Source: Gemmatimonadota bacterium
GTDB lineage: Bacteria; Gemmatimonadota; Gemmatimonadetes; Longimicrobiales; Gaopeijiaceae
Assembly: GCA_022823145.1 (NCBI GenBank)
Contig: JAJDXS010000016.1
Coordinates: forward strand, 1-64,000
Direction: 5' to 3'
DNA length: 64,000 nucleotides
Part shown: piece by piece, positions 1 through 64,000 of the stretch
Position numbering within the stretch: position 1 is the stretch's first letter
How the letters are laid out: each line of letters starts with the position of its first letter
Made by a program: the position numbers and the translations under genes
Notes under the pieces: generated by a model
What the model was told of the DNA's origin: nothing
What the model saw: only the letters and a program-made list of their open reading frames with translations
Database searches by the model: none

Positions 1-336
1 TACCCAGCCCGGCGGGGAGCGCTCACGGATGATCGAACCGGGCAAGAACGGGCGCCGAAGCAGAAGCGTCGCAAAGGGTCGCTGCGAGGCAGGTTGCTTC
101 GCGAAAAACGGGCGTCCGCTTGTGAGATGGATACTTACGACCCCGCCAGCGAGGAAGTGGTGCCGGGGGCCGTGATCGTGCTTACCGGCATGGACGGTCG
201 GTACGTGACCGATGCGGACGGTCGCGCCGTGATCGACATCCCTGCAGGCCGCTACTGGGTCAGTGTGAGAAGGTGGGGGTACGACAGACTGACGGGTCAT
301 CTTGATGTAATCCATGCGGGCGAAGTGACGCTGTAA
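1..336 (+). pseudogene. N-terminal fragment of a carboxypeptidase-regulatory-like domain protein, 5' part of a gene interrupted by TAA
   Basis: The frame is open from the window edge, but only the part from about base 127 (ATG; a TTG lies at 94) reads as a real domain. It shows the Ig-like CarboxypepD_reg pattern VPGAVIVLTGMDGRYVTD, then DGRAV and PAGRYWVSVRRWGY. It ends at TAA 334-336, and an ATG in the same frame follows at once (337) and begins the rest of the expected domain and a TonB-plug protein. No signal peptide is visible, although secreted members of this family normally have one. I read 1-1023 as one ancestral gene broken by a nonsense codon and probably damaged at its 5' end. Two separately translated genes remain possible. 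TAA is not a selenocysteine codon. Confidence 0.5.
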
Positions 337-1023
337 ATGGAAAAGACAAGAGACATCGACGTGGAAGCGCCCGGCACTCTGCTGGTGAGGGTTATGGACG
401 GCGTATCCGGAGATCCGATCGGGGGGGCCCTGGTGTCGCTGGCGGAGGGGCAAAGCCGACTCAGCGACCTGGACGGGCTGGCGGTGTTCGGGGATCTTCG
501 GGATCCCGTTGTCCGATTCGAGGTGGAGTCGGCCGGCTACGGCAAACGCGCCGCACCCGTGGCGCTCAGCCCGGACCGGACCACTGCTGCCAGGGTCGAG
601 ATGATGGTCGAAACGGCTGCACCCAGACCGGTCGAAACCGAAATACGTTCCCTGCACATGGCAGGGGACGGCATCCATGACAACATGAACCGGTACGGAA
701 AGCGGACGTACGTGGTCACCCGACCCATGCTCGACGAACTTGCCCCTGCCCAGCTTACCGACGTGTTCAGGAAGGTGCCGGGCATCCGCGTCGGATCTCT
801 CGCATCGGGGTCGCCCCACCTCTACCTCGGACAATGCAACCAGCGCGTCTCGCTGTACCTGGACGGGTTCCCGCGACGGACCAGTGGCCGCGTTCAGGGA
901 AGATTGTTCATCGACGACATTGCGCCGGAATCCGTGGAGTTGATCGAGCTTTGGGAGAGGCGCCGCAACCGGGCGTGCGGAGGTTGGGTGCTCATCTGGA
1001 CCACCCGGCAGGGAGCGGGTTGA
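337..1023 (+). CDS. stand-alone TonB-plug protein with carboxypeptidase-regulatory-like domain
   Basis: 228 aa from an ATG directly abutting the upstream TAA in the same frame. Residues about 12-90 form a second carboxypeptidase-regulatory-like beta-sandwich (GTLLVRVMDGVSGDPIGGA, then DLDGLAVF). Residues about 125-225 resemble a TonB-receptor plug (RPMLDELAPAQLTDVFRKVPG, FIDDIAPESVELIELWE). There is no beta-barrel, so it cannot be a transporter alone. Proteins with this architecture are common beside secreted propeller proteins in Gemmatimonadota; their role is unknown. As it stands it lacks a signal peptide, which supports the view that the true start lay in the upstream fragment. The stop TGA (1021-1023) overlaps the TTG start of the next gene. 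The domain call is good; whether the gene is functional is unclear. Confidence 0.6.
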   Translation: MEKTRDIDVEAPGTLLVRVMDGVSGDPIGGALVSLAEGQSRLSDLDGLAVFGDLRDPVVRFEVESAGYGKRAAPVALSPDRTTAARVEMMVETAAPRPVETEIRSLHMAGDGIHDNMNRYGKRTYVVTRPMLDELAPAQLTDVFRKVPGIRVGSLASGSPHLYLGQCNQRVSLYLDGFPRRTSGRVQGRLFIDDIAPESVELIELWERRRNRACGGWVLIWTTRQGAG

Positions 1024-1709
1024 CGCGCAGGGCAGTGGTTGCCCGGACCGAAGGCTTCGCCTGGCGCCTGCGGGGGCATCTCTATCGGCGAGTCCGCGAC
1101 AGCGGGGCAATACCGACCCGAGCCGAGCTCGCCAACCAACCGGGCACAACCGACACCGAGGTCGACGACGCCCTGCGCTTCCTCGCCGACTCCCACGTTC
1201 TGGTCCTGGACCAGCAAGGCGAAGTCCTGATGGCCCATCCCTTTTCCGCCGTTCCCACCCCCTACCGGGTCGAGACGGCGGCGCGTACGTACTGGGCCAA
1301 CTGTGCCTGGGACGCGATCGCGATCCCCATCCTGCTCGATACCGACGGGCGCACGCCGACGACCTGCCCGGGTTCGGGCGAGCGCTTCGAACTCACCGTG
1401 ACGGGAGGCCACCTTCGCCCCGCGGGCGCCGTCGTCCGCCTGGCGGTCCCCGTGCGCCACTTCTGGGACGACATCGGCTTCACATGACGCAACATCGTGG
1501 CCTTCCGGTCGGAGGGGGATGCGACAGCGTGGGAGCGGGGGCGGGGCGAGGATCCCGGTGCCATCGTGCCGGTCGAGGTGCTGGGCGAGATGAGCCGGAG
1601 CTGGTACGGGGGGCGGCTGGAGGACCAATGGCGGCCGTATTCGGCTGCCGCGAAGCAGGGACTGCTTCGGGATGCCGGGCTGAGCGGCGAGTTCTGGGAG
1701 TTGAGGTGA
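1020..1709 (+). CDS. merB: MerB-family organomercurial (alkylmercury) lyase, candidate selenoprotein with in-frame UGA at the catalytic Cys159 position
   Basis: Reading UGA 1485-1487 as Sec gives 229 aa with Sec at residue 156. The N-terminal part is a winged-helix region (residues 20-70), followed by the MerB core. NCAWDAIAIP matches WCALDTLIFP of plasmid R831b MerB, so the equivalents of Cys96 and Asp99 are present. Aligned without gaps, D-D-I-G-F-T-Sec-R-N-I-V-A-F-R-S matches D-V-R-Q-S-F-C159-C-H-V-H-F-F-A-S, so UGA falls on catalytic Cys159. After UGA the frame continues with family sequence (WYGGRLEDQW, GLSGEFWELR) to TGA 1707-1709. MerB cleaves the C-Hg bond and passes Hg(II) between its cysteines. 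The start is TTG 1020, with GGGAG four bases upstream and overlapping the previous stop; GTG 1035 is an alternative. A degraded gene is the other reading, but the hairpin after UGA and the intact C-terminus argue against it. Confidence 0.78.
1485..1520 (+). promoter_or_regulatory. candidate bacterial SECIS element of the MerB-like gene
   Basis: Directly after UGA 1485-1487, CCTTCC (1501-1506) pairs with GGAGGG (1511-1516), including one G-U pair, around a GGTC tetraloop (1507-1510). Outside it CATC (1493-1496) can pair with GATG (1518-1521). The loop starts 19 nt after UGA. The E. coli fdhF SECIS also presents GGUC in its apical loop, 18 nt after UGA. The match is by eye; no folding energy was computed. 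Confidence 0.65.
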
Positions 1710-1785
1710 TTGCGGCGGAGCGCCTCCCGGAGCATCCTGCTACCTGCCGCGCCACTGACCGATGCTACCACGACCGAGGCCATGC

Positions 1786-4700
1786 ATGAGCCCTCTCACC
1801 GCCGCCACCACCGCCATCTTCCGCAGGCTGTCCGCAACCATGCCCAGGACGCCACTTGTGCGGGCCAATGCCGCGCCCCACACCGCCGCCCTCGTCCCCA
1901 CACCCACCACCGCCGCCCTCACCCTCGCGGCCGCCCTCTGCACCACCATCGCCCCGCTCCACGCCCAGTCCCCCGGCTCCACGGCCGTCGACGAGAGCCT
2001 CCTCTCGGCCCTCGAACTCCGCGGCATCGGCCCGGCCTTCATGTCCGGCAGGATCGCGGACGTGGCGGTCGACCCCACCGACCGGAGCGTGTGGTACGTG
2101 GCCACCTCGTCGTCGAACGTCTGGAAGACCGTCAACCGCGGCACCACGTGGACCCCGATCTTCGACGACTACCCTTCGTATTCCACCGGCTCGATCGCCA
2201 TTGACCCGACCGACTCCAACGTGATCTGGCTCGGGACCGGCGAGAACACCAGCCAGCGCAGCGTCGGGTGGGGCGACGGCGTCTACAAGAGCCTCGACGG
2301 CGGCCGCACGTGGTCCAACACCGGGCTGCGCACCTCCGAGCACATCGGCCAGATCCTCATCGATCCGCGCGACCCGGACGTCGTGTACGCGGCGGCCATG
2401 GGCGGGCTCTGGGCGCCCGGCGGCGAACGGGGACTCTTCAAGACCACCGACGGGGGCGCCAGCTGGACCCCGGTGCTCGAGATCAGCGAGAACACCGGCA
2501 TCGCCGATGTGGCCATGGACCCGCGCGACCCGGACGTTCTATATGCGGTGGCCTTCCAGCGGCGGCGCCACGTGGGGGTGCTGATCGCCGGCGGCCCGGA
2601 ATCCGGCGTCTGGAAGAGCACCGACGGCGGCGAGACCTGGCGCGACATCACGCAGGGACTGCCCGCGGGCGACCTGGGCCGCATCGCGCTCGCCGTCTCG
2701 CCGATCGACCCCGACGTCGTCTACGCCAATGCCGCGGCCACCGAGGACAACAGCGGCTTCTACCGCTCCCCCGACCGGGGCGAGACGTGGGTGCGCATGT
2801 CCGACTACATCGTCGTCGACCCGCAGTACTACGGCGAGCTCTACCCCGACCCGCACCGGATGGACCGGGTCTACGCGGTCGATGTGTTCATCCACGTCAC
2901 CAACGATGGCGGGCGCACCTTCGACCGGGTCAACACCCGCTTCAAGCACGTCGACAACCACGAGATCGTCTTCGACCCGGGCGACCCCGACTACATGCTC
3001 GTCGGCTCCGACGGCGGCCTCTACGAGACCTTCGACGGCACCCGCACCTGGCGCTACGCCTCCGGCAACATGCCGCTGTTTCAGCTGTACCGCGTCGGCA
3101 TCGACAACATGTCGCCCTTCTACACGGTCTACGGCGGCACGCAGGACAACTCGTCCGTCGGCGGCCCCTCGCGCACCGACAACGTCCACGGGATCCGCAA
3201 CAGCGACTGGTTCATCACCCACGGCGGCGACGGGTTCCAGGCGCGCGTCGACCCCGACGACCCCAACATCGTCTACACGCAGTCCCAGTACGCGGGCATC
3301 GTCCGCTACGACCGGGCCAGCGGCGAGGAGCTAGACATCCAGCCGCAGCCGGAGGCGGGCGAGGGCGCGCTCCGCTGGCACTGGGACTCGCCGCTGATCA
3401 TCAGTCCGCACAACCCGCGCCGCATCTACTTCGCCGCCCAGAAGCTCTTCCGCTCCGACGACCGCGCCGAGACGTGGACCGCGGTCAGCGGCGACCTCAG
3501 CCGCGGGCTCGACCGCAACCAGCGTCCGGTGATGGGCCGGATCTGGCCGCCCGAGGCCGTCTGGAAGAACGTCTTCACTTCGCCGTACGGGACGATCGTG
3601 GCGCTCGACGAGTCGCCTGTCGTCGAAGGGCTGCTTTATGTGGGTACGGATGATGGACTCGTGCAGGTGAGCGAGGACGGAGGTGGCAGTTGGCGCCGGC
3701 AGGAGGCGTTCCCGGCTGTGCCTGCGATGGCCTACGTGGCCGATGTGGTGGCGTCCCGGCACATCGGCGACCGGGTCTACGCCGTCTTCAACAACCACAA
3801 GGAGGGCGACTTCGCGCCGTACGTCGTGCGCAGCGACGACCGGGGCGCGACCTGGACCAACATCACCGGGGACGTGCCCGACGGGCAGTCGACCTGGACG
3901 CTCATGGAGGACCACGTCGACCCGGACCTGCTTTTCCTGGGCACCGAGTTCGGGCTCTTCGTGACGCGCGACGGGGGCGGGTCCTGGGTGCGCCTGCGCG
4001 GCGGCCTGCCGACGATCGCGGTGCGCGACCTGGAGATCCAGCGCCGCGAGGACGACCTGGTGCTGGCGACGTTCGGCCGCGGCTTCTACATCCTGGACGA
4101 CTATTCGCCGCTGCGTGAGATGGACGAGGCGGTGGCGGGTGCGGGTGCGGGTGCGGACGGCGCAGGCGCGGCGGGCGAGACGCGTGCGGCCGGAGTTGCG
4201 AACCCGGCCCACCTCTTCCCGGTGAAGGACCCGTGGGCGTACATCCCGGCGCGGCCGCTGGGCGGTCAGGAGAAGGGCACCTTTGGCGACGCCTTCTTCA
4301 CGGCGCCCAACCCACCCTTCGGCGCGGTCTTCACGTTTTACCTGGGGGACAGCTACGAGTCGCTCAAGGAGCGGCGCCAGCGGCTGGAGCGGGAGGCCCT
4401 GGCACGGGGCGAGGACATCGAATACCCCGACCAGGCCACGCTGACCGCCGAGGACATGGAGCGGCCTCCGGAGGTGTTCGTTGTGGTGTCCGACGCTGCC
4501 GGCGACGTAGTGCGGCGCGTTCCCGCCCCGAGGAGACCCGGCCTGCACCGCATCGCGTGGGACCTGCGGTACGCGTCGCTGGAGCCGCCCTCGCCCGACG
4601 GCGGCGAGGCCGACGGCCCCATGGTGGCGCCCGGCGAATTCTCCGCGCGCGTGGTGCTCGTCACCGACGACGGCCACCAGGACCTCACGGCCCCACGATC

Positions 4701-5223
4701 CTTCACGGTCAAGCCGCTCGGCACGACCACGCTGGCCGCCGCCGACCGCGACGCCCTGCTGGCCTTCCAGCGCGAGGTCGCGGCCCTGCAGCGCGCCGCC
4801 ATCGCCACCGACCGCGCGGCGCGCGAGACCTCGGAGCGGCTGGGACTGCTGCGCCGCGCGGTGCGCGCCGCCCCCGGGCTGGACGCGGCGCCGTACGAGG
4901 CGCGCATCACCGCCTTCGAGGCGCGCCTCTTCGATATCGGGCGCGTCCTGTCCCGCGACCGCACCGCGCTCGACCGGGCCGAGTTCGCGCCGCCGTCGGT
5001 CATGCAGCGCATCTCGCGCGTCGTGGGCGCGCAGTTCAGGGCGACATCCGCGCCGACGACCACCCAGCGCAACAGCTACGCGGTGGCGTCGGCGCAGCTG
5101 GGCGAGATGTCGGCCGCGCTGCGGACCCTGGTGGAGGGCGACCTCGCCGCGCTGGAGGCGGAGTTGGAGGCCGCCGGCGTAGCATGGACCCCAGGCCGAC
5201 CGATCCCCAGGTGGCCGCGGTGA
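1786..5223 (+). CDS. secreted BNR/Asp-box (VPS10/sialidase-like beta-propeller) protein
   Basis: 1145 aa from ATG 1786, which has a GAGG motif about 8 bases upstream. ATG 1762 and ATG 1840 are alternatives; the last gives a compact signal peptide ending LHAQS. Residues about 60-780 hold at least eight Asp-box motifs of the S-x-D-x-G-x-T-W type (YKSLDGGRTW, FKTTDGGASW, WKSTDGGETW, YRSPDRGETW, VRSDDRGATW, VTRDGGGSW), which mark sortilin/sialidase-like propeller blades. The C-terminal third contains an FlgD-like or Ig-like region (GLHRIAWDLRY) and an Ala/Arg-rich helical part. Proteins of this type are often named glycosyl hydrolase, but no sialidase catalytic set is evident, so substrate and activity are unknown. 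It is probably periplasmic or extracellular. It is followed 7 bases later by propeller genes on the same strand. Confidence 0.85.
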   Translation: MSPLTAATTAIFRRLSATMPRTPLVRANAAPHTAALVPTPTTAALTLAAALCTTIAPLHAQSPGSTAVDESLLSALELRGIGPAFMSGRIADVAVDPTDRSVWYVATSSSNVWKTVNRGTTWTPIFDDYPSYSTGSIAIDPTDSNVIWLGTGENTSQRSVGWGDGVYKSLDGGRTWSNTGLRTSEHIGQILIDPRDPDVVYAAAMGGLWAPGGERGLFKTTDGGASWTPVLEISENTGIADVAMDPRDPDVLYAVAFQRRRHVGVLIAGGPESGVWKSTDGGETWRDITQGLPAGDLGRIALAVSPIDPDVVYANAAATEDNSGFYRSPDRGETWVRMSDYIVVDPQYYGELYPDPHRMDRVYAVDVFIHVTNDGGRTFDRVNTRFKHVDNHEIVFDPGDPDYMLVGSDGGLYETFDGTRTWRYASGNMPLFQLYRVGIDNMSPFYTVYGGTQDNSSVGGPSRTDNVHGIRNSDWFITHGGDGFQARVDPDDPNIVYTQSQYAGIVRYDRASGEELDIQPQPEAGEGALRWHWDSPLIISPHNPRRIYFAAQKLFRSDDRAETWTAVSGDLSRGLDRNQRPVMGRIWPPEAVWKNVFTSPYGTIVALDESPVVEGLLYVGTDDGLVQVSEDGGGSWRRQEAFPAVPAMAYVADVVASRHIGDRVYAVFNNHKEGDFAPYVVRSDDRGATWTNITGDVPDGQSTWTLMEDHVDPDLLFLGTEFGLFVTRDGGGSWVRLRGGLPTIAVRDLEIQRREDDLVLATFGRGFYILDDYSPLREMDEAVAGAGAGADGAGAAGETRAAGVANPAHLFPVKDPWAYIPARPLGGQEKGTFGDAFFTAPNPPFGAVFTFYLGDSYESLKERRQRLEREALARGEDIEYPDQATLTAEDMERPPEVFVVVSDAAGDVVRRVPAPRRPGLHRIAWDLRYASLEPPSPDGGEADGPMVAPGEFSARVVLVTDDGHQDLTAPRSFTVKPLGTTTLAAADRDALLAFQREVAALQRAAIATDRAARETSERLGLLRRAVRAAPGLDAAPYEARITAFEARLFDIGRVLSRDRTALDRAEFAPPSVMQRISRVVGAQFRATSAPTTTQRNSYAVASAQLGEMSAALRTLVEGDLAALEAELEAAGVAWTPGRPIPRWPR

Positions 5224-5230
5224 GGCCGAG

Positions 5231-6361
5231 ATGAGACGCCTGCCAACCGCGTTCCTGCTGGCGGCAAGCGCTCAGCCGGTGTGGGGGCAGATGGACACCC
5301 TGGACCTGTCCAGAGACGCGGTCGCGACGGTGGTCCCCGCGGAATACGACGGCGGCTTCTTTGCGCGAATCGGCGACGTCGTGGTCAACGACCTCGGAGT
5401 CTGGGTAGGCGACGCCGGGAACAATGAGGTCCTGTGGTTCGACACGGGCGGAAACCTGCTGTCCAGCTACGGCCGTGAGGGGAGCGGACCCGGCGAATGG
5501 ATGAACCCGGGGATCGTCAGCATCGACTCCATACTCACCGTCGGTGATGCGCGACAAGGTCGGTACGTCCGCTATTCGTTGGACGGTCGCCATCTGGAGA
5601 CGGTGCGGGCACAACGCTTCGCCGCCCCGGGCGGCGGCGAGAAACCACTCGTCGACGCTGTGCCGCTGGCGGGTGGATTCACGGTCGGCATGATTCCCGC
5701 AAACTACCGCATCTCCTTCCCACGAGAAGCTCTCTACGATCTGCGCAACCACGTCGTTCTCCTGGCGCCAGGAGGGGAGCCGGCCGACACGCTCCTTTCC
5801 TTCCACTGGGGAGAAGCGGGTTGGACGACAAACGTGGTGGGAGCCGTCCAGTCCACCCACTTCGGCGCAGCCGGAGCCTGGAGCGTGCTCGGCGACACGG
5901 CCGTGGTTCTCGCTGACGGGATCGCCGGGACCCTCACGATCGTCTCCCCGCAAGCGGGGTTGGTCCGGGGCGAAACCATCGATCTGGAATTCGCGGGGCG
6001 TGCGGTGACCGAATCGGACCTGGAGGACCTGGAGGAGGACATCCGGGGACGCTTCGATGAAGATCTTCCGCGAGAGATGGAGATCGACGCACCTGGATAC
6101 TGGTCCGTCGCGACATACGTCATCCCGGCCAGTGACCGCGTCTTCTGGCTGCGTCAGGGCGTCGTCGACGAGCGACAGCACTGGGCCGTCGTAGATATCG
6201 GAACAATGCGGAAGCGGCTGGTGATTCTCCCTGAGCGATTCCGGTTGACCGCCATCCACGGCGGTCTCCTCTACGGCGTGGCCAGGGATGAGCTGGATGT
6301 CCCCAGCGTGGGTGCGATGGTGAACCCGGTCAGGACCGATCCGTCTCCGGAGCCTGAATGA
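5231..6361 (+). CDS. secreted 6-bladed beta-propeller protein
   Basis: 376 aa with an N-terminal signal peptide (RRLPTAFLLAASAQPVWGQ). NHL/6-bladed-propeller features include WVGDAGNNEVLWFD, then GREGSGPGEW, the G-x-G-P-G-E-F/W signature of Gemmatimonadota propeller proteins. The rest is divergent from the two paralogues downstream. It starts 7 bases after the BNR gene and overlaps the next gene by ATGA at 6358-6361, so the four genes from 1786 to 8899 look co-transcribed. No catalytic residues are recognised. A ligand-binding or protein-scaffolding role in the periplasm is only inference. Confidence 0.75.
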   Translation: MRRLPTAFLLAASAQPVWGQMDTLDLSRDAVATVVPAEYDGGFFARIGDVVVNDLGVWVGDAGNNEVLWFDTGGNLLSSYGREGSGPGEWMNPGIVSIDSILTVGDARQGRYVRYSLDGRHLETVRAQRFAAPGGGEKPLVDAVPLAGGFTVGMIPANYRISFPREALYDLRNHVVLLAPGGEPADTLLSFHWGEAGWTTNVVGAVQSTHFGAAGAWSVLGDTAVVLADGIAGTLTIVSPQAGLVRGETIDLEFAGRAVTESDLEDLEEDIRGRFDEDLPREMEIDAPGYWSVATYVIPASDRVFWLRQGVVDERQHWAVVDIGTMRKRLVILPERFRLTAIHGGLLYGVARDELDVPSVGAMVNPVRTDPSPEPE

Positions 6362-7623
6362 ACGGCGCACATCCTTCGCTCCCGACTGTAGCCGCGATCC
6401 TCCTGACAGCGTCCGCCTGCGACAAGGCCCCCGCGCGTATACACACCACACAAACCGACTCTGCCGGGATCCCGATCGTGACCTCCGCCGCGCCTGCGTG
6501 GGGACCGGCCGATGGCTGGACGGTCGATGCGGAGCCGCTCGTCGAGATCGGGACGGTCACTGGCGCACCCGTGTACCAGTTCAGCGACGTCGTGGCAGCC
6601 GTGCGCTTGAGCAACGGCAACATCGTGGTCGCGGACCGGGGAGCTTCGGAACTGCGGAGCTACGACGCGGCGGGAACATCCCAATGGGTTGTCGGCCGGG
6701 CAGGGGAGGGACCCGGCGAATTCCGGAGCCTCGACTTCCTCGGCACCACGGCGGGGGACTCGCTGGTGACCTACGACAGGCGGCTGCTGCGCGTGCAGCT
6801 CTTCGATGGCGATGGGGGGTTGGGACGAACGATCAGGGTGGCTCTTCCGCGCCGGGATGCGGCACCGGGTGGCTCGGCTCCCGACAAGGCGGTCGGCTTG
6901 GCAGACGGGCACCTGGTCGTCCGCTTCATAGAGGAGTCAAGCAACACCGGGACCGGTATCCTGCGCTGGCTCAACGAGCGCATCGTTGCCGTCGATCTGA
7001 AAGATGGCTCCGCCGCCGCGCTGATTGTGGCCCCGGGCCCACAGGTGGACGCCAAGCCACGCGAGGGCGGCGGCGTATACCGGGACCGGTACATGTTCAA
7101 CAAGACGCCGCAGTTCGGTGCCGCAGCGGACGCGGTCGCGGTCATCGACACGGAAGCCTGGTCCGTGCAGGTGCTGTCCCCGGTCGACGGCACGACCGAG
7201 CGCATCGTCCGGCGCGAAATAGTGCCCATTGAATCCACCGACGCACACGTCGAATCTCACGTCCAGGGCATCCTGGACCTGCTCCCGGACGACGCCCCGG
7301 CCGAGCAGGTGGATTTCGTCGAACAGATGTGGCGCGGCTACCGCAGAGCGCCGGCACTCCCCGTCCTCCGCTCCATCCACGTCGATGCGGCCGGACACCT
7401 CTGGCTGGCACCCTACTACCTGACCGGCGCCGACCCGCCTCCCTTCGAGATCCATGCCCCCGACGGCACGTGGCTGGGCAGCGTCTCCGCGCCGCCCGGG
7501 CTCCAGCGGGCCTTCATCCCCTATCAGGATCCCTACATGGAGATCGGCGACAACTACATTCTGGGCGTCTGGACGGACGACCTGGATGTTCAGTACGTGC
7601 GGATGTACAGGATCAACAAGTAG
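6358..7623 (+). CDS. 6-bladed beta-propeller lipoprotein, tandem paralogue 1
   Basis: 421 aa. The N-terminus AAILLTASAC fits a lipoprotein signal with the acylated Cys near residue 21. The propeller contains IVVADRGASELRSYD and GRAGEGPGEF, and ends in a conserved block (APYYLTGADPPPFEIHAPDG, ILGVWTDDLDVQYVR). It is closely related, in protein and DNA, to the next gene, so the two arose by a fairly recent tandem duplication. It starts inside the previous stop (ATGA). Function unknown; family membership is clear from the GEGPGEF signature. Confidence 0.8.
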   Translation: MNGAHPSLPTVAAILLTASACDKAPARIHTTQTDSAGIPIVTSAAPAWGPADGWTVDAEPLVEIGTVTGAPVYQFSDVVAAVRLSNGNIVVADRGASELRSYDAAGTSQWVVGRAGEGPGEFRSLDFLGTTAGDSLVTYDRRLLRVQLFDGDGGLGRTIRVALPRRDAAPGGSAPDKAVGLADGHLVVRFIEESSNTGTGILRWLNERIVAVDLKDGSAAALIVAPGPQVDAKPREGGGVYRDRYMFNKTPQFGAAADAVAVIDTEAWSVQVLSPVDGTTERIVRREIVPIESTDAHVESHVQGILDLLPDDAPAEQVDFVEQMWRGYRRAPALPVLRSIHVDAAGHLWLAPYYLTGADPPPFEIHAPDGTWLGSVSAPPGLQRAFIPYQDPYMEIGDNYILGVWTDDLDVQYVRMYRINK

Positions 7624-7630
7624 CCGGCCA

Positions 7631-8899
7631 ATGCCCGCCCAAGGACCTGCACTCCCCGCATTCTTCGCACTCGCAGGCCTGGTTGCCACTGCCGCCTGCG
7701 ACACTGCCCCCGCATTAATACACACTATACACACCGACTCGGCCGGCATCTCCATCGTCACCTCCGCCGCGCCGCAATGGGGGCCCGACGAGCGCTGGAC
7801 GGTCGACGCGGAGCCGCTCGTCGAGATAGGGGCGGTTACTGGCGCACCCGAATACCAGTTCAGTGAAGTCGTGGCGGCCGTGCGTTTGAGCAACGGTGAC
7901 ATCGTGGTCGCGGACCGGGGCGCTTCGGAACTGCGGAGCTACGACGCAGGGGGGAACTTCCAGTGGAGTGCGGGACGGTTCGGGGAAGGGCCGGGCGAAT
8001 TCGAGAGCCTGGACTACGTGGGCGTCATGGCCGGAGACTCCCTGGTGACGCACGACGCAACTCTGTTGCGCGCGCAAGTCTTCGGCCCACACGGGGAGCT
8101 GGCCAGGATGTTCCGTGTGGCGATCACGGAAGGCGCCGGAGAGGGGGCTGTGGCCGACAAGGCGGTCGGCGTTGTGGACGGCCTCCTCGTCGTGCGCTTG
8201 CTTGAGTACGGTGACCTGGACGAAATGCCCACCGGGATCGTCCGGTGGCCGCAGGTGCGCCTGGCGGCGCTGGACCTCGGGGACGGAGCGGTCAGGTCGC
8301 TGGCGGTGCTGCCGGGACACGAGGGGCATGTGCGGATCGATGGGGACCGCTGGTCGCACGGCCGGTACGTGTTCGCGAAGGGGCCGGAGTTCGCCGCCGC
8401 GGCCCGGAGTCTCGCGGTCATCGACACGGAAGCCTGGTCAGTGAGCCTGGTCTCCCCCCGCGACGGCGCGATCTACGCGGTGTACAGGCGCGATGTGCCA
8501 CCCCGCGAAGCCACCACCGCCCTCCTCGATCTGCATGTGGACGGCATCCTGGACCTGCTCCCGGACGACGCTCCGGCGGAGCAAGTGGATCTCGTCGAAC
8601 AGATGTGGCGCGACAGGCCCCGAGCGCCGGCACTCCCCGTCCTCCGCTCCATCCACGTCGACGCGACCGGATACCTCTGGCTGGCCCCCTACTACGTGGC
8701 CGGCGCCCACCCTCCCCCCTTCGAGGTCCACGCCCCCGACGGCACCTGGCTGGGCAGCGTCTCCGTTCCGCCCGGACTCCAGCGGGCCTTCATCCAGTAC
8801 CAGGCACCCTACATGGAGATCGGCGAGGACTACATCCTCGGGGTCTGGACGGACGATCTGGACGTGCAGTACGTGCGGCAGTACCGGATCAACAAGTAG
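7631..8899 (+). CDS. 6-bladed beta-propeller lipoprotein, tandem paralogue 2
   Basis: 422 aa from ATG 7631, which puts a lipoprotein-type signal (FFALAGLVATAAC) at the N-terminus; longer upstream reading is a shadow of the preceding gene. It shares long stretches with the preceding paralogue: WTVDAEPLVEIG, VVAAVRLSNG, DIVVADRGASELRSYDA, PALPVLRSIHVDA and QYVRxYRINK. The middle, about residues 150-260, has diverged most, which may mark the surface that differs in specificity. It is the last gene of the apparent operon starting at 1786. No enzymatic motif is recognised. Confidence 0.8.
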   Translation: MPAQGPALPAFFALAGLVATAACDTAPALIHTIHTDSAGISIVTSAAPQWGPDERWTVDAEPLVEIGAVTGAPEYQFSEVVAAVRLSNGDIVVADRGASELRSYDAGGNFQWSAGRFGEGPGEFESLDYVGVMAGDSLVTHDATLLRAQVFGPHGELARMFRVAITEGAGEGAVADKAVGVVDGLLVVRLLEYGDLDEMPTGIVRWPQVRLAALDLGDGAVRSLAVLPGHEGHVRIDGDRWSHGRYVFAKGPEFAAAARSLAVIDTEAWSVSLVSPRDGAIYAVYRRDVPPREATTALLDLHVDGILDLLPDDAPAEQVDLVEQMWRDRPRAPALPVLRSIHVDATGYLWLAPYYVAGAHPPPFEVHAPDGTWLGSVSVPPGLQRAFIQYQAPYMEIGEDYILGVWTDDLDVQYVRQYRINK

Positions 8900-9225
8900 C
8901 CGGAATCCCGCCAGACTCGAGGTGCACAAGAAGACGGTGGTGGCGTGCGCTGGCTACCCCGGCTCGGACGGTGGTGCAGCACTCGCTCCCTCGGTCGATG
9001 GAGGAGTCGGTCGAATGTGAATGTAATATGCACATTACAAAATGTCATGTAAACATTACCTATCATCACCTCAAAGCCGCACTTCTGGCGCTCTCCCGGG
9101 AATCAGTCCCATCCAGCTATTGGAACGCCCCTGAAACGGATTCACCGTTTCCGCACGCACCGGAAACCCCATGCGCCGGCTACACCCGCGCAGGCTGGCT
9201 CACCGCTTCAGAGACGCGCCTCCCA
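8900..9225. other. intergenic stretch with an AT-rich palindromic island
   Basis: 326 bases without a supported gene between the propeller operon and the Rpn nuclease. The frame of the downstream gene stays open upstream through this stretch, but the translated text is unlike the family and has no good start. The only structure I see is the AT-rich block 9015-9065 with a near-perfect palindrome at 9022-9039, listed separately. Confidence 0.5.
9022..9039. promoter_or_regulatory. 18-bp near-palindrome in an AT-rich island upstream of the Rpn nuclease
   Basis: TGTAAT (9022-9027) and ATTACA (9034-9039) are perfect inverted arms. The full 18 bp matches its reverse complement at 16 positions. More TGTAA/TTAC half-sites follow (ATGTAAACATTACC, 9047-9060). 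Against the GC-rich surroundings this looks like a protein-binding site or promoter region; the binder is unknown. Confidence 0.4.
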
Positions 9226-10278
9226 ATGCCCGAAACCCCTTCGCGAGCAAAGCACGACGAGGCGTACAAGCTGCTCTTCTCCAGTGCCGCCGTCGTCGAG
9301 GGGCTGCTCGGCGCGCTCGCTCCCAACTTCGCCAGGGTGGTCGACCTGTCCAGGCTGCGAAAGCTCTCGCCCAGCTTCGTGAAACCCGAGGGACTGCGGC
9401 AGCGGCACGGCGACATGCTCTGGAGGGCGCGGCTTCGCCAGGAAGGCCGACACCCCGTGTACATCCTGCTGGAATTCCAGTCCCGGCCGGTGAACAGCAT
9501 GGCCTTCCGAGTCTACGAGTACATCAACCTGATTCTGCGCGAGGCGGATGTCACGGAGGACACCGGGCCCGAGGGAGCGCCGCCGATCGTGATACCGATC
9601 GTCATCTACAACGGATTCGGAGCCTGGAACGCCGCGACCGATCTTGCGGACTGGCTGGTGCCGAACGCCGATCCGGAGCTCAGAGCAATGATTGGCCTCC
9701 AGATGCGGCGACGGTATATTCTGGCCGACCTGAAGGCGCCGGAGTTCTCGAGTCTGCCCCCCGGCAACTGGTTCGCAGTGCTGGCCGAGTGGGAAAGCGC
9801 CCGCTGGGCCGAAGACGCGGTCCGGCTGGTCGAACTCTGGCGAAAGGCACGCGAGTCCGGCGACGGCAGCATTGTTCGCGGGTTCGACGCGCTGAGACAG
9901 CAGACAGATTCCTGGTTGCCGATCCCGGCAACTGAATCCGGTGCAGCCCTACTGCCCGGGGGGAGGAAAACGATGATCCGACACGAAGAGACCTGGCTCG
10001 CCGAAAACCTCCGGAAGCGGGAGGAAGAACTGCGCCAGGAGGGCCGTCGCCAAGGTGTCCAGGAGGGCCGCCGCGAGGGTGTCCAGGAAGGCCGTCGGGA
10101 AGGCCGCCGGCTGGTCCTGCGCCAGTTGGTGCTCCGGAAGTTCGGTCCGGAGGCGGTTGCGGAACTGTCCCGCGTCCTGAACGATCCATCGGATTCGGAT
10201 CGGACACAGGGGCTCGCGCTCGCCATCATCGAGTGCGCGACGACCGAGGAGTTCATCGCCCGAGTTCAGGAGCTTTAG
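9226..10278 (+). CDS. Rpn-family recombination-promoting nuclease / putative transposase
   Basis: 350 aa from ATG 9226 (MPETPSRAKHDEAYKLLF), where family similarity begins. The N-terminal half matches the Rpn/YhgA-like PD-(D/E)xK nuclease fold: HDEAYKLLF, then GDMLWRARL followed by YILLEFQSRPV, which supplies the usual D...E-x-Q catalytic pattern, and a hydrophobic PPIVIPIVIYNG strand. The C-terminal part has a charged repeat (QEGRREGV units, 10036-10110) followed by a DUF4351-like end (VLRQLVLRKFG). E. coli Rpn proteins are DNA endonucleases that promote RecA-independent recombination; genes of this family spread horizontally. The AT-rich upstream region and an intergenic repeat directly downstream fit a mobile or recently acquired gene. 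Confidence 0.75.
   Translation: MPETPSRAKHDEAYKLLFSSAAVVEGLLGALAPNFARVVDLSRLRKLSPSFVKPEGLRQRHGDMLWRARLRQEGRHPVYILLEFQSRPVNSMAFRVYEYINLILREADVTEDTGPEGAPPIVIPIVIYNGFGAWNAATDLADWLVPNADPELRAMIGLQMRRRYILADLKAPEFSSLPPGNWFAVLAEWESARWAEDAVRLVELWRKARESGDGSIVRGFDALRQQTDSWLPIPATESGAALLPGGRKTMIRHEETWLAENLRKREEELRQEGRRQGVQEGRREGVQEGRREGRRLVLRQLVLRKFGPEAVAELSRVLNDPSDSDRTQGLALAIIECATTEEFIARVQEL
10036..10110 (+). repeat. short in-gene tandem repeat, about 24-nt unit
   Basis: About three imperfect copies of a 24-nt unit (CAGGAGGGCCGTCGCCAAGG...) encode repeated QEGRR-x-GV octapeptides in the C-terminal tail of the Rpn-like protein. Such charged repeats commonly vary in copy number between Rpn homologues. Confidence 0.6.
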
Positions 10279-10287
10279 TCCGGTCCG

Positions 10288-10327
10288 TCCCATCCGAGCA
10301 TGGATTTGTCCCTGCGGGTTTCTGCGG
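10288..10327. repeat. dispersed 40-bp intergenic repeat, copy 1
   Basis: The block runs from TCCCATCCGAGCAT through GTCCCTGC to TTTCTGCGG. It matches 36369-36408 at 32 of 40 positions with no gaps. It begins 10 bases after the Rpn gene and lies between convergent genes. See the finding on this repeat. Confidence 0.55.
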
Positions 10328-10362
10328 AACAACTGTCGTGCTCGCGGAAGCGCAATCCGGGG

Positions 10363-10950
10363 CTAGTTCGCGGGCGTGGCGTTCTCCGGCTGGTCCAGCC
10401 TGATCAGCTGGCTGCGGATCCCCCAGTCGCGACCGTTGCGGATGAGGACCGTCATGTGGATGCCGGTCAGGACGCGCGAACCTCTCTGATCGCCGAGCTG
10501 AAAGGTGAGCAGGCCGGTGATCAGCCCCATGCGGCCGCTGGCATCGAAGTCGGTGAACGACGCCTGCACCTCGCCTGACCGCTGGAGCAGCGACTCCAGC
10601 TTCTCGTGGATCGCTTCGCGCCCGCGAACGGGGTCGTCCTGGTTGAAGATGAAGGTGGCGTCCTCGGTGTAGAGTTCGAGCAGGGTCTCGATGTCGTCCG
10701 CGGCCCAGGCGCCGCGCCACTTGCCCAGGAGGGCGTTGGTGTGGAGCATGACATCGGCGTAGTACTCGGCCCGGTTCGCCGCGGCGGACATACCGTCGCT
10801 GCCCGGCGCTCCGGGGTAGCGTCGCGCGCGCTGCGCATTCCCGACATCCACCGACGACAGGAGCGCGCACGCCACTGCCCCGATCGCGAAAATTGATCTG
10901 ATCACAGCTGCCGTCCTTGGGGCCCCGCTCGCAAAAGTCGGCTGCAACAT
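10363..10950 (-). CDS. secreted NTF2/SnoaL-like (DUF4440-type) protein
   Basis: 195 aa from ATG 10950, chosen because it leads straight into a signal peptide (IRSIFAIGAVACALLSS, then VGNAQ). The mature part has the NTF2-like cone pattern: WRGAWAADDIETLLELYTEDATFIFNQ, then GREAIHEKLESLL and a C-terminal sheet (GIHMTVLIRNGRDWGIRSQ). DUF4440 and SnoaL-like proteins bind small ligands or act as isomerases, but no catalytic assignment is possible here. It is divergently transcribed from the iron regulator; the DtxR-type operator lies in the shared upstream region, so it could also be iron-regulated. That is inference. Confidence 0.7.
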   Translation of the reverse strand: MLQPTFASGAPRTAAVIRSIFAIGAVACALLSSVDVGNAQRARRYPGAPGSDGMSAAANRAEYYADVMLHTNALLGKWRGAWAADDIETLLELYTEDATFIFNQDDPVRGREAIHEKLESLLQRSGEVQASFTDFDASGRMGLITGLLTFQLGDQRGSRVLTGIHMTVLIRNGRDWGIRSQLIRLDQPENATPAN

Positions 10951-10999
10951 AATGGGCGACCCGAATCCAGGATAGTCCGTCAACGGGGTTGCGCGAATA

Positions 11000-11015
11000 T
11001 TTAGGCTTGCCTAAA
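11000..11015. promoter_or_regulatory. DtxR/IdeR/MntR-type operator
   Basis: TTTAGGC-TT-GCCTAAA is an inverted repeat with perfect 7-bp arms and strongly resembles the TTAGG...CCTAA core recognised by DtxR-family metalloregulators. It lies 73 bp upstream of a gene for a DtxR-like protein and between two divergent genes, so iron- or manganese-dependent autoregulation of the feo genes is likely. Confidence 0.65.
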
Positions 11016-11087
11016 CTTTTCTCGGAGAGACCTCGTGGGCCGCGCCGGCGGACCCACCAAACCGATCACGAGAGCGACCAGCCATAC

Positions 11088-12125
11088 ATGCCCGATCCCG
11101 CAAACGCACTCCTGTTGTTCTTCGCGCTGGCAGGCCTGGGCGCCGTCATCCTCTGGCCGGACCGGGGCCTGGGGCCGCGCCTGCGACGCATCGCCCGACT
11201 CACCGAGCGCGTTCGGCTGGAGGACGTGCTGAAACAGCTCTACAAGCTCGAATACGACCGGCTGCCGGCAACGCCCGAGAGCGTGGCGGGCGGAGTGCAG
11301 ATCTCCCGAACCCAGGCCATTCGGCTTCTCCAGCGCCTTGAGGAAAAGGAACTGGTGGTGGCCGAGGACGCCCTGTTTGCCCTGACGGAGCCGGGAAGGG
11401 CGCAGGCGCTGCACATCGTGCGGGCACATCGCATATGGGAGCGCTTCCTCGCGGACCGCACGGGCACGCCTCCACAGGACTGGCACGGTCAGGCCGAGGC
11501 GCGCGAGCACCGGCTGTCGGTTGCGGAGACGGAGGACCTGGCGGCGGCGCTGGGCCATCCGGTCTACGATCCGCACGGGGACCCGATCCCCACGGCTGCC
11601 GGCGAGATGCCCGCCAGGTCGGGCGTGCCCCTTTCGGCACTCGAGCCGGGGGAGACAGGCCTCATCACCCATCTCGAGGACGAACCCCGGGAGATCTACA
11701 GCGAGCTCGTCGCGCTGGGCCTGGGGCTGATGAGTCCGGTGGAGCGGCTGGACGGCGACGCGGGCAGGGTGCGCTTCCGCACCGGTGACAGGCGCCATGA
11801 GGTTTCCAGCGCCGTGGCGCGCAACGTGACGGTCGAGGTATCCCAGGAGGTGGAGGATCCACGCTGGTCGCGTACGCTCGCGGACATCCAGCCGGGTGAA
11901 TCCGCGACCGTCGCCGCCATCTCGCCCGTGTGCCGCGGGCCTGCGCGCCGTCGCCTCCTCGATCTCGGCGTCGTGCCCGGGACGGTCGTTCATGCGCGGA
12001 TGCGCAGCGCCGGGGGCGACCCGGTAGCGTACGACATCCGAGGCGCCCTGATCGCGCTGCGACGTGAGCAGGCGGCACGGATACAGGTCGTCAACGGCGA
12101 CTCCACCGAGTCGAGGGCCTCGTGA
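11088..12125 (+). CDS. membrane-anchored DtxR-like metalloregulator fused to FeoA/SH3-like domains
   Basis: 345 aa from ATG 11088. Residues about 4-22 are a hydrophobic segment ([19 protein letters not shown]), unusual for this family. Residues about 40-110 are a DtxR-type winged helix ([20 protein letters not shown]), followed by the dimerisation/metal-binding region ([10 protein letters not shown], then EAREH, where DtxR has C-x-x-E-H; the Cys is replaced by Glu as in MntR). DPHGDPIPT matches the conserved CPHGNPIP segment. Two SH3-like FeoA modules follow ([31 protein letters not shown]...[15 protein letters not shown]). The end overlaps feoB by GTGA. It probably senses Fe2+ or Mn2+ and controls feoB through the operator at 11000. 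Whether it is a repressor, a membrane adaptor for FeoB or both cannot be told from sequence. Confidence 0.75.
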
Positions 12126-14422
12126 CGCCCGGAACAAGCGCAGGGGCCGCCGAGCGCGCCCCCGAGACGCCGCAGCACGGCGCCCGCGCCCCTCAGCGCG
12201 CCCGCAACCTGGTTCGGCTGGGTCTGAGCCCGCACCGATGGGATCACCTGATCGCGCTCGCCGGCAACCCCAACGTGGGCAAGACCACGGTCTTCAACGC
12301 GCTTACCGGGCTGCGCCAGCACACCGGCAACTGGCCGGGCAAGACCGTCGTCCGCGCCGAGGGGGCTTTCCTGCACGATGGCCGCCGGGTGAAGGTGGTC
12401 GACCTGCCCGGCACCTATTCGCTGCAGGCCGGAAGCGCCGACGAGGAGGTGGCGCGCGACTTCATCCTCTTCGGGCAGCCGGACGTCACCGTGGTGGTCG
12501 TGGACGCCTGCCGGCTGGAGCGAAACCTCAACCTCGTGCTGCAGGTCCTGGAGATCACGGACCGGGTGGTGGTCTGCCTCAACCTGGTGGACGAGGCCCG
12601 GCGCCACGGCGTCACGGTAGACGTGAAGCGGCTCGAGCGGGAACTGGGCGTGCCGGTCATCCCGGCGGTGGCGCGGCAGGGAGAAGGGATCGACGCCCTG
12701 CTGAAGGCGGCGACCGAGGTCGCCACGGGGGCTCGCAGGACCCGTCCCCATCGCATCCGTTCGCATCCGGCCGCTGTCGAGGACGCCATCGACGCCATCG
12801 AGCCGCTGGTCGCCCGGGAGTTCCCCGAGTTGCCCAACGCGCGCTGGGTGGCGCTGCGGCTCCTCAACGCCGACGAGCGCGTAGCCGAAGCCGTGCGATC
12901 GGGCGAAATCGGGCAACTGGGCGGCAACGGCAGCGGCGGCAGTCCGCCGCGAGCCGCCCCGAGCGCCGCCGCTGAGCGAAAGGGTGGCTCACCCGCGGTC
13001 TCCGAAGGCGGCGAACGCATCCTGAAGGCGGCCACGCGGCACCGCTGGATGCTCAAGCCCGGATTCCACGACGCGCTGGCCGAGAACATCTACCGCGAGG
13101 CGGCCCGGATCGCCGACGCGAGCGTCCACAAGGGCCTGAGGAAGGCCGGGGCGGGCCTCGACCGCGCCCTCGACCGCTGGCTCACCAGCCGGATCTTCGG
13201 CTTCCCCCTCATGCTGGCCATCCTCGCGGTGGTCTTCTGGCTGACCATCGCCGGCGCCAACGTGCCGTCGGCGATGCTCGCCACCCTGCTCCTCGACCGT
13301 GTGCACCCCGTGCTGCTGGATTTCGGCGCATGGGCCGGAATGCCCTGGTGGCTCAGCGGCTTCCTCTTCGACGGAGTCTACCTGGCCACCGCCTGGGTGG
13401 TGAGCGTGATGCTGCCGCCGATGGCCATCTTCTTCCCCCTCTTTACCCTCCTCGAGGACTTCGGCTACCTCCCGCGCGTCGCCTTCAATCTCGACTCGCT
13501 ATTCCGGCGGGCGGGCGCACACGGCAAGCAGGCGCTTACCATGAGCATGGGCTTCGGATGCAACGCCGCCGGCGTCGTCGCCACGCGCGTGATCGACAGC
13601 CCCAGGGAACGGCTCATCGCGATCATCACCAACAACTTCTCGCTGTGCAACGGCCGCTGGCCGACTCAGATCCTGATCGCGGCCATCTTCATCGGAGCAC
13701 TGGTCCCACCGCACCTCGCGGGTGTCGTTTCGGCGGGCGCGGTGGTCGGCATCGCGTTGCTGGGCATCTTCTTCATGTTCCTCACCTCGTGGGGGCTCTC
13801 CAACACGGTGCTGAAGGGTGAAGCCACGACCTTCTCGCTGGAGCTTCCCCCCTACCGCCCCCCGCGCATCCTGCAGACGCTGTACACCTCGGTGATCGAC
13901 CGCACGCTGATCATCCTCTGGCGCGCGGTCCTCTTCGCGGTTCCCGCCGGTGCCGTCATCTGGCTGATCTCGAACATCTCCTTCGGCGGCGCTTCGATCG
14001 CCCAACACGGCATCGACCTCCTCGACCCCTTCGGCCTGCTCCTGGGCCTCAACGGCGTGATCCTGCTCGCCTACGTCATCGCGATCCCGGCCAACGAGAT
14101 CGTGATTCCCACCGTGCTCATGCTCACGGTGCTTACGCTGGGCGACCCCTCGTTGGGCCAGGGCGCCGGCGTGATGTTCGAAGCCGATTCGGTCGGCGGC
14201 ACACAGGAACTCCTCAGCGCCGGCGGCTGGACGCTGCTGACAGGCGTCAACCTCATGCTCTTCAGTCTGCTCCACAATCCGTGCTCGACCACGATCTACA
14301 CCATCTACAAGGAAACGAGGAGCGGCCGCTGGACCACGCTGTCGGCGCTACTGCCGCTCGTCATGGGGTTTGTGGTCTGTTTTCTGGTGGCGCAGGTGTG
14401 GAGGCTGGCTACCGGGACGTAA
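12122..14422 (+). CDS. feoB: ferrous iron transporter FeoB
   Basis: 766 aa, GTG start overlapping the regulator stop. After an N-terminal extension of about 40 residues comes the G-protein domain: G1 GNPNVGKTT, the FeoB-typical TGNWPGKTV (switch I), G3 VDLPGTYS and G4 NLVDEA. A GDI-like linker precedes the membrane domain, whose two Gate regions are recognisable ([17 protein letters not shown] with [11 protein letters not shown]; later segments to residue 760). GTP binding and hydrolysis drive Fe2+ uptake across the inner membrane. FeoA modules lie in the preceding fusion protein and no FeoC is seen. A low-complexity Gly/Ser/Pro stretch near residues 265-300 is an insertion between the two domains. 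Confidence 0.95.
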
Positions 14423-14438
14423 CCGGCCGGCGGGCCGC

Positions 14439-15827
14439 CTACCCGGCCGAGCCTGCGATTGCCAGCATCTCCTCGACGGTGCAGAGCTTGACGCGTGGCC
14501 GCCCCTCGGCCTTGCCGCGCGCGGTCTCGTGCGCATCCAGCCGCCGCCACCCGGCTTCGTCGACCCGGCGCACACCACGCTCCCGCAGCAGATCGGCCAG
14601 GTCGCCCGCGGCGGGTCCACCCTCCCCCCTCCCCGCAACGAGCCCGGCCTCCCGGTCCTCGATCATCAAGGCCACCGTGGCCGCCGCGTCGGCCTTGTTC
14701 GTCCCTATCACCCCCGAGGGCCCGCGCTTGGCCCACCCCACCACGTACTCGCCCGGCACGATCTCGCCGCCGCCCGACGCGCGCACCACCCGGCCCCCCT
14801 CGTTCGGCACGATCCCGTGCCGCTCGTCGAAGGGCACACCCGGGATCGGGACGCCGCGGTAGCCCACCGAGCGGATCACCATCCCACACGGCACGACCTC
14901 GGTCTCGCCGGTCCCCGCGGCGCGCATGTAGCCGTCCTCCTGCTCCACGAGGCGGTTCCGCTCGATGCGCACGCCGGTGACCCGGCCGTCCTCGCCGAGC
15001 ACTTCGAGCGGCGACACCAGAAAGCGGAACCGCACCACCCTGTCCCCGTCTTCCGGGGCGGCGGACGCGTAGCCCCTCAGCGTCGCCATGTTGCGCGTCT
15101 TCACGGCGTTGCCCTCCAGCGCGGCCTCGCTCGCCGGATCGAGGTCGAGTTCGTCGGCCTCCACCTGTGCGCACACCCCGGCCAGCCGCCCGAACTCGCG
15201 CAGCTCCGGGTTGGTGAACGAGGCCTGGGCGGGACCCCGGCGGCCCAGCACGGTGACGCGCCGCACCCGGCTGCCCCGCAGTGCGGCCAGCGCATGGTCG
15301 GCAATGTCGGTCGTGGCGAGGCGGTCGAGCGACAGCACCAGGATCCGCGAGACGTCGATGGCGACGTTGCCGTTGCCGATGACGACGACATCCTCGCAGT
15401 CCAGGTCGAAATTCGCGCCGCGAAACTCCGGGTGGCCGTTGTACCACGCCACGAAGCGGAAGGCGGCGTGGCTGCCGGCCAGATCCTCGCCCGGAATGCC
15501 GAGGCGCCGGTCGCTCTGCGCCCCCACCGCGTAGACGATCTGGTCGTAGCGCGCCCTCAGCTCGTCCAGGCTCACATCCACACCCAGCGTCACGTTGCCG
15601 AAGTAGCGCACCTCGTCGCGGGCAAGGAGCCTGCTGTAGACCCGGGTCACCGACTTGATGGCCTGGTGGTCCGGGGCGACGCCGTCGCGCACGAGCCCGT
15701 ACGGGGCGGGAAGCCGGTTGATGATGTCGATCTCGACCGGATCGCCCGACTTCAGTAGCGCCTCGGCGGAGAAGAATCCCGCCGGTCCGGCCCCGATGAT
15801 CGCGACTCGTGTGCACGGATGGGTCAT
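14439..15827 (-). CDS. ferredoxin/adrenodoxin-type NADP+ reductase (FprA-like)
   Basis: 462 aa from ATG 15827, the usual length for FprA/adrenodoxin reductase (about 456). It opens with the FAD Rossmann motif VAIIGAGPAGFFSAEALL. The NADP(H) site is VVVIGNGNVAIDVSRIL near residue 155, followed by the typical RRVTVLGRRGPAQASFTNPELRE. The C-terminal GWAKRGPSGVIGTNKADA block binds FAD in the family. It transfers electrons between NADPH and a ferredoxin-type partner. The gene converges on feoB and is divergent from a cytochrome c gene. Iron-sulfur assembly or radical SAM enzymes nearby are possible users, but that is inference. Confidence 0.9.
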   Translation of the reverse strand: MTHPCTRVAIIGAGPAGFFSAEALLKSGDPVEIDIINRLPAPYGLVRDGVAPDHQAIKSVTRVYSRLLARDEVRYFGNVTLGVDVSLDELRARYDQIVYAVGAQSDRRLGIPGEDLAGSHAAFRFVAWYNGHPEFRGANFDLDCEDVVVIGNGNVAIDVSRILVLSLDRLATTDIADHALAALRGSRVRRVTVLGRRGPAQASFTNPELREFGRLAGVCAQVEADELDLDPASEAALEGNAVKTRNMATLRGYASAAPEDGDRVVRFRFLVSPLEVLGEDGRVTGVRIERNRLVEQEDGYMRAAGTGETEVVPCGMVIRSVGYRGVPIPGVPFDERHGIVPNEGGRVVRASGGGEIVPGEYVVGWAKRGPSGVIGTNKADAAATVALMIEDREAGLVAGRGEGGPAAGDLADLLRERGVRRVDEAGWRRLDAHETARGKAEGRPRVKLCTVEEMLAIAGSAG

Positions 15828-15930
15828 GGCGTCCGGACGTGGTTGACCGTCCCGTCGTTCATTGGCGAGTTTCCGGGGTTGCTGAAAGTGAATCGAAGTA
15901 AAGGAACCGAAGCCACAGGGGATCAAGATA

Positions 15931-16440
15931 ATGACGACGATCCAAAACCGTTTTTCGAGGCCGGGCACTCGCCCGATGGTGCCCGGCGCCTTGTGCGCGC
16001 TGTCCCTCGCGGTGCTGGCGGCATGCGGCGGAGATTCCGGGGGCGGTGCGCAGAACGCTTCGGGTGGCGATGCGGACATGACTGCGGCGACCGGCACCGA
16101 AGCTCCCGCTCCCGCAGAACTCTCCATCGATCCGGCCCTGCTGCCCGAAGGCGTGACCGTGGAGATGGTCCAGCAGGGCAGGGATCTCTTCGTCGGCGGC
16201 GGCATCTGCTTCACCTGCCATACGGTCGAAGCCACGGGGGGACCGCTGGCTCCAGACCTCACCGACGACGTCTGGATCAACGTCGACGGCGAGTATTCCT
16301 CCATCGTGGAACTGGTCAAGACGGGCGTCGCGCAGCCGATCGAACACCCCGGTGCCATGCTGCCCCGGGCCGGACTGCCCCTGACCGACGAGCAGGTCGA
16401 GGCGGTCGCGGCCTACACCTACATGCTGAGCCGCATGTAG
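15931..16440 (+). CDS. monohaem cytochrome c lipoprotein
   Basis: 169 aa. The signal sequence ends in LAVLAAC, a lipobox, with the Cys near residue 32. A flexible Gly/Ala/Pro linker follows, then a class I cytochrome c domain with haem motif CFTCH and a C-terminal Met ligand candidate (AMLPRAG). The EMVQQGRDLFVGGGICFTCH layout fits small electron-transfer cytochromes. It is probably anchored to the periplasmic face of a membrane. It ends 5 bases before the convergent radical SAM gene. Confidence 0.85.
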   Translation: MTTIQNRFSRPGTRPMVPGALCALSLAVLAACGGDSGGGAQNASGGDADMTAATGTEAPAPAELSIDPALLPEGVTVEMVQQGRDLFVGGGICFTCHTVEATGGPLAPDLTDDVWINVDGEYSSIVELVKTGVAQPIEHPGAMLPRAGLPLTDEQVEAVAAYTYMLSRM

Positions 16441-16445
16441 CAGCC

Positions 16446-17540
16446 TCAGAAGAGGTCGCCCTGCACTCCGCCGCCACGTCGAAAGGCGGCCGTGGACAGC
16501 GGAAGCGGCGTCCGGTCCAGTCCGGCCTTCCTGGCGGAGGCGCGGAACAGCGCGCCGATCTGCTTCGCGTACTCGCCCCGGCCCCGAAAACGGCGATGAA
16601 ACGCAGGATCGTTCAACCTCCCGCCACGTGCGTCGCGGATCCTGGCCAGGACCTTGTCCCTGCGGTCCGGGAAGTGGGTTTCCAGCCAGCGGACGAAATG
16701 ATCCGCAACTCCCTGCGGCAGTCTGAGCAGCAGGAAGGCTGCGTAGCGGGCGCCGGCTTCAGCGGCTGCATTCACGATCGCCGGCATCTCCTCGTCGGTG
16801 AGCCCCGGAATCACGGGAGCGACGAAGACTCCCACCGGAACGCCCGCCTCCGTGAGCCGCCGGACGGCCTCGAGACGGCGGGCCGGGATCGAGGTGCGCG
16901 GTTCCATGACACGCTGCAGTTCGTTGCGCAGCGTCGTCACGGAAACCGTGACGTTGACACAGTTGTGAGCGGCGAGATCGCTCAGGACGTCGACATCACG
17001 GGTCACCAGGTGATTCTTGGTGACGATCGCCACCGGATTCCTGAAATCGCGCAGGGCTTCCAGGCACCCGCGGGTGATGCGCAACCGGCGCTCAACCGGC
17101 TGGTAGGCGTCGGTCACCCCCGACATTCCCAGAACCTGCGGACGCCAGGACGACCGCGACAGAGCCTCCCTCAACATCTCCGGCGCCCGCCGCTTCACCA
17201 GAATCTTCCGCTCGAAATCGAGACCCGACGAAAAGCCCAGGTACTCGTGCGTAGGCCTGGCGTAGCAGTACACGCACCCGTGCTCGCAGCCGCGGTATGG
17301 GTTCACCGAGACATCGAAGCCCACATCCGGACTCTGGTTGCGGGCCACGATGGAACGCGTGGCGTCCACCAGGAATTCGGTGAGGGGCTTTTCCTCCCCG
17401 TAGTGGCCGGGTTCCATTTCCACATGTACCGTTTCGTAGCGGTTGGGCGGGTCGTACGCCACCCCACGGCCCCGGATCGCGGGTTCCGCTCCCGGGCCGG
17501 CCGCGGCCTGCGTCGAACGCTTGACTGGAAGAACGCGCAT
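16446..17540 (-). CDS. PA0069/Rv2578c-family radical SAM protein (SPL-like)
   Basis: 364 aa from ATG 17540. The radical SAM cluster motif C-x3-C-x2-C is CEHGCVYC in the setting VNPYRGCEHGCVYCYARPTHEYLGF, which is diagnostic of this spore-photoproduct-lyase-related family. Further family blocks are the SGVTDAYQPVE segment, RNPVAIVTKNH, and the PLPLSTAAF C-terminal region. The substrate of the family is not established to my knowledge. The SufE gene is divergent, 50 bases away; shared regulation is possible but not shown. Confidence 0.85.
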   Translation of the reverse strand: MRVLPVKRSTQAAAGPGAEPAIRGRGVAYDPPNRYETVHVEMEPGHYGEEKPLTEFLVDATRSIVARNQSPDVGFDVSVNPYRGCEHGCVYCYARPTHEYLGFSSGLDFERKILVKRRAPEMLREALSRSSWRPQVLGMSGVTDAYQPVERRLRITRGCLEALRDFRNPVAIVTKNHLVTRDVDVLSDLAAHNCVNVTVSVTTLRNELQRVMEPRTSIPARRLEAVRRLTEAGVPVGVFVAPVIPGLTDEEMPAIVNAAAEAGARYAAFLLLRLPQGVADHFVRWLETHFPDRRDKVLARIRDARGGRLNDPAFHRRFRGRGEYAKQIGALFRASARKAGLDRTPLPLSTAAFRRGGGVQGDLF

Positions 17541-17590
17541 TCTCCAATTTCGGTGTTTATTCGGATACACACAAGAGGAACGTCCAGCAA

Positions 17591-18001
17591 ATGACCCTCG
17601 AACAGCTGGAAAAGCGGCTGAACGCCCTCTCCGACCGCACCCTGCGCTACCACTACATCATCCAGCTTGGAAAGCGGCTTCCCCCCATGGACCCCGCGCT
17701 CAAGACGGAAGCGACTCAGGTGCGCGGCTGCATGAGCCCGGCCTGGCTGGCCGGCTGGCTGGAAGAGGGAGAGCCCCGAACGCTGAGGTTCGTCGGCGAC
17801 TCCGAGTCCATCATCGTGAAGGGCCTGTTCGCAATCCTTGCGGAGATCTACAACGGCCAGCCTCCGGAGGAAGCCCTCGCGGTGGACCTGTCGGACATCT
17901 TCGAGCGGCTGAAGCTGGGCGAAGCCCTCAGCCCGAACCGGCGCAACGGCTTCTATTCGATGGTGGAGAAAATCCGCCGCGTCGCGCTCTCGCTGGCGTG
18001 A
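17591..18001 (+). CDS. sufE: SufE-family cysteine desulfurase sulfur acceptor
   Basis: 136 aa, normal for SufE. The sulfur-accepting Cys lies in VRGCMSPAWL, near residue 50, matching the family's V-x-G-C-x-S motif. The flanking RYHYIIQLGKRLPP and SDIFERLKLGEALSPNRRNGF are also typical. SufE takes persulfide sulfur from SufS and hands it to the SufBCD scaffold. No other suf gene is in the window. A GC-rich inverted repeat (18022-18036) follows the stop. Confidence 0.9.
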   Translation: MTLEQLEKRLNALSDRTLRYHYIIQLGKRLPPMDPALKTEATQVRGCMSPAWLAGWLEEGEPRTLRFVGDSESIIVKGLFAILAEIYNGQPPEEALAVDLSDIFERLKLGEALSPNRRNGFYSMVEKIRRVALSLA

Positions 18002-18021
18002 CGCGGCGGATGGGAGAGCAT

Positions 18022-18036
18022 CGGCCGATTCGGCCG
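18022..18036. terminator. GC-rich dyad between convergent genes
   Basis: CGGCCGA (18022-18028) and TCGGCCG (18030-18036) are perfect inverted arms, just after the sufE stop and before the stop of the convergent gene. No T-tract follows, so a terminator role is only suggested by position. Confidence 0.3.
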
Positions 18037-18058
18037 ACGGGTTGGCCGACCGGCCGGA

Positions 18059-18499
18059 CTAGACGGCCTCGATCTCGTAGCCGATCCGCCAGTTCGCCAT
18101 GTTCTCGGGATCGTCCGAGCCCTCGTCACCCGGCTGGATCACGCGAACGTGGTCCTGGATCGGCCCGGTGAAAGTCCGGGTGTAGAACTCCAGCTGGTCA
18201 TTCCCGCTCAACTGGTCGAGTTCCTCGCCCCTGAGTTCGATCGCCAGGTGATCGACGACCTCTCCCTCGAACAGCACCTTGTCCAGGTTGTTCAGCCTGT
18301 TCCAGCGGGGATGATCGGAAATCGGGTAGTGCCCCTTGCGCGGCATTCTGGTCTCCTGGACCTTGCCGCCGCCGTTGTCCGTCCAGACCTTGGCCCAGAA
18401 GACGAACTCGCCCTTGTCCTTGAAAAACGGCTCGAGGTCGTCGAGAATCTGCAACCAGCGCAGCGTGACTCTGATCCGAGTTCCGTCCTGTCCGCTCAT
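18059..18499 (-). CDS. conserved hypothetical protein, probably beta-sandwich
   Basis: 146 aa, soluble, no signal peptide or membrane segment. The sequence alternates hydrophobic strands with acidic loops (RIRVTLRWLQILDDLEPF, GEFVFWAKVWTDN, VVDHLAIELRGEELDQ, YEIEAV), which suggests a C2-like or other beta-sandwich fold. I do not recognise the family. It lies between sufE (convergent) and plsC (same strand, 96-base gap). No catalytic motif can be named. Confidence 0.65.
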   Translation of the reverse strand: MSGQDGTRIRVTLRWLQILDDLEPFFKDKGEFVFWAKVWTDNGGGKVQETRMPRKGHYPISDHPRWNRLNNLDKVLFEGEVVDHLAIELRGEELDQLSGNDQLEFYTRTFTGPIQDHVRVIQPGDEGSDDPENMANWRIGYEIEAV

Positions 18500-18595
18500 T
18501 CACTCAGCTCCTTGGTCATTTGTGCTCCGGCGCACGCCGGAAACGAATCGCCGCAAGGTATTGCGATCAAGGTTGTCTGTCCAGACGGACTTGCA

Positions 18596-19456
18596 TCACC
18601 CCGTTTCGCGGGGCCCCTCCCCCGTCCCGACCGGAACGAAGCTCCGGAGCATCGCGCGCCGAAGCTCCACCGCCATCTCCTTGCGGTCTCTCGAGCGCAC
18701 GGGCGCGTCGCCGAACCGCACCGTGCAGTTCACCCGCCTCAACGCGAACAGCCCCACCACATGCGGCACGAACCCGGCACCACCCCACCAGCAGACGCTT
18801 TCGCGGGCCGGCGGACCGTCCGGCGGCGTCCAATACGAGACGGTCAGCCAGTGCACGGCGGTTCCCGCAGCGGCCGCGTCGGCCAGGAGCGCGGGCTTGA
18901 GCGGGAGGATCGTCTCGCCACTGGTGCTCGTCGCCTCCGGGAAAACGATCACCGTGTCCCCGCGCGCCCGCGCCTGCGCCATCTCGTCGCGCACCCGGAT
19001 CACATCGCGCCTGGTCGCCCGGTCCACGAAGATCGTGTCCCCGGCCGCGGCCGCGAAGCCCCAGAACGGCCAGCGCCTCAGCTCCGCCATGGCCACGAAC
19101 ACCATCGGCATCACCGACCCGAGAACGGGGATGTCGAGGTAGCTCAGGTGGTTGGAGACGACCAGCGCTCCCGGAGGAGGGGGCACCCCCTCAACGGAGA
19201 CGCGGACCCCAACGGCCCGCGTCATCCCCCGTCCCCAGATCCGCACGGCTCGCCGCCGCGCTCTCGCCCGCACCGCCTGAACGGAACCGGGCCGGGCCAT
19301 CGCGAGCAGGTACACACAGAGGAGCGACACGACCACCACAACGGTCCAGCCCCCCACCAGCAGCACCCTGGCGGCCACGCGTGGCCAGTGGCGCAGGCCT
19401 GGTCGTGGGGGCGAACCCCGCGCGCTACCCCCGCGGTTCGGCCGCCGCGCCCTCAC
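18596..19456 (-). CDS. 1-acyl-sn-glycerol-3-phosphate acyltransferase (PlsC-like)
   Basis: 286 aa. An N-terminal membrane segment (AARVLLVGGWTVVVVVSLLCVYLL) precedes the acyltransferase domain. The H-x4-D catalytic motif is NHLSYLD, and the later blocks TIFVDRATRRD and VIVFPEATS match the acceptor-binding motifs. It would acylate lysophosphatidate, or a related glycerolipid, at the inner membrane. Its start overlaps the end of the upstream selenoprotein gene by 32 bases on the same strand, so translation is probably coupled. An acyltransferase of ornithine-lipid synthesis is an alternative within the same superfamily. Confidence 0.85.
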   Translation of the reverse strand: MRARRPNRGGSARGSPPRPGLRHWPRVAARVLLVGGWTVVVVVSLLCVYLLAMARPGSVQAVRARARRRAVRIWGRGMTRAVGVRVSVEGVPPPPGALVVSNHLSYLDIPVLGSVMPMVFVAMAELRRWPFWGFAAAAGDTIFVDRATRRDVIRVRDEMAQARARGDTVIVFPEATSTSGETILPLKPALLADAAAAGTAVHWLTVSYWTPPDGPPARESVCWWGGAGFVPHVVGLFALRRVNCTVRFGDAPVRSRDRKEMAVELRRAMLRSFVPVGTGEGPRETG

Positions 19457-20033
19457 CCGGACCCCACCGCTCGATGAACGTCTCAGGTTCCACCCCCAGG
19501 CCGTCCGCGACGCGCGTGATGTAGTTGAAGAAGCCGATCACCTGCGTGGCATCGTGGATCGCGCGGTCGTCAAAACCCACGCCCCGCAGCCGCGCCAGGT
19601 CGTCCCGCGACATCGGGGCCGCCATGCGCGTCAGCTTCACCGCGTGCTCGCACAGCGCCCTGTCCTCCCGTGACAGCGGGGCCTTCGTCCAGTCCGAGAC
19701 GATCTGGTGGACGAAAGCGTCTCCCTCGCTCTTCCCCGCCCCCTCTTCCTCGACCTCGGCACGGAGGTCATGCGCGTGCGCCTGCGTTCAGTAGAAGCAA
19801 TCGAGCTCGGCCGAGACGACCGTCGCCAGCAGCTCCCTCTGGACACGGGACAGCGGCGACGGCCCGAACATGACCGCGGCGTAGTGAGCCATCGCGGCGC
19901 GGAGCACGGGAGCGTTCAGGCTCATTACCTGCACGATGTTCCACACCCTGCCCGAACGCTCGACCGCCGCGTCGAGCTCCCGCCTGAGCAGTCCGGTGGC
20001 TTCCTCGCGGGGTATCTCGGCGATCCACGACAT
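19425..20033 (-). CDS. AhpD/carboxymuconolactone-decarboxylase-like peroxidase-related selenoprotein (CxxU)
   Basis: With UGA (19790-19788) read as Sec the protein is 202 aa, Sec at residue 82. The part before it is typical of peroxidase-related AhpD-like proteins (SWIAEIPREEATGLLRR, VMFGPSPLSRVQRELLATVVS). The redox site reads D-C-F-Y-Sec-T-Q-A-H, where relatives have C-x-x-C followed by a His; so the resolving or attacking Cys is replaced by Sec. The same frame then continues without a break through LCEHAVKLTRMAAPMS and AIHDATQVIGFFNYITRVADGLG to TAG. AhpD-type CxxC proteins reduce peroxides or act as disulfide reductants. Selenoproteins in the AhpD/CMD group are known from bacterial surveys. 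The end overlaps the plsC start. Without recoding it would be a useless 81-aa stub. Confidence 0.82.
19752..19790 (-). promoter_or_regulatory. candidate bacterial SECIS element of the CxxU protein gene
   Basis: Reading on the minus strand after UGA (19790-19788), GACCTC (19769-19764) and GAGGTC (19757-19752) form a perfect 6-bp stem closing a CGTGCC loop. The loop begins 24 nt after UGA and has G at its second position, within the range accepted for bacterial SECIS elements. It does not have the GGUC loop seen in the other two. Confidence 0.55.
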
Positions 20034-20148
20034 GGCTGCTCCAGGTTGGGCGGGTTCGGGCGGCCGGGGCGAAACATCGCCGCGGCTTGTTCGTAGTCAG
20101 GGACATTGTTAACGATTCCTTCGACCGTCCGCACAGGAGATTCGCACG

Positions 20149-21036
20149 ATGACCGATCCGTACACAGAAGCCACGCGCAACGAGCGGAGGAGGATTCCCA
20201 CCTTCGTCAAGGTCATTCTTGTGACGGGCGGACTCTTCGCCGCCGCGTTCGTGACCCTCGCGGTCGTCGGCATCATCTACGCGCGCAAGATGGCGGACGA
20301 GTGGGTGGACTACTCGGAGACCATGTTCGAGGATCTGGAAATGGACGCCACCACCGCCGAGGCGGTCGCCAACATGGCGGAGGCGTTCATCGGCGACGAA
20401 GTGCAGATCACCCAGGCCGATTTCGACGGGAGCGCGCTCACCCTGCGTCACTCGGGCCAGGGGGACGACTTCCACATCGATCTCTCGGATCTGGAGGACT
20501 GGGCTTCGGAGATGGAGACCTTCCTCGAACGGGAGATCGAGAACGGGGTCGTAATCGAGGGAGCGGGCGACGAGTCGGGGGGCTGGCTCAGGGTCAGCCG
20601 CAGCAACGGGCGAACCATACTCGAAATGCGTGGTGACGAGGACGGCGGCACCCTGAGAATACGAGGGCCTCGCACGGACACACGCGTCGGTCTGGGCGAC
20701 GACGCGAGACGCATCCCCAGCTGGGTTCCCATTCCCCCCGACGCGAGCGTCCGCAAGCACCTGTTCTCGGGTGACACCGACGAGGCCACCTTCGGCGGCG
20801 TGGCACTCAGGGTCGACGCGGACGGCAGAAGCGTCTACGACTGGTACACCGACAACCTCCCCGACGCGGGGTTCGGCGTGTCGAAGTCGCAGATGCACTG
20901 GGACGCCCGGCGGAAGCGCGGCAAGATCTTCGCGCGCACGGACGGCCTCACGCAGGACCGCGAGCTATTCGTCCTGGTCGGGGACAGCGGCGAGCGCGGA
21001 AGCTCGGTCGTTCTGATGCACAAGGTGGAGCGCTAG
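20149..21036 (+). CDS. hypothetical single-pass membrane protein
   Basis: 295 aa with one transmembrane segment near residues 22-45 (KVILVTGGLFAAAFVTLAVVG) and a large, very acidic extracytoplasmic part. The C-terminal 120 residues resemble repeated domains for binding or sensing (VPIPPDASVRKHLFSGDTDEATFGG, then YDWYTDNLPDAGF), a pattern seen in envelope proteins where a modelled quantity is compared across a short domain. I do not recognise a named family. It is divergent from the selenoprotein gene and overlaps the convergent plug-protein gene by 4 bases. Confidence 0.65.
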   Translation: MTDPYTEATRNERRRIPTFVKVILVTGGLFAAAFVTLAVVGIIYARKMADEWVDYSETMFEDLEMDATTAEAVANMAEAFIGDEVQITQADFDGSALTLRHSGQGDDFHIDLSDLEDWASEMETFLEREIENGVVIEGAGDESGGWLRVSRSNGRTILEMRGDEDGGTLRIRGPRTDTRVGLGDDARRIPSWVPIPPDASVRKHLFSGDTDEATFGGVALRVDADGRSVYDWYTDNLPDAGFGVSKSQMHWDARRKRGKIFARTDGLTQDRELFVLVGDSGERGSSVVLMHKVER

Positions 21037-21959
21037 CGTCTGCCTGCGCGCGTCTGCAGCAGCAGGGCCCCGTTGGCGCCACGAGCGCCGTAGCGGGCCA
21101 GTGACTCCAGCGGGGGCAGGATCTCGACGGTTTCCAGATCGTCCGGGGTGATCGCCGCCAGGACCATTCCCGGGTCCGAGATCGGGAAATCGTCGACGTA
21201 CACCGCCATCATGGCGCAGGCGTCGGCCCTCGCCGCGATGTCGTCCTCGTTGGCGAATCCCAGCTGATCCTCGGGCGCGATGGCGAGCCGGCTCGCCGTC
21301 TTCTGCAGCACGGAGCGGTTGCGGCCCAGCTCGACGCAGATGCCGGTCTCGGGCGCGCCCGTCGACAGGGCCATCCAGCGCGCGGTCAGCCCCGGGATGT
21401 TCATGGTGTTCAGAAGCGAGATGAGGTCGCTGCGCGGCCCTCGCGACTCGATCTCGGCCCTGGTAAGGCGTCCGACCAGCGTGCCCCGGCGCCGTTCAGT
21501 GGTGAGCAGTCCGCGAAGCCGTCCGGCATCCGGGGTATTGCGCGTCGACACGACCGTGAGTGAGTCCAGGGTGACGGGATCCGGCGGGAGATAGATGTCG
21601 AGCTGGACGTCGTCGTTCCCGACCTGCAGCTGAGGGGATATCGCCTGCTGGTAGCCGAGGCCCGACACGCCGATCATGTAGGTGCCCGGCCCGGGCGGCG
21701 TGAGGGCGAAGGTGCCGTCCGGGGACGTGAACATCGTCGCCACCCTTTCGCCTTCTGCATTCACCATGATGACCACGGCTTCGGCGACCACCGCTCCCGA
21801 GGCCGGGTCGGTGACCGTGCCGCGGATGGTCTGCGCTTCGGCGCGGCTGGGCAGCCAGGGCGCCACCGCCAGGGCCGCGGCCAACGCGGTGATGGCGGGC
21901 GCGCGAATGGCTGGCGTGCGAATGGCTGGCACCCCTCCCCGGCTGTCGTGTTCGACCAT
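21033..21959 (-). CDS. secreted stand-alone TonB-plug protein with carboxypeptidase-regulatory-like domain
   Basis: 308 aa with a signal region ending SRAEAQ. Residues about 43-125 form a carboxypeptidase-regulatory-like domain (IRGTVTDPASGAVVAEAVVIM, DGTFALTPPGPGTYMIGVSGLGY). The remainder is plug-like (RLTRAEIESRGPRSDLISLLNTMNIPGL, VYVDDFPI, ITPDDLETVEILPPLESLARYGARGANGALLLQT), the end matching the last strands of a TonB-receptor plug. There is no barrel. It shares its architecture with the gene at 337-1023. Role unknown; it may be a surface adaptor related to SusC/TonB receptors. Confidence 0.75.
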   Translation of the reverse strand: MVEHDSRGGVPAIRTPAIRAPAITALAAALAVAPWLPSRAEAQTIRGTVTDPASGAVVAEAVVIMVNAEGERVATMFTSPDGTFALTPPGPGTYMIGVSGLGYQQAISPQLQVGNDDVQLDIYLPPDPVTLDSLTVVSTRNTPDAGRLRGLLTTERRRGTLVGRLTRAEIESRGPRSDLISLLNTMNIPGLTARWMALSTGAPETGICVELGRNRSVLQKTASRLAIAPEDQLGFANEDDIAARADACAMMAVYVDDFPISDPGMVLAAITPDDLETVEILPPLESLARYGARGANGALLLQTRAGRR

Positions 21960-22119
21960 GGCTTGCCCTCCCGCCGCGCTCCGGCGGCATTGCCGTCACC
22001 AATGAACGTACAACCTGCGCCGGGCATCCGCCCGGATTGCGGTTCATGGACGGCCGGGCGGGCGGATCCGTAACTTCGGAACCCGTTGCCGGCTCGCCGA
22101 ACACACCAGGGAGGTCCCG

Positions 22120-23337
22120 ATGTCCCGCCGTCTCACACTGCCTCGCTGTCTCTCGCTCCTCGTGCTCGCCGCCTCCTGGGCCTGTGCCCCGGAGAGTACG
22201 GACGATGCTCCGTCGGCTCAGCCCGCCGCCGAGCCCGGCCTCGATCTCCAGGCGATCGCCGGGATGCTCGTCGCGCGGATGGACCTGCAGCCCGGGGAGC
22301 GGGTCCTCCTGGTGGGGCAGGGAGGGGGCCGCTGGGACGCTCTCGTGCCGCTGCTGCGCGAAGGCGTGGCCGCCGCGGGCGGGATCGACCTCGGCGCGGT
22401 GGATGTCCATGGCGCGGTCCTCGAGGGGACGGAGCCGACCGGGTTCGCCGACGGGCTTGCGAGCGGGCCTGATGGGTGGGCGGAGGCGCTGGGGAGCGTC
22501 GACGTGGCCGTGAAGCTGCCCGGAGCCGTGCCCGACCCCGCGGTCCCGACCGACGTCTACCGAGTCCTGCAGGACGTGCTGCGCGGCGGGCAGGGCCGCA
22601 CCGTGCACTTCCACTGGGCAGGGAAGACCTCGTTCGAGATGGAGGAACTGCCGGTGGACGCGCTGGCGGACCGGGTCTACCAGACGGCGCTGCTGGAGAC
22701 CGACTACCCGGGGCTGGCAGAGAAGCTGGCCGCCTTCGAGGCCGCGCTGCGGCGGGGCCCGGTGCGCGTGACCACCCCGGCCGGGACGGACATCGGCTTC
22801 GAGGTGGGTGACCGTCCGGTGACGCGCCAGGACGGGGACGCCTCCGCTGCGCGCGCCGACATCGCCCGCAACCTCATCGACCGCGAGGTGGAGCTGCCCG
22901 CCGGGGCCGCGCGGGTCTCCCCGCTGCTCGAGACGGTCGCGGGCAGCATCGCCTTCCCTCCCGCGATGTGGGGTGGGGAACGGGTGGAGGGGCTGGTGCT
23001 GCGCTTCGATGGAGGCCGCGTGGTCGAGGTCGAGGCCGCGAGCGGACGTGATGGTGTCCTCGCCGAGATGGAGGCCGGGGGCGAAGCGGCGTCGACCTTC
23101 CGCGAACTGGCGGTGGGGCTCAACCCGCTCCTGGCGATCCCCGAGGGCGAGGAGTGGATCCCGTACTACGGCTACGGGGGCGGGGTGGTGCGCCTCTCAC
23201 TGGGCGACAACACCGAGCTGGGGGGTTCCGTCGGCGGCGGCTATGTGCGCTGGAACTTCTTCACGGACGCGACCGTGACGGTGGGTGGTGAGGAATGGGT
23301 GCGCGACGGCAGGCTCGTGGGGCCGGGAGCGCCATGA
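22120..23337 (+). CDS. lipoprotein related to M29 (aminopeptidase T) metallopeptidases
   Basis: 405 aa with a signal peptide and lipobox-like end (LLVLAASWAC). The C-terminal half follows the M29 pattern: RVTTPAGTDIGFEVGDRPV, then SGRDGVLAEMEAGGEAASTFRELAVGLNP and LSLGDNTELGGSVGGG. In bona fide M29 enzymes the last segments supply His and Asp metal ligands (H-x-x-x-G and H-x-D); here the corresponding positions read V-R-L-S-L-G and Y-V-R-W. The fold seems kept but the metal site altered, so it may be an inactive or repurposed homologue. It converges on the symporter gene. Confidence 0.6.
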   Translation: MSRRLTLPRCLSLLVLAASWACAPESTDDAPSAQPAAEPGLDLQAIAGMLVARMDLQPGERVLLVGQGGGRWDALVPLLREGVAAAGGIDLGAVDVHGAVLEGTEPTGFADGLASGPDGWAEALGSVDVAVKLPGAVPDPAVPTDVYRVLQDVLRGGQGRTVHFHWAGKTSFEMEELPVDALADRVYQTALLETDYPGLAEKLAAFEAALRRGPVRVTTPAGTDIGFEVGDRPVTRQDGDASAARADIARNLIDREVELPAGAARVSPLLETVAGSIAFPPAMWGGERVEGLVLRFDGGRVVEVEAASGRDGVLAEMEAGGEAASTFRELAVGLNPLLAIPEGEEWIPYYGYGGGVVRLSLGDNTELGGSVGGGYVRWNFFTDATVTVGGEEWVRDGRLVGPGAP

Positions 23338-23349
23338 ACGGCTGACTCG

Positions 23350-24834
23350 TCAGGCGCCCCGCCGCTCGGCCTCGAAGAGCCGGTCGATCTCTTCCGAGTC
23401 GTATTCGGGCGTCAGCTTCGCGACCAGCCAGTACACCGCGAACGACAGGGCCACGCCGGGGAAGACCTGGTGGATGCCCCCGCCGAACGGAAGCCGGTTC
23501 CAGAGCAGCAGCACCAGGAGCCCGGTCAGGAACGACGCCACCGTGGCCGCCCCGTTGCCGCGCCGCCAGTACAACCCGAACAGGAGCGCGGGCCCGAAAC
23601 AGGCGCCGTAGATCGCGCCCGAGAGCGCGGTCAGTCCCACGATCCCGTCGGGCGGGTTCAGCGCGATGATCGCCGTGATCAGCGCGAAGAGCGCCACGTA
23701 GAGCCGGGTCCCGGTCAGCATCGACCGCTCCGAGCTCGACTTGTGCACCATGCCCACGATGTCGCGCTGGGCGCTCGAGGCCATGACCAGCAGCACGCTG
23801 TCGAGCGACGACATCGCCGCCGCGACCATGGCCAGCAGCAGGAACGCGCTCGCGCCCGCCGAGAAGACCCCCGGCGTCGTCAGCAGCTGGGGCACCACCA
23901 GGTCGGTGTCGGGCAGCCCGCCGGGGATGATGTTGCGCGCGTACAGCCCGACCGGGATCAGCAGCGAATACACCAGTATGAAGGCCAGCGTGGACACCCA
24001 GACGCCCTTCCGGATCGCCGCCCGGCTCTCCAGCGCATAGAAGCGCGACAGCTGCCGCGGCTCGACCGCGAACTTGACGGTCGCGGCAAAGATGACGCCG
24101 AGCGCCAGCGGCACCGAGACCCCGCCGCCCCAGCGCAGCAGCGGCTCGGTGACGGGGTCGTCCGCAAGCGCGCTGTACGACCCCAGCCCACCCGCCGCCG
24201 TCACGGCCCCGCGGAAGAGCAGGATGCCCGCGATGATCATCGCCACGCCCTGCACGGCGTCGGTCTTCACCACCGAGATGAATCCCCCGACCACCGTGTA
24301 GATCATGACGATGAAGAACACGATGATGATCGCGGTCCGGTACGGGATGTCCAGGAAGACCTCCAGCAGGTTGCCGATCCCCTTGAACACCGCCGTCATG
24401 TAGAAGAACGACGCGAAGAGCACGATCACCGCCGCCAGCACGCGCGCGGCCGGGCTCCCGAAGCGGAAGCCGATGAAGTCCGGTATCGTCAGCGACCCCA
24501 GCGACTCGGTGAAGGTCCGAAGCCGCGGCGCCACGCCGACCCACGCGAAGAGCGACAGCCCCACCACGAACGGCACCAGCAGGAACCACGTCACCCCCCA
24601 GTCGTAGGCCTGCCCCGAGAACCCCACGAAGGAGTTGGTGCTGGAGTAGGTGGCGAAGAACGAAAGCCCGATCGCGATCGGTCCCATCGACCGGCCCCCG
24701 ACGAAGTAGTCGGCGACCCCGCTGGTCTTCCGGTTGCCGGTCCAGGCGTGGTAGGCGAGCAGCAGGGTGTAGACCAGCAGGAACAGGTGGACGATCCAGT
24801 AGGTGCGGAGGTTGTCCAGAATGGCCTGTATCAA
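23350..24834 (-). CDS. sodium:solute symporter (SSS family)
   Basis: 494 aa, about 13 transmembrane segments, typical of SSS carriers. Recognisable family blocks are the N-terminal DYFVGGRSMGPIAIGLSFFATYSSTNSFVGFSG, then SRFYALESRAAIRKGV and ARNIIPGGLPDTDLVVPQLL. Na+ drives solute uptake across the inner membrane. The gene begins inside the stop of the upstream acyl-CoA synthetase (ATGA, 24831-24834). That coupling suggests the substrate may be the carboxylate that the synthetase activates; the substrate itself is not visible in the sequence. Confidence 0.88.
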   Translation of the reverse strand: MIQAILDNLRTYWIVHLFLLVYTLLLAYHAWTGNRKTSGVADYFVGGRSMGPIAIGLSFFATYSSTNSFVGFSGQAYDWGVTWFLLVPFVVGLSLFAWVGVAPRLRTFTESLGSLTIPDFIGFRFGSPAARVLAAVIVLFASFFYMTAVFKGIGNLLEVFLDIPYRTAIIIVFFIVMIYTVVGGFISVVKTDAVQGVAMIIAGILLFRGAVTAAGGLGSYSALADDPVTEPLLRWGGGVSVPLALGVIFAATVKFAVEPRQLSRFYALESRAAIRKGVWVSTLAFILVYSLLIPVGLYARNIIPGGLPDTDLVVPQLLTTPGVFSAGASAFLLLAMVAAAMSSLDSVLLVMASSAQRDIVGMVHKSSSERSMLTGTRLYVALFALITAIIALNPPDGIVGLTALSGAIYGACFGPALLFGLYWRRGNGAATVASFLTGLLVLLLWNRLPFGGGIHQVFPGVALSFAVYWLVAKLTPEYDSEEIDRLFEAERRGA

Positions 24835-26462
24835 GTGGGCTCCTTGTGGGATGCGGGGCGCACGGAGTCGCCGGAAACGGGCCGCGCCGGCGCCGGTCGG
24901 GGTTCAGCGCCCATCAACATGCGGGACACCGCCGCTTTCTGCACCTTGCCCATCGCGTTGCGCGGCAGGGCAGGCACGCGCAGGAACGCATGGGGGACCT
25001 TGTACGGGGCCAGCCGCTCCTTGCCCCAGGCCCTGAGCGCCGCGGTGCCGGGGGACGGGCCTCCTTCCCCCGCCGGGACCCACGCCGCCCGCAGCTGCTC
25101 CCCCCACTCCGGGTGCGGGACGCCGACCACCGCCAGATCGCGGACCCCGGGATGGGTGCGGTACAGCTCCTCGACCTCGAGCGCCGACACCTTGTAGCCT
25201 CCCGTCTTCACGATGTCCACGCTGCGCCGTCCCAGGATGCGGTAGTACCCGCCCTCGCCGAGACACGCCTCGTCGCCCGTGCGGAACCACCCGCCGCGAA
25301 AGGACGCCGCCGTCTCCCCGGGCCGCCCCCAGTACTCCCGGAAGACCTGCGGCCCCCGCACCTCGATCTCGCCCTGTTCACCCGGCGCGACCGGATCGCC
25401 CGAGTCGTCCACGATCCGCGCGTCGACCCCGGGCAGGGGCAGCCCCACGTGGCCCGGCCGCCGTTCGCCGCGCAGCGGATTGGACAGCGCCATGCCGATT
25501 TCGGTCATCCCGTACCGCTCCAGCAGGGTGTGCCCCGTGATCTCGCGCCACCGTTCCAGCGTCGCGACCGGGAGCGCCGCCGAGCCGGAGACCATGAGCC
25601 GGAGCCCCTCGGCGCCCCGCGACCAGCGCCGCCGCACAACCGCCGGAGCCTCGTCCCACGCGCGTATCAGCCGGGTGTAGACGGTGGGCACCGCCATGAA
25701 GAGCGTGATACCGCCCGACGCGAGGCGATCCCAGGTGGCGGCCGGCGCGCCCGAGCCGAACTCGCACGCCGCGCCGGACCAGAGCGCGCAGGCCAGCGCG
25801 TTGACGACGCCGTGGATGTGGTGCAGCGGCAGCGTGTGCAGAATCCGATCGTCCGCCGTCCAGCCCCAGGTGGTGGTGAGCGCGGTGATCTGCGCCGCGA
25901 CGTTGCGGTGGGTGGTCAGCACGCCCTTGGGCCGCCCGGTGGTGCCGCTGGTGTAGATGATCAGCGCCGGGCCGGCAGGGGCGCGCAGTCGAGGGTGACC
26001 GCCAAGTGAGGGGTCGCCGCGAGGGGAGGGGGGTTGGGGGGGAGGAAGCGCGACCACCTCCATCCGGCGCGCGGTCGCGGAGGCCGCGAGGTCGTCGGCG
26101 CGGGGGAGGGAGGAGTCCACCACCACCGCGCAGGGGCGCGCGTCGTCCAGCACGTACTCGAGTTCGCGGCGCGGATGCGTGAGCGCGAGCGGCACGGCGA
26201 TCGCGCCCCCGGCCCAGATGCCGAACTGGGCCGCCACGTGCGACCGGCCCGGCCGCACCAGGTACGCGACCCTGTCGCCCGCTCCACAGCGCGCATCCGC
26301 CAGCCGGTCGCGCCACGTCGCGGCCTCGGCCGCCAGGTCGGCGTAGCTCCAACTCCCTCCGTCGTCCACCAGTGCGGTTCGGCCGGCCACGCATGAGCGG
26401 CCGGCGCGGTCGAGAAGGCTGGGATTGCTGTCGCTGATCGTCGGGTTCCGGGGAGAGGGCAT
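24831..26462 (-). CDS. malonyl-CoA synthetase-like acyl-CoA synthetase (ANL superfamily)
   Basis: 543 aa from ATG 26462. The ANL motifs are all present: IIYTSGTTGRPKG (AMP loop), LPLHHIHGVVNAL, ERYGMTEIGM, GWFRTGDEA and GRRSVDIVKTGGYKVSALEVE, with the catalytic Lys in NAMGKVQK near the end. The HHIHGVVNAL block and the short overall length fit malonyl-CoA synthetase (MatB/ACSF3) better than long-chain enzymes; confirmation would need the substrate-pocket Arg. Reaction: carboxylate + ATP + CoA to acyl-CoA + AMP + PPi. It is followed directly by an SSS symporter with overlapping codons. Confidence 0.85.
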   Translation of the reverse strand: MPSPRNPTISDSNPSLLDRAGRSCVAGRTALVDDGGSWSYADLAAEAATWRDRLADARCGAGDRVAYLVRPGRSHVAAQFGIWAGGAIAVPLALTHPRRELEYVLDDARPCAVVVDSSLPRADDLAASATARRMEVVALPPPQPPSPRGDPSLGGHPRLRAPAGPALIIYTSGTTGRPKGVLTTHRNVAAQITALTTTWGWTADDRILHTLPLHHIHGVVNALACALWSGAACEFGSGAPAATWDRLASGGITLFMAVPTVYTRLIRAWDEAPAVVRRRWSRGAEGLRLMVSGSAALPVATLERWREITGHTLLERYGMTEIGMALSNPLRGERRPGHVGLPLPGVDARIVDDSGDPVAPGEQGEIEVRGPQVFREYWGRPGETAASFRGGWFRTGDEACLGEGGYYRILGRRSVDIVKTGGYKVSALEVEELYRTHPGVRDLAVVGVPHPEWGEQLRAAWVPAGEGGPSPGTAALRAWGKERLAPYKVPHAFLRVPALPRNAMGKVQKAAVSRMLMGAEPRPAPARPVSGDSVRPASHKEPT

Positions 26463-26585
26463 CGCGGGCGCGGGAGCAGCGGGAAAGGTGCAGCGGCATG
26501 CTGCGTTGCGACAACCCGACTTGGCGCGGCTGGCGGCCTGATCGCATCTTTCGCGCAATCGACCCGCCAACCCCCGGGAGGCACA

Positions 26586-27098
26586 ATGAGCGACGAGGCT
26601 GCGAGCGACGGGACTGCACGCGGCCTGCCGGCCAGGATGATGGGCGCCGCCCTCCTCAGGGCGGAGGTCTACGAGGAGGTCGAGGCGGATCCCGGTGCGA
26701 CCGTGCAGGCGGCCGTGGTGGTGGTGCTCGTCTCGCTGATCGCGGGCATGCCGGACTACGCGCTCGGATGGTTGGCGATGGGGGCGGCCGTGGCGACGAG
26801 CCTGCTGCACTGGCTGGTGTGGGCCGGCATGGCCCTGCTGATCGGCGACAGGCTTCTCGGCGGCACGGCCACGTGGGGCGAGTTGCTGCGGACCCTGGGG
26901 TTCGCGCGGGCGCCCGGCGTTCTGCTCCTGCTCGATCCGGTAGTGGGAGGGGTCGGACTCATCGTGCAGTTGTGGATGCTGGTGGCGGGGGTGGTCGCGA
27001 TCCGCCAGGCGCTGGACTTCGGGATCTGGCGCGCGCTGTTGACCGCCGTGATCGGGATCATCCCGTACTGGCTCGCCCTGGCCCTGGTGCTGCATTGA
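26586..27098 (+). CDS. YIP1-like membrane protein
   Basis: 170 aa with about four or five transmembrane helices. A short cytoplasmic N-terminus ends in LLRAEVYEEVEADPGATVQAA, the usual entry into Yip1-domain proteins, and GRAPGVLLLL-type loops with FARAPGV follow, as in the family's conserved R-x-P segment. Bacterial Yip1 proteins have no agreed role. It starts the gene string with the two cytochromes; its stop overlaps the TTG start of the next gene. Confidence 0.75.
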   Translation: MSDEAASDGTARGLPARMMGAALLRAEVYEEVEADPGATVQAAVVVVLVSLIAGMPDYALGWLAMGAAVATSLLHWLVWAGMALLIGDRLLGGTATWGELLRTLGFARAPGVLLLLDPVVGGVGLIVQLWMLVAGVVAIRQALDFGIWRALLTAVIGIIPYWLALALVLH

Positions 27099-28444
27099 GC
27101 GCGCGCGCGGCGGCAGCGATCGCGCTGGCCGGCTTCTGGTGGACGGCGACGGGCGCGGCGGCGAGGGGGGCGGCCGCCCAGGAGGCCCACGGGGGTCAGG
27201 TCCTCATCGAGGCGCTCGGGTGCGCGGCGTGCCACTCCGGGGTGCCCGGCGGCGAGGCCATTCGCGAGGTGGCGCCCCCGTTCGGTGACGGTGCGGCGCC
27301 GATGGCACCGGCATACGTCTTCCACTACATGGCCGATCCGCAGACCGTGAGGCCCGACATCGCGCCGGCGCGGATGCCACGCTATGAACTCGACGAACGG
27401 CAGCGGGTGGCGCTCGCGCTCTTCGTCTCCAACGACCGCGAGATGCGCGGTGTGGACCAAGCCCTGCGCGCGGCGATGGCGCGTCACCCGGACGCCGACC
27501 GGGCGGAAGGGGCGGCGCTCTTCGAGACGCTGAACTGCGCGGGCTGCCATGTCCACCCCGAGGCGCAGTCGCGGGTGACGGCGCCCGACCTGAGCCTGAC
27601 GGGGGTGCGCGTGCGCCCCGAGTGGTTGACGGGCTATCTCGCCAACCCGGTGACCATTCGCCCGGCCGGTCCCGTGCCCGGCGAAGGCGGCCAGATGCCC
27701 GACTTTCGCCTCGATGCGGCGGAGGCGGCCTCCATCGCCGACTACCTGCTGGAGCTGGAGGGGCCGGACGGTGCGGATCCCCCCGCCGAGGTGGCCGACT
27801 GGGAGCCGCAGGCGCTTTCCCCCTTCGCCATGCAAAAGGCCGGGACCCTGCTTCGCAACCGGTGGAGCTGCCTGGGCTGCCATCAGCTGGGGGAAGACGG
27901 CGGCCGCATCGGCCCGCGTCTCGATGGCGTCGCGCAGCGGCTGCGCCCGGGGTACGTGCGCGCGATCATGCAGGATCCCGCGCACCTCGCCCCCGGCACG
28001 ATCATGCCCGCCTCGCTCGAGCAGCCCGACCGGCTCGACCTCATCGCCTCCTTCCTGCTCGGCCGCGACGGTGAATGGTCGGGCAGCGAGACGGTGGCCG
28101 ACCTGCCCGCGCTGCCCGATGCGACGGCTCCGGGAGCGGAACTCTACGCCGCCCGATGCGCGCCCTGCCACGGTGTGGGCGGCGCGGGCGACGGCTTCAA
28201 CGCGCCCTTCCTGCCCGTCACGCCCACCGTCCACGCCGACTCGGCGGCGATGGCGCTCAGGCCCGACGACACCCTCTACGACGGCATCCACGCCGGCGGC
28301 TGGATCCTCGGAAAGAGTCATCGCATGCCGGCCTTCGGCGCGTCGCTCAACGACGGCGAGAAGCGTGCGCTGGTGGCGTACATCCGCGCGCTGTGCCGCT
28401 GCGAGGGCCCGGCCTGGTCCCGCGACGGGCGCCGGAGCCGATGA
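27095..28444 (+). CDS. tetrahaem cytochrome c, periplasmic
   Basis: 449 aa from TTG 27095, which overlaps the previous stop (TTGA) and gives a signal peptide (AAAAIALAGFWWTATGAAA, then AAAQE). Four C-x-x-C-H haem motifs lie near residues 45, 150, 265 and 355: CAACH, CAGCH, CLGCH and CAPCH. Each sits in a class I cytochrome c domain with a downstream Met candidate (ARMPRYE, GQMPDFR, TIMPASL, HRMPAFG). This tandem fusion would wire electrons along the periplasm. It overlaps the octahaem protein by ATGA, so the two are probably partners in one respiratory route. Confidence 0.85.
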   Translation: MSARAAAAIALAGFWWTATGAAARGAAAQEAHGGQVLIEALGCAACHSGVPGGEAIREVAPPFGDGAAPMAPAYVFHYMADPQTVRPDIAPARMPRYELDERQRVALALFVSNDREMRGVDQALRAAMARHPDADRAEGAALFETLNCAGCHVHPEAQSRVTAPDLSLTGVRVRPEWLTGYLANPVTIRPAGPVPGEGGQMPDFRLDAAEAASIADYLLELEGPDGADPPAEVADWEPQALSPFAMQKAGTLLRNRWSCLGCHQLGEDGGRIGPRLDGVAQRLRPGYVRAIMQDPAHLAPGTIMPASLEQPDRLDLIASFLLGRDGEWSGSETVADLPALPDATAPGAELYAARCAPCHGVGGAGDGFNAPFLPVTPTVHADSAAMALRPDDTLYDGIHAGGWILGKSHRMPAFGASLNDGEKRALVAYIRALCRCEGPAWSRDGRRSR

Positions 28445-30765
28445 GACCGGCGGCGGCGAGCCTCGCGCTCGTCACCCTCGTCGCGGCGGCCTGCTCGGAC
28501 CGCGCCGGCGACGCGGGGGACACGGTCTCCGGTCCCGGCGGCCCCTCGGACGCCGCCAGGTACGCGGCCGCCGGGACCACCCGGGAGGACTTCGTCGGAG
28601 CGGACGCCTGCAGCAGCTGCCACGCCGACCAGTACAGCCGCTGGGCCGCCTCCACCCACGGCCGCGCCGGCGGCGAGCCGGATCCGGCGAATGTCATCGC
28701 CCCCTTCGACGGCACGCCCATGGTCTTCCGGGATGCGACCGTGCTGCCGCTCGTCGACTCCGCCGGACGCTTCCTCTTCGTCGTGCGCCAGGACGGCTAC
28801 CCGGAGCAGACGATCACCGTCGACGGCGTCATCGGCGGCGGGCACATGCTCGGCGGCGGCACCCAGGGGTTCGTGACAAGGGCGCCCGACGGGACCGTGC
28901 GCTTCCTTCCCTTCGACTTCTCGCGCCAGCTCGCCGAATGGTTCTGCAACACCGGCAGCCGAACCGACGAAGGGTGGGTGCCGGTCACCCCCGAAATGGC
29001 GCTGGCCGACTGCGGCGACTGGCCGCCGACGCGCATCCTCGGCACGCTGTCGCGCTTCACCAATTGCCAGGCGTGCCACGGGAGCCAGATCACGGCCCGC
29101 CTCGAGCCGGGCGCCGGTGTCACCACCGAGTGGACCGCGCTGAACATCAACTGCGAGTCCTGCCACGGCCCCGCCCGCCGCCACGTCGAGCTCATGGCCG
29201 ACCGCACCGGCGATCCCGCCGCCTCGCCCCGATTCGCCGACATCGGCCTGCCCAGCCGCGTCACCGACTCGGTCGAGGAGTCGCTCGATGCATGCTTCAG
29301 TTGTCATGCACTGGGTGATGTGATAGCCGAAGGATACCTGCCTGGCGCACGCCTCGCCGACTACCAGGCCCTCAAGCTGCCCATCCTCGGCGACGATCCC
29401 TACCTCCCCGACGGCCGCGTCCGCACCTTCGCCTACCAGGGGACCCACCTGTCGTCGTCCTGCTACGTCGACGGCAACATGACGTGCGTCAGCTGCCACG
29501 AGCCGCACGGACTCGGCTATTGGGACATCAACCGGGTCCCGCTCGCGAGCGAGACCGACGACCGCCAGTGCACCTCGTGTCACGCCGCCAAGGTGACCGC
29601 CCCCGAGACCCACACATTCCACGCGGCCGACTCGCCGGGCGCCCGCTGCGTCTCCTGCCACATGCCCTACCTGCAGCACCCCGAAGTCGGCGCGGCCGTT
29701 CCCTTCGCCCGCTCCGACCACACGATTCCCGTGCCGCGCCCCCAGCTCGACGGCCGCCTGGGGCTGGTAAGCGCGTGCCGCGGCTGCCACACCGACCGGA
29801 GCGAGCTCCGTCTGCAGGCGCAGGTCGACGATTGGTGGGGAGAGACAAAGCCCGTCGATCGCGTCACGGCGGGACTCCTCGCGGTCACCGACCGGATGGG
29901 CCCCGATCAGGCGGGCAGGATGCTCCTGCATCCCGACGAGCCCGGAACCATGGCCCGCTTCCAGGGTCTCGCCCGGTTCCTGACACGCTGGGTCCGCCCG
30001 GGCGAGGGGCTGGCTCCCGACGCCGCCGACCGCGTGACCCGGCTGGCCGCCTCTCCGGACCCCGACCTCCGCGCCCTCGCGCTGGCCACCCTGCACGCGG
30101 CCGACTCGACGCGGGGCGCGGCTGGCGCCGACGGGGCCATTGCTGCCGCCGGCGGACCGGCCGCCACCGTCGCCGATGAGCCCCTCGCAGTTCGCCGCCG
30201 CTGGGTCATGATCCTCGGCTTCCTCTCGGACGAAGCGCTGGCCCGGGACGACGTGCCCGCGGCCGAAGCCTTGCTCCGGCGCGCCCTCGCGGTCATCCCC
30301 GGCGACGCGGCCGTACTGCGCTCGCTCGGTCTGCTCCACAACCGGACGGGCGACTACCCGCGCGCGATCGCGGCCTTCACCGAGAGTCTGGGCGCCGATC
30401 CCGATCAGCCGCTCGCCCGCGTCAACCTGGGCATCGCGCGCGCGGCCTCAGGCGACGCGGCAGGTGCGGTGCGAGAATACCAGGCCGCGATGGCGATCGA
30501 CCCAAACGAGCCGCTGGCCTACTTCAACCTGGCCAACCTCTACCTGCGCTCCGACGATCTGCCGTCCGCGATCCGCTTCTACGAGCGCGCCGTGGTGCTG
30601 GGCCCGGAGCTGGGGGCGGCGCACCGCAACCTGGCGCTGGCCCTGGGCAGGACCGGGCGTATCGAGGACGCGGTCCCGCACGCGCGGCGCGCCGTCGAGT
30701 TCTCCCCCGGGGACCAGACGGCACGGGACATTCTCGCGCAACTGGAGGCGGCGCGATCGCCATGA
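28441..30765 (+). CDS. octahaem cytochrome c with C-terminal TPR domain
   Basis: 774 aa from ATG 28441 with a lipoprotein signal (LVTLVAAACSD). Eight C-x-x-C-H motifs are visible: CSSCH, CQACH, CESCH, CFSCH, CVSCH, CTSCH, CVSCH and CRGCH. The arrangement recalls cytochrome c554/NrfA-like multihaem proteins. From about residue 585 come helical repeats, then clear TPRs (VLRSLGLLHNRTGDYPRAIAAF, LARVNLGIARAASGDAAGAVREY, AYFNLANLYLRSDDLPSAIRFY). The TPRs probably bind partner proteins. Electron-transfer direction and substrate are unknown. It is coupled on both sides by ATGA overlaps with the tetrahaem protein and the permease. Confidence 0.85.
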   Translation: MRPAAASLALVTLVAAACSDRAGDAGDTVSGPGGPSDAARYAAAGTTREDFVGADACSSCHADQYSRWAASTHGRAGGEPDPANVIAPFDGTPMVFRDATVLPLVDSAGRFLFVVRQDGYPEQTITVDGVIGGGHMLGGGTQGFVTRAPDGTVRFLPFDFSRQLAEWFCNTGSRTDEGWVPVTPEMALADCGDWPPTRILGTLSRFTNCQACHGSQITARLEPGAGVTTEWTALNINCESCHGPARRHVELMADRTGDPAASPRFADIGLPSRVTDSVEESLDACFSCHALGDVIAEGYLPGARLADYQALKLPILGDDPYLPDGRVRTFAYQGTHLSSSCYVDGNMTCVSCHEPHGLGYWDINRVPLASETDDRQCTSCHAAKVTAPETHTFHAADSPGARCVSCHMPYLQHPEVGAAVPFARSDHTIPVPRPQLDGRLGLVSACRGCHTDRSELRLQAQVDDWWGETKPVDRVTAGLLAVTDRMGPDQAGRMLLHPDEPGTMARFQGLARFLTRWVRPGEGLAPDAADRVTRLAASPDPDLRALALATLHAADSTRGAAGADGAIAAAGGPAATVADEPLAVRRRWVMILGFLSDEALARDDVPAAEALLRRALAVIPGDAAVLRSLGLLHNRTGDYPRAIAAFTESLGADPDQPLARVNLGIARAASGDAAGAVREYQAAMAIDPNEPLAYFNLANLYLRSDDLPSAIRFYERAVVLGPELGAAHRNLALALGRTGRIEDAVPHARRAVEFSPGDQTARDILAQLEAARSP

Positions 30766-32054
30766 GCGAAATGAACCGGGTGCTGCGGGTGCGCGACGGG
30801 CTCGCGATCACGGTGGGGATCATCATCGGGGCGGGGATCCTTCGCACGCCGGGGCTGATCGCGGAGTACCTGGGCAACGGATGGCTGATCCTGGGGGTCT
30901 GGGCGCTGGGTGGGGTGGTGGCCGGACTCAGCACCCTCGTGCTGGCCGAAATGGCGACCGCGATCCCGAAGGCCGGCGGCAAGTACGTCTACGCCCGCGA
31001 GGCCTACGGCCCGGTTGCGGGGTTCGTGGCGGGGTGGTCGGAGCTGCTGGTGAGCCGCGCCTTCTCGGGTGCGATCAAGGCGGTCGCCATCGCGGAGTAC
31101 CTGATCATCCTCGCGGGCAGCGGGTCGGTGCGGATTCTCGCGGTCGGGGTCGTGGTCGGCTACGTGATCATCCACATGGGCGGCCTCAGGGTCGGCACCG
31201 CCTTCCAGAACATCACCACGGCGATCAAGGTCGTGGTGCTTGTTGCGATCGCGGCGGCCGGGATCGCGGCCGGAGACGGCAGCGGCCTGCTCGCGGCGCC
31301 GTCGGTCGAGCGCGCGTCGCTGCTCGGCTTCGCGCTCGCGTACCAGTCGGTGGCCTTCGCCTACTACGGCTGGGAAGACGCGGCCAAGATGGCCGAGGAG
31401 ATCCGCGACCCCGGCCGCGCGCTGCCCCGAATCCTCATCGGCGGCGCGGTGGCGGTCGCCATCCTCTACCTGATGGTCAACACCGCGTATCTCGCGGCCC
31501 TCACCCCGGACGAGATGGCGGGCTCGGAGCTGGTCGCGCGCGACGCCGTCCAGGGCGTCTTCGGGAACACCGCGGCGACCTTCGTGGTCGTCGCCAGCCT
31601 GATGATCCTGGTCAGCTCGCTGAACGTGAACTTCCTGGGCATGCCCCGGGTGGCGTTCGCCCTTGCGCGCTCCGGCCTGGCGCCGAAGGTCTTCAGGCAC
31701 GTATCGCCGCGCGGCACGCCCGTCGCCGGCCTGCTGCTGGTGGGGGTGGTCATCCTCGGCCTCGCCTCGACCGCCGCGCTGGAATTCCTCATCCAGTTCA
31801 TGATGCTCGTGGCGATCTCCGTCGACCTCATGGTGCTGTCGGCCTTCTTCCGGCTGCGCCGCACCCACCCCGACCTCGAGCGTCCCGTCCGCGTGCCGGG
31901 CGGTGCCTGGACGGCGGGGCTGACGATCCTGCTCTACCTTGTCATCCTCGGCATCATTGTGGGGACCCAGCCGTTGCTGGCCATCGGGGGGGCGATCATT
32001 CTGGGTGGGCTGGCCTTGGCCGGAGCGATCACCGCAAGACACTCAAACGCGTAG
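30762..32054 (+). CDS. APC-family amino-acid permease
   Basis: 430 aa with about 12 transmembrane helices. The first helix carries the APC motif GIIIGAGILRTPG, and the second GGVVAGLSTLVLAEMATAIPKAGGKYVYAREAYG is typical. FAYYGWEDAAKMAEEIRDPGRALPR matches the conserved helix 6/loop region. It would exchange or import amino acids or amines. It overlaps the cytochrome gene (ATGA), an odd companion that may only reflect tight packing. Confidence 0.88.
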   Translation: MSEMNRVLRVRDGLAITVGIIIGAGILRTPGLIAEYLGNGWLILGVWALGGVVAGLSTLVLAEMATAIPKAGGKYVYAREAYGPVAGFVAGWSELLVSRAFSGAIKAVAIAEYLIILAGSGSVRILAVGVVVGYVIIHMGGLRVGTAFQNITTAIKVVVLVAIAAAGIAAGDGSGLLAAPSVERASLLGFALAYQSVAFAYYGWEDAAKMAEEIRDPGRALPRILIGGAVAVAILYLMVNTAYLAALTPDEMAGSELVARDAVQGVFGNTAATFVVVASLMILVSSLNVNFLGMPRVAFALARSGLAPKVFRHVSPRGTPVAGLLLVGVVILGLASTAALEFLIQFMMLVAISVDLMVLSAFFRLRRTHPDLERPVRVPGGAWTAGLTILLYLVILGIIVGTQPLLAIGGAIILGGLALAGAITARHSNA

Positions 32055-32063
32055 GAGCGTGGC

Positions 32064-32333
32064 ATGAGCGTGGCAACAATCTTCGTTCTGCTGATGATCG
32101 CCGCATTGCTCGCGGGAACCCGGAGACAGCGATCGTGGGGGACCCGGCTGCTGGAGCGGGTCAACAGGCTCGAGGAGAGAATCGACCGGCTGGCGGTCGG
32201 GGGCCCGACAAGGCGGGACGACTACCACCAGGCCGACGAGTTGCAACGTCTCGAAGAGCGGGTCGACTTCCTCGAGAGACTGCTGGAGGAGCGCCCCCGA
32301 AGGCAGTCGCTGCCGAAAGACCGGAACAGCTAG
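32064..32333 (+). CDS. small membrane protein with coiled coil (PspB-like architecture)
   Basis: 89 aa. An N-terminal transmembrane segment (VATIFVLLMIAALLAG) is followed by two heptad stretches, LLERVNRLEERIDRLAV and ELQRLEERVDFLERLLEERP. Size, topology and the C-terminal coiled coil resemble phage-shock protein B, but no other psp gene is nearby, so the name is tentative. It lies 9 bases after the permease and 17 bases before a similar, smaller protein. Confidence 0.6.
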   Translation: MSVATIFVLLMIAALLAGTRRQRSWGTRLLERVNRLEERIDRLAVGGPTRRDDYHQADELQRLEERVDFLERLLEERPRRQSLPKDRNS

Positions 32334-32350
32334 CCGAACAGGAGAACCGA

Positions 32351-32533
32351 ATGTCGTTCCTGGAAGACCTCACATTTGCTCAGGCGCTCATGTTGGTGGC
32401 GGCGATCTTTCTGGGGTGGACCTGGGCCCGCAGGTGGGTGAAGTACAACGGCACGCTGCACGACCGGGTCTGCAGGCTGGAAGCGGAAGTGCGCCGGCTG
32501 GCGGATGGGGCCGACGGCAGGCACGAATCCTAG
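32351..32533 (+). CDS. small membrane protein with short coiled coil
   Basis: 60 aa from ATG 32351, with AGGAGA about 8 bases upstream. One transmembrane segment (ALMLVAAIFLGWTWARRW) and a C-terminal heptad helix (LHDRVCRLEAEVRRLAD). It looks like a shorter relative of the preceding protein and may form a hetero-oligomer with it. Function unknown. Its TAG stop overlaps the stop of the convergent porin gene. Confidence 0.6.
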   Translation: MSFLEDLTFAQALMLVAAIFLGWTWARRWVKYNGTLHDRVCRLEAEVRRLADGADGRHES

Positions 32534-33297
32534 AACTGCCAGACCGCCAGCAGCTGCACGACGCTCTCGTCCACTTCCGTCCCCAGCTTGTTGCTCCAGT
32601 ACTGGTACTCGATCCCGACGAACAATCCGTTCTCGGCACCGATATCCCAGCGGAGCTGAGGCTGGGCGAGGATCGATGCCGGCACGTCGTTGCCCAGTTC
32701 GTCGGTCGTGGCCACGGCGTACTCGGCGTGGCCCGAGATGGAGAAGGACTGGCTGCCGAGGCTGAATGGCAGGAGTCCGTTGATGTCGATCACCGTGCGG
32801 CTGTCCCGCTCGGGCGGGCTCCCGCCGTCCAGGCCGTCGGTCCCGTCCACGGCCATCATGAAGTCGGTGTTGAGGAAGACGAACCCCGGCAGGTTCCAGG
32901 CGATGCGGGCGCCCGGCAGCCACTGGAGGACATTGGCGTCGGCGCCGAACGCGACGCCCGCGAAGATGCCGAAGTCCGCGAAGGGGCCGAAGCCGAGGTC
33001 GCGTCCGCCCAGCTTCCGCAGGCTCAAGTTCGAGTACCACTCCCCGTAGGCGTCCTTGTCGTTGAAGCCGTCGCCAACGCCGTCCTCCATCAAATCGATA
33101 AAGAAGAAGTTGTCGCCGAACCTCCAGAAGGAGGCGTGCTGGATGGTGAGCACGACGGTGCCGGTCGAGGTCTCGGCGAACGGGTTGGTGATGCTCCCGT
33201 ACTGGAAGTGCACCTCGGTCTGGGCCTGGCCCGCACTCGGCATGGCGGCCAGCAGGACGGCGGCCAGGGCGGCGCGCGAACCGGGCCTGACCCTCAC
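32530..33297 (-). CDS. Tsx/OmpK-like nucleoside-specific outer-membrane channel
   Basis: 255 aa from GTG 33297 (overlapping the symporter stop as GTGA), with a signal peptide ending PSAGQAQ. The mature protein alternates amphipathic strands and ends in the outer-membrane C-terminal aromatic (QLLAVWQF). Family hallmarks are FQYGSITNPFAE, GDNFFFIDLME, FGPFADFGIFAGVAFGADANV and FVGIEYQYWSNKLGT. Tsx channels pass nucleosides. Translation coupling to a solute symporter suggests one uptake route across both membranes. Confidence 0.85.
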   Translation of the reverse strand: MRVRPGSRAALAAVLLAAMPSAGQAQTEVHFQYGSITNPFAETSTGTVVLTIQHASFWRFGDNFFFIDLMEDGVGDGFNDKDAYGEWYSNLSLRKLGGRDLGFGPFADFGIFAGVAFGADANVLQWLPGARIAWNLPGFVFLNTDFMMAVDGTDGLDGGSPPERDSRTVIDINGLLPFSLGSQSFSISGHAEYAVATTDELGNDVPASILAQPQLRWDIGAENGLFVGIEYQYWSNKLGTEVDESVVQLLAVWQF

Positions 33298-34985
33298 GGT
33301 TGGCGTCGCTCCGCGATGGTCCCGGGCACCCGAATGCGGTCGACAAGTTCGCGAACGCTGGCCGGCGGCGACGGCGTGAACTTCGACACGGTGAAAGCGA
33401 CCGCGAAGTTGAGCAGCATTCCGACGGTGCCGATCCCTTCGGGGGAGATGCCGAACCACCAGTTCTCGGGCGAATCCGCGGCAGGGTTCACGAAGCGGAA
33501 GTAGATGATGTAGGCGGCCGTCAGGGTGATCCCCGACAGCATGCCGGCGATCGCTCCCTCGCGGTTCATCGTGCGGGTGAACGTGCCCAGAATGATCACC
33601 GGGAAGAACGACGACGCGGCCAGGCCGAACGCGAAGGCCACGATCTGGGCCACGAATCCCGGCGGATAGATGCCCAGCAGCCCCGCGATCACCACGGCGA
33701 AGGCCGCACTGATCCGCGCGGCCAGCAGTTCGCCTTTCTCCGATATGTCCGGCTTCCACGCCCGTTTCAGCAGATCGTGGCTGATCGCCGACGAGATGAC
33801 CAGAAGCAGCCCCGCCGCGGTCGACAGCGCCGCCGCCAGCCCGCCCGCCGCCACCAGCCCGACCACCCAGTTCGGCAGACGAGAGATCTCGGGGTTGGCG
33901 AGCACCATGATGTCGCGGTCGATCGTCAGTTCGTTCTCGGCCGCGTCGCCCACGTACCGGATGTTGCCGTCTCCGTCCTTGTCGTCGAAGGTGATGAGCC
34001 CGGTGTCCTCCCACTTGCTGAACCACTCAGGCATCTCCGCGTACGGCTGTCCGGCGACCGTATCGAGCAGGTTGGCGCGCGCGAAGACGGCCACCGCGGG
34101 CGCCGTGGTGTACAGGATGGCGATGAAGAGCAGCGCCCACCCCACCGAGATGCGCGCGTCGCGCACCTTCGGCACCGTGTAGAAGCGGATGATCACGTGC
34201 GGCAGACCGGCCGTACCCACCATGAGCGCCGCCGTGATGAAGAACACGTCGATCATCGACTTCGTGCCGTCGGTGTAGGCCGTAAAGCCCAGTTCGCGGT
34301 GGAGCCCGTCGAGCTTGTCGAGGAGGAAAACGCCGGTCTCGGGATCCGCCCCGCCGAAGCCCAGCTGCGGGATGAACGTCCCCGACAGCATGATCGCCAG
34401 GAAGAACGCCGGCACCATGTACGCGAAGATCAGCACGCAGTACTGGGCGACCTGAGTGTAGGTGATGCCCTTCATCCCGCCCAGCACGGCGTAGAAGAAG
34501 ACGATCCCCATCCCGATGACCACGCCGACGGTCACGTCCACCTCGAGGAAGCGGCTGAACACAATGCCGACGCCGCGCATCTGGCCGCTGACATACGTGA
34601 ACGAGACGAAGATTGCGCACGCCACCGCCACCACCCGCGCCACCTGCGAGTAGTACCGCTGCCCCACGAACTCCGGCACCGTGTAGGCCCCGAACTTCCG
34701 CAGGTAGGGCGCCAGCAGCATCGCCAGGAGCACGTAGCCGCCCGTCCATCCCATCAGGTAGACCGACCCGTCGTACCCCATGAACGAGATCAGCCCCGCC
34801 ATCGAGATGAACGACGCCGCCGACATCCAGTCCGCCGCGGTGGCCATGCCGTTGGCCAGCGGCGACACGCCCGTACCGGCCACGTAGAAGTCCTTCGTCG
34901 AACTCGCCCGCGACCAGATCGCCACCCCGATGTACAGGGCGAACGACACCCCCACCATGATGAAGGTCCAGAGGCGGACGTCCAT
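33294..34985 (-). CDS. sodium:solute symporter with DUF4212 partner (ActP-like SSS)
   Basis: 563 aa, about 13-14 transmembrane helices. The blocks DFYVAGTGVSPLANGMATAADWMSAASF, FVGQRYYSQVARVVAVACA and GGLAAALSTAAGLLLVISSAISHDLLK are typical of acetate/proline-type SSS carriers. A soluble acidic insert near residues 300-350 (DDKDGDGNIRYVG) occurs in the VC_2705 subgroup, which pairs with a DUF4212 subunit, exactly what precedes it here (14-base gap). Substrate unknown; the linked Tsx-like porin makes a nucleoside or small organic solute plausible. Confidence 0.88.
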   Translation of the reverse strand: MDVRLWTFIMVGVSFALYIGVAIWSRASSTKDFYVAGTGVSPLANGMATAADWMSAASFISMAGLISFMGYDGSVYLMGWTGGYVLLAMLLAPYLRKFGAYTVPEFVGQRYYSQVARVVAVACAIFVSFTYVSGQMRGVGIVFSRFLEVDVTVGVVIGMGIVFFYAVLGGMKGITYTQVAQYCVLIFAYMVPAFFLAIMLSGTFIPQLGFGGADPETGVFLLDKLDGLHRELGFTAYTDGTKSMIDVFFITAALMVGTAGLPHVIIRFYTVPKVRDARISVGWALLFIAILYTTAPAVAVFARANLLDTVAGQPYAEMPEWFSKWEDTGLITFDDKDGDGNIRYVGDAAENELTIDRDIMVLANPEISRLPNWVVGLVAAGGLAAALSTAAGLLLVISSAISHDLLKRAWKPDISEKGELLAARISAAFAVVIAGLLGIYPPGFVAQIVAFAFGLAASSFFPVIILGTFTRTMNREGAIAGMLSGITLTAAYIIYFRFVNPAADSPENWWFGISPEGIGTVGMLLNFAVAFTVSKFTPSPPASVRELVDRIRVPGTIAERRQP

Positions 34986-34999
34986 CGGCTAGCGGCTCC

Positions 35000-35257
35000 T
35001 CATTCCTCGGCCACCCCGAACTCCCTGTCCAGTCGGTTCATCAGCCGGGCGTACACGAAGATCAGCACCACGAAGACGTAGATCGACCCCTGCTGCGCGA
35101 ACCAGAACCCGAGCTTGAAGCCCGTGCCCGGGATCCGAATGGCGTTGAGCGCGTCGGCGAAGAGGATCCCGAACCCGTACGACACCACAAACCAGATCGA
35201 GAGCAGGATCCCGAGGTAGCGGAGGTTGCGGGCCCAGTAGGCGTTGGAGTCGGACAT
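35000..35257 (-). CDS. DUF4212 small subunit of an SSS symporter
   Basis: 85 aa from ATG 35257, two transmembrane helices (GILLSIWFVVSYGFGILFAD and GSIYVFVVLIFVYARLM). Family hallmarks are YWARNLRYL at the start and GFKLGFWFAQQGSIYVFV in the middle, then LDREFGV. DUF4212 proteins almost always precede a VC_2705-type symporter and probably act as its accessory subunit. Coordinates and order fit that here. Confidence 0.88.
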   Translation of the reverse strand: MSDSNAYWARNLRYLGILLSIWFVVSYGFGILFADALNAIRIPGTGFKLGFWFAQQGSIYVFVVLIFVYARLMNRLDREFGVAEE

Positions 35258-35430
35258 GGGGGAGGGCTGAGGGGGAGGAGGCCGGCGAAGTGAAGGCAGC
35301 CCCCAACTTGGGCCAGTGCGGAGGCGTTCGCCAGCCCTGCGGCGGGGGGCCTGTGAACGGGACTCCGGCGTCGGTACGGTGCGGCCTGCTATATTCCCGC
35401 ATCGGTTGCCCCAATTCACATGGAGTGGAC

Positions 35431-36342
35431 ATGCCAGAGGACTCGCGGAGCGTCCCGGTGAGCCACTCCTGGCGACCCATCGACGATCTCCCCGAAGACT
35501 GGCGAAGGCTCGTCGACTCTGATCTCCACCAGGTGGCCGACTACTGGAGGGAGAGCCGCGAAGAGCTTGGCGCAGAGGGAGCCGTCGCCGATTTCAACGA
35601 GCGCTTGAAGCGCGAGTGGGCGATCGAGACGGGGCTGATCGAACGGGTTTACAGGCTGACTCGCGGCACGACCGAAGTCCTGATCGAGCACGGCCTGCGC
35701 GAGGAGTTGATCCCGTCTTCGGCCACGGACAGGGACCCGGCGCTCGTCTTCGACATGATCCAGGACCATGCCGCCGCGGTGGACGGGCTCTTCGACTTCG
35801 TGAAGCAGGAGCGCCGGTTGTCGACCAGCTATGTCAAGGAACTCCATGCGGTACTTCTGGCCAACCAGGCGACCGCAAGCGCCCGGGACGTCTTCGGGCG
35901 TCGCGTGGAAATGCCGTTGACGAGAGGCGACTACAGGAAGCGACCGAACAACCCTGTGCGGTCGGACGGTCTGGTGCACGAGTACTGTCCCCCGGAGCAG
36001 GTGGCGTCGGAAATGGAGCGGCTGCTCGCGATGCATCTGGAGCATGAGGAGCGGGAAGTGGCGCCCGAGGTCGAAGCCGCCTGGCTTCATCATCGGTTCG
36101 TACAGATCCATCCCTTTCAGGACGGCAACGGCCGCGTCGCCCGCGCGCTGGCGACGCTGGTAGTGATCCGCGCCGGGTGGTTTCCGCTAGTGGTGACGGA
36201 TGCCGGTCGGCCGGATTACATCGATGCTCTGGAGCTGGCGGATGCAGGCAACCTTCGGCCGCTGGTGCGCCTGTTCGCCGGCATTCAGAGGCGCTCGTTC
36301 GAGGAAGCGATCAGGATCGCGCGCGACGCGACGGCCGGTTGA
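35431..36342 (+). CDS. Fic-domain AMP-transferase (AMPylator-like) protein
   Basis: 303 aa from ATG 35431. The catalytic Fic motif H-x-F-x-x-G-N-G-R is complete: IHPFQDGNGRVARAL, residues about 228-242. The flap and target-dock region (GDYRKRPNNPVRSDGLVHEYCPPEQVASEMERL) is typical of this Fic/DOC branch, and the N-terminal region EWAIETGLIERVYRLTRG also matches relatives. Fic proteins transfer AMP or a related group to hydroxyls of target proteins. No antitoxin gene is adjacent, and I cannot place the inhibitory S/T-x3-E-G/N motif. The 3' end overlaps the convergent DoxX-like frame by 32 bases. Confidence 0.85.
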   Translation: MPEDSRSVPVSHSWRPIDDLPEDWRRLVDSDLHQVADYWRESREELGAEGAVADFNERLKREWAIETGLIERVYRLTRGTTEVLIEHGLREELIPSSATDRDPALVFDMIQDHAAAVDGLFDFVKQERRLSTSYVKELHAVLLANQATASARDVFGRRVEMPLTRGDYRKRPNNPVRSDGLVHEYCPPEQVASEMERLLAMHLEHEEREVAPEVEAAWLHHRFVQIHPFQDGNGRVARALATLVVIRAGWFPLVVTDAGRPDYIDALELADAGNLRPLVRLFAGIQRRSFEEAIRIARDATAG

Positions 36343-36865
36343 CCGGTTGACGGGTCCGGCAGCGGGTGTCCCATTCGAGCATCGCGGTGTCCCTGCCCAT
36401 TTCTGCGGGACCGGATCTCATCGTCGTCGGGGCCGGCCGATGGGCCCCGTGTCCCATCGAAGCATGGCCGTGACCCGCGTCATCCCCGCGGAACCACGCG
36501 GGCCGCAGGATCATCAATAGACAGATCAGGACCGTTATCGAGGCCGGCAGAGCGCCGACAAGGAAGAAGATGTCGGTCAGGATGATGTTGCCGACGACCG
36601 GCAGAAGAACAAGTGCGCCGAGCAGGGAGGTCCGCGGCCAGATCAGCAGCAGTCCGCCGCCGATCTCCACCAGGGCGATGATCGTTCCGTAGATGGAGGA
36701 GAATCCGAAGTAATACCAGGTCAGCCAGAACCCGCTGACTTCGCCCATCGGCCGCGTGAGCTCCGAGTCCAGCACCGTGAACTGGGATCCGGTCAGCTTC
36801 GCGAAGCCGTAGGCGATCATGATTACCGCCGCCAGCCATCTGGCGACACGAACGCGCCTGCTCAT
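36311..36865 (-). CDS. DoxX-like membrane protein
   Basis: 184 aa with four transmembrane helices (WLAAVIMIAYGFAKLTG, YFGFSSIYGTIIALVEIGGGLLLIW, LLGALVLLPVVGNIILTDIFFLVG, ITVLICLLMILRPAWF). The layout fits DoxX/DoxD-like proteins. The last 50 residues are not part of the domain: they are encoded by the intergenic repeat (36369-36408) and its surroundings, and overlap the fic gene, so the natural end may have been extended by repeat insertion. It follows fhs by 10 bases and may be co-transcribed with it. Confidence 0.65.
   Translation of the reverse strand: MSRRVRVARWLAAVIMIAYGFAKLTGSQFTVLDSELTRPMGEVSGFWLTWYYFGFSSIYGTIIALVEIGGGLLLIWPRTSLLGALVLLPVVGNIILTDIFFLVGALPASITVLICLLMILRPAWFRGDDAGHGHASMGHGAHRPAPTTMRSGPAEMGRDTAMLEWDTRCRTRQPVNRPSRRARS
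36369..36408. repeat. dispersed 40-bp intergenic repeat, copy 2
   Basis: TCCCATTCGAGCAT at the left, GTCCCTGC in the middle and TTTCTGCGG at the right match 10288-10327 at 32 of 40 positions. A partial further copy (GTCCCATCGAAGCATGG) starts near 36450. Here the block lies inside the 3' end of the DoxX-like frame and just after the fic stop. Confidence 0.55.
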
Positions 36866-36875
36866 GCGTGCCCCC

Positions 36876-38543
36876 CTACATCAGCCCGGAGATCACCCCG
36901 TCCTCGTCGATCGTCATGTTGAGCGAGGCCGGCCTGGCCGCCAGCCCCGGCATCGTCATGATCGAGCCGGTCTTCACCACCACGAAGCCCGCGCCGGCCG
37001 ACGGCGTGACCTCGCGGACGGTGATCCGGAAGCCGCGCGGGCGCCCCAGCAGCGCCGGGTTGTCCGAGAACGAGTACTGCGTCTTCGCGATGCAGACGGG
37101 GGCGTTGGCCAGGCCGAACGACTCGAGGCGCTCGAGTTCTCCGGGTACGGCGGGCGCGAAGTCCACTCCCGACGCACCGTAGATCTCGGTCGCTACGGTT
37201 TCGATCTTCTCCCTTAGCGGCATCTTGTCGGGATAGAGGGGCCGGAAGTCGGCATCCCCGCTGTTGGCGATCTCCCAGACCGCGTCGGCCAGGTCGACGC
37301 ACCCCTCGCCGCCGCCGCCGTGCGGGTCGGCCTCCACGGCACGGATCCCGCGCGCCGCGCAGCCGTCCAGGACGGCCGCGACCTCGGCGGGCGTGTCGCT
37401 GGCGAACCGGTTGAGCGCGACCACCGCCGGGACGCCGAACTTCGCTACGTTCTCGACATGGCCGTAAAGGTTCTCGAGGCCGCGCCCGAGCGCCTCCACG
37501 TCCTCGTTCGCGAGACTGTCCTTCGACGCTCCCCCATTCATCTTGAGCGCGCGGATCGTCGCGACGATTGCGACGGCATCGGGGCTGAGCCCGCCAAGGC
37601 GACACTTGATATCAAAGAACTTCTCGGCCCCCAGGTCGGCACCGAACCCCGCCTCTGTCACCACGATGTCACCGAGCTTGAGCCCCGCGCGGGTCGCGAT
37701 GAGCGAGTTGCAGCCGTGGGCGATGTTGGCGAACGGTCCCCCGTGGATGAACGTCGGCGTGCCGCCCAGCGTCTGCACGAGGTTGGGGTGCAGCGCGTCA
37801 CGCATGAGGATGGTCATCGCCCTGTGCGCGCCGATGTCGCGGCAGCGCACCGGATCGCGGCTTCGCGTGTACCCGATGATGATGTTGCCCAGCCGCTGCT
37901 CCAGGTCGGCCAGGTCGCGGGCGAGACAGAAGATCGCCATGACCTCGGACGCGGCCGTGATCATGAAGCCGTCCTCGCGCGGGATCCCGCCAAAGGGTCC
38001 GCCCAGGCCGACAATCACGTTGCGCAGCGCCCGGTCGTTCATGTCGACGGCGCGTCCCCAAGTGATGCGGCGGTGGTCCAGCCCCGTGCTGTTGGGCCGG
38101 AACAGGTGGTTGTCCAGCATGGCCGACAGCAGCGAGTGCGCCGACGTGATCGCGTGAAAGTCGCCGGTGAAGTGGAGGTTGATGTCCTCCATCGGCACGA
38201 CCTGCGAGTAGCCCCCGCCGGCCGCCCCGCCCTTGATCCCGAACACGGGACCCAGCGACGCCTCGCGGATGCACAGCACTGGATTGCGCGCACGCAGGTT
38301 GAGGGCGTCGGCGAGTCCCACCGAAGTGGTCGTCTTGCCTTCGCCGGCAGCGGTCGGGCTGCACCCGGTCACCAGCACCAGCCTGGCGCCGCGGTCCGGC
38401 CGCGCCTGCACCACGTCGAGGGGGACCTTGGCCTTGTAGTGGCCGTACTGCAGAATCTCGTCTTCACCGAGGCCGACCTTGGCGGCGATCCCGGCGATGG
38501 GCTTCATTTCGTGAGCTTGTGCGATTTCAATGTCGGAGCGCAT
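36876..38543 (-). CDS. fhs: formate--tetrahydrofolate ligase
   Basis: 555 aa from ATG 38543, normal for Fhs (about 557). The P-loop is AAGEGKTTTSVGLADAL, and family blocks include GPVFGIKGGAAGGGYSQVVPMEDINLHFTGD, GGPFANIAHGCNSL and EAGFGADLGAEKF. It makes 10-formyl-THF from formate, THF and ATP in the cytoplasm. The formate dehydrogenase genes lie just beyond the next gene, so formate is handled both oxidatively and by assimilation here. A folate riboswitch was looked for in the leader and not seen. Confidence 0.95.
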   Translation of the reverse strand: MRSDIEIAQAHEMKPIAGIAAKVGLGEDEILQYGHYKAKVPLDVVQARPDRGARLVLVTGCSPTAAGEGKTTTSVGLADALNLRARNPVLCIREASLGPVFGIKGGAAGGGYSQVVPMEDINLHFTGDFHAITSAHSLLSAMLDNHLFRPNSTGLDHRRITWGRAVDMNDRALRNVIVGLGGPFGGIPREDGFMITAASEVMAIFCLARDLADLEQRLGNIIIGYTRSRDPVRCRDIGAHRAMTILMRDALHPNLVQTLGGTPTFIHGGPFANIAHGCNSLIATRAGLKLGDIVVTEAGFGADLGAEKFFDIKCRLGGLSPDAVAIVATIRALKMNGGASKDSLANEDVEALGRGLENLYGHVENVAKFGVPAVVALNRFASDTPAEVAAVLDGCAARGIRAVEADPHGGGGEGCVDLADAVWEIANSGDADFRPLYPDKMPLREKIETVATEIYGASGVDFAPAVPGELERLESFGLANAPVCIAKTQYSFSDNPALLGRPRGFRITVREVTPSAGAGFVVVKTGSIMTMPGLAARPASLNMTIDEDGVISGLM

Positions 38544-38680
38544 GGGGGTCCTGTGGGGGATGCGGGATTGGGGAGAGTCGCGGCAGGGCAAAACGCGCCC
38601 GAAGTCTGGGGAAGAACGGCCGCGCGAGGCAAGGTTGGGGCGGCGGCGGGCCCATCGTACAACTCCAGGCCACCGGGGAG

Positions 38681-38694
38681 CGTCACAGGTGACG
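38681..38694. promoter_or_regulatory. perfect 14-bp dyad between fhs and a divergent propeller gene
   Basis: CGTCAC-AG-GTGACG lies in the 209-base divergent promoter region, 59 bp from the propeller start. It could be an operator for a dimeric regulator; the GTCAC/GTGAC arms recall CRP/FNR-type half-sites but do not match a standard consensus with its usual spacing. Confidence 0.35.
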
Positions 38695-38752
38695 TGGGGA
38701 AGGGCGGGGCAACAGAGGAATCACGCACTCACATGGCAATGAGGGACATCCC

Positions 38753-39910
38753 ATGCATTTTGCAACCCGAGCCGCAGGTATCCCTGCCATGGTCATCGGC
38801 GTGTTGCTCACTACAGTCACCCTTCCGGCCGATGCCCAACAGCGCAATGACCCTCTCGTCCGCGTCGACACCCTGAATGACGGACGGATCGTCGTATCCA
38901 ACCCGGATTCTCCTCCGACCGGCGCGCAAGGGACCCCCAGGCTCGTCGAAGTGTTGCGCATCGGTTCGCTGGACGGCGCCTGCGACGCGTTTGGCGACGT
39001 GAACTCGCTGGCGGTGGACGCCGACGGCCGCATCTACGTGGCCGATCGGCAGGCGAGCGCGATTCGCGTGTTTTCCCCCCGGGGCGAGTGCGTGAGGACC
39101 TTCGGGCGGTCCGGCGAAGGACCCGGGGAGTTTCGCTGGCTGGCCGGCATCACCTGGCAGCCCCCCGGCTACCTGTGGGCGATCGACGCGATCCGGGACC
39201 GCTTCACGGTCTTCGACTCACTCGGAACGGTTCTGGCTACGCACCCCCTGGAACTGGGCCGATCAGCCAGCCTGCCGTGGCCCATGTGGGTCGATGCCGA
39301 GCGGAGTCTCCACCTGTGGCTGCCCTCCTCCCGCAGCATCGTGAAGTACGGCGTCGGTCCGGGGCTGGATTCTCTGGCGGGCTTCCAGGTGCCCGAGATT
39401 ACTCAGGAGATGTACACGACACGGTCCGGCGGCATCACGGCACAATCCCCGATTCCGTATTCCCCGGACATCCGGTGGACCGTGGGCCCGACCGGGAATA
39501 TCTGGCTGGCCGACAACTCCGTATTCGCCCTTCACGAAACCACCTACGGCGGGGACACTCTGCGCACCCTGGAGTTGGACCGCCGGGCGCCGAGGCTGGA
39601 GGGTCGGGAAAGGGACAGTCTGGCTGCCGTAACGGGAATCGCGGCGCGCAGGCTGCCGGCGCGGAAGACCGTTCTCGAATGGATTCACTCAGCCACAGAT
39701 GGGTGGGTCTGGGTCCAGACGCACAGGCAAGTCATTCGGGCGTGGGACGTCTTTGACGAGCGCGGCCGCTACCGGGGCCGCGTAACCCCGCCCGTGCCGA
39801 TCGAGCGGACCCCCTTCCCGGTGTTCGGCACGGGTACGGTCACCGGCGTGACGTTGGGAGAACTGGACGAGCCCTACGTGGTCCAACTCCGCGTCGTTCC
39901 CGCTCGGTGA
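38753..39910 (+). CDS. secreted 6-bladed beta-propeller protein
   Basis: 385 aa with a signal peptide ending LPADAQQ. The propeller pattern is clear: LAVDADGRIYVADRQASAIRVFSPRGECVRTFGRSGEGPGEFRWL, then TVGPTGNIWLADNSVFALHE. It carries the same GEGPGEF signature as the three propellers at 5231-8899 but is not a close copy. It is divergent from fhs. No enzymatic motif; function unknown. Confidence 0.75.
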   Translation: MHFATRAAGIPAMVIGVLLTTVTLPADAQQRNDPLVRVDTLNDGRIVVSNPDSPPTGAQGTPRLVEVLRIGSLDGACDAFGDVNSLAVDADGRIYVADRQASAIRVFSPRGECVRTFGRSGEGPGEFRWLAGITWQPPGYLWAIDAIRDRFTVFDSLGTVLATHPLELGRSASLPWPMWVDAERSLHLWLPSSRSIVKYGVGPGLDSLAGFQVPEITQEMYTTRSGGITAQSPIPYSPDIRWTVGPTGNIWLADNSVFALHETTYGGDTLRTLELDRRAPRLEGRERDSLAAVTGIAARRLPARKTVLEWIHSATDGWVWVQTHRQVIRAWDVFDERGRYRGRVTPPVPIERTPFPVFGTGTVTGVTLGELDEPYVVQLRVVPAR

Positions 39911-39950
39911 GCGCTCCGCCGCAACTAAGCCCGCTCCTCGGCCCAGCACC

Positions 39951-39987
39951 GTAAACAACAGTTTACATTCTGTCAACTACGGTTTAC
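39951..39987. terminator. AT-rich hairpin and direct repeat after fdhA
   Basis: GTAAAC-AACA-GTTTAC (39951-39966) is a hairpin with 6-bp arms. GTTTAC recurs at 39982-39987, overlapping the fdhA TAA. Located between convergent genes. No clear T-tract is present, so it may be a weak terminator or a protein-binding site. Confidence 0.35.
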
Positions 39988-42773
39988 AAGACGGGTGCTC
40001 CCAGCGGCGACCCCGCCCCCACCTGCCCCAGCGCCGGCGGCGGCCCCACCGGCTTCAGCGCCACCGGACACGCCTTCAGCGCCGCGGTCTGCGTCACAGG
40101 GTCGTACCCGCCCCCGGTCAGCACGTTCACCGGCACGTCCTCGAAGGCGAACGACGCGAACACCGTCCCCTTCGGCGACTTCGGGGTCGCGCGCACCTTC
40201 ACGTGCAGACACCCGCGCGGGTTGCTCATCTCGGCCCAGCCGCCGTCCTCCAGCCCCAGCCGCGCCAGGTCGTCGGGGTGCACCTCCAGCGTCTCCTCCG
40301 ACAGCAGGTAGTCGATCCCGTCCGACCGCCCGGTCTGCGTCCGTGTATGGTACTGCGGCAGCCGCCGGCCGGTGGTCAGCCACATCGGATACTCATCCGA
40401 AATGGTCTCCTCGGGGTCGCGGTACTCCAGCATCTTGAAGATCCCGCGCCCGTTCTCGAAGCGCTTCTCGTGCAGCCGGGGCGTCCCGGGGTGATCGCGC
40501 GTCGGCACGGGCCACTGGTACTCGCCCCGGTCGATCCGGTCCCAGTCGAGGCCGTTGTAGAGGGGTGAGAGGGCGCAGAGCTCGTTGAAGACCTCCCTGG
40601 CGGACCCGAAATCGAAGCCTTGCCAGCCCATTCGCCGGGCGAGCTGCGAGAGGATCCACCAGTCGGGCTTCGCTTCGCCTGGCGGCGGCACTGCAGCGCG
40701 CAACCGCTGGACGCGGCGCTCGGTGTTGGTGCAGACGCCGTCGGTCTCGGCCCAGGCCGTGGCCGGGAACACCACGTCGGCCACCTTCGCCGTCTCGGTC
40801 ATGAAGATGTCGATCACGACCAGGCAGTCCAGGCTCTTGAGCGCGTGCTCGCAGTGGTGGCGGTCCGGGTCGGTGACCAGCGTGTTCTCGCCGTCGATGA
40901 TCATCGCGTGGATGCCGTCGCCGCACAGGTCCAGCGCCGTGACCTTGGTCATGCCCGTCTCCAGGTCGACCTTGCGCCCGTACGCCTTGTGGAACTTCTC
41001 CTGGTGGGCGGGATCGGTGACGGTCTGGAAGCCGGGGTAGTTGTTCGGCAGCGCGCCCGCATCGCCGGCGCCCTGGATGTTGTTCTGCCCGCGCATGGGG
41101 TTCACCCCCGTGCCCTCGCGGCCCAGGTTGCCGGTCATCAGGGCCAGGTTGCAGAGGCTCTGGACGTTGTCGACGCCGCAGATGTGCTCGGTGATGCCGA
41201 CGGTGTAGTAGATCGCGCCCCGGTCCGCGCCGCCGTAGAGCAGCGCCGCCTTCTCGATGTCCGCCGGGTCGCACTCGCAGATCTCGGCCGCCCACTCGGG
41301 GGTGTACTGCGCGACATGCTGCATGAAGTCCTCGCCGTGGGCCGTGCGGGCACCCACGAACTCCTCGTTCACCAGTCCCTCGCGGACGATCACGTGCGCC
41401 ATCGCCAGCAGCAGCGAGACGTCGGACCCCACGCGCAGCGGCAGGTGCACGTCGGCGAACTCGGCCAGCCCGATCCGCCTCGGGTCCGCGACGATCATCT
41501 TCGCCCCGCGCGCGAGCGCGCGCTTGAGCCGCGTGGCCGCCACCGGATGGCACTCGGTCATGTTGGTGCCGATGCAGAAGATCACATCGGGCTTGTCCAT
41601 GTCGGCGAGTGGGTTCGACATCGCCCCTCTTCCGATGGTTGCCGCCAGACCGGCGACTGTGGGGGCGTGTCAGGCACGGCTGCAGTTGTCGATGTGATTC
41701 GTCCCGAATCCCGCCCGGATGAAGCGCTGCATCATGTAGGCGGCCTCGTGGGGCGCGCGTCCGGAGGCGATTCCGTACACGGCGCGGCGCCCGTGGTCCT
41801 TCACCACCTTGTTGAGCTTCCCGGCGGCGAAGTCCAGCGCCTCGTCCCACGACGCGGGGCGCAGCTCCCCGGTCTCGTCGTCGCGGACGAAGGGGGTGGC
41901 GAGCCGGTCGGGATGATGCACGAAATCGAACGCGAACTGGCCCTTCACACAGAGCGAACCCTCGTTGGCCGGCCCGTCCATCGCGGGAAGGATGCCGACG
42001 ATCTTCTCGCCGCGCGTCATGACATCGACCGAGCAGCCGACGCCGCAGTAGGGACAGATCGTGCGCGTGGTCTCGGTTTCGCCGGGGACGTCCCTGTTGG
42101 CCAGCGCCTTGAGATCGCCGAGCGCGCCGGTGGGGCACGTCTGGATGCACTGCCCGCAGAAGGTGCACGCCGAGTCCTTGAGCAGGCCGCCGAACTCGGT
42201 GGTGATCTGTGTGTGAAAGCCCCGATTCATGACCGAGATCGCGTAGTCGCCCTCCTGCTCGGCGCACACGCGCACGCAGCGGTAGCACGAGATGCAGTTC
42301 TCGTAGTCGCGCTTGATGAAGGGGTTGTCGTCGTCGGGCCGGCTCGTGCCCGAAAGCGCGCCCTGGAACCGGCCCGTGCGGGCGTCGTAGCGGTCGAGCA
42401 GGTCGGCCATCTCCTGCGAAGCGTAGCCGTGCATCGGGTCGACATCGGTGTCGCGGTTCTCCGACGCGACCATCTCCATGAGGATGCGCCGCTGCACCTC
42501 GAGCGCGGCCGTGCGGGTGCGCACTCGCATCCCGGGCTGGGCCTCCATTGTACACGACGCCACCGGATTGCGCGCGCCCTCCAGCTCGACCACGCAGAGC
42601 CGGCAGCCTCCGAAGGGCTCGAGGCGGGGGTCGTAGCACAGCGTCGGGATTTCCCTGCCGTGGCGCTCCGCGACTTCGTACAGGGTCTCGCCGCTTGAGA
42701 AGGTGACCTTCTCTCCGTCCAGCGTCAGGGTCAGCGCGGTACCGTTTGTCGAGGGGGAGCCGTTTTGCTTCAT
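39984..42773 (-). CDS. fdhA: NAD-dependent formate dehydrogenase catalytic subunit, selenoprotein (Sec at residue 368)
   Basis: 929 aa when UGA (41672-41670) is decoded as Sec. Residues 1-90: [2Fe-2S] domain (CYDPRLEPFGGCRLC). Residues about 140-220: two [4Fe-4S] ferredoxin motifs (CISCYRCVRVC; CTFCGQCIQTC). Then the molybdopterin domain with its own [4Fe-4S] ligands CPYCGVGC. The active site reads NCSRA-Sec-HAPTVAGL, matching E. coli FdhF ARV-Sec-HGPSVAGL. Downstream of UGA the frame continues (GRGAMSNPLADMDKPDVIF) to TAA with the cofactor-binding C-terminal domain. It oxidises formate to CO2 at a Mo(W)-bis-MGD centre. The gene is 6 bases after the diaphorase subunit and has fdhD and mobAB divergently beyond it. 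Conceptual translation would otherwise report two broken genes. Confidence 0.95.
41641..41672 (-). promoter_or_regulatory. SECIS element of fdhA
   Basis: On the minus strand, after UGA (41672-41670), GTCGCC (41657-41652) pairs with GGCGGC (41646-41641) around GGTCT (41651-41647). GGTC starts 18 nt after UGA, the same spacing and loop as in E. coli fdhF. Confidence 0.85.
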
Positions 42774-42779
42774 CGCCCT

Positions 42780-44456
42780 CTATCCTTTCTCTACATGCCT
42801 CCGAACGCGGTCCGGGAAATACCGGATCAGGCTCTCGGTCAAAAGTGGGGCAGCCTGGCCCAGTCCGCACGCGCTCGTCTTCTTCATGACTTCGTTCAGG
42901 TCGGTGACTTCGTCAACCCACGCCTCGACGGAGCGGGGTCCGTCACCCTCCAGACGCTCGACCAGGCGCTGCGTTCCGATCCGGCACGGGAAGCACTTGC
43001 CGCACGATTCCTCGGCGAAGAACTCCATGGATTCGCGGGTGACCCGGATCATGTCTCGGGAGTCGTCGAAGACCATGATCCCGCCTGCGCCCAGGAAGCT
43101 CCCCTTCGAGCGGATCGACGGCTCGTCGAGGCTGACGTCGAGGTCGGCGCCGGCCAGGAAGCCGCCCGAGAGGCCCGCCATCGTGACCGCCTGAATAGTG
43201 CGCCCGGGGAGCGGTCCACCGGCCAGGACGTGGAGCAGGTCCGGCAGCGGCAGCCCGATCGGCACCTCGTAGTTGCCCGGGCGCGCGATGTCGCCCGAGA
43301 GGCTGATCACCTTGGTGCCGGAGTGGTCCCCCAGACCGAGCCCGCGGTACCAGTCGGCGCCGTGGACCATGATCGGGGGCGCGGAGGCAAGGGTTTCGAC
43401 GTTGTTCACAACCGTGGGCAGGTTTTCGTAGCCGTGCGTGACGGGGAAGGGGGGGCGGTTGCGAGGGAAGGGGTGCGTGCCCTCGAGCGAGTTCAGCAGC
43501 GATGTCTCCTCACCGCAGATGTAGGCGCCGGCGCCGCGCCGCACCATCAGGTCGAACGCGAAGTCCGTGCCCAGAATCCCGTCGCCCAGCAGTCCCGCCG
43601 CCTCCGCCTCCGCGATCGCGCCTTCCAGGATGTCGAAGGTCTCGGGGTACTCGTAGCGGAGGTAGATGAAGCCGCGCACGGCACCCGTCGCATAGGCGGC
43701 GAGCGCCATCCCCTCGATGGTGCCGTGGGGGTCGTGGTCCATCAGCACCCTGTCCTTGAAGCAGCCGGGCTCGCCCTCGTCGGCGTTGCAGACGATCGTC
43801 TTCGGGCCGCCCGGCGCGTCGGCCACCGCCCGCCACTTCCGCCCGGTGGGGAACCCCGCGCCTCCGCGGCCCGCCAGCCCGCTCGCGTCGATCACGTCGA
43901 TCACTTCGCCGGGGGACATCGTGGCGACCGCCCGGGTAAGCCCCTCGTAGCCGCCATCGCTCCGGTATCCGGCCAGCGCGGCCCGGCCCGGATTGCGAAT
44001 CCCCGCAAACACGCACTCCTCCACGCCAGCGGGTGCCGGAGGCGGCAGCGGCGAAGGTCCGCTCACGAGCGTGCTCGCCGTCCGTCCGGTCAGCACTGTG
44101 CCGCCGTGGATCACGGGGACCGGCTGGTCGCAGCGGCCGGGGCAGGGCATGACGTGCGGGTCGTGGCCCGCCGCCCGCAGGCTCGCGATCAGGATTTCGG
44201 TGCCGCGCATGCTGCACACGGGGCCGTTGCAGACTCGCGGCCGGTTCAGGCCGCCGGCGTCCCGCGAGAAGTGATGGTAGAAGGTGACCGTGCCGAAGAG
44301 ATCGGCGATGGGGATCCGAAGCCCCTTCGAAACCGCCCGCAACGCCTCCTCCGAGAGGTGGCCGTCGCGCTCGTGGAAGTCATGGAGGAGGGGCAGCAGG
44401 GGTGCCGGCTCGTCCTTCCAGCGCGCCACGAGTTCAGCGTTGGTCGGGTCTGACAT
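42780..44456 (-). CDS. fdhB: formate dehydrogenase NAD-binding diaphorase subunit (NuoE-NuoF fusion)
   Basis: 558 aa from ATG 44456. The first 150 residues are a NuoE-type thioredoxin-like [2Fe-2S] domain (RVCNGPVCSMRG...PCPGRCDQPVPV). From about residue 180 follows NuoF: the FMN/NADH site (SGLAGRGGAGFPTGRKW, CNADEGEPGCFKDRVL, ICGEETSLLNSLEG), a SLBB-like part, and the [4Fe-4S] motif SCGKCFPCRIGTQRL. Together with FdhA this makes a soluble NAD+-reducing formate dehydrogenase. The gene lies upstream of fdhA in the same transcription unit. Confidence 0.92.
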   Translation of the reverse strand: MSDPTNAELVARWKDEPAPLLPLLHDFHERDGHLSEEALRAVSKGLRIPIADLFGTVTFYHHFSRDAGGLNRPRVCNGPVCSMRGTEILIASLRAAGHDPHVMPCPGRCDQPVPVIHGGTVLTGRTASTLVSGPSPLPPPAPAGVEECVFAGIRNPGRAALAGYRSDGGYEGLTRAVATMSPGEVIDVIDASGLAGRGGAGFPTGRKWRAVADAPGGPKTIVCNADEGEPGCFKDRVLMDHDPHGTIEGMALAAYATGAVRGFIYLRYEYPETFDILEGAIAEAEAAGLLGDGILGTDFAFDLMVRRGAGAYICGEETSLLNSLEGTHPFPRNRPPFPVTHGYENLPTVVNNVETLASAPPIMVHGADWYRGLGLGDHSGTKVISLSGDIARPGNYEVPIGLPLPDLLHVLAGGPLPGRTIQAVTMAGLSGGFLAGADLDVSLDEPSIRSKGSFLGAGGIMVFDDSRDMIRVTRESMEFFAEESCGKCFPCRIGTQRLVERLEGDGPRSVEAWVDEVTDLNEVMKKTSACGLGQAAPLLTESLIRYFPDRVRRHVEKG

Positions 44457-44488
44457 CGAGTGGCCGGGTTTCGGGTTCGAAGTGCGCC

Positions 44489-44507
44489 GTGGCGGAAAGT
44501 GCGCCAC
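44489..44507. promoter_or_regulatory. inverted repeat in the fdhB/fdhD divergent promoter region
   Basis: GTGGCG (44489-44494) and CGCCAC (44502-44507) are perfect arms 7 bp apart. GTGCGCC also occurs twice directly (44482 and 44499). The 157-bp region drives fdhBA leftward and fdhD-mobAB rightward, so a shared formate- or molybdate-responsive site is possible. No known consensus was matched. Confidence 0.35.
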
Positions 44508-44613
44508 AATAGATACAGGTATCGTAAACATTTGGCGAGTGCTGCGCGCGAGCGGCAGGCGCACTGTGAGAAGGACGGCGCGCGACGAATCCGGGGGTGC
44601 TCACGTGACAACC

Positions 44614-45474
44614 ATGTCCAGGCGCAGGGCGGCCAGGGTTCGTGTGCGGCGGATGAGGAGTGGGTGGATCACGGAGAGGAGCGACAGCGTCGCCGTGGAG
44701 GAGCCCATGGAGGTCCGCCTCGAGGTGCGCGGCGACGAGGGGAAGCGCGAGCACCCCGTCTCGGTCACCATGCGGACACCTGGCGACGACTTCGAGCTGG
44801 CCGCGGGCTTCCTCGTCACCGAGGGGGTGATCACCGACCCGCACGCGCTCGGCGACGTGAGGTACTGCCGCGATGTCGACCCACAGGAGTACAACGTGGT
44901 GACCGCGTCGCTGCGCGACCCCGGCGCCTTCGACGCGTCGAGCCTGACCCGCAACTTCTACGTCACGTCGTCCTGCGGGGTGTGCGGGAAGGCGTCGCTC
45001 GAATCGGTCGAGGTGATGGGGTGCGCCGCGGTCGCGGACGGCACGCTGTCGGTGCAGGAGGCCGAGGTTCGCGCGCTCCCGGGCCGGCTGCGGTCCGCCC
45101 AGCACGTCTTCGACCGGACGGGGGGCATCCACGCGGCCGGCCTGTTCGACGCAGAGGGGCGGATCGTCCTGGTCCGGGAAGACGTGGGGCGCCACAACGC
45201 CGTCGACAAGGTGGTCGGCGCGCTGGTGCTGTCGCGTTCCCTGCCGGGATCGGAGCGCGGCCTGGTGGTCTCGGGGCGATCGTCCTTCGAGATCCTCCAG
45301 AAGGCCGCCATGGCAGGGTTCCCGATGGTGGTGGCGGTGGGCGCGCCATCGAGCCTGGCGGTGTCCTTCGCGAGGCGCTTCAACATGACGCTGGTGGGGT
45401 TCGCGAAGCGCGACGGCTACAACGTGTACAGCGGCGGCGAGCGGATCGCCGGCCTTGGAGGGAACGCCGGATGA
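44614..45474 (+). CDS. fdhD: formate dehydrogenase sulfurtransferase FdhD
   Basis: 286 aa from ATG 44614 (GTG 44605 is an alternative). The conserved Cys pair is in SSCGVCGKASLE. The family blocks TPGDDFELAAGFLVTEGVI, GIHAAGLFD, VREDVGRHNAVDKVVG and SGRSSFEILQKAAMAG are complete. FdhD moves sulfur from IscS to the molybdenum cofactor, needed for active formate dehydrogenase. Its stop overlaps the next gene (ATGA). Confidence 0.95.
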   Translation: MSRRRAARVRVRRMRSGWITERSDSVAVEEPMEVRLEVRGDEGKREHPVSVTMRTPGDDFELAAGFLVTEGVITDPHALGDVRYCRDVDPQEYNVVTASLRDPGAFDASSLTRNFYVTSSCGVCGKASLESVEVMGCAAVADGTLSVQEAEVRALPGRLRSAQHVFDRTGGIHAAGLFDAEGRIVLVREDVGRHNAVDKVVGALVLSRSLPGSERGLVVSGRSSFEILQKAAMAGFPMVVAVGAPSSLAVSFARRFNMTLVGFAKRDGYNVYSGGERIAGLGGNAG

Positions 45475-46547
45475 GTCTGTTGGGTGCCATCCTGGCCGGG
45501 GGCGGCAGTCGGCGCTTCGGTTCGCCGAAAACGCTCGCGCGCCTCCACGGACAGCCGCTGTGGCAGGTCGCGGCCGAGCGGCTCGGGGCTGTGTGCGACG
45601 ACGTGGTGGCCGTGGTCAACCATCCTCGCGTGGCGGACGAGGTGGAACTCGAGACGCTCCCCGACCGGCGGCCGATGATGGGCCCCCTGGGGGGGATCGA
45701 CGCGGCGCTTGGGCGTGCGCTGCGCGACGGCCACAGGGCGGTGTTGGCGCTGGCGGTCGACATGCCGTGGGTGAGCACCGACGCGCTCCGGCGCCTCGCC
45801 GACGAGTGGCGCGCGCACGGCCGCCCCTGCGTCCCGCGCACCGGACCGCCGTGGGGTTTTCACCCGTTGTGCGCGGTCTACCCGCTGGAAACCCTCCACC
45901 GGCTCACCGACGCCATGAACATGCGAAGGCTCGAGAGCGGACCCTTCGCGCGGTCTCTCGATCCGGTCGTGATCGACACGGGACTCACCAGCAGTTGCTT
46001 CCGCAGCGTGAACCGGCCCGGGGACTTGCCTCCGCCGAGCTTCTCGATCATCGGGAACAAGAAGTCGGGGAAGACGACGCTGAGCGTGAGCGTCATCGCC
46101 GAGCTGGCGGCGCGCGGCCGCCGGGTCATGTCGGTCAAGCACGGGCACCACTTCCGCCTGGACACACCTGGAACGGACTCCTGGAGGCACCGGCACGAGG
46201 GGCGCGCCGAACGCGTGCTGCTGGCCGGGCCCACCGAGTTCGCGCTTGTGGGGGACTGGGGCCCCGAGGGGGATCCTTCGCTTGACCTGCTCCTCGCCCG
46301 CCACCTGTCGGAAGCCGAGATCGTGGTGGTGGAGGGGTTCCGCGATGCTCCGGTGCCCAAGATCGAGATCTACCGCGCCGAAGCGCAGCCGGAGCCGGTC
46401 GTGCCGCCGGAGCAGGGACGGGACCGGCGCGTGCTGGGGGTGGTCACCGACCGTCCCGACCTTCCCTGGACGGTGCCCGTCTTCGATGCCGACGCGCCCG
46501 ATGTCGCGGCGCGCGTCACCGACCTCGTGGAGGGGTGGCTGCTGTGA
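45471..46547 (+). CDS. molybdenum cofactor guanylyltransferase MobA fused to MobB
   Basis: 358 aa. Residues 1-190 are MobA: the nucleotide-binding AILAGGGSRRFGSPKTLARLHGQPL and the LAVDMPWVSTDALRRL metal/guanine site. Residues about 195-358 are MobB: SIIGNKKSGKTTLSVSVIAEL is the P-loop, followed by VMSVKHGHHFRLDTPGTDSWRH and the FALVGDWG-type strand. MobA builds bis-MGD from MPT and GTP; MobB is a GTPase that assists it. The fusion sits directly after fdhD, in keeping with supply to FdhA. Confidence 0.92.
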   Translation: MSLLGAILAGGGSRRFGSPKTLARLHGQPLWQVAAERLGAVCDDVVAVVNHPRVADEVELETLPDRRPMMGPLGGIDAALGRALRDGHRAVLALAVDMPWVSTDALRRLADEWRAHGRPCVPRTGPPWGFHPLCAVYPLETLHRLTDAMNMRRLESGPFARSLDPVVIDTGLTSSCFRSVNRPGDLPPPSFSIIGNKKSGKTTLSVSVIAELAARGRRVMSVKHGHHFRLDTPGTDSWRHRHEGRAERVLLAGPTEFALVGDWGPEGDPSLDLLLARHLSEAEIVVVEGFRDAPVPKIEIYRAEAQPEPVVPPEQGRDRRVLGVVTDRPDLPWTVPVFDADAPDVAARVTDLVEGWLL

Positions 46548-47671
46548 CCGGCGCCGGGAGCGGACCCGCCGCCGGGCGGCTCACCTCGCTGGACGCCTTC
46601 CGGGGCCTCGCGATCGCCGGGATGATCCTGGTGAACAACCCGGGCAGCTGGTCGCACGTGTATCCGCCGCTTCTCCACGCGACCTGGCACGGAGCCACGC
46701 CGACCGACCTGGTCTTCCCCTTCTTCCTGTTCGCGATCGGCGTGGCCATGTCGTTCTCGTTCGCGTCCCGCGCGGCCAGGGGAGACACTCGTTCCCAACT
46801 GCTGCGCCACGTCGCGACACGCGCGGTCATTCTGTACGGGCTCGGTTTTCTCGGGGCGGCGTGGCCCTCCTTCGACCTGGGCACGGTTCGCCTGGTCGGC
46901 GTACTTGCGCGCATCGCCATGGTCTACCTGGTCGCCGGCACGCTCGTGCTGTTCCTGTCGCGGCGGGCCGTCTTCGCGGCGATGCTGGCGCTGCTCGTCG
47001 GCTACTGGGCGCTGATGACGCTGGTGCCCGTCCCCGGCTTCGGCGCGGGTGACCTGTCGCCCGAGGGCAATCTGGCCGCCTGGATAGACCGGGCGGTGCT
47101 GGGGGTGCACATGTGGAGCGGCGGAGGCGGCGTCTACGACCCCGAGGGCCTGCTGAGCACGCTGCCGGCGGTGTCGAGCACGCTGGCCGGACTGTTTGCG
47201 GGCGACTACCTGCGATCCGGCGGTGCCGCGACCGGCCGCCTGCTCGGGCTCGGCGTGGTCCTGATCCTGCTCGGACATGCGTGGGATGTCGTGTTCCCGA
47301 TCAACAAGCCGATCTGGACGAGCTCGTACGTCGCCTACACAACGGGGTGGGGACTGGTAACGCTGGGGGCGCTGTACTGGATCGTGGACGTGAGGGGCTG
47401 GCGCGCGTGGACACGCCCCCTGGTGGTCTACGGCATGAACGCGATCACGGTGTTCGTGGCGTCGGGGCTGGTCGCGAAGAGCCTTGTGCTGTGGCGAGTG
47501 ACCGGCGGTGCAGGAGAGACCACGTCGGCCTACAACCTGATCTACGAGACCGCCTTCGCCTCGTGGGCGGGACCGCTGAACGGCTCGCTGGCGTTTGCGG
47601 TCGCCATGGTCCTACTCTGGCTCGGAGTCGCCTGGGGCATGTATCTGCGGGGGATCTTCCTCAAGGTCTGA
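46544..47671 (+). CDS. HGSNAT/DUF5009-like multi-pass acyltransferase
   Basis: 375 aa from GTG 46544, overlapping the mobAB stop (GTGA); GTG 46535 is an alternative. About ten transmembrane helices. The N-terminal SLDAFRGLAIAGMILVNNPG and the WHGATPTDLVFPFFLFAIGVAM loop are typical of heparan-alpha-glucosaminide N-acetyltransferase-like (NagX/YeiB) proteins, which carry acetyl groups across membranes. Acceptor unknown. Its 3' end overlaps a convergent small gene by 60 bases. Confidence 0.8.
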   Translation: MTGAGSGPAAGRLTSLDAFRGLAIAGMILVNNPGSWSHVYPPLLHATWHGATPTDLVFPFFLFAIGVAMSFSFASRAARGDTRSQLLRHVATRAVILYGLGFLGAAWPSFDLGTVRLVGVLARIAMVYLVAGTLVLFLSRRAVFAAMLALLVGYWALMTLVPVPGFGAGDLSPEGNLAAWIDRAVLGVHMWSGGGGVYDPEGLLSTLPAVSSTLAGLFAGDYLRSGGAATGRLLGLGVVLILLGHAWDVVFPINKPIWTSSYVAYTTGWGLVTLGALYWIVDVRGWRAWTRPLVVYGMNAITVFVASGLVAKSLVLWRVTGGAGETTSAYNLIYETAFASWAGPLNGSLAFAVAMVLLWLGVAWGMYLRGIFLKV

Positions 47672-47944
47672 GCCCGCCCGCAACTGGGCGTCGAATTCCG
47701 AAACCTCCACCAGGCGCCGCAGCGAACCCTGCACGTCGTCGAGTTGCTGTTCCAGCAGCGCCAGGCGGCGCTCGACGATCTGGACGGACTCCTCCGTGTC
47801 CTTGCCGTGCAGGTAGCGGTCCAACACCGACACAATCGGCTTCAGCGCGTAGCGCGCGGTCAAGCCCATGACCGGGATCAGTACGACCGATATCCCCATG
47901 ATCACGGAAACGAGCCCTATGATGTCGACCGGCAGCACTTCCAT
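47612..47944 (-). CDS. hypothetical small membrane protein with coiled coil
   Basis: 110 aa. An N-terminal hydrophobic helix (GLVSVIMGISVVLIPVMGLTARYAL), a heptad helix (VQIVERRLALLEQQLDDVQGSLRRLVEV) and an acidic tail. The start has a G/A-rich stretch (AGGGGAAG) just upstream. No family recognised; the layout resembles the two proteins at 32064-32533. The overlap with the convergent acyltransferase makes the last 20 codons uncertain. Confidence 0.55.
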   Translation of the reverse strand: MEVLPVDIIGLVSVIMGISVVLIPVMGLTARYALKPIVSVLDRYLHGKDTEESVQIVERRLALLEQQLDDVQGSLRRLVEVSEFDAQLRAGSDLEEDPPQIHAPGDSEPE

Positions 47945-48060
47945 GGCTTCCCCTCCTGGCTATCTGCGCCTCTACCCCTGGTTCGCGAAACCTTCCCTGC
48001 GGCCGGGACCGTAGTTTGCCCCGACGCTTCCTCTCTCCCACTCCCGAAGGATATGCGACG

Positions 48061-49167
48061 ATGACGAGATTCACGACCTCGCGGTTCCAGGCCGGCCTGC
48101 TCGCCGCCTCCGCCCTCTTGCTCCCCGCCATCCCGTGGGCGCCGGCTGGCGCCGTGCCCGGCACCGTTGTCCCGGCCCCGCTCGCTGCCCAGGAAGTCCA
48201 TCGGCTGAATGGTCCGCAAGTGGCCATCTATAACCTCGCCGGCGCGGTGCAAGTCGTTTCGGGGAACGGATCGCAGGTCGTGGTCGAGGTGTCGCGCGGC
48301 GGTGCCGACGCCTCCAGGTTGTCGATCGAGACCGGGCGGATCGGCGATCACGAAACCCTGCGTGTCCTCTATCCCGATGACAGGGTGGTATACCGCGAGG
48401 GCGGCCGGGGGTCGAACACGACCATGCGTGTCCGCCGGGACGGGACGTTCTTCGGTGGGCGTGGAGGTGGGGACCGGGTCCGGATCTCCGGCAGGGGTGG
48501 CGGACTGGAGGCTCACGCGGACCTGACGGTGAGGGTGCCGCAGGGGGTCGAGGTTGCGGTGAACCTGGGGGTCGGCGAAGGGCGTGTTCGAGACATCGAG
48601 GCCGGGGTGACGTTCAGGACCGGGGCCGGCAACGTGGATGTCGCCGACGTCGAGGGCCGGGTCGACGTCGATACCGGCTCGGGGGCGGTGGCGGTTTCCG
48701 ACGTCAGGGGTGATGTCAACGTCGACACGGGCTCGGGAAGCGTCGTTCTGGAGCAGCTCACCGGTTCGCGCGTGTCCGTCGACACGGGCTCGGGGCGCAT
48801 AGGGGGAAGGGACCTCACCGTCGAGGAGCTGGTGGTGGACACCGGGTCGGGGAGGATCGACCTGGAAGACGTGTCTGCGGCCCGCATCGGCTGCGACACC
48901 GGCAGCGGTGCGGTCCGGCTCGATCTGACGGAGGACGTGGACCGCCTGATGGTGGATACGGGATCCGGATCGGTGGTGGTGGCGGTGCCCGCCGGTTTCG
49001 GGGCCATGCTCGACCTGAGTTCCGGCAGTGGCCGGGTCTCGGTCGACGTCCCGGACCTGGAAACCGTGGAGTCGAAGCGCCGCCATTTCCGTGGCAGCGT
49101 GGGGGACGGCGACGGCCGGGTGGTGATCGACACCGGGTCGGGCGGGATCACCCTGCGCCGGAGTTGA
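48061..49167 (+). CDS. secreted DUF4097-type beta-helix protein
   Basis: 368 aa from ATG 48061 with a signal peptide ending in APLAAQE. From about residue 200 the pattern V-x-V-D-T-G-S-G-x-V recurs about every 20 residues, eight times (DTGSGAVAV, DTGSGSVVL, DTGSGRIGG, DTGSGRIDL, DTGSGAVRL, DTGSGSVVV, SSGSGRVSV, DTGSGGITL), the usual signature of the DUF4097 right-handed beta-helix. The N-terminal region carries a similar beta-rich part (VAIYNLAGAVQVV). Function is unknown; many members are envelope proteins under anti-sigma or stress control. A perfect hairpin follows the stop. Confidence 0.82.
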   Translation: MTRFTTSRFQAGLLAASALLLPAIPWAPAGAVPGTVVPAPLAAQEVHRLNGPQVAIYNLAGAVQVVSGNGSQVVVEVSRGGADASRLSIETGRIGDHETLRVLYPDDRVVYREGGRGSNTTMRVRRDGTFFGGRGGGDRVRISGRGGGLEAHADLTVRVPQGVEVAVNLGVGEGRVRDIEAGVTFRTGAGNVDVADVEGRVDVDTGSGAVAVSDVRGDVNVDTGSGSVVLEQLTGSRVSVDTGSGRIGGRDLTVEELVVDTGSGRIDLEDVSAARIGCDTGSGAVRLDLTEDVDRLMVDTGSGSVVVAVPAGFGAMLDLSSGSGRVSVDVPDLETVESKRRHFRGSVGDGDGRVVIDTGSGGITLRRS

Positions 49168-49172
49168 AGGGC

Positions 49173-49211
49173 GCGGCGGAGACCGGAGTCGCTGCTACCG
49201 GTCTCCGCCGC
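49173..49211. terminator. bidirectional hairpin between convergent genes
   Basis: GCGGCGGAGACCGG (49173-49186) and CCGGTCTCCGCCGC (49198-49211) are perfect 14-bp arms around an 11-nt loop. It sits between the DUF4097 gene and the convergent DUF2911 gene, fitting a shared intrinsic terminator, though only short A/T stretches flank it. Confidence 0.65.
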
Positions 49212-49234
49212 GAATAAATCGCAGGTCGGTTCGG

Positions 49235-49813
49235 TCAGTTCTGCCGCGCGACCGGGATCTCGACCCTGTAGCCCTCCCAGCGCAGCACCAGCGTGGCCGC
49301 GTCGGCGGAGGCGTTCTCGAAGGTCATGTCCATCGTCTCCGTGTGGTCGTTGCCGAACGCCGGCGCCGAGCCCGATGCGACATCGTTGGCCATGACTTCG
49401 TCGGTAATGGGGATTCCCCACCGCTCCACGACGGAGTTCAGGTGAATGCCCCAGGAATCCGCGCCCGGGACGGTGTACAGGGAATAGGATCCCGCGGGGA
49501 CCGCCACGCCGGCCACCGTCGCCGCGAAGGGAAGGTGGATGGAGGTCGCCTCGTTGGCTCCCGTCCGCCACGGTGCGCCGAAGGGGTGGATGTCGCCGCC
49601 CACGAGCGTCCGTTCCCTCGCCGAGGGAGCCCCGAAGCAGACCTTCACCATGTCTCCACCCATGCTGACCACCGCCGAGTCCAGCGGGCTGGGGCGATCG
49701 GACGCGTCACCGCGCGCGACCCAGCAACCCTGAGCTTCAAGACCCGCCGGGGCCACCGCAAACGCCGATACGAGGGCGATCGTCGCAAAAACGGCTTTCT
49801 TCATACTCTCCAC
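49235..49813 (-). CDS. secreted DUF2911 protein
   Basis: 192 aa from GTG 49813, which has AGGAGA 7 bases upstream; ATG 49804 is an alternative. Signal peptide ending LEAQG. The mature domain is typical of DUF2911: VKVCFGAPSARERTLVGG, then PFGAPWRTGANEATSIHLP, AGSYSLYTVPG and TMDMTFENASADAATLVLRWEGYRVEIPV. DUF2911 proteins are widespread in Bacteroidota and Gemmatimonadota and have no established activity. Confidence 0.85.
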   Translation of the reverse strand: MESMKKAVFATIALVSAFAVAPAGLEAQGCWVARGDASDRPSPLDSAVVSMGGDMVKVCFGAPSARERTLVGGDIHPFGAPWRTGANEATSIHLPFAATVAGVAVPAGSYSLYTVPGADSWGIHLNSVVERWGIPITDEVMANDVASGSAPAFGNDHTETMDMTFENASADAATLVLRWEGYRVEIPVARQN

Positions 49814-50178
49814 TCTTCATTCTCCTGTTGGATTCATGCGGATTCGCGGGGGCGCCAGCTCGGCACACCCCGCTGCGTGCAACCGGAATCTGCAATGGGG
49901 GAGCCGGTGCGTCCAGATGGGGACGGGACCCTTTTGGGCGAAACGCGGTAACAGTGAAACATGGAACCGGTGGAGCGGGGGTGGGGTAAAGCCCCGCTCT
50001 TCCTTGACCTTGCGCAAAAGGGGTCCATACATTACCAAGTCTGCCGTCCGAGGATTGCGTGGAACCCTGGCACTGTCGTGCCGAGCCCCGTTGGAGTGAC
50101 CGGGGTTCGACACGCGGCGCTGGGTTTTGCGTTGTCGCTATACCCGACCGTGCAAATCTGAATGGAGAAAGAGGAACA
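49814..50178. other. intergenic stretch upstream of the TPR gene, with promoter
   Basis: 365 bases with no supported gene. It holds a possible hairpin (AGCGGGG 49975-49981 with CCCCGCT 49992-49998) and the promoter at 50004-50033. The short frames crossing it have no family-like sequence. Confidence 0.5.
50004..50033 (+). promoter_or_regulatory. sigma-70-type promoter of the TPR gene
   Basis: TTGACC (50004-50009) and TACATT (50028-50033) are separated by 18 bp and lie about 145 bp upstream of the ATG. It is one of the best consensus matches seen in the window. No experimental start is known. Confidence 0.5.
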
Positions 50179-51930
50179 ATGAGGAGTCGGCTACGGATCG
50201 GAATTCTGAGCCTGGGTCTGCTTGCGCTGGCAGGCGGCCCTCTCCTGACGGCGCACGCGGGTGCGCAGGTCGCGGAGCGCGCGCGGGTAATGGTCACGAA
50301 CCTGAAGCCCATCGACGATGCGAACAAGAACTTCGGCCGGGATCTCGCGAAGGAGCTGCGGGACCTGATCAACCAGTCCCCCCGACACCAGCCGGTGGAG
50401 GAGGGTGAGGTTCGCGACGCAACCAAGCAGTACGACATCGAGTATGACGACCTGGACTGCACCCAGTCGCTCCAGCTGGCCAGTCTGGTCAACGCCGCGA
50501 TCGTCTTCTGCGGAACGTCCACGGAAAACCGCGACGACAGGACGTTCACCCTGGCGGGTGTTCAGTTCGCGGCCCCCGGCGGCACCGCCCTGACCATCGA
50601 GGACAAGACCTGGAGCAGGGACGATCCCGAAATGGCCGCGCAGGAGATCATGGGGGCTTTCCAGACCTTCGTGCAGCAGTCTCTCGCGGCCGACTTCTGC
50701 GCCCAGTACTTCGACTCGCAGGATTGGGAGAGCGCCGAGGACAACTGTACCAGGGCCCTGGACATGAACCCGGACCATGCCCAGGTGCGGTTCATCTACG
50801 CCAACGTCCTCAGACAGACGGAACGGCTTCAGGAAGCGTACACGCAGACTCTCCAGGTGATAGAGCTCGATCCGCTTCACGAGGGCGCGCTCCAGCTGGC
50901 CGGCTTCCTGGCAGCTACCCTCGACATGCCGGATCAGGCCCGGGAACACTACTCCGCGTACCTGGTTCTGAATCCCGGGAACGCGCAGGTTCGCATGAGC
51001 ATCGCCTACGATCTCGCCCAGGCGGGGGACCCGGAGGGAGCCATGCTCCTGCTCGAGGAGGGGCTGGCCCTCGAGCCGGACAACGTCGAGCTCCTGCTGC
51101 GGCACGCTGCGTCGGCACTGGCGGCCGCCCAGAAGCTCCAGATGGAGGCGGCGGGCGACGCTCCCCTGTCGGCCGAAGCCGCCCAGTTCTACCGCAAGGC
51201 CCAGGCGTCCTACCAGAGTACCTATGCGGTGCAGGGCGTGGACATGGAATCCACCCAACTCAGAAACATGATCGCCACGTTCCGTGAACTGGATCAGCTC
51301 GATGAGGCGATCGCGATGACGGAGCGGGTGCTTGAGACGCACCAGGACGAGGCACAGTTCTGGTCGGATTACGCCAATCTGCTCAACCGGGTCGACCGAG
51401 TGGAAGAAGCCATCGCCGCGCTGGAAGAGACCGAACAGCGTGACCCGGGCTTTGCCAACGTCAAGGCCCGCCAGGGGACGTGGCTGATCGCCATCGGGCG
51501 CGAGGCGGAGGCACTTCCCCACCTTCAGGAGGCGATCGAGAAGGGGGAACAGTCGGCCGACAACATCGCCAACACCGTGTTTGCGGCGGCGGTTGAAAAG
51601 GGGATTCAAGTCCAGAACTGGGCCTACGCCATCGAGACCATGAGGATGGCGAAGACCTTCGACGCCGAACTCACCGAGGGAACGCGGGGGCGCCTGGACT
51701 TCTACTTCGCTTACTCGATCTACTCTCAGGCCGTGCTCGAACAGGAGGCACAGAACCTCAACAGCGCCCAGTTGACCTTGCCCAAGTTTCAGGAAGTGCG
51801 CCGGCTCCTGGGGCAGGCGCATGTGGTTGCCTTCGCCAGCGAGAGCCAGGGACAGCAGTTCCAGCAGCTGCGCGACGCCACCCAGCAGTACATCGAGATT
51901 CAGGAGGCGATCATCCAGCGCGGTCTCTGA
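50179..51930 (+). CDS. secreted TPR-repeat protein
   Basis: 583 aa from ATG 50179 with GAGGA upstream and a signal peptide ending AGAQV. Residues 30-190 form a domain with a possible disulfide pair (LDCTQSL, IVFCGTS) that looks like a penicillin-binding-activator- or LpoA-like module. From about residue 175 TPR motifs follow (AQYFDSQDWESAEDNCTRALDMNPDHAQ, RFIYANVLRQTERLQEAYTQ, then repeats to residue 500). Acts in the periplasm; partner unknown. A strong terminator follows, so it is a single-gene unit ahead of the dcw cluster. Confidence 0.75.
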   Translation: MRSRLRIGILSLGLLALAGGPLLTAHAGAQVAERARVMVTNLKPIDDANKNFGRDLAKELRDLINQSPRHQPVEEGEVRDATKQYDIEYDDLDCTQSLQLASLVNAAIVFCGTSTENRDDRTFTLAGVQFAAPGGTALTIEDKTWSRDDPEMAAQEIMGAFQTFVQQSLAADFCAQYFDSQDWESAEDNCTRALDMNPDHAQVRFIYANVLRQTERLQEAYTQTLQVIELDPLHEGALQLAGFLAATLDMPDQAREHYSAYLVLNPGNAQVRMSIAYDLAQAGDPEGAMLLLEEGLALEPDNVELLLRHAASALAAAQKLQMEAAGDAPLSAEAAQFYRKAQASYQSTYAVQGVDMESTQLRNMIATFRELDQLDEAIAMTERVLETHQDEAQFWSDYANLLNRVDRVEEAIAALEETEQRDPGFANVKARQGTWLIAIGREAEALPHLQEAIEKGEQSADNIANTVFAAAVEKGIQVQNWAYAIETMRMAKTFDAELTEGTRGRLDFYFAYSIYSQAVLEQEAQNLNSAQLTLPKFQEVRRLLGQAHVVAFASESQGQQFQQLRDATQQYIEIQEAIIQRGL

Positions 51931-51963
51931 TACCGCTCACGGCCAGGCACCGCCTCCCGGGCA

Positions 51964-52008
51964 ACGGGGGCGCCGCAGGGGATTAAACCCGCGGCGCCCC
52001 CGTTTTTT
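51964..52008 (+). terminator. rho-independent terminator
   Basis: ACGGGGGCGCCGC (51964-51976) pairs with GCGGCGCCCCCGT (51991-52003), followed by a run of six T (52003-52008). It ends the TPR gene and insulates the mraZ promoter. Confidence 0.9.
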
Positions 52009-52061
52009 GCACCCAAAGTTGGCGTTCACCCATTGCAAAAGCCGGTCCCAGTCCCATAGTA

Positions 52062-52091
52062 TTGCTTGCGGGTGGGATAAAACTGTAGTAA
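52062..52091 (+). promoter_or_regulatory. candidate promoter of the dcw cluster
   Basis: TTGCTT (52062-52067) and TAGTAA (52086-52091) are 18 bp apart, directly upstream of the MraZ box. Transcription would start near or inside the box, which suits repression by MraZ. The hexamers are only fair matches. Confidence 0.35.
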
Positions 52092-52093
52092 GA

Positions 52094-52118
52094 TGGGGTC
52101 CAGTGGGATGAAATGGGG
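52094..52118 (+). promoter_or_regulatory. MraZ box
   Basis: Three TGGGN pentamers, TGGGG (52094), TGGGA (52104) and TGGGG (52114), are spaced by exactly 5 bp, the known MraZ-binding pattern. A further TGGGA lies at 52073. The box ends 8 bases before the mraZ ATG. Confidence 0.85.
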
Positions 52119-52126
52119 CGCACAAC

Positions 52127-52555
52127 ATGTCCGGGTTCCTTGGCCGACACGAGTACCAGATCGACGGAAAGGGGAGGGTCAGCTTTCCCTCTCCGTTCCG
52201 CCGGGTTGTGTCCGGGGGACCGCTCGTCCTGCTCCAATGGCAGACCACCCATCTGGACCTGTTCCCACCCGAAAAGTGGGCGGAGATCCAGGACAACCTC
52301 ATTGCCCACCGAAAGGGGCGTGGGGACCGCGGCGCCTACATCCGGACCGTCTCGTCGAACGCGACCGAAGTCGAACCCGACGCCCACGGCCGCATCCGCA
52401 TTCCGCCGGATCTGCGTGAGCGCATAGGACTCGATGATGTGGCCCTGTTCATCGGGGCGCTGGACCGCATCGAGATATGGAATCCCGCTCGCTTCGAAGA
52501 GCAGTTCGCACGCGAGGCGGAAGACGACGGATTCGCTGCACAGATCTTCGGATGA
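52127..52555 (+). CDS. mraZ: transcriptional regulator MraZ
   Basis: 142 aa with the two AbrB-like SpoVT domains expected: FLGRHEYQIDGKGRVSFPSPFR and VEPDAHGRIRIPPDLRERIGL. MraZ binds tandem TGGGN repeats upstream of its own gene and controls the division and cell-wall cluster. The first gene of the dcw operon, with rsmH 13 bases downstream. Confidence 0.95.
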   Translation: MSGFLGRHEYQIDGKGRVSFPSPFRRVVSGGPLVLLQWQTTHLDLFPPEKWAEIQDNLIAHRKGRGDRGAYIRTVSSNATEVEPDAHGRIRIPPDLRERIGLDDVALFIGALDRIEIWNPARFEEQFAREAEDDGFAAQIFG

Positions 52556-52568
52556 GGGGGGTGTGGAT

Positions 52569-53495
52569 GTGTGTACCCCCGAATACCACCGCCCGGTGCT
52601 GGTGGACGAAGTCATGCGGTACCTGATCGGTGGGAGCGGTCTCTACCTCGATGGGACGATAGGGGGCGGGGGACACGCACACGCCGTTCTCGAACGGTGC
52701 CCGAGCTGCCGAGTGGTGGGCCTCGACAGCGACGGCGAGGCGCTCGATGCGGCGCGCGCCCGGCTTTCGGGTTTTCACGGTCGGGTCCGGCTGGTGCGGA
52801 TGTCCTTCAGTGAGGTGGGGGACGACCTCCAACTGCGCGTCGAGGGGCTGGCTGGAGCACTCCTCGACCTGGGAGTGAGTTCGCGGCAACTCGACAGCGA
52901 TCGTCGCGGCTTCACCTTCCGCCGCGGGGTCGCGCTCGACATGAGGATGGATTCGGAGGGGGCGCTCACGGCCGAGGGGTTTCTGGCCAGGGCGTCGAAA
53001 GGGGAACTGATGGCGGCGCTCCGCGCAGGACAGGCGCCCAGATGCGCGTCACTGGCCAACCGCATCGTGCGGCGCCGCGCGGAGCGTCCCCTCCGGACCA
53101 GCGACGACCTGGTGGCGGTCCTGGAATCGGTGCTCGCGCGCCGTGCCACCCACGCGGAGAAGGCGCGCCTCTTCCAGGCCCTGCGAATCCGTGTCAACGA
53201 CGAGATCGAGGCCCTCAGCGTCGCGCTCCCTGCGATCCGGGAGCTGCTCCGCCCGGGGGCGACGCTGGTCGTCATCTCCTACCACTCCGTCGAGGACGGG
53301 CTGGTGAAGCGCGCCTTCCGCGAGTGGAGCGACCCTGCGCACGGCCTGCCGCCGCGGCTGCCGGTTCGCGACTCCGAACTGACCGCGCTGGGGACCGTGC
53401 TGACCAGGAAGCCGGTCAAGCCGGGCGCCGAGGAGATCGCGGCCAACCCGCGGGCGCGCCCCGCACGGCTCAGGGCATGGAGGAGGGCGGCATGA
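52569..53495 (+). CDS. rsmH: 16S rRNA (cytosine1402-N4)-methyltransferase
   Basis: 308 aa from GTG 52569; GTG 52563 is an alternative. GAGGGG at 52554-52559 is better spaced for 52569. Hallmarks are EYHRPVLVDEVMRYL, the SAM site LYLDGTIGGGGHAHAVLE, LGVSSRQLDSDRRGFTFR, LDMRMD and VISYHSVEDGLVKRAF. It methylates C1402 in the ribosomal P site. Its stop overlaps the ftsL start (ATGA). Confidence 0.93.
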   Translation: MCTPEYHRPVLVDEVMRYLIGGSGLYLDGTIGGGGHAHAVLERCPSCRVVGLDSDGEALDAARARLSGFHGRVRLVRMSFSEVGDDLQLRVEGLAGALLDLGVSSRQLDSDRRGFTFRRGVALDMRMDSEGALTAEGFLARASKGELMAALRAGQAPRCASLANRIVRRRAERPLRTSDDLVAVLESVLARRATHAEKARLFQALRIRVNDEIEALSVALPAIRELLRPGATLVVISYHSVEDGLVKRAFREWSDPAHGLPPRLPVRDSELTALGTVLTRKPVKPGAEEIAANPRARPARLRAWRRAA

Positions 53496-53776
53496 AGAAC
53501 GGAAGGCTGCTCCCGAAGGCGATACTCCTGCTCGCGGTCGTGCTGGTTTCTCTCACTACGGTAGCGTGGCGCCAGTCCACGACCCGGGAGACGATGGAGG
53601 AGTTGGCCGCGGCCGAACGTGAGCTGGCGATAGCCATCGATGAGCAGGAAGAGCTGTCCCGCGATCTGTCCGCGATGGAGACGCGCCCGTGGATCGGCGC
53701 GGAGGCTGCGAGGCGTCTGGGGATGCGCGCGCCGACCGAGAATGAGGTGGTGATCGCGCCGGGAGGTGAGAGGTGA
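53492..53776 (+). CDS. ftsL: cell division protein FtsL
   Basis: 94 aa from ATG 53492 (ATGA overlap). One transmembrane helix (AILLLAVVLVSLTTVAW) followed by a coiled coil (TMEELAAAERELAIAIDEQEELSRDL), the normal FtsL/DivIC layout. Called mainly by position between rsmH and ftsI, by length and topology, since FtsL sequences are poorly conserved. It would link FtsI and FtsW at the septum. Confidence 0.8.
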   Translation: MKNGRLLPKAILLLAVVLVSLTTVAWRQSTTRETMEELAAAERELAIAIDEQEELSRDLSAMETRPWIGAEAARRLGMRAPTENEVVIAPGGER

Positions 53777-55770
53777 GGCCCGTGCGCAGGTCCGGCGGCA
53801 AGCCGCGCAACGTCCGTGCCCGGCGCCGGCTGCTGCTGGTGTTCTGGCTCGTGCTGGCCGCTCTGATGATCGCCCGCTCGGTCGAGGTGCAGGTGATCGA
53901 GCGGGACGCCTGGGTGCAGGACGCACTAAGCCAGCACCGCATGACGCGGATCGTCCCGGCTCCGCGGGGACGCATTCTCGACCGCAACGGGGGTGAACTC
54001 GCGGTCAGTCACTGGAGGGCCCGGGTCGCAGTCGCGCCCAACGAGATCCTCGACCGTGAAGATGTCGCCGAGGCGCTGCTCGCGAACCTTGGCCTGTCTC
54101 GCGCGCAAGCCCGGCGCGTGTCCGGGTCGACACGAACGTGGCACGTAGTCCCGGGACGGTACTCCATGACACAGGTGGCGGCGCTGCGGGGGATCCGCGG
54201 AGTGCACGTCGAGGGCGAACTGCGCCGTCTGTACCCGCGTGAAGGGCTGGCCCGGGGCTTGCTTGGCATTGTGCTCGATGGAACAGGCAGGGAAGGGGTC
54301 GAGCAGTCCATGGATTCAGTGTTGGCGGGGAAGAGCGGCCGCGAGATTGTGGCGCGCAACTACCGCGGCCGCGAAATCCCCGGGCAGGTCGTAACGATGG
54401 AGCCTCCGGTCGCCGGGCGGGACGTGGTTCTCACCATCGATCAGGATCTGCAGGAGATCAGCGAGGAGATGCTCGCCAACGCGCTGGAGTCCACCGGGGC
54501 GCGCGGCGGCGATCTCATCGTCACCGATCCCCGGACGGGTGAAATCCTTGCGATGACCTCGGTCGTCAACGGTTCCGCCGGCGCTCTTTCAGCCGTAAAC
54601 ACGAGCTACGAGCCCGGGTCCACGATCAAGCCGTTCACGGCTGCGGCGTTGTTGAGGCACGGCGTGGCTTCACTCGACGATTCGGTCGATACGGGCGACG
54701 GCAGCTGGGTCGTGAACGGGCGCACGATCACCGACATTCAGAGGGGTGGGTGGATGTCGCTGCACGATGTGGTCATGGAGTCGTCCAACGTCGGCATCGC
54801 CAAGTTCACCGACCGGCTGACCCGCGGCCAGCAATACACCACACTGCGGGACTTCGGGTTCGGGACTCCGACGGGCGTCCCGTTGCCGGCCGAAGCGACA
54901 GGTCTGCTCCGCCGGCCGGAAATGTGGAGCGAGCAGTCCGCGCATTCCCTGGCGTTCGGGTACGAGCTCTCGGTGACGCCGCTGCAGATGGCCATGGCGT
55001 TCGGTGCGCTCGCCAACGGCGGTATTCTCATGGAGCCGCTGCTGATCAGGGAGGTTCACAACCGGGCGGGAGAACCTGTCCGCTTCGGCAGACCGCGGGC
55101 GATCCGCCGGGTGATGCCGGAATGGGTCAGCGAGACGCTGACACCCGTCCTGGTGGACGTGGTCGACAACGGCACCGGTACCCGCGCACGCATGTCCTCG
55201 TTTCAGGTGGCCGGCAAGAGCGGAACCGCGCGAGCCACCGGCACCGGCGGGCGCTACGAGAGTGGAGCCTACCACGCGTCTTTCGGAGCCTGGTTCCCGG
55301 CCGACGATCCGCAGCTGCTCTTCTTCGTCAAGCTGGACCGGCCCTCCGGCGTCTACTATGGGGGTGCGACCGCCGCGCCGGTCACACGCGCCACGCTGGA
55401 GAGCCTGCTTTCGGCCCGCCAGTCGCCGATCGATCGAGCCGCGCTGGCCCGCGCGCAGCGCGACCGACGGGCACCGCCGCCTGCAGAGCCACTGGTCCGC
55501 TTCGCCGTGGCGACGGAGCAGGCTGTGGAGGAGAGGCTTGGGGAGATGAGGGCGTGGACCGCTGCCGGCGGCTCGTCGGCCGCCCGCGACCGCGAGATGA
55601 TCGTGCCCGACCTGCAGGGAGCTTCCCTGAGGGTAGCGCTGCGCAGACTCCACAAGATGGGCCTGAGGGTGCATCTCGAGGGGGGTGGTACGGTCGCCGC
55701 GACGGATCCGGGCGGAGGGACCGCGATCAGCCCGGGGGACACCATCCGCGTGGTGGGGCGGGGGAGGTGA
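53773..55770 (+). CDS. ftsI: penicillin-binding protein 2/3 (FtsI) with PASTA domain
   Basis: 665 aa, GTG start in GTGA overlap. One transmembrane helix near residues 18-40, then the PBP dimer domain (PRGRILDRNGGELAVS) and the transpeptidase: catalytic Ser283 in GSTIKP, SxN motif SSN in VMESSNVGIAKF, and KSGT at about Lys482. The last 60 residues (MIVPDLQGASLRVALRRLHKMGLRVHLEG) form a PASTA domain, seen in SpoVD/FtsI of several phyla but not E. coli. It cross-links septal peptidoglycan. Confidence 0.93.
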   Translation: MRPVRRSGGKPRNVRARRRLLLVFWLVLAALMIARSVEVQVIERDAWVQDALSQHRMTRIVPAPRGRILDRNGGELAVSHWRARVAVAPNEILDREDVAEALLANLGLSRAQARRVSGSTRTWHVVPGRYSMTQVAALRGIRGVHVEGELRRLYPREGLARGLLGIVLDGTGREGVEQSMDSVLAGKSGREIVARNYRGREIPGQVVTMEPPVAGRDVVLTIDQDLQEISEEMLANALESTGARGGDLIVTDPRTGEILAMTSVVNGSAGALSAVNTSYEPGSTIKPFTAAALLRHGVASLDDSVDTGDGSWVVNGRTITDIQRGGWMSLHDVVMESSNVGIAKFTDRLTRGQQYTTLRDFGFGTPTGVPLPAEATGLLRRPEMWSEQSAHSLAFGYELSVTPLQMAMAFGALANGGILMEPLLIREVHNRAGEPVRFGRPRAIRRVMPEWVSETLTPVLVDVVDNGTGTRARMSSFQVAGKSGTARATGTGGRYESGAYHASFGAWFPADDPQLLFFVKLDRPSGVYYGGATAAPVTRATLESLLSARQSPIDRAALARAQRDRRAPPPAEPLVRFAVATEQAVEERLGEMRAWTAAGGSSAARDREMIVPDLQGASLRVALRRLHKMGLRVHLEGGGTVAATDPGGGTAISPGDTIRVVGRGR

Positions 55771-55778
55771 CGGTGAGC

Positions 55779-57251
55779 ATGGACCGGGTGGTTACCGCGC
55801 TGGAGGATGCGGGGGTCGGCGTCAGGGCAATGATCCCGGCAGGTGGCGCCCTGGCGGACATCGCGGTGAACGGCGTGCAGCAGGACTCGCGCGCGGTGGC
55901 GCCGGGCGACCTCTTCGTGGCGTGGTCGGGGCACGCGCACGATGCGCACGACTACCTGCCCGCGGCCGCGGCGGCGGGGGCTGCCGCTGCAATCGTCGAG
56001 AGGCCTGTCGCCGATACTCCGCTGCCGCAGTTCCAGGTCGACAACGCCAGACTGGCCGCCGCGGTCGCATCCGGACTCGTGGCGGGCTCGCCGTGGCGGT
56101 CGCTTCGCACCGTGGGCGTGACCGGCACGAACGGCAAGACCACAACCGCGCTCCTGCTGCGCGAACTGCTGGCGCCGGAGGGACCTGCGGCGGCGATCGG
56201 CACGCTGGGCGTTGTCGGCGCGGATGGCCGGGTGCTGGACGGTAGCGAAGGGCTCACGACGCCCGGCCCCGTCCAGATCGCGGCCCGGTTGGCTGAACTC
56301 GCGCGCGAGGGGGTCCGCGGCGTGGTGCTGGAGACCTCGTCCCACGCGCTGGACCAGTTCCGGCTCGACGGAGTGCGCTTCGATGTCATGGCCTTCACCA
56401 ACCTGACGCGAGACCACCTGGACTATCACGGCACCCTGGATCGGTACCTGGCCGCGAAGGCCCGGTTGCTGGAGCTGGGCAAGGAAGGCTCCACGGCGGT
56501 GATCAACGCAGACGACCCTGCCTGGCGCGCGTTGCACCCGGCCGGGACCACATTCACCTACGGCCTGGCCCCCGACGCCGACATTCGTGCGGATCGGCTC
56601 GAACTTTCCGCGCGCCATTCCCGCTTCGAACTCGTGGCGCGCGGGGGGCGGGAGCCCGTCGTCCTGCCCCTGCCGGGCCGTTTCAACGTCTCGAACGCAC
56701 TGTGCGCGGCCGCCGGCGCGCTGGCCCTCGGGCGCCCGCTCGCAGCCGTCGCAGCCGGCCTGCGGGACGCCTCCCCCGTGCCGGGGCGCCTCGAACGCAT
56801 CGCCAGCGACCCCTTCGACGTACTGGTCGACTTCGCCCACACCCCCGACGCCCTCGAGCAGATCCTGAAGACCATGAAGCCGCTGGTCGCGGGGCGGCTG
56901 ATCGTCGTCTTCGGCGCGGGCGGCGACCGCGACCCGACCAAGCGGCCCGCGATGGGAGCCGCCGTGGCGCGGCACGCCGACATCGCGGTCGTCACCTCCG
57001 ACAACCCCCGCACGGAGGACCCCGCGGCGATCGCAGCAGAGGTGTCGGCAGGCGTGCGAGGGTGCGAATCGGTCGAGATTGTGGATCGCCTGAGCGCCAT
57101 TCACTGGGCGCTGGATGCGGCCCGCCCCGGCGACACCGTGATTCTCGCCGGGAAGGGGCACGAGACCTACCAGGTCGTGGGCACGGAAAAGCTCCCCTTC
57201 GAAGAGCGCCGCATCGTGGAGAAGCGCCTCGCGGGGAGGGTCGCATCGTGA
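55779..57251 (+). CDS. murE: UDP-N-acetylmuramoyl-tripeptide synthetase (meso-DAP adding)
   Basis: 490 aa from ATG 55779, which has GGAGGTGA 8 bases upstream; GTG 55767 and 55773 are alternatives. ATP site GVTGTNGKTTTALLLREL; LETSSHALDQFRLDG; and DNPR (SDNPRTEDPAAIA) near residue 405, the motif that selects meso-diaminopimelate. The Mur ligase N-terminal domain (VQQDSRAVAPGDLFVAWSG) is complete. It adds mDAP to UDP-MurNAc-L-Ala-D-Glu, so the wall is of Gram-negative type. Confidence 0.95.
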   Translation: MDRVVTALEDAGVGVRAMIPAGGALADIAVNGVQQDSRAVAPGDLFVAWSGHAHDAHDYLPAAAAAGAAAAIVERPVADTPLPQFQVDNARLAAAVASGLVAGSPWRSLRTVGVTGTNGKTTTALLLRELLAPEGPAAAIGTLGVVGADGRVLDGSEGLTTPGPVQIAARLAELAREGVRGVVLETSSHALDQFRLDGVRFDVMAFTNLTRDHLDYHGTLDRYLAAKARLLELGKEGSTAVINADDPAWRALHPAGTTFTYGLAPDADIRADRLELSARHSRFELVARGGREPVVLPLPGRFNVSNALCAAAGALALGRPLAAVAAGLRDASPVPGRLERIASDPFDVLVDFAHTPDALEQILKTMKPLVAGRLIVVFGAGGDRDPTKRPAMGAAVARHADIAVVTSDNPRTEDPAAIAAEVSAGVRGCESVEIVDRLSAIHWALDAARPGDTVILAGKGHETYQVVGTEKLPFEERRIVEKRLAGRVAS

Positions 57252-58615
57252 GCGGCTTCCACTGGACCGACGCGAAGGTACGGCGCGCGCTGGGCCTGGC
57301 GGGGGGAGACTCCGCCGTGCGCTACCGCGGCATCTCCACCGACACCCGGACGCTGCGCCCCGGCGACATCTTCGTGGCGATCGCGGGCGAGCGCTTTGAT
57401 GGTCACGACTTCATCCCTCGCGCGCTGCGGGCGGGATGCGCGGCCGTTGTGTCAGCGCGCGCACGCGGTGACCTGCCAGTCGCCGTCTACCGGGTGTCCG
57501 ACACCCTGAAGGCGCTGGGGGACCTCGCCCTCCACCGACGCATGCAGCTGGACGTGCCGGTCGTGGGGATCACCGGTTCGTCGGGCAAGACGACCGTCAA
57601 GGACCTCACCCTGGGCGCCCTTGGCACGGCGCTCAGTCCGCACGGCACGACCGCCAACGAGAACAACCGCGTCGGCACGCCGCTCACCATCCTGTCCGCG
57701 CCCGAAACCGCCCGTGCCCTGGTGCTCGAACTCGGCACCAACGAACCGGGCGAGATCGCCGAACTGGCCCGCATCGCGCGGCCCACGATCGGCGTCGTCA
57801 CGACCGTATCCGAAACGCACGTCGAACGCCTCGGCGACTTCGAGGGCGTCCTTTCCGAAAAGCTCGACCTGCTCAGCGGCATGCACCCCGGCGGCCGGGC
57901 CGTGGTCGGCGAGGAGCCCCCCGATCTCGCGGTGGCCTCCCGCGGCATCCACCCCGGCGTTGCGGTGGCCGGCCTGTCCCGGCGGGCCGATCGCGAACTG
58001 CGCCCTCGCGACGCCCGGCTGCGCGACGACGGCACGTACGAATTCACGTGGATGGGCCAGCCCGTCTCGTTGCGGATCCCCGGCGCGCACAACCTCTACA
58101 ACGCGCTCCTGGCCCTGACCGTCGCACACCTGCTGGAAGTCGATCCCGCGGAAGCGGCGGCGGGCGTGTCGGCCGTGGGGCCGGGGCCGATGAGAGGTGA
58201 AGTACGCAGGCTGCGAAGCCTGACCCTCCTCGTCGACTGCTACAACGCCAACGCGGCCGGGGTGGAGGCCGCGGTGCGCACGCTCGAGGAGATGGCGGCA
58301 CCCGGCCGCCGCGTTGCCGTCCTGGGCACCATGCTGGAACTGGGCGAGCGCTCGGCCGCGATCCACTGCGACACGCTTGCCCGCGTGCTGCGAGCCGGGA
58401 TCGACCGCTACGTCCTGACCGGCGCCTTCGCCCACGCCGCGCGCTGCTACCCGGACGACCGGATCGACCTGGTGGAGGGCATCGACGAGCTGGCCGAGCG
58501 CCTTCCGGGTCTTGCCCGGCCCGGTGACACGCTGCTGCTGAAGGCCTCACGGGGCGTCCGGCTCGAACGCGCGATTCCGGCGCTGGAGTCCAGCTACGGG
58601 GGGAGGGCCGACTGA
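57248..58615 (+). CDS. murF: UDP-MurNAc-tripeptide--D-alanyl-D-alanine ligase
   Basis: 455 aa, GTG 57248 in GTGA overlap. N-terminal YRGISTDTRTLRPGDIFVAIAGERFDGHDF, ATP loop VVGITGSSGKTTVKDL, NENNRVGTPLTIL and ELGTNEPGEIAELARIARP are diagnostic, followed by DCYNANAAGVEAAVRTL. Adds D-Ala-D-Ala to form the pentapeptide. Its stop shares a base with the mraY start (TGATG). Confidence 0.95.
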   Translation: MSGFHWTDAKVRRALGLAGGDSAVRYRGISTDTRTLRPGDIFVAIAGERFDGHDFIPRALRAGCAAVVSARARGDLPVAVYRVSDTLKALGDLALHRRMQLDVPVVGITGSSGKTTVKDLTLGALGTALSPHGTTANENNRVGTPLTILSAPETARALVLELGTNEPGEIAELARIARPTIGVVTTVSETHVERLGDFEGVLSEKLDLLSGMHPGGRAVVGEEPPDLAVASRGIHPGVAVAGLSRRADRELRPRDARLRDDGTYEFTWMGQPVSLRIPGAHNLYNALLALTVAHLLEVDPAEAAAGVSAVGPGPMRGEVRRLRSLTLLVDCYNANAAGVEAAVRTLEEMAAPGRRVAVLGTMLELGERSAAIHCDTLARVLRAGIDRYVLTGAFAHAARCYPDDRIDLVEGIDELAERLPGLARPGDTLLLKASRGVRLERAIPALESSYGGRAD

Positions 58616-59721
58616 TGCTCTACCACCTTCTGCCCAGCCTGGAAGACCTCCACATCGTCTTCAACCTCTTCAACTACCTCACCGTCCGGTCGGCGGGGGC
58701 GATGGCCACGGGTCTGATCCTGACACTGCTCCTGGGCGGCCGCTTCATCGCCTGGCTGAAGCGCCGCGGGATCGTCGACGCACCCAGAAGCGCCGCCGAC
58801 GAGGGGGACGCGACGGGCCGGAAGGCCAACATGGGCGGCCTGCTCATCGTGGGCGTGGTTGCGGCGTCCACCGTCCTGTGGGCCGAGATGACCAACCCCT
58901 ACACACTGATCGCCCTGCTGGTGATGCTGTGGATGGGCGCGCTCGGGTTCCTCGACGACTACCTGAAGGTGGTGCGGCGGTCGCCCCGCGGGCTCGTGCA
59001 GCGCTACAAGTGGGCGGGTTCGATCGTGCTGAGTCTCGCGCTCGGGCTCTATCTGGTCCTCTGGGGCCCTGATTCGCCGGTGGGCCCGACGACGACCAAC
59101 CTCCCGGTGTTCGACGAGTGGCAGCTCGTCATCTGGCCTCCTGCCTACCTGCTGTGGGTCGCGCTGGTCATCAACGGTTCGACGCACGGCGTGAACATGA
59201 CCGATGGTCTCGATGGCCTGGCCCCGGGGCTCGTCGCGATCGCGGTCGGAACCTTCGGCGTCTTCGCCTACGTGATCGGGCGTGTGGACACCTCGGACTA
59301 CCTGGGCCTGCTTTACCTGCCCGGCGCGGGAGAGCTGGCGGTCTTCGCCGCCGCGATCATGGGCACGGCGCTGGGGTTCCTGTGGTTCAACGCCCAGCCC
59401 GCCCGCGTGATCATGGGCGACACGGGGTCGCTCGCGCTGGGCGGGGCGATCGGCGCGATCGCGGTCCTGCTCAAGGCCGAACTCCTCCTGCTGGCGGTCG
59501 GCGGCGTGTTCGTCGTGGAGGCGGCCTCGGTGATCGTCCAGACGCGGTACTTCAAATACACGAAATGGCGATATGGAGAGGGTCGGCGCGTGTTCAGGTG
59601 CGCGCCCGTTCATCACCACTTCCAGATGCTCGGATGGAAGAACGAGCAGATCGTGGTGCGGTTCTGGATCCTCGGAATCCTCTGCGCGATGGTCGGCTTT
59701 GCGACCCTCAAGCTGCGTTGA
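58615..59721 (+). CDS. mraY: phospho-N-acetylmuramoyl-pentapeptide transferase
   Basis: 368 aa with about ten transmembrane helices. GRKANMGGLLIVG, GFLDDYLKVVRRSPRGL (catalytic DD), the NMTDGLDGLAPG motif, MGDTGSLALGGAIGAIA and the C-terminal FRCAPVHHHFQMLGW are all present. Transfers phospho-MurNAc-pentapeptide to undecaprenyl phosphate, making lipid I at the inner membrane. Confidence 0.96.
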   Translation: MLYHLLPSLEDLHIVFNLFNYLTVRSAGAMATGLILTLLLGGRFIAWLKRRGIVDAPRSAADEGDATGRKANMGGLLIVGVVAASTVLWAEMTNPYTLIALLVMLWMGALGFLDDYLKVVRRSPRGLVQRYKWAGSIVLSLALGLYLVLWGPDSPVGPTTTNLPVFDEWQLVIWPPAYLLWVALVINGSTHGVNMTDGLDGLAPGLVAIAVGTFGVFAYVIGRVDTSDYLGLLYLPGAGELAVFAAAIMGTALGFLWFNAQPARVIMGDTGSLALGGAIGAIAVLLKAELLLLAVGGVFVVEAASVIVQTRYFKYTKWRYGEGRRVFRCAPVHHHFQMLGWKNEQIVVRFWILGILCAMVGFATLKLR

Positions 59722-59725
59722 AGGC

Positions 59726-61147
59726 GTGAAGGAGAAACGGGAAAAGGTTGCTGTCATCGGGCTCGGCGAGAGCGGTGAGGCCGCGGCGCGGCTGGCCCTG
59801 GCGAAAGGAGCACAGGTACATGTCACAGACACGCATGGCACGGACTCGGACGGTCACGACGCAATTGCAGCCCGTGGTGCAGCCCTCCGCGATCTCGGAG
59901 CCGATGTCCGGCTGGGAGGACACGCCGTGGAGGAGATCGCCGGGGCGGACACCGTCGTCGTCAGTCCCGGAATCCCACCCGGAGTACCCGTTCTCGCTGC
60001 CCTACGTGCTCGGGGCGTCGATTGGATATCGGAGCCTGAGTTCGCCGGCCGGTTCATCGAGAGTCCACTGACGATCGTGACCGGAACGAACGGGAAGACC
60101 ACCACCGCCGCCCTGTGCGCGCATCTGCTTTGCGCGGGGGGTGTGGACGCGGCGCTGGGCGGCAACATCGGCGGGGGCCTGGGTCCGCCCGCCTCCGCCC
60201 TGGCGCTCGTCGACCCCGCCCCGGAGCGCATGGTGATGGAGATGTCCTCGTTCCAGCTCGCGGACATCCGCGACCTGACACCCGATGTGGGCGTCATGAC
60301 CAACCTCGGCGTCGATCACATGGACCGCTACGAGTCCGTGGACGACTACCACAGCGACAAGCGGCGGCTCTTCGAGGCCGGTGACGGGCAAACGACCTGG
60401 GTAATCAACGGCGATGACCCCGCGGTGCTCGCGATGGCGGCTCCGTTCCCCGGCACGCGGCTCCGGTTCTCGCTCGACGGGCCTCTCGTACCCGGGGCGT
60501 GGCTGGAGGAGGGGCGCCTGATGGTGGACCTGGGCGATACGGGGACTCCCTGCCGCGTGGCGGACGCCGGCGACGTGGCGCTGCTGGGGCGCCACAACCT
60601 CGCGAACGCCCTGGCCGCACTCCTTGCCGCCGTCGCGTCGGGGGCGACCGATGCCTTCCTCGCACCGGGGGCCGCCGCGCCGGCCCTCGGATCCTTTCCG
60701 CCGCTTCCCCATCGGCTCGAGCCGGTAGGGGTGGTGGGCGGCGTGCGATGGGTGAATGACTCGAAGGCGACCAACATCGCGGCGTCGGGGAGTGCCTTGC
60801 GCAGCCTCGACGGCCCGGTCGTTCTCCTCCTGGGCGGGACCGACAAGGGCGAGGACTTTCGAGGCCTCATCCCCGCGATGCGCGGGAAGGTCCGGGCCGT
60901 GATCACCTACGGGGCCGCTGGGGAGCGGGCCGCGCGGGAGATCACGGAAGCAGCGCCGGCGTTTCCCGTGCATCGGGTCGGCGGCCAGTTCGAAGAGGTG
61001 GTCGCGGCCGGGCAGGAGCTGGCACGGCGCGACGATGTGCTGCTGCTGGCGCCGGCGTGCTCCAGCTTCGACATGTTCGACAACTACCTGCGGCGCGGCG
61101 ACGCGTTTCGCGCGTTGGCCCGCGCAAGCGGGGAGGCGCCGGCGTGA
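59726..61147 (+). CDS. murD: UDP-N-acetylmuramoylalanine--D-glutamate ligase
   Basis: 473 aa from GTG 59726. N-terminal Rossmann KVAVIGLGESGEAAARLAL, ATP loop TIVTGTNGKTTTAALCAHL, MEMSSFQLADI and the WVNDSKATNIAASGSALRSL substrate block. Adds D-Glu to UDP-MurNAc-L-Ala. GGAG near 59711-59731 is not optimally placed, so the start rests on domain alignment. The stop overlaps ftsW (GTGA). Confidence 0.94.
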   Translation: MKEKREKVAVIGLGESGEAAARLALAKGAQVHVTDTHGTDSDGHDAIAARGAALRDLGADVRLGGHAVEEIAGADTVVVSPGIPPGVPVLAALRARGVDWISEPEFAGRFIESPLTIVTGTNGKTTTAALCAHLLCAGGVDAALGGNIGGGLGPPASALALVDPAPERMVMEMSSFQLADIRDLTPDVGVMTNLGVDHMDRYESVDDYHSDKRRLFEAGDGQTTWVINGDDPAVLAMAAPFPGTRLRFSLDGPLVPGAWLEEGRLMVDLGDTGTPCRVADAGDVALLGRHNLANALAALLAAVASGATDAFLAPGAAAPALGSFPPLPHRLEPVGVVGGVRWVNDSKATNIAASGSALRSLDGPVVLLLGGTDKGEDFRGLIPAMRGKVRAVITYGAAGERAAREITEAAPAFPVHRVGGQFEEVVAAGQELARRDDVLLLAPACSSFDMFDNYLRRGDAFRALARASGEAPA

Positions 61148-62370
61148 GGGCCGCCCGGCACCGGCGTCGGCTGCGAAGCGGTCCCTGGGCCGTCGACGTC
61201 GCCGCCCGGATTCCCCGGTCCCTCCCGGAAACCGGTCTCGGCAGGGGATGGGAGCCGGCCGCGATCGTCTTCATCACCGTGTCGCTGCTCGTCTTCGGGC
61301 TCATCACCCTGCACAGCGCCAGTTCGGTCATGGCCCAGCAGGGCGACCTTCCCCACTACCACTATGTCGCACGGCAGGGAGTCGGCGTCATGATCGGCCT
61401 GGTGATCATGGTCGTCTGCGCTTGCGTGCCGACCGAGTGGTGGAGGCAGATGGCCCACCACATCCTGCTCGCCTCGATTCTGCTCCTCGTCATCGTGGTG
61501 CTTCCCTTCACAGAGGCGATCGCTCCCAGCATCAACGGCGCGCGCAGGTGGCTGAGACTGGGCATCACCGTCCAGCCGTCGGATCTTGCCAAGCTGGCCG
61601 TGCTGATCTGGACCGCCGCGCTGGCCGTCCGGAAGCGGGAATACTTCCACAGTCTCGGAAGGGGATTGGCGCCCTTCCTCGTGGCGTGGTCGGTCGTGCT
61701 GGTTCTGGTCCTGCTCGAACCCGATCTGTCCACCGCCGTCCTCATCGCCGCCATGGGCACGACCATCGTTGTCGTGGCGGGCGCGCGGCCGGCCCACTTC
61801 GTGTTTCTGGGTCTGCTCGCGGCGCCGTTAATCGCGCCCGCGGTGACCTCGGGCTACCGGCGGTCACGCTGGGAGTCAATCCTTCTCGAGCCGGGCACCG
61901 TTCCGGACGGGGCCACCTACCAGAGCTATCAGAGCCTGGTCGCCATCGGTTCCGGGGGCGTGACCGGGGTCGGATTCGGCGAAGGACGGCAGAAGTTCGG
62001 GTTTCTGCCCGAGGCTCACAACGACTTCATCTTCGCCATGATCGGCGAGGAGTGGGGACTCGTGGGCGCCCTTGCCGTGATCCTCTGCTACGTGGCCCTG
62101 ATTGCGATGGCGTTCCGGGTCGCCCGGCGCGCCAGGAACCTGTTCAGCGAGTTGCTGGCTATCGGCGTCGCCACTCTCATCGGCCTGCAGGCCTTTCTGC
62201 ACATAGGGGTGGGGCTGGGCGTCTTTCCCACAACCGGGCTCTCGCTTCCATTCATCTCGTTCGGGCGCACCAACCTGGTGACCATGCTCGCTGCCGTGGG
62301 AATCCTGCTGGCCGTAGCGCGCGAAACGCCGGAAGGCCGGACCGGCCGAGCCGCGACGGTGGGAGGGTGA
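61144..62370 (+). CDS. ftsW: septal SEDS glycosyltransferase FtsW
   Basis: 408 aa from GTG 61144. About ten transmembrane helices after a basic N-terminus. INGARRWLRLGITVQPSDLAKLA, LLEPDLSTAVLI and AHNDFIFAMIGEEWGLVGA are the SEDS signatures (the Asp in EPDLST region is catalytic). The late motif, usually PFISYGGSS, reads PFISFGRTNLVTML here. Polymerises lipid II together with FtsI at the septum. Confidence 0.94.
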   Translation: MRAARHRRRLRSGPWAVDVAARIPRSLPETGLGRGWEPAAIVFITVSLLVFGLITLHSASSVMAQQGDLPHYHYVARQGVGVMIGLVIMVVCACVPTEWWRQMAHHILLASILLLVIVVLPFTEAIAPSINGARRWLRLGITVQPSDLAKLAVLIWTAALAVRKREYFHSLGRGLAPFLVAWSVVLVLVLLEPDLSTAVLIAAMGTTIVVVAGARPAHFVFLGLLAAPLIAPAVTSGYRRSRWESILLEPGTVPDGATYQSYQSLVAIGSGGVTGVGFGEGRQKFGFLPEAHNDFIFAMIGEEWGLVGALAVILCYVALIAMAFRVARRARNLFSELLAIGVATLIGLQAFLHIGVGLGVFPTTGLSLPFISFGRTNLVTMLAAVGILLAVARETPEGRTGRAATVGG

Positions 62371-62371
62371 C

Positions 62372-63523
62372 GTGGTGGTGGTCTTCTCCGGCGGCGGAAC
62401 CGCGGGGCACTTTCATCCTGCCCGGAACATTGCGGAGACCCTCGTCGACGTGCTTCCAGGGGCGGAGCCATACTTCGTCGGGACAGAGGGAAGGATCGAG
62501 GCCCGCGAGTTGCCGCATCTGGGCTACTCCTACCGGCTGCTGCCCGTGGCCGGGCTGAGTCACCCGTTCCGGGCCGGGCGTCCCCTTTCCGCGGCCGTGG
62601 CGAACGCGAGAGCCCTGTGGCTGCTCTTCCTGGCCGTCTGCAGACTCGTACCTGACTTCCGCAGGCGTCGCGCGAGGGCCGTGGTGCTGACGGGCGGATA
62701 CGTGTGCGCGCCGGCGGGGATCGCGGCCCGGCTGCTCGGGCTGCCGGTGGTCCTCCAGGAGCAAAACACGCACCCGGGGAAGACGACGCGTCTGGTCGCA
62801 CGCTGGGCCCGGCAGATCCACGTAGCCTACCCGGAAGCGGCGTCGGCACTCCCGGCGCGCGCCAGGGCAAGGGTTCTGGACACCGGCAATCCGATCCACC
62901 CGCTTCCGGCCCCGGAAGCCCGTGCCGCCGGCGATGCCCGGCGCGCGCTGGGACTGCCGGTGGACGGGAAGGTGGTTCTGGTCGTGGGCGGCAGCCAGGG
63001 TGCCCGCAAGATGAACCAGGCAACGATGGAGATTTTGCAAGACGATCTGCCGATCGATGGCCAGTTCGTCTTGTGGATCACCGGGCCGGCGCACTACGAC
63101 GCCATCGCCGCCGAACTGGGTGCGTTGCCGACGGCACGATACGCGGTCGTCCCCTACCTCGAGCCGGAGCGGATGTACCAGGCGTTGGCTGCGGCCGATG
63201 TCGCCGTCTCGCGCGCGGGTGCGATGGCCACCTCCGAGTTCCTGGCATGGGGGCTGCCGGCGATCCTGGTCCCGCTGCCGACGGCCGCCGCGGATCACCA
63301 GACGGCCAACGCGCGTTCCCTGGAGGTCGCCGGCGCGGCGGTGCACCTGCCGGAGCAGGATCCCGAGGGTCGGGAGCTCACCGGCAAGAAGCTGTGGGGC
63401 GAGGTCAGGAAGCTTCTCGACACCCCTGGCGCCCTCGCGGAAATGGGTCGCGCGGCCGGCCGTCGCGCCCGCCCCGGTGCGACACGGCAGGTGGCCGCGG
63501 CGATCGCGGAGTTGATCGGGTGA
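62372..63523 (+). CDS. murG: UDP-GlcNAc:lipid I N-acetylglucosaminyltransferase
   Basis: 383 aa from GTG 62372 with GGGAGGGTGA just upstream. FSGGGTAGHFHPARNIAE (glycine-rich loop), LTGGYVCAPAGIAARLLGLPVVLQEQNTHPGKTTRL, GGSQGARKMNQ and the UDP-GlcNAc site SRAGAMATSEFLAWGLPAILVPLPTAAADHQTANA are complete. Converts lipid I into lipid II on the inner face of the membrane. Overlaps murC by GTGA. Confidence 0.95.
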   Translation: MVVVFSGGGTAGHFHPARNIAETLVDVLPGAEPYFVGTEGRIEARELPHLGYSYRLLPVAGLSHPFRAGRPLSAAVANARALWLLFLAVCRLVPDFRRRRARAVVLTGGYVCAPAGIAARLLGLPVVLQEQNTHPGKTTRLVARWARQIHVAYPEAASALPARARARVLDTGNPIHPLPAPEARAAGDARRALGLPVDGKVVLVVGGSQGARKMNQATMEILQDDLPIDGQFVLWITGPAHYDAIAAELGALPTARYAVVPYLEPERMYQALAAADVAVSRAGAMATSEFLAWGLPAILVPLPTAAADHQTANARSLEVAGAAVHLPEQDPEGRELTGKKLWGEVRKLLDTPGALAEMGRAAGRRARPGATRQVAAAIAELIG

Positions 63524-64000
63524 GCGCCCGGACCGGCTTGCGCGCGCTCGCCGAACGCGGCCCGATCCACTTCATGGGGGTCGGGGGGGCCGGGATGGCG
63601 CCGCTGGCCGAGATGGTGCTTCGCAGTGGCGCCACGGTCACCGGGTGCGACCTGGCGGACGGCCGGGCGGCCGAAGCGCTGGTCCGCATGGGGATGGCGT
63701 TCACGCGCGGCCACGACCCGGCCCACGTGGAGGGCGTGGCCGCGGTCGTGGTCACTTCGGCCGTGCCGCCGGACCACGAGGAGCTGGCCGCGGCACGGGC
63801 CGCCGGGATTTCCGTGATCAAGCGTGCGGAGGCGCTGGGACAGTGGGTCAACGACGGGCGGGTCGCCGGGATCGCCGGCACCCACGGCAAGACCACCACG
63901 ACGGCGATGGCCACCCACATCCTGGAGGAGGGCGGTCTGGACCCGACCGGCGTGGTGGGCGGCGCGGTTCCGGCGTGGGGCGGGAACCTGCGGGCGGGCG
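63520..64000 (+). CDS. murC: UDP-N-acetylmuramate--L-alanine ligase, 5' part
   Basis: The first 160 codons from GTG 63520; the gene runs off the window. HFMGVGGAGMAPLAEMVLRSGATVTGCDLADG is the MurC N-terminal Rossmann motif and GIAGTHGKTTTTAMATHIL is its ATP loop (the H after GT is typical of MurC). Adds L-Ala to UDP-MurNAc, the first of the Mur ligase steps. The gene order suggests murB, ftsQ, ftsA and ftsZ may follow outside the window. Confidence 0.94.
   Translation, partial: MSARTGLRALAERGPIHFMGVGGAGMAPLAEMVLRSGATVTGCDLADGRAAEALVRMGMAFTRGHDPAHVEGVAAVVVTSAVPPDHEELAAARAAGISVIKRAEALGQWVNDGRVAGIAGTHGKTTTTAMATHILEEGGLDPTGVVGGAVPAWGGNLRAG

Follow-up and report, generated by a model that had tools for sequence, protein, structure and literature searches.

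A MerB-like protein with a predicted selenocysteine at the catalytic Cys159 position in Gemmatimonadota and other bacterial phyla

Introduction

Methylmercury cleavage is the textbook reaction of MerB, and mercury has a higher affinity for selenium than for sulfur. A MerB relative, SaoL, was reportedly named by Haft and Gwadz in 2023. A passage of PMC4525700 on MerB places Cys96, Cys159 and Asp99 around the bound Hg, with a proton passing to Cys159 or Asp99 during metal removal, and a passage of a mer-gene survey stresses the strict conservation of Cys159 (PMC8261052). SaoL is entered in a table of PMC13188914 as a MerB-like selenoprotein with the motif CU; the accession given there appears in a table of PMC9312934 as 'alkylmercury lyase MerB-like protein', and a table of PMC7435645 includes a selenoprotein 'organic mercuric lyase MerB2'. 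In the Geodermatophilaceae, UAG is decoded as selenocysteine (Sec) in FDH, the UGSC protein and AhpC by a tRNA-Sec(CUA), as described in a passage of PMC5330540. A literature search, with supplements outside its scope and an earlier mention therefore possible, identified no description of a MerB with Sec at Cys159, and a word search for MerB found none in the main texts of PMC2398784 and PMC5029168 and none in PMC12013277.

The present analysis concerns a reading frame in the window, that is, the whole stretch of 64,000 nucleotides of Gemmatimonadota DNA that was analyzed. Judged from sequence comparison, the protein with the in-frame TGA is very likely, indeed close to certain, to be a selenoprotein. 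The complete explanation is assigned a probability of about 0.75: a MerB-superfamily selenoprotein whose Sec159 is decoded by the organism's own machinery and whose Cys96, Asp99 and Sec159 are predicted to carry out organometal chemistry. Within it, action as a lyase on organometals is likely and organomercury is a plausible substrate.

Results

A MerB-like reading frame with an internal TGA

The frame listed in Table 1 encodes a MerB homologue that reads LTRRAVV...NCAWD...DIGFT-U-RNIVAFRSE...FWELR, where U marks the single in-frame TGA and 73 sense codons follow it. The probable start, TTG 1020, overlaps the stop codon of the upstream gene (TGA 1021-1023), with GTG 1035 as the alternative. 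With the TGA read through, the translation scores 93.2 bits against the PF03243 profile (curated cut-off 27). In the genome search the profile spans the internal TGA with an E-value of 7.5e-24, and the locus is the sole PF03243 match in the genome. Alignment of a profile of 37 relatives to MerB in the PDB places the Sec column on the Cys of 'SFCSHVHFF', in agreement with the assignment of NCAWD and the TGA to the Cys96, Asp99 and Cys159 positions. The original prediction of a MerB-like frame that is interrupted by UGA at Cys159 and resumes in frame, with the equivalents of Cys96 and Asp99 kept, is thus confirmed by the profile match across the TGA and by the profile alignment.

Table 1 Features of the Sec-MerB locus in the window.
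Feature	Position	Strand	Basis or remark
Sec-MerB coding sequence	1020..1706	+	229 codons from TTG 1020; stop TGA 1707-1709
TGT, Cys at MerB Cys96 position	1302..1304	+	alignment
GAC, Asp at MerB Asp99 position	1311..1313	+	alignment
TGC, Cys at conserved column taken as MerB Cys117 position	1365..1367	+	alignment
In-frame TGA, predicted to be read as Sec, MerB Cys159 position	1485..1487	+	alignment, codon alternation
Bacterial SECIS apical hairpin, CCTTCC - GGTC - GGAGGG; encodes part of FRSE	1501..1516 (arms 1501-1506 and 1511-1516, loop 1507-1510)	+	conservation in relatives

The AlphaFold2 model, with Sec modelled as Cys, has a mean pLDDT of 96.1. All 11 Foldseek matches with E-values up to 0.001 are MerB or MerB2 (query TM 0.45-0.66), and the match to 3f2f has an E-value of 7.6e-11 and a query TM of 0.60. 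Two residues of the MerB catalytic triad, Cys96 and Asp99, are kept in the window protein, and the third position is occupied by the predicted Sec instead of Cys. The protein falls below the NCBIfam cut-offs for MerB, which are of the equivalog/exception type (NF009710, 59.7 versus 193 bits; NF033555, 51.6 versus 200 bits), and none of the 8 Sec forms tried exceeds the cut-off of any naming model in NCBIfam release 20.

Codons at the Cys159 column

PF03243 matches were found in 81 of 395 Gemmatimonadota genomes. Five short or weak matches were left out (G271:C13, G235, G175 and two in G043), and 83 loci were read, 84 with the window. The Cys159 column contains TGA in 51 of these and TGC or TGT in 31, and is not reached in 2. 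The TGA loci belong to 51 separate genomes, and all 51 keep both Cys96 and Asp99. A scan of species genomes yielded 247 relatives, the best 80 of which were taken; every one of these 80 has a stop codon at the Cys159 column (75 TGA, 5 TAG). Ranking by similarity to the window Sec protein biases the Sec share of the 80 upward, so that the Gemmatimonadota set provides the unbiased count, and the scan pattern demands C..WD, which makes the presence of Cys96 and Asp99 in these loci partly a matter of construction. The best 80 derive from Gemmatimonadota, Acidobacteriota, Chloroflexota, Actinomycetota, KSB1, Marinimicrobia and Calditrichia, and two are labelled Gammaproteobacteria. The latter (L103 and L105) seem mislabelled, as their contigs are equal in length to G086:C113 and G225:C145, both placed in the window's Gemmatimonadota family.

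After removal of identical DNA, 144 distinct loci carry TGA (106), TAG (5), TGC (25) or TGT (6) at this column, and two (L084 and L089) end short of it. The sense codons among the 142 loci that cover the column are Cys codons only, which bears out the expectation that homologues carry UGA or Cys there (106 and 31 of 144, respectively). Clustering at 70% identity groups the 111 Sec loci into 74 clusters, the median pairwise identity between clusters being 40%, and 104 of the 111 have Cys at the Cys117-type column. The 144-locus count omits the double-Sec and MerA-like loci described below and 52 further loci, mostly actinobacterial and including some repeats of named ones, of which 22 have TGA, 29 have Cys and 1 is unaligned. 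A scan of viral contigs gave 11 pattern matches, none of them a relative, and PADLOC returned no match. The Sec-MerB gene lies on contigs of 4.1-4.8 Mb in four genomes (G017, G058, G075 and G166); the gene stands alone and, at least on contigs of genome size, is chromosomal.

Random further stops in homologues had been named beforehand as a sign against the prediction, and a single Sec locus of the 111 has one in the domain. In that locus (L083, in G075) the second TGA is away from any catalytic column, and L250 (G772) has a second stop or an irregular frame; each is perhaps a decaying gene or a sequencing error. A classic Cys MerB (L014) contains TAG elsewhere in the domain. The genome of Nocardioides sp. 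zg-1230 (G400; L132, L215) contains, besides a stop-free classic MerB, a pair of equally scoring PF03243 matches (C4 and C8) that each have one TGA.

A tree of 82 rows, calculated with the two trait columns removed, separates the classic Cys MerB proteins from the clade of Sec forms with an SH-aLRT of 99, in a split that also includes the long-branch Cys row L062. Nested within the Sec clade (SH-aLRT 99) is a Cys clade that has Cys in place of Asp99, and from this position Sec was probably lost there together with Asp99. The loss of Sec thus seems to go with an altered third active-site residue. Two MerBs encoded on plasmids, in Sphingomonas panacis and Paraburkholderia, belong to the Cys99 type. 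Six Cys forms are nested in or near the Sec forms (L053, L086, L181, L182, L012 and L018) and have Cys in place of Asp99 where that column is covered; L086, in which column 99 is absent, was placed with the Cys99 forms by likeness.

Gene neighborhood and substrate

In the window, one neighbor of the gene encodes a protein that matches TonB-plug and, weakly, carboxypeptidase-regulatory profiles, and the other a BNR protein of the sortilin type. Elsewhere in the window, overlapping frames at 6358-7623 and 7454-8899 look like tandem paralogues of a propeller-type protein. Clustering of the neighbors of 99 Sec loci revealed no mer linkage, the largest cluster being present in 12 loci. A Pfam scan of the 96 nearest neighbors detected no family with more than three members and no mer type among the 25 commonest of 141 families; it covered 96 of 116 listed proteins, with 20 short ones left out, and single mer-type neighbors could be hidden. 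MerA is no commoner in genomes with Sec-MerB (5 of 51) than in the other Gemmatimonadota genomes (25 of 344; p 0.57), as counted from 30 listed matches over the cut-off, for which the tally gives 31. Given neither mer linkage nor an excess of MerA, a role in mercury chemistry is supported by the active site and not by the context.

These observations bear on the choice of substrate. Sec may be inserted as proposed into a protein that cleaves, or merely binds, some other metal(loid)-carbon or soft-metal compound rather than organomercury. This reading fits the missing mer linkage and MerA association, since on a single contig the classic Cys MerB adjoins MerA (G091, G270, G138) or a MerA-like gene (G148). 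It also fits the nested Cys clade, where Cys at position 99 implies that the chemistry is not fixed. However, Cys96, Asp99 and the Cys117-type residue are retained along with Sec159 on a MerB fold, and we regard a substrate other than organomercury as a substantial possibility that falls short of even odds.

Three MerA-like flavin disulfide reductases, L299 (G116:C26), L300 (G303:C11) and L301 (G148:C101), have TGA at the first redox cysteine within GGT-U-VNEGCVPTKA and score 388-405 bits, below the MerA cut-off. L301 is located just downstream of a classic Cys MerB, which combines a MerB with a Sec-containing MerA-like partner.

Relationship to SaoL

The family could alternatively represent a distant form of SaoL, with which it shares the Pfam family and which reviews list as a MerB-like selenoprotein. 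The SaoL model NF040728 gives 36.2 bits for the window protein and 14 to 61.3 bits for 11 proteins, 8 of them Sec forms, all of which miss the equivalog cut-off of 140 bits. The matches stop at positions 128-146 of the 159 in the profile, before the Sec column in the Sec forms. Moreover, the residue preceding Sec in the 111 Sec loci is Thr in 106, Ala in 3 and Asn in 2, and is Cys, as the CU motif demands, in none. On score, profile extent and motif, identity with SaoL was rejected, SaoL being compared by its profile and its review-listed motif, and the SaoL reading is improbable. The original prediction knew of no described MerB selenoprotein. As a general statement this does not hold, because SaoL is already in reviews, but the proteins described here do not pass the tests for SaoL.

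Decoding of the in-frame stop codon

The selenium machinery that was to be sought in the same genome is present in full: selA (507 bits), selB (6.7e-91), selD (381 bits) and a tRNA-Sec (selC; 78 bits) with anticodon TCA. The selD gene (L098; G000:C47:143950-144873) itself contains one in-frame TGA and looks like a selenoprotein gene. With E-values standing in for a score cut-off, SelB exceeds the cut-off in 49 of the 51 Sec-MerB genomes and, by tally, in 282 of the 395 Gemmatimonadota genomes overall; among genomes with a Cys form nested among the Sec forms it does so in 4 of 11 (p 2e-5). Both Sec-MerB genomes that fall short of the SelB cut-off are drafts, G352 with 430 contigs and G390 with 740.

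The TAG loci come from five Geodermatophilaceae, namely Modestobacter excelsi, Geodermatophilus saharensis, G. pulveris, Blastococcus saxobsidens and B. capsensis. A tRNA-Sec search in 16 genomes gave a match over the cut-off in 15 and none in G403, a Marinimicrobia genome of 1.9 Mb. The anticodon is CTA in all five TAG genomes and TCA in all ten TGA genomes having tRNA-Sec. ARAGORN labels the CTA tRNAs 'Pyl' from the anticodon, and Rfam assigns them to tRNA-Sec with 64-67 bits. Codon and anticodon switch together, TAG with CTA and TGA with TCA, and the MerB codon therefore follows the tRNA-Sec anticodon. TAG at this position had been set as evidence against Sec, and it does occur; however, it is confined to five Geodermatophilaceae in which the tRNA-Sec reads UAG, and because of this restriction it turns into support. 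The joint switch amounts to a clean natural control for Sec decoding.

The hairpin with a GGTC loop 19 nt after UGA is present as originally described, the loop beginning at the 20th base after the codon. The motif TTCCGGTCGGA, which encodes FRSE, occurs at a fixed offset after the Sec codon in 101 of 111 Sec loci, including all five with TAG, and in 0 of 31 Cys loci. Within FRSE, Arg is encoded by CGG in 109 of 111 loci and Ser by TCG in 106 of 106, whereas elsewhere in these genes the shares are 31% and 35% (Fisher 4e-50 and 7e-45, respectively, for related genes and hence draws that are not independent). Standard pairing accounts for 91.7% of cells over the seven stem pairs in 74 Sec representatives and drops to 45-62% when the 3' side is slid by 1-3 bases; the corresponding values for 23 Cys representatives are 58% and 36-63%. 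Some stem pairs have changed on both sides, as where the sixth pair goes from T-A to C-G. In L030, a Cys form that branches inside the Sec clade, TTCCGGTC is retained with the 3' arm broken, and this hairpin looks like a remnant. Folding of the 41-nt window hairpin alone, which had been suggested as a check, was not significant: at -12.1 kcal/mol (z -0.15) it is no more stable than its shuffles. Consequently, the structural case rests on conservation across relatives.

Selection was compared on the two sides of the SECIS in 421 pairs of Sec loci at 60-97% identity, of which 45 were dropped as saturated or undefined. The median dN/dS of the 376 usable pairs is 0.23 before the SECIS and 0.25 after it, and the value after it is below 1 in 376 of 376. 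Purifying selection on the coding sequence continues past the in-frame stop.

Were the TGA a true stop, the gene would be a pseudogene or would encode a truncated protein of 155 residues. An in-frame stop is indeed present, and L083 and L250 do look degenerate. However, a column restricted to TGA, TAG and Cys, a stop that tracks the tRNA-Sec anticodon and the selection downstream led us to reject this reading, which we consider highly improbable. Least probable of all is that the TGA, although read through in frame, is translated as a standard amino acid or reassigned, given that the column alternation and downstream selection apply here too, that both the Sec-MerB gene and the upstream gene terminate in TGA, that in the tested genomes the UAG form is found only together with tRNA-Sec(CUA) and that the hairpin is tied to the Sec codon; standard-amino-acid read-through was likewise rejected.

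A form with two in-frame TGA codons in actinobacteria

PF03243 matches were found in 48 of 386 Actinomycetota genomes, and three of the loci have two TGA codons. A follow-on search of 138 genomes from the order of one of these uncovered more. In total, nine distinct loci in eight actinobacterial genomes (L245, L246, L265, which is the same gene as L247, L266, L267, L269, L270, L272 and L302) have TGA at both the Cys96 and the Cys159 columns and Glu at the Asp99 column. The replacement of Asp99 by Glu in this actinobacterial subgroup is a point against the complete explanation. In four close relatives that also have Glu99, the first column reads TGT and the second TGA, so that Sec and Cys alternate at the Cys96 position as well. 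In the eight loci listed for this feature the second TGA is followed by the usual GGTC-type hairpin, and the first TGA by a different G+C-rich hairpin. A C-terminal ATPase region is present in L245, L246, L265 and L266, assigned by a scan with Pfam AAA in two of them and by likeness and length in the others; the longer C-terminal frame of L267, L269 and L270 is of a different type. A clear tRNA-Sec (TCA) was found in 10 of the 12 genomes searched for this group. The other two, G883 and G880, have only 47-48-bit matches, which ARAGORN does not call tRNA-Sec.

As a tentative extension, the Sec forms may constitute an organometal-lyase family that spans phyla, resides outside mer operons and acts on an environmental metal(loid)-carbon compound. 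The actinobacterial double-Sec proteins (Sec96/Glu99/Sec159) would be its extreme, and in the loci fused to an AAA ATPase, the ATPase may drive the release of tightly bound metal. The double-Sec form, if real, would represent a new kind of metal site.

Discussion

In the proposed mechanism, the UGA at the Cys159 position would be decoded as Sec by the organism's own SelA, SelB, SelD and tRNA-Sec, with the conserved hairpin 19 nt downstream guiding the insertion, to give a full-length MerB fold with a putative Cys96 - Asp99 - Sec159 active site. By analogy with MerB, Sec159 would be a pre-formed selenolate ligand. Deprotonated already at neutral pH, the selenolate would capture the metal of an organometal compound, organomercury being the first candidate, with Cys96 as the presumed second coordination place. 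As in MerB, cleavage of the metal-carbon bond would occur through a proton handled by Asp99. From selenium chemistry, the selenolate is expected to speed capture of the metal and to slow its release. The metal would have to be released to something other than a linked MerA, such as low-molecular thiols, or to nothing, in which case the protein would act by scavenging.

A natural MerB with selenium at the catalytic metal-binding position would permit a direct test of what selenium gains in Hg-C cleavage and in metal release. With the Sec form in 51 of 395 Gemmatimonadota genomes, surveys that require an unbroken frame or Cys159 would miss the family, and annotation is likely to overlook it, since UGA or UAG looks like the end of the gene.

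Sec-MerB is a new form in a superfamily with one selenoprotein relative already named. With MerB (PF03243; R831b structures 3f0o and 3f2f; MerB2, 5c17) the family has in common the fold, the profile, Cys96 and Asp99 and a chalcogen at position 159. It differs in having Sec for Cys159, an FRSE motif with the SECIS, no mer operon seen at the loci and, in most Sec forms, Asn instead of Trp before Cys96; identity to the solved MerB structures is ~24%. SaoL, the MerB-like organometallic lyase of the SAO system (NF040728; WP_238493467.1), is likewise a MerB relative listed as a selenoprotein, and is known here from its profile and description; its review-table motif is CU, in contrast to FT-U in the present family. 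The UAG selenoproteins of the Geodermatophilaceae share with the TAG loci of Sec-MerB a tRNA-Sec with anticodon CUA and a UAG at the Sec site. The passage of PMC5330540 does not name MerB, for which five UAG loci were found here.
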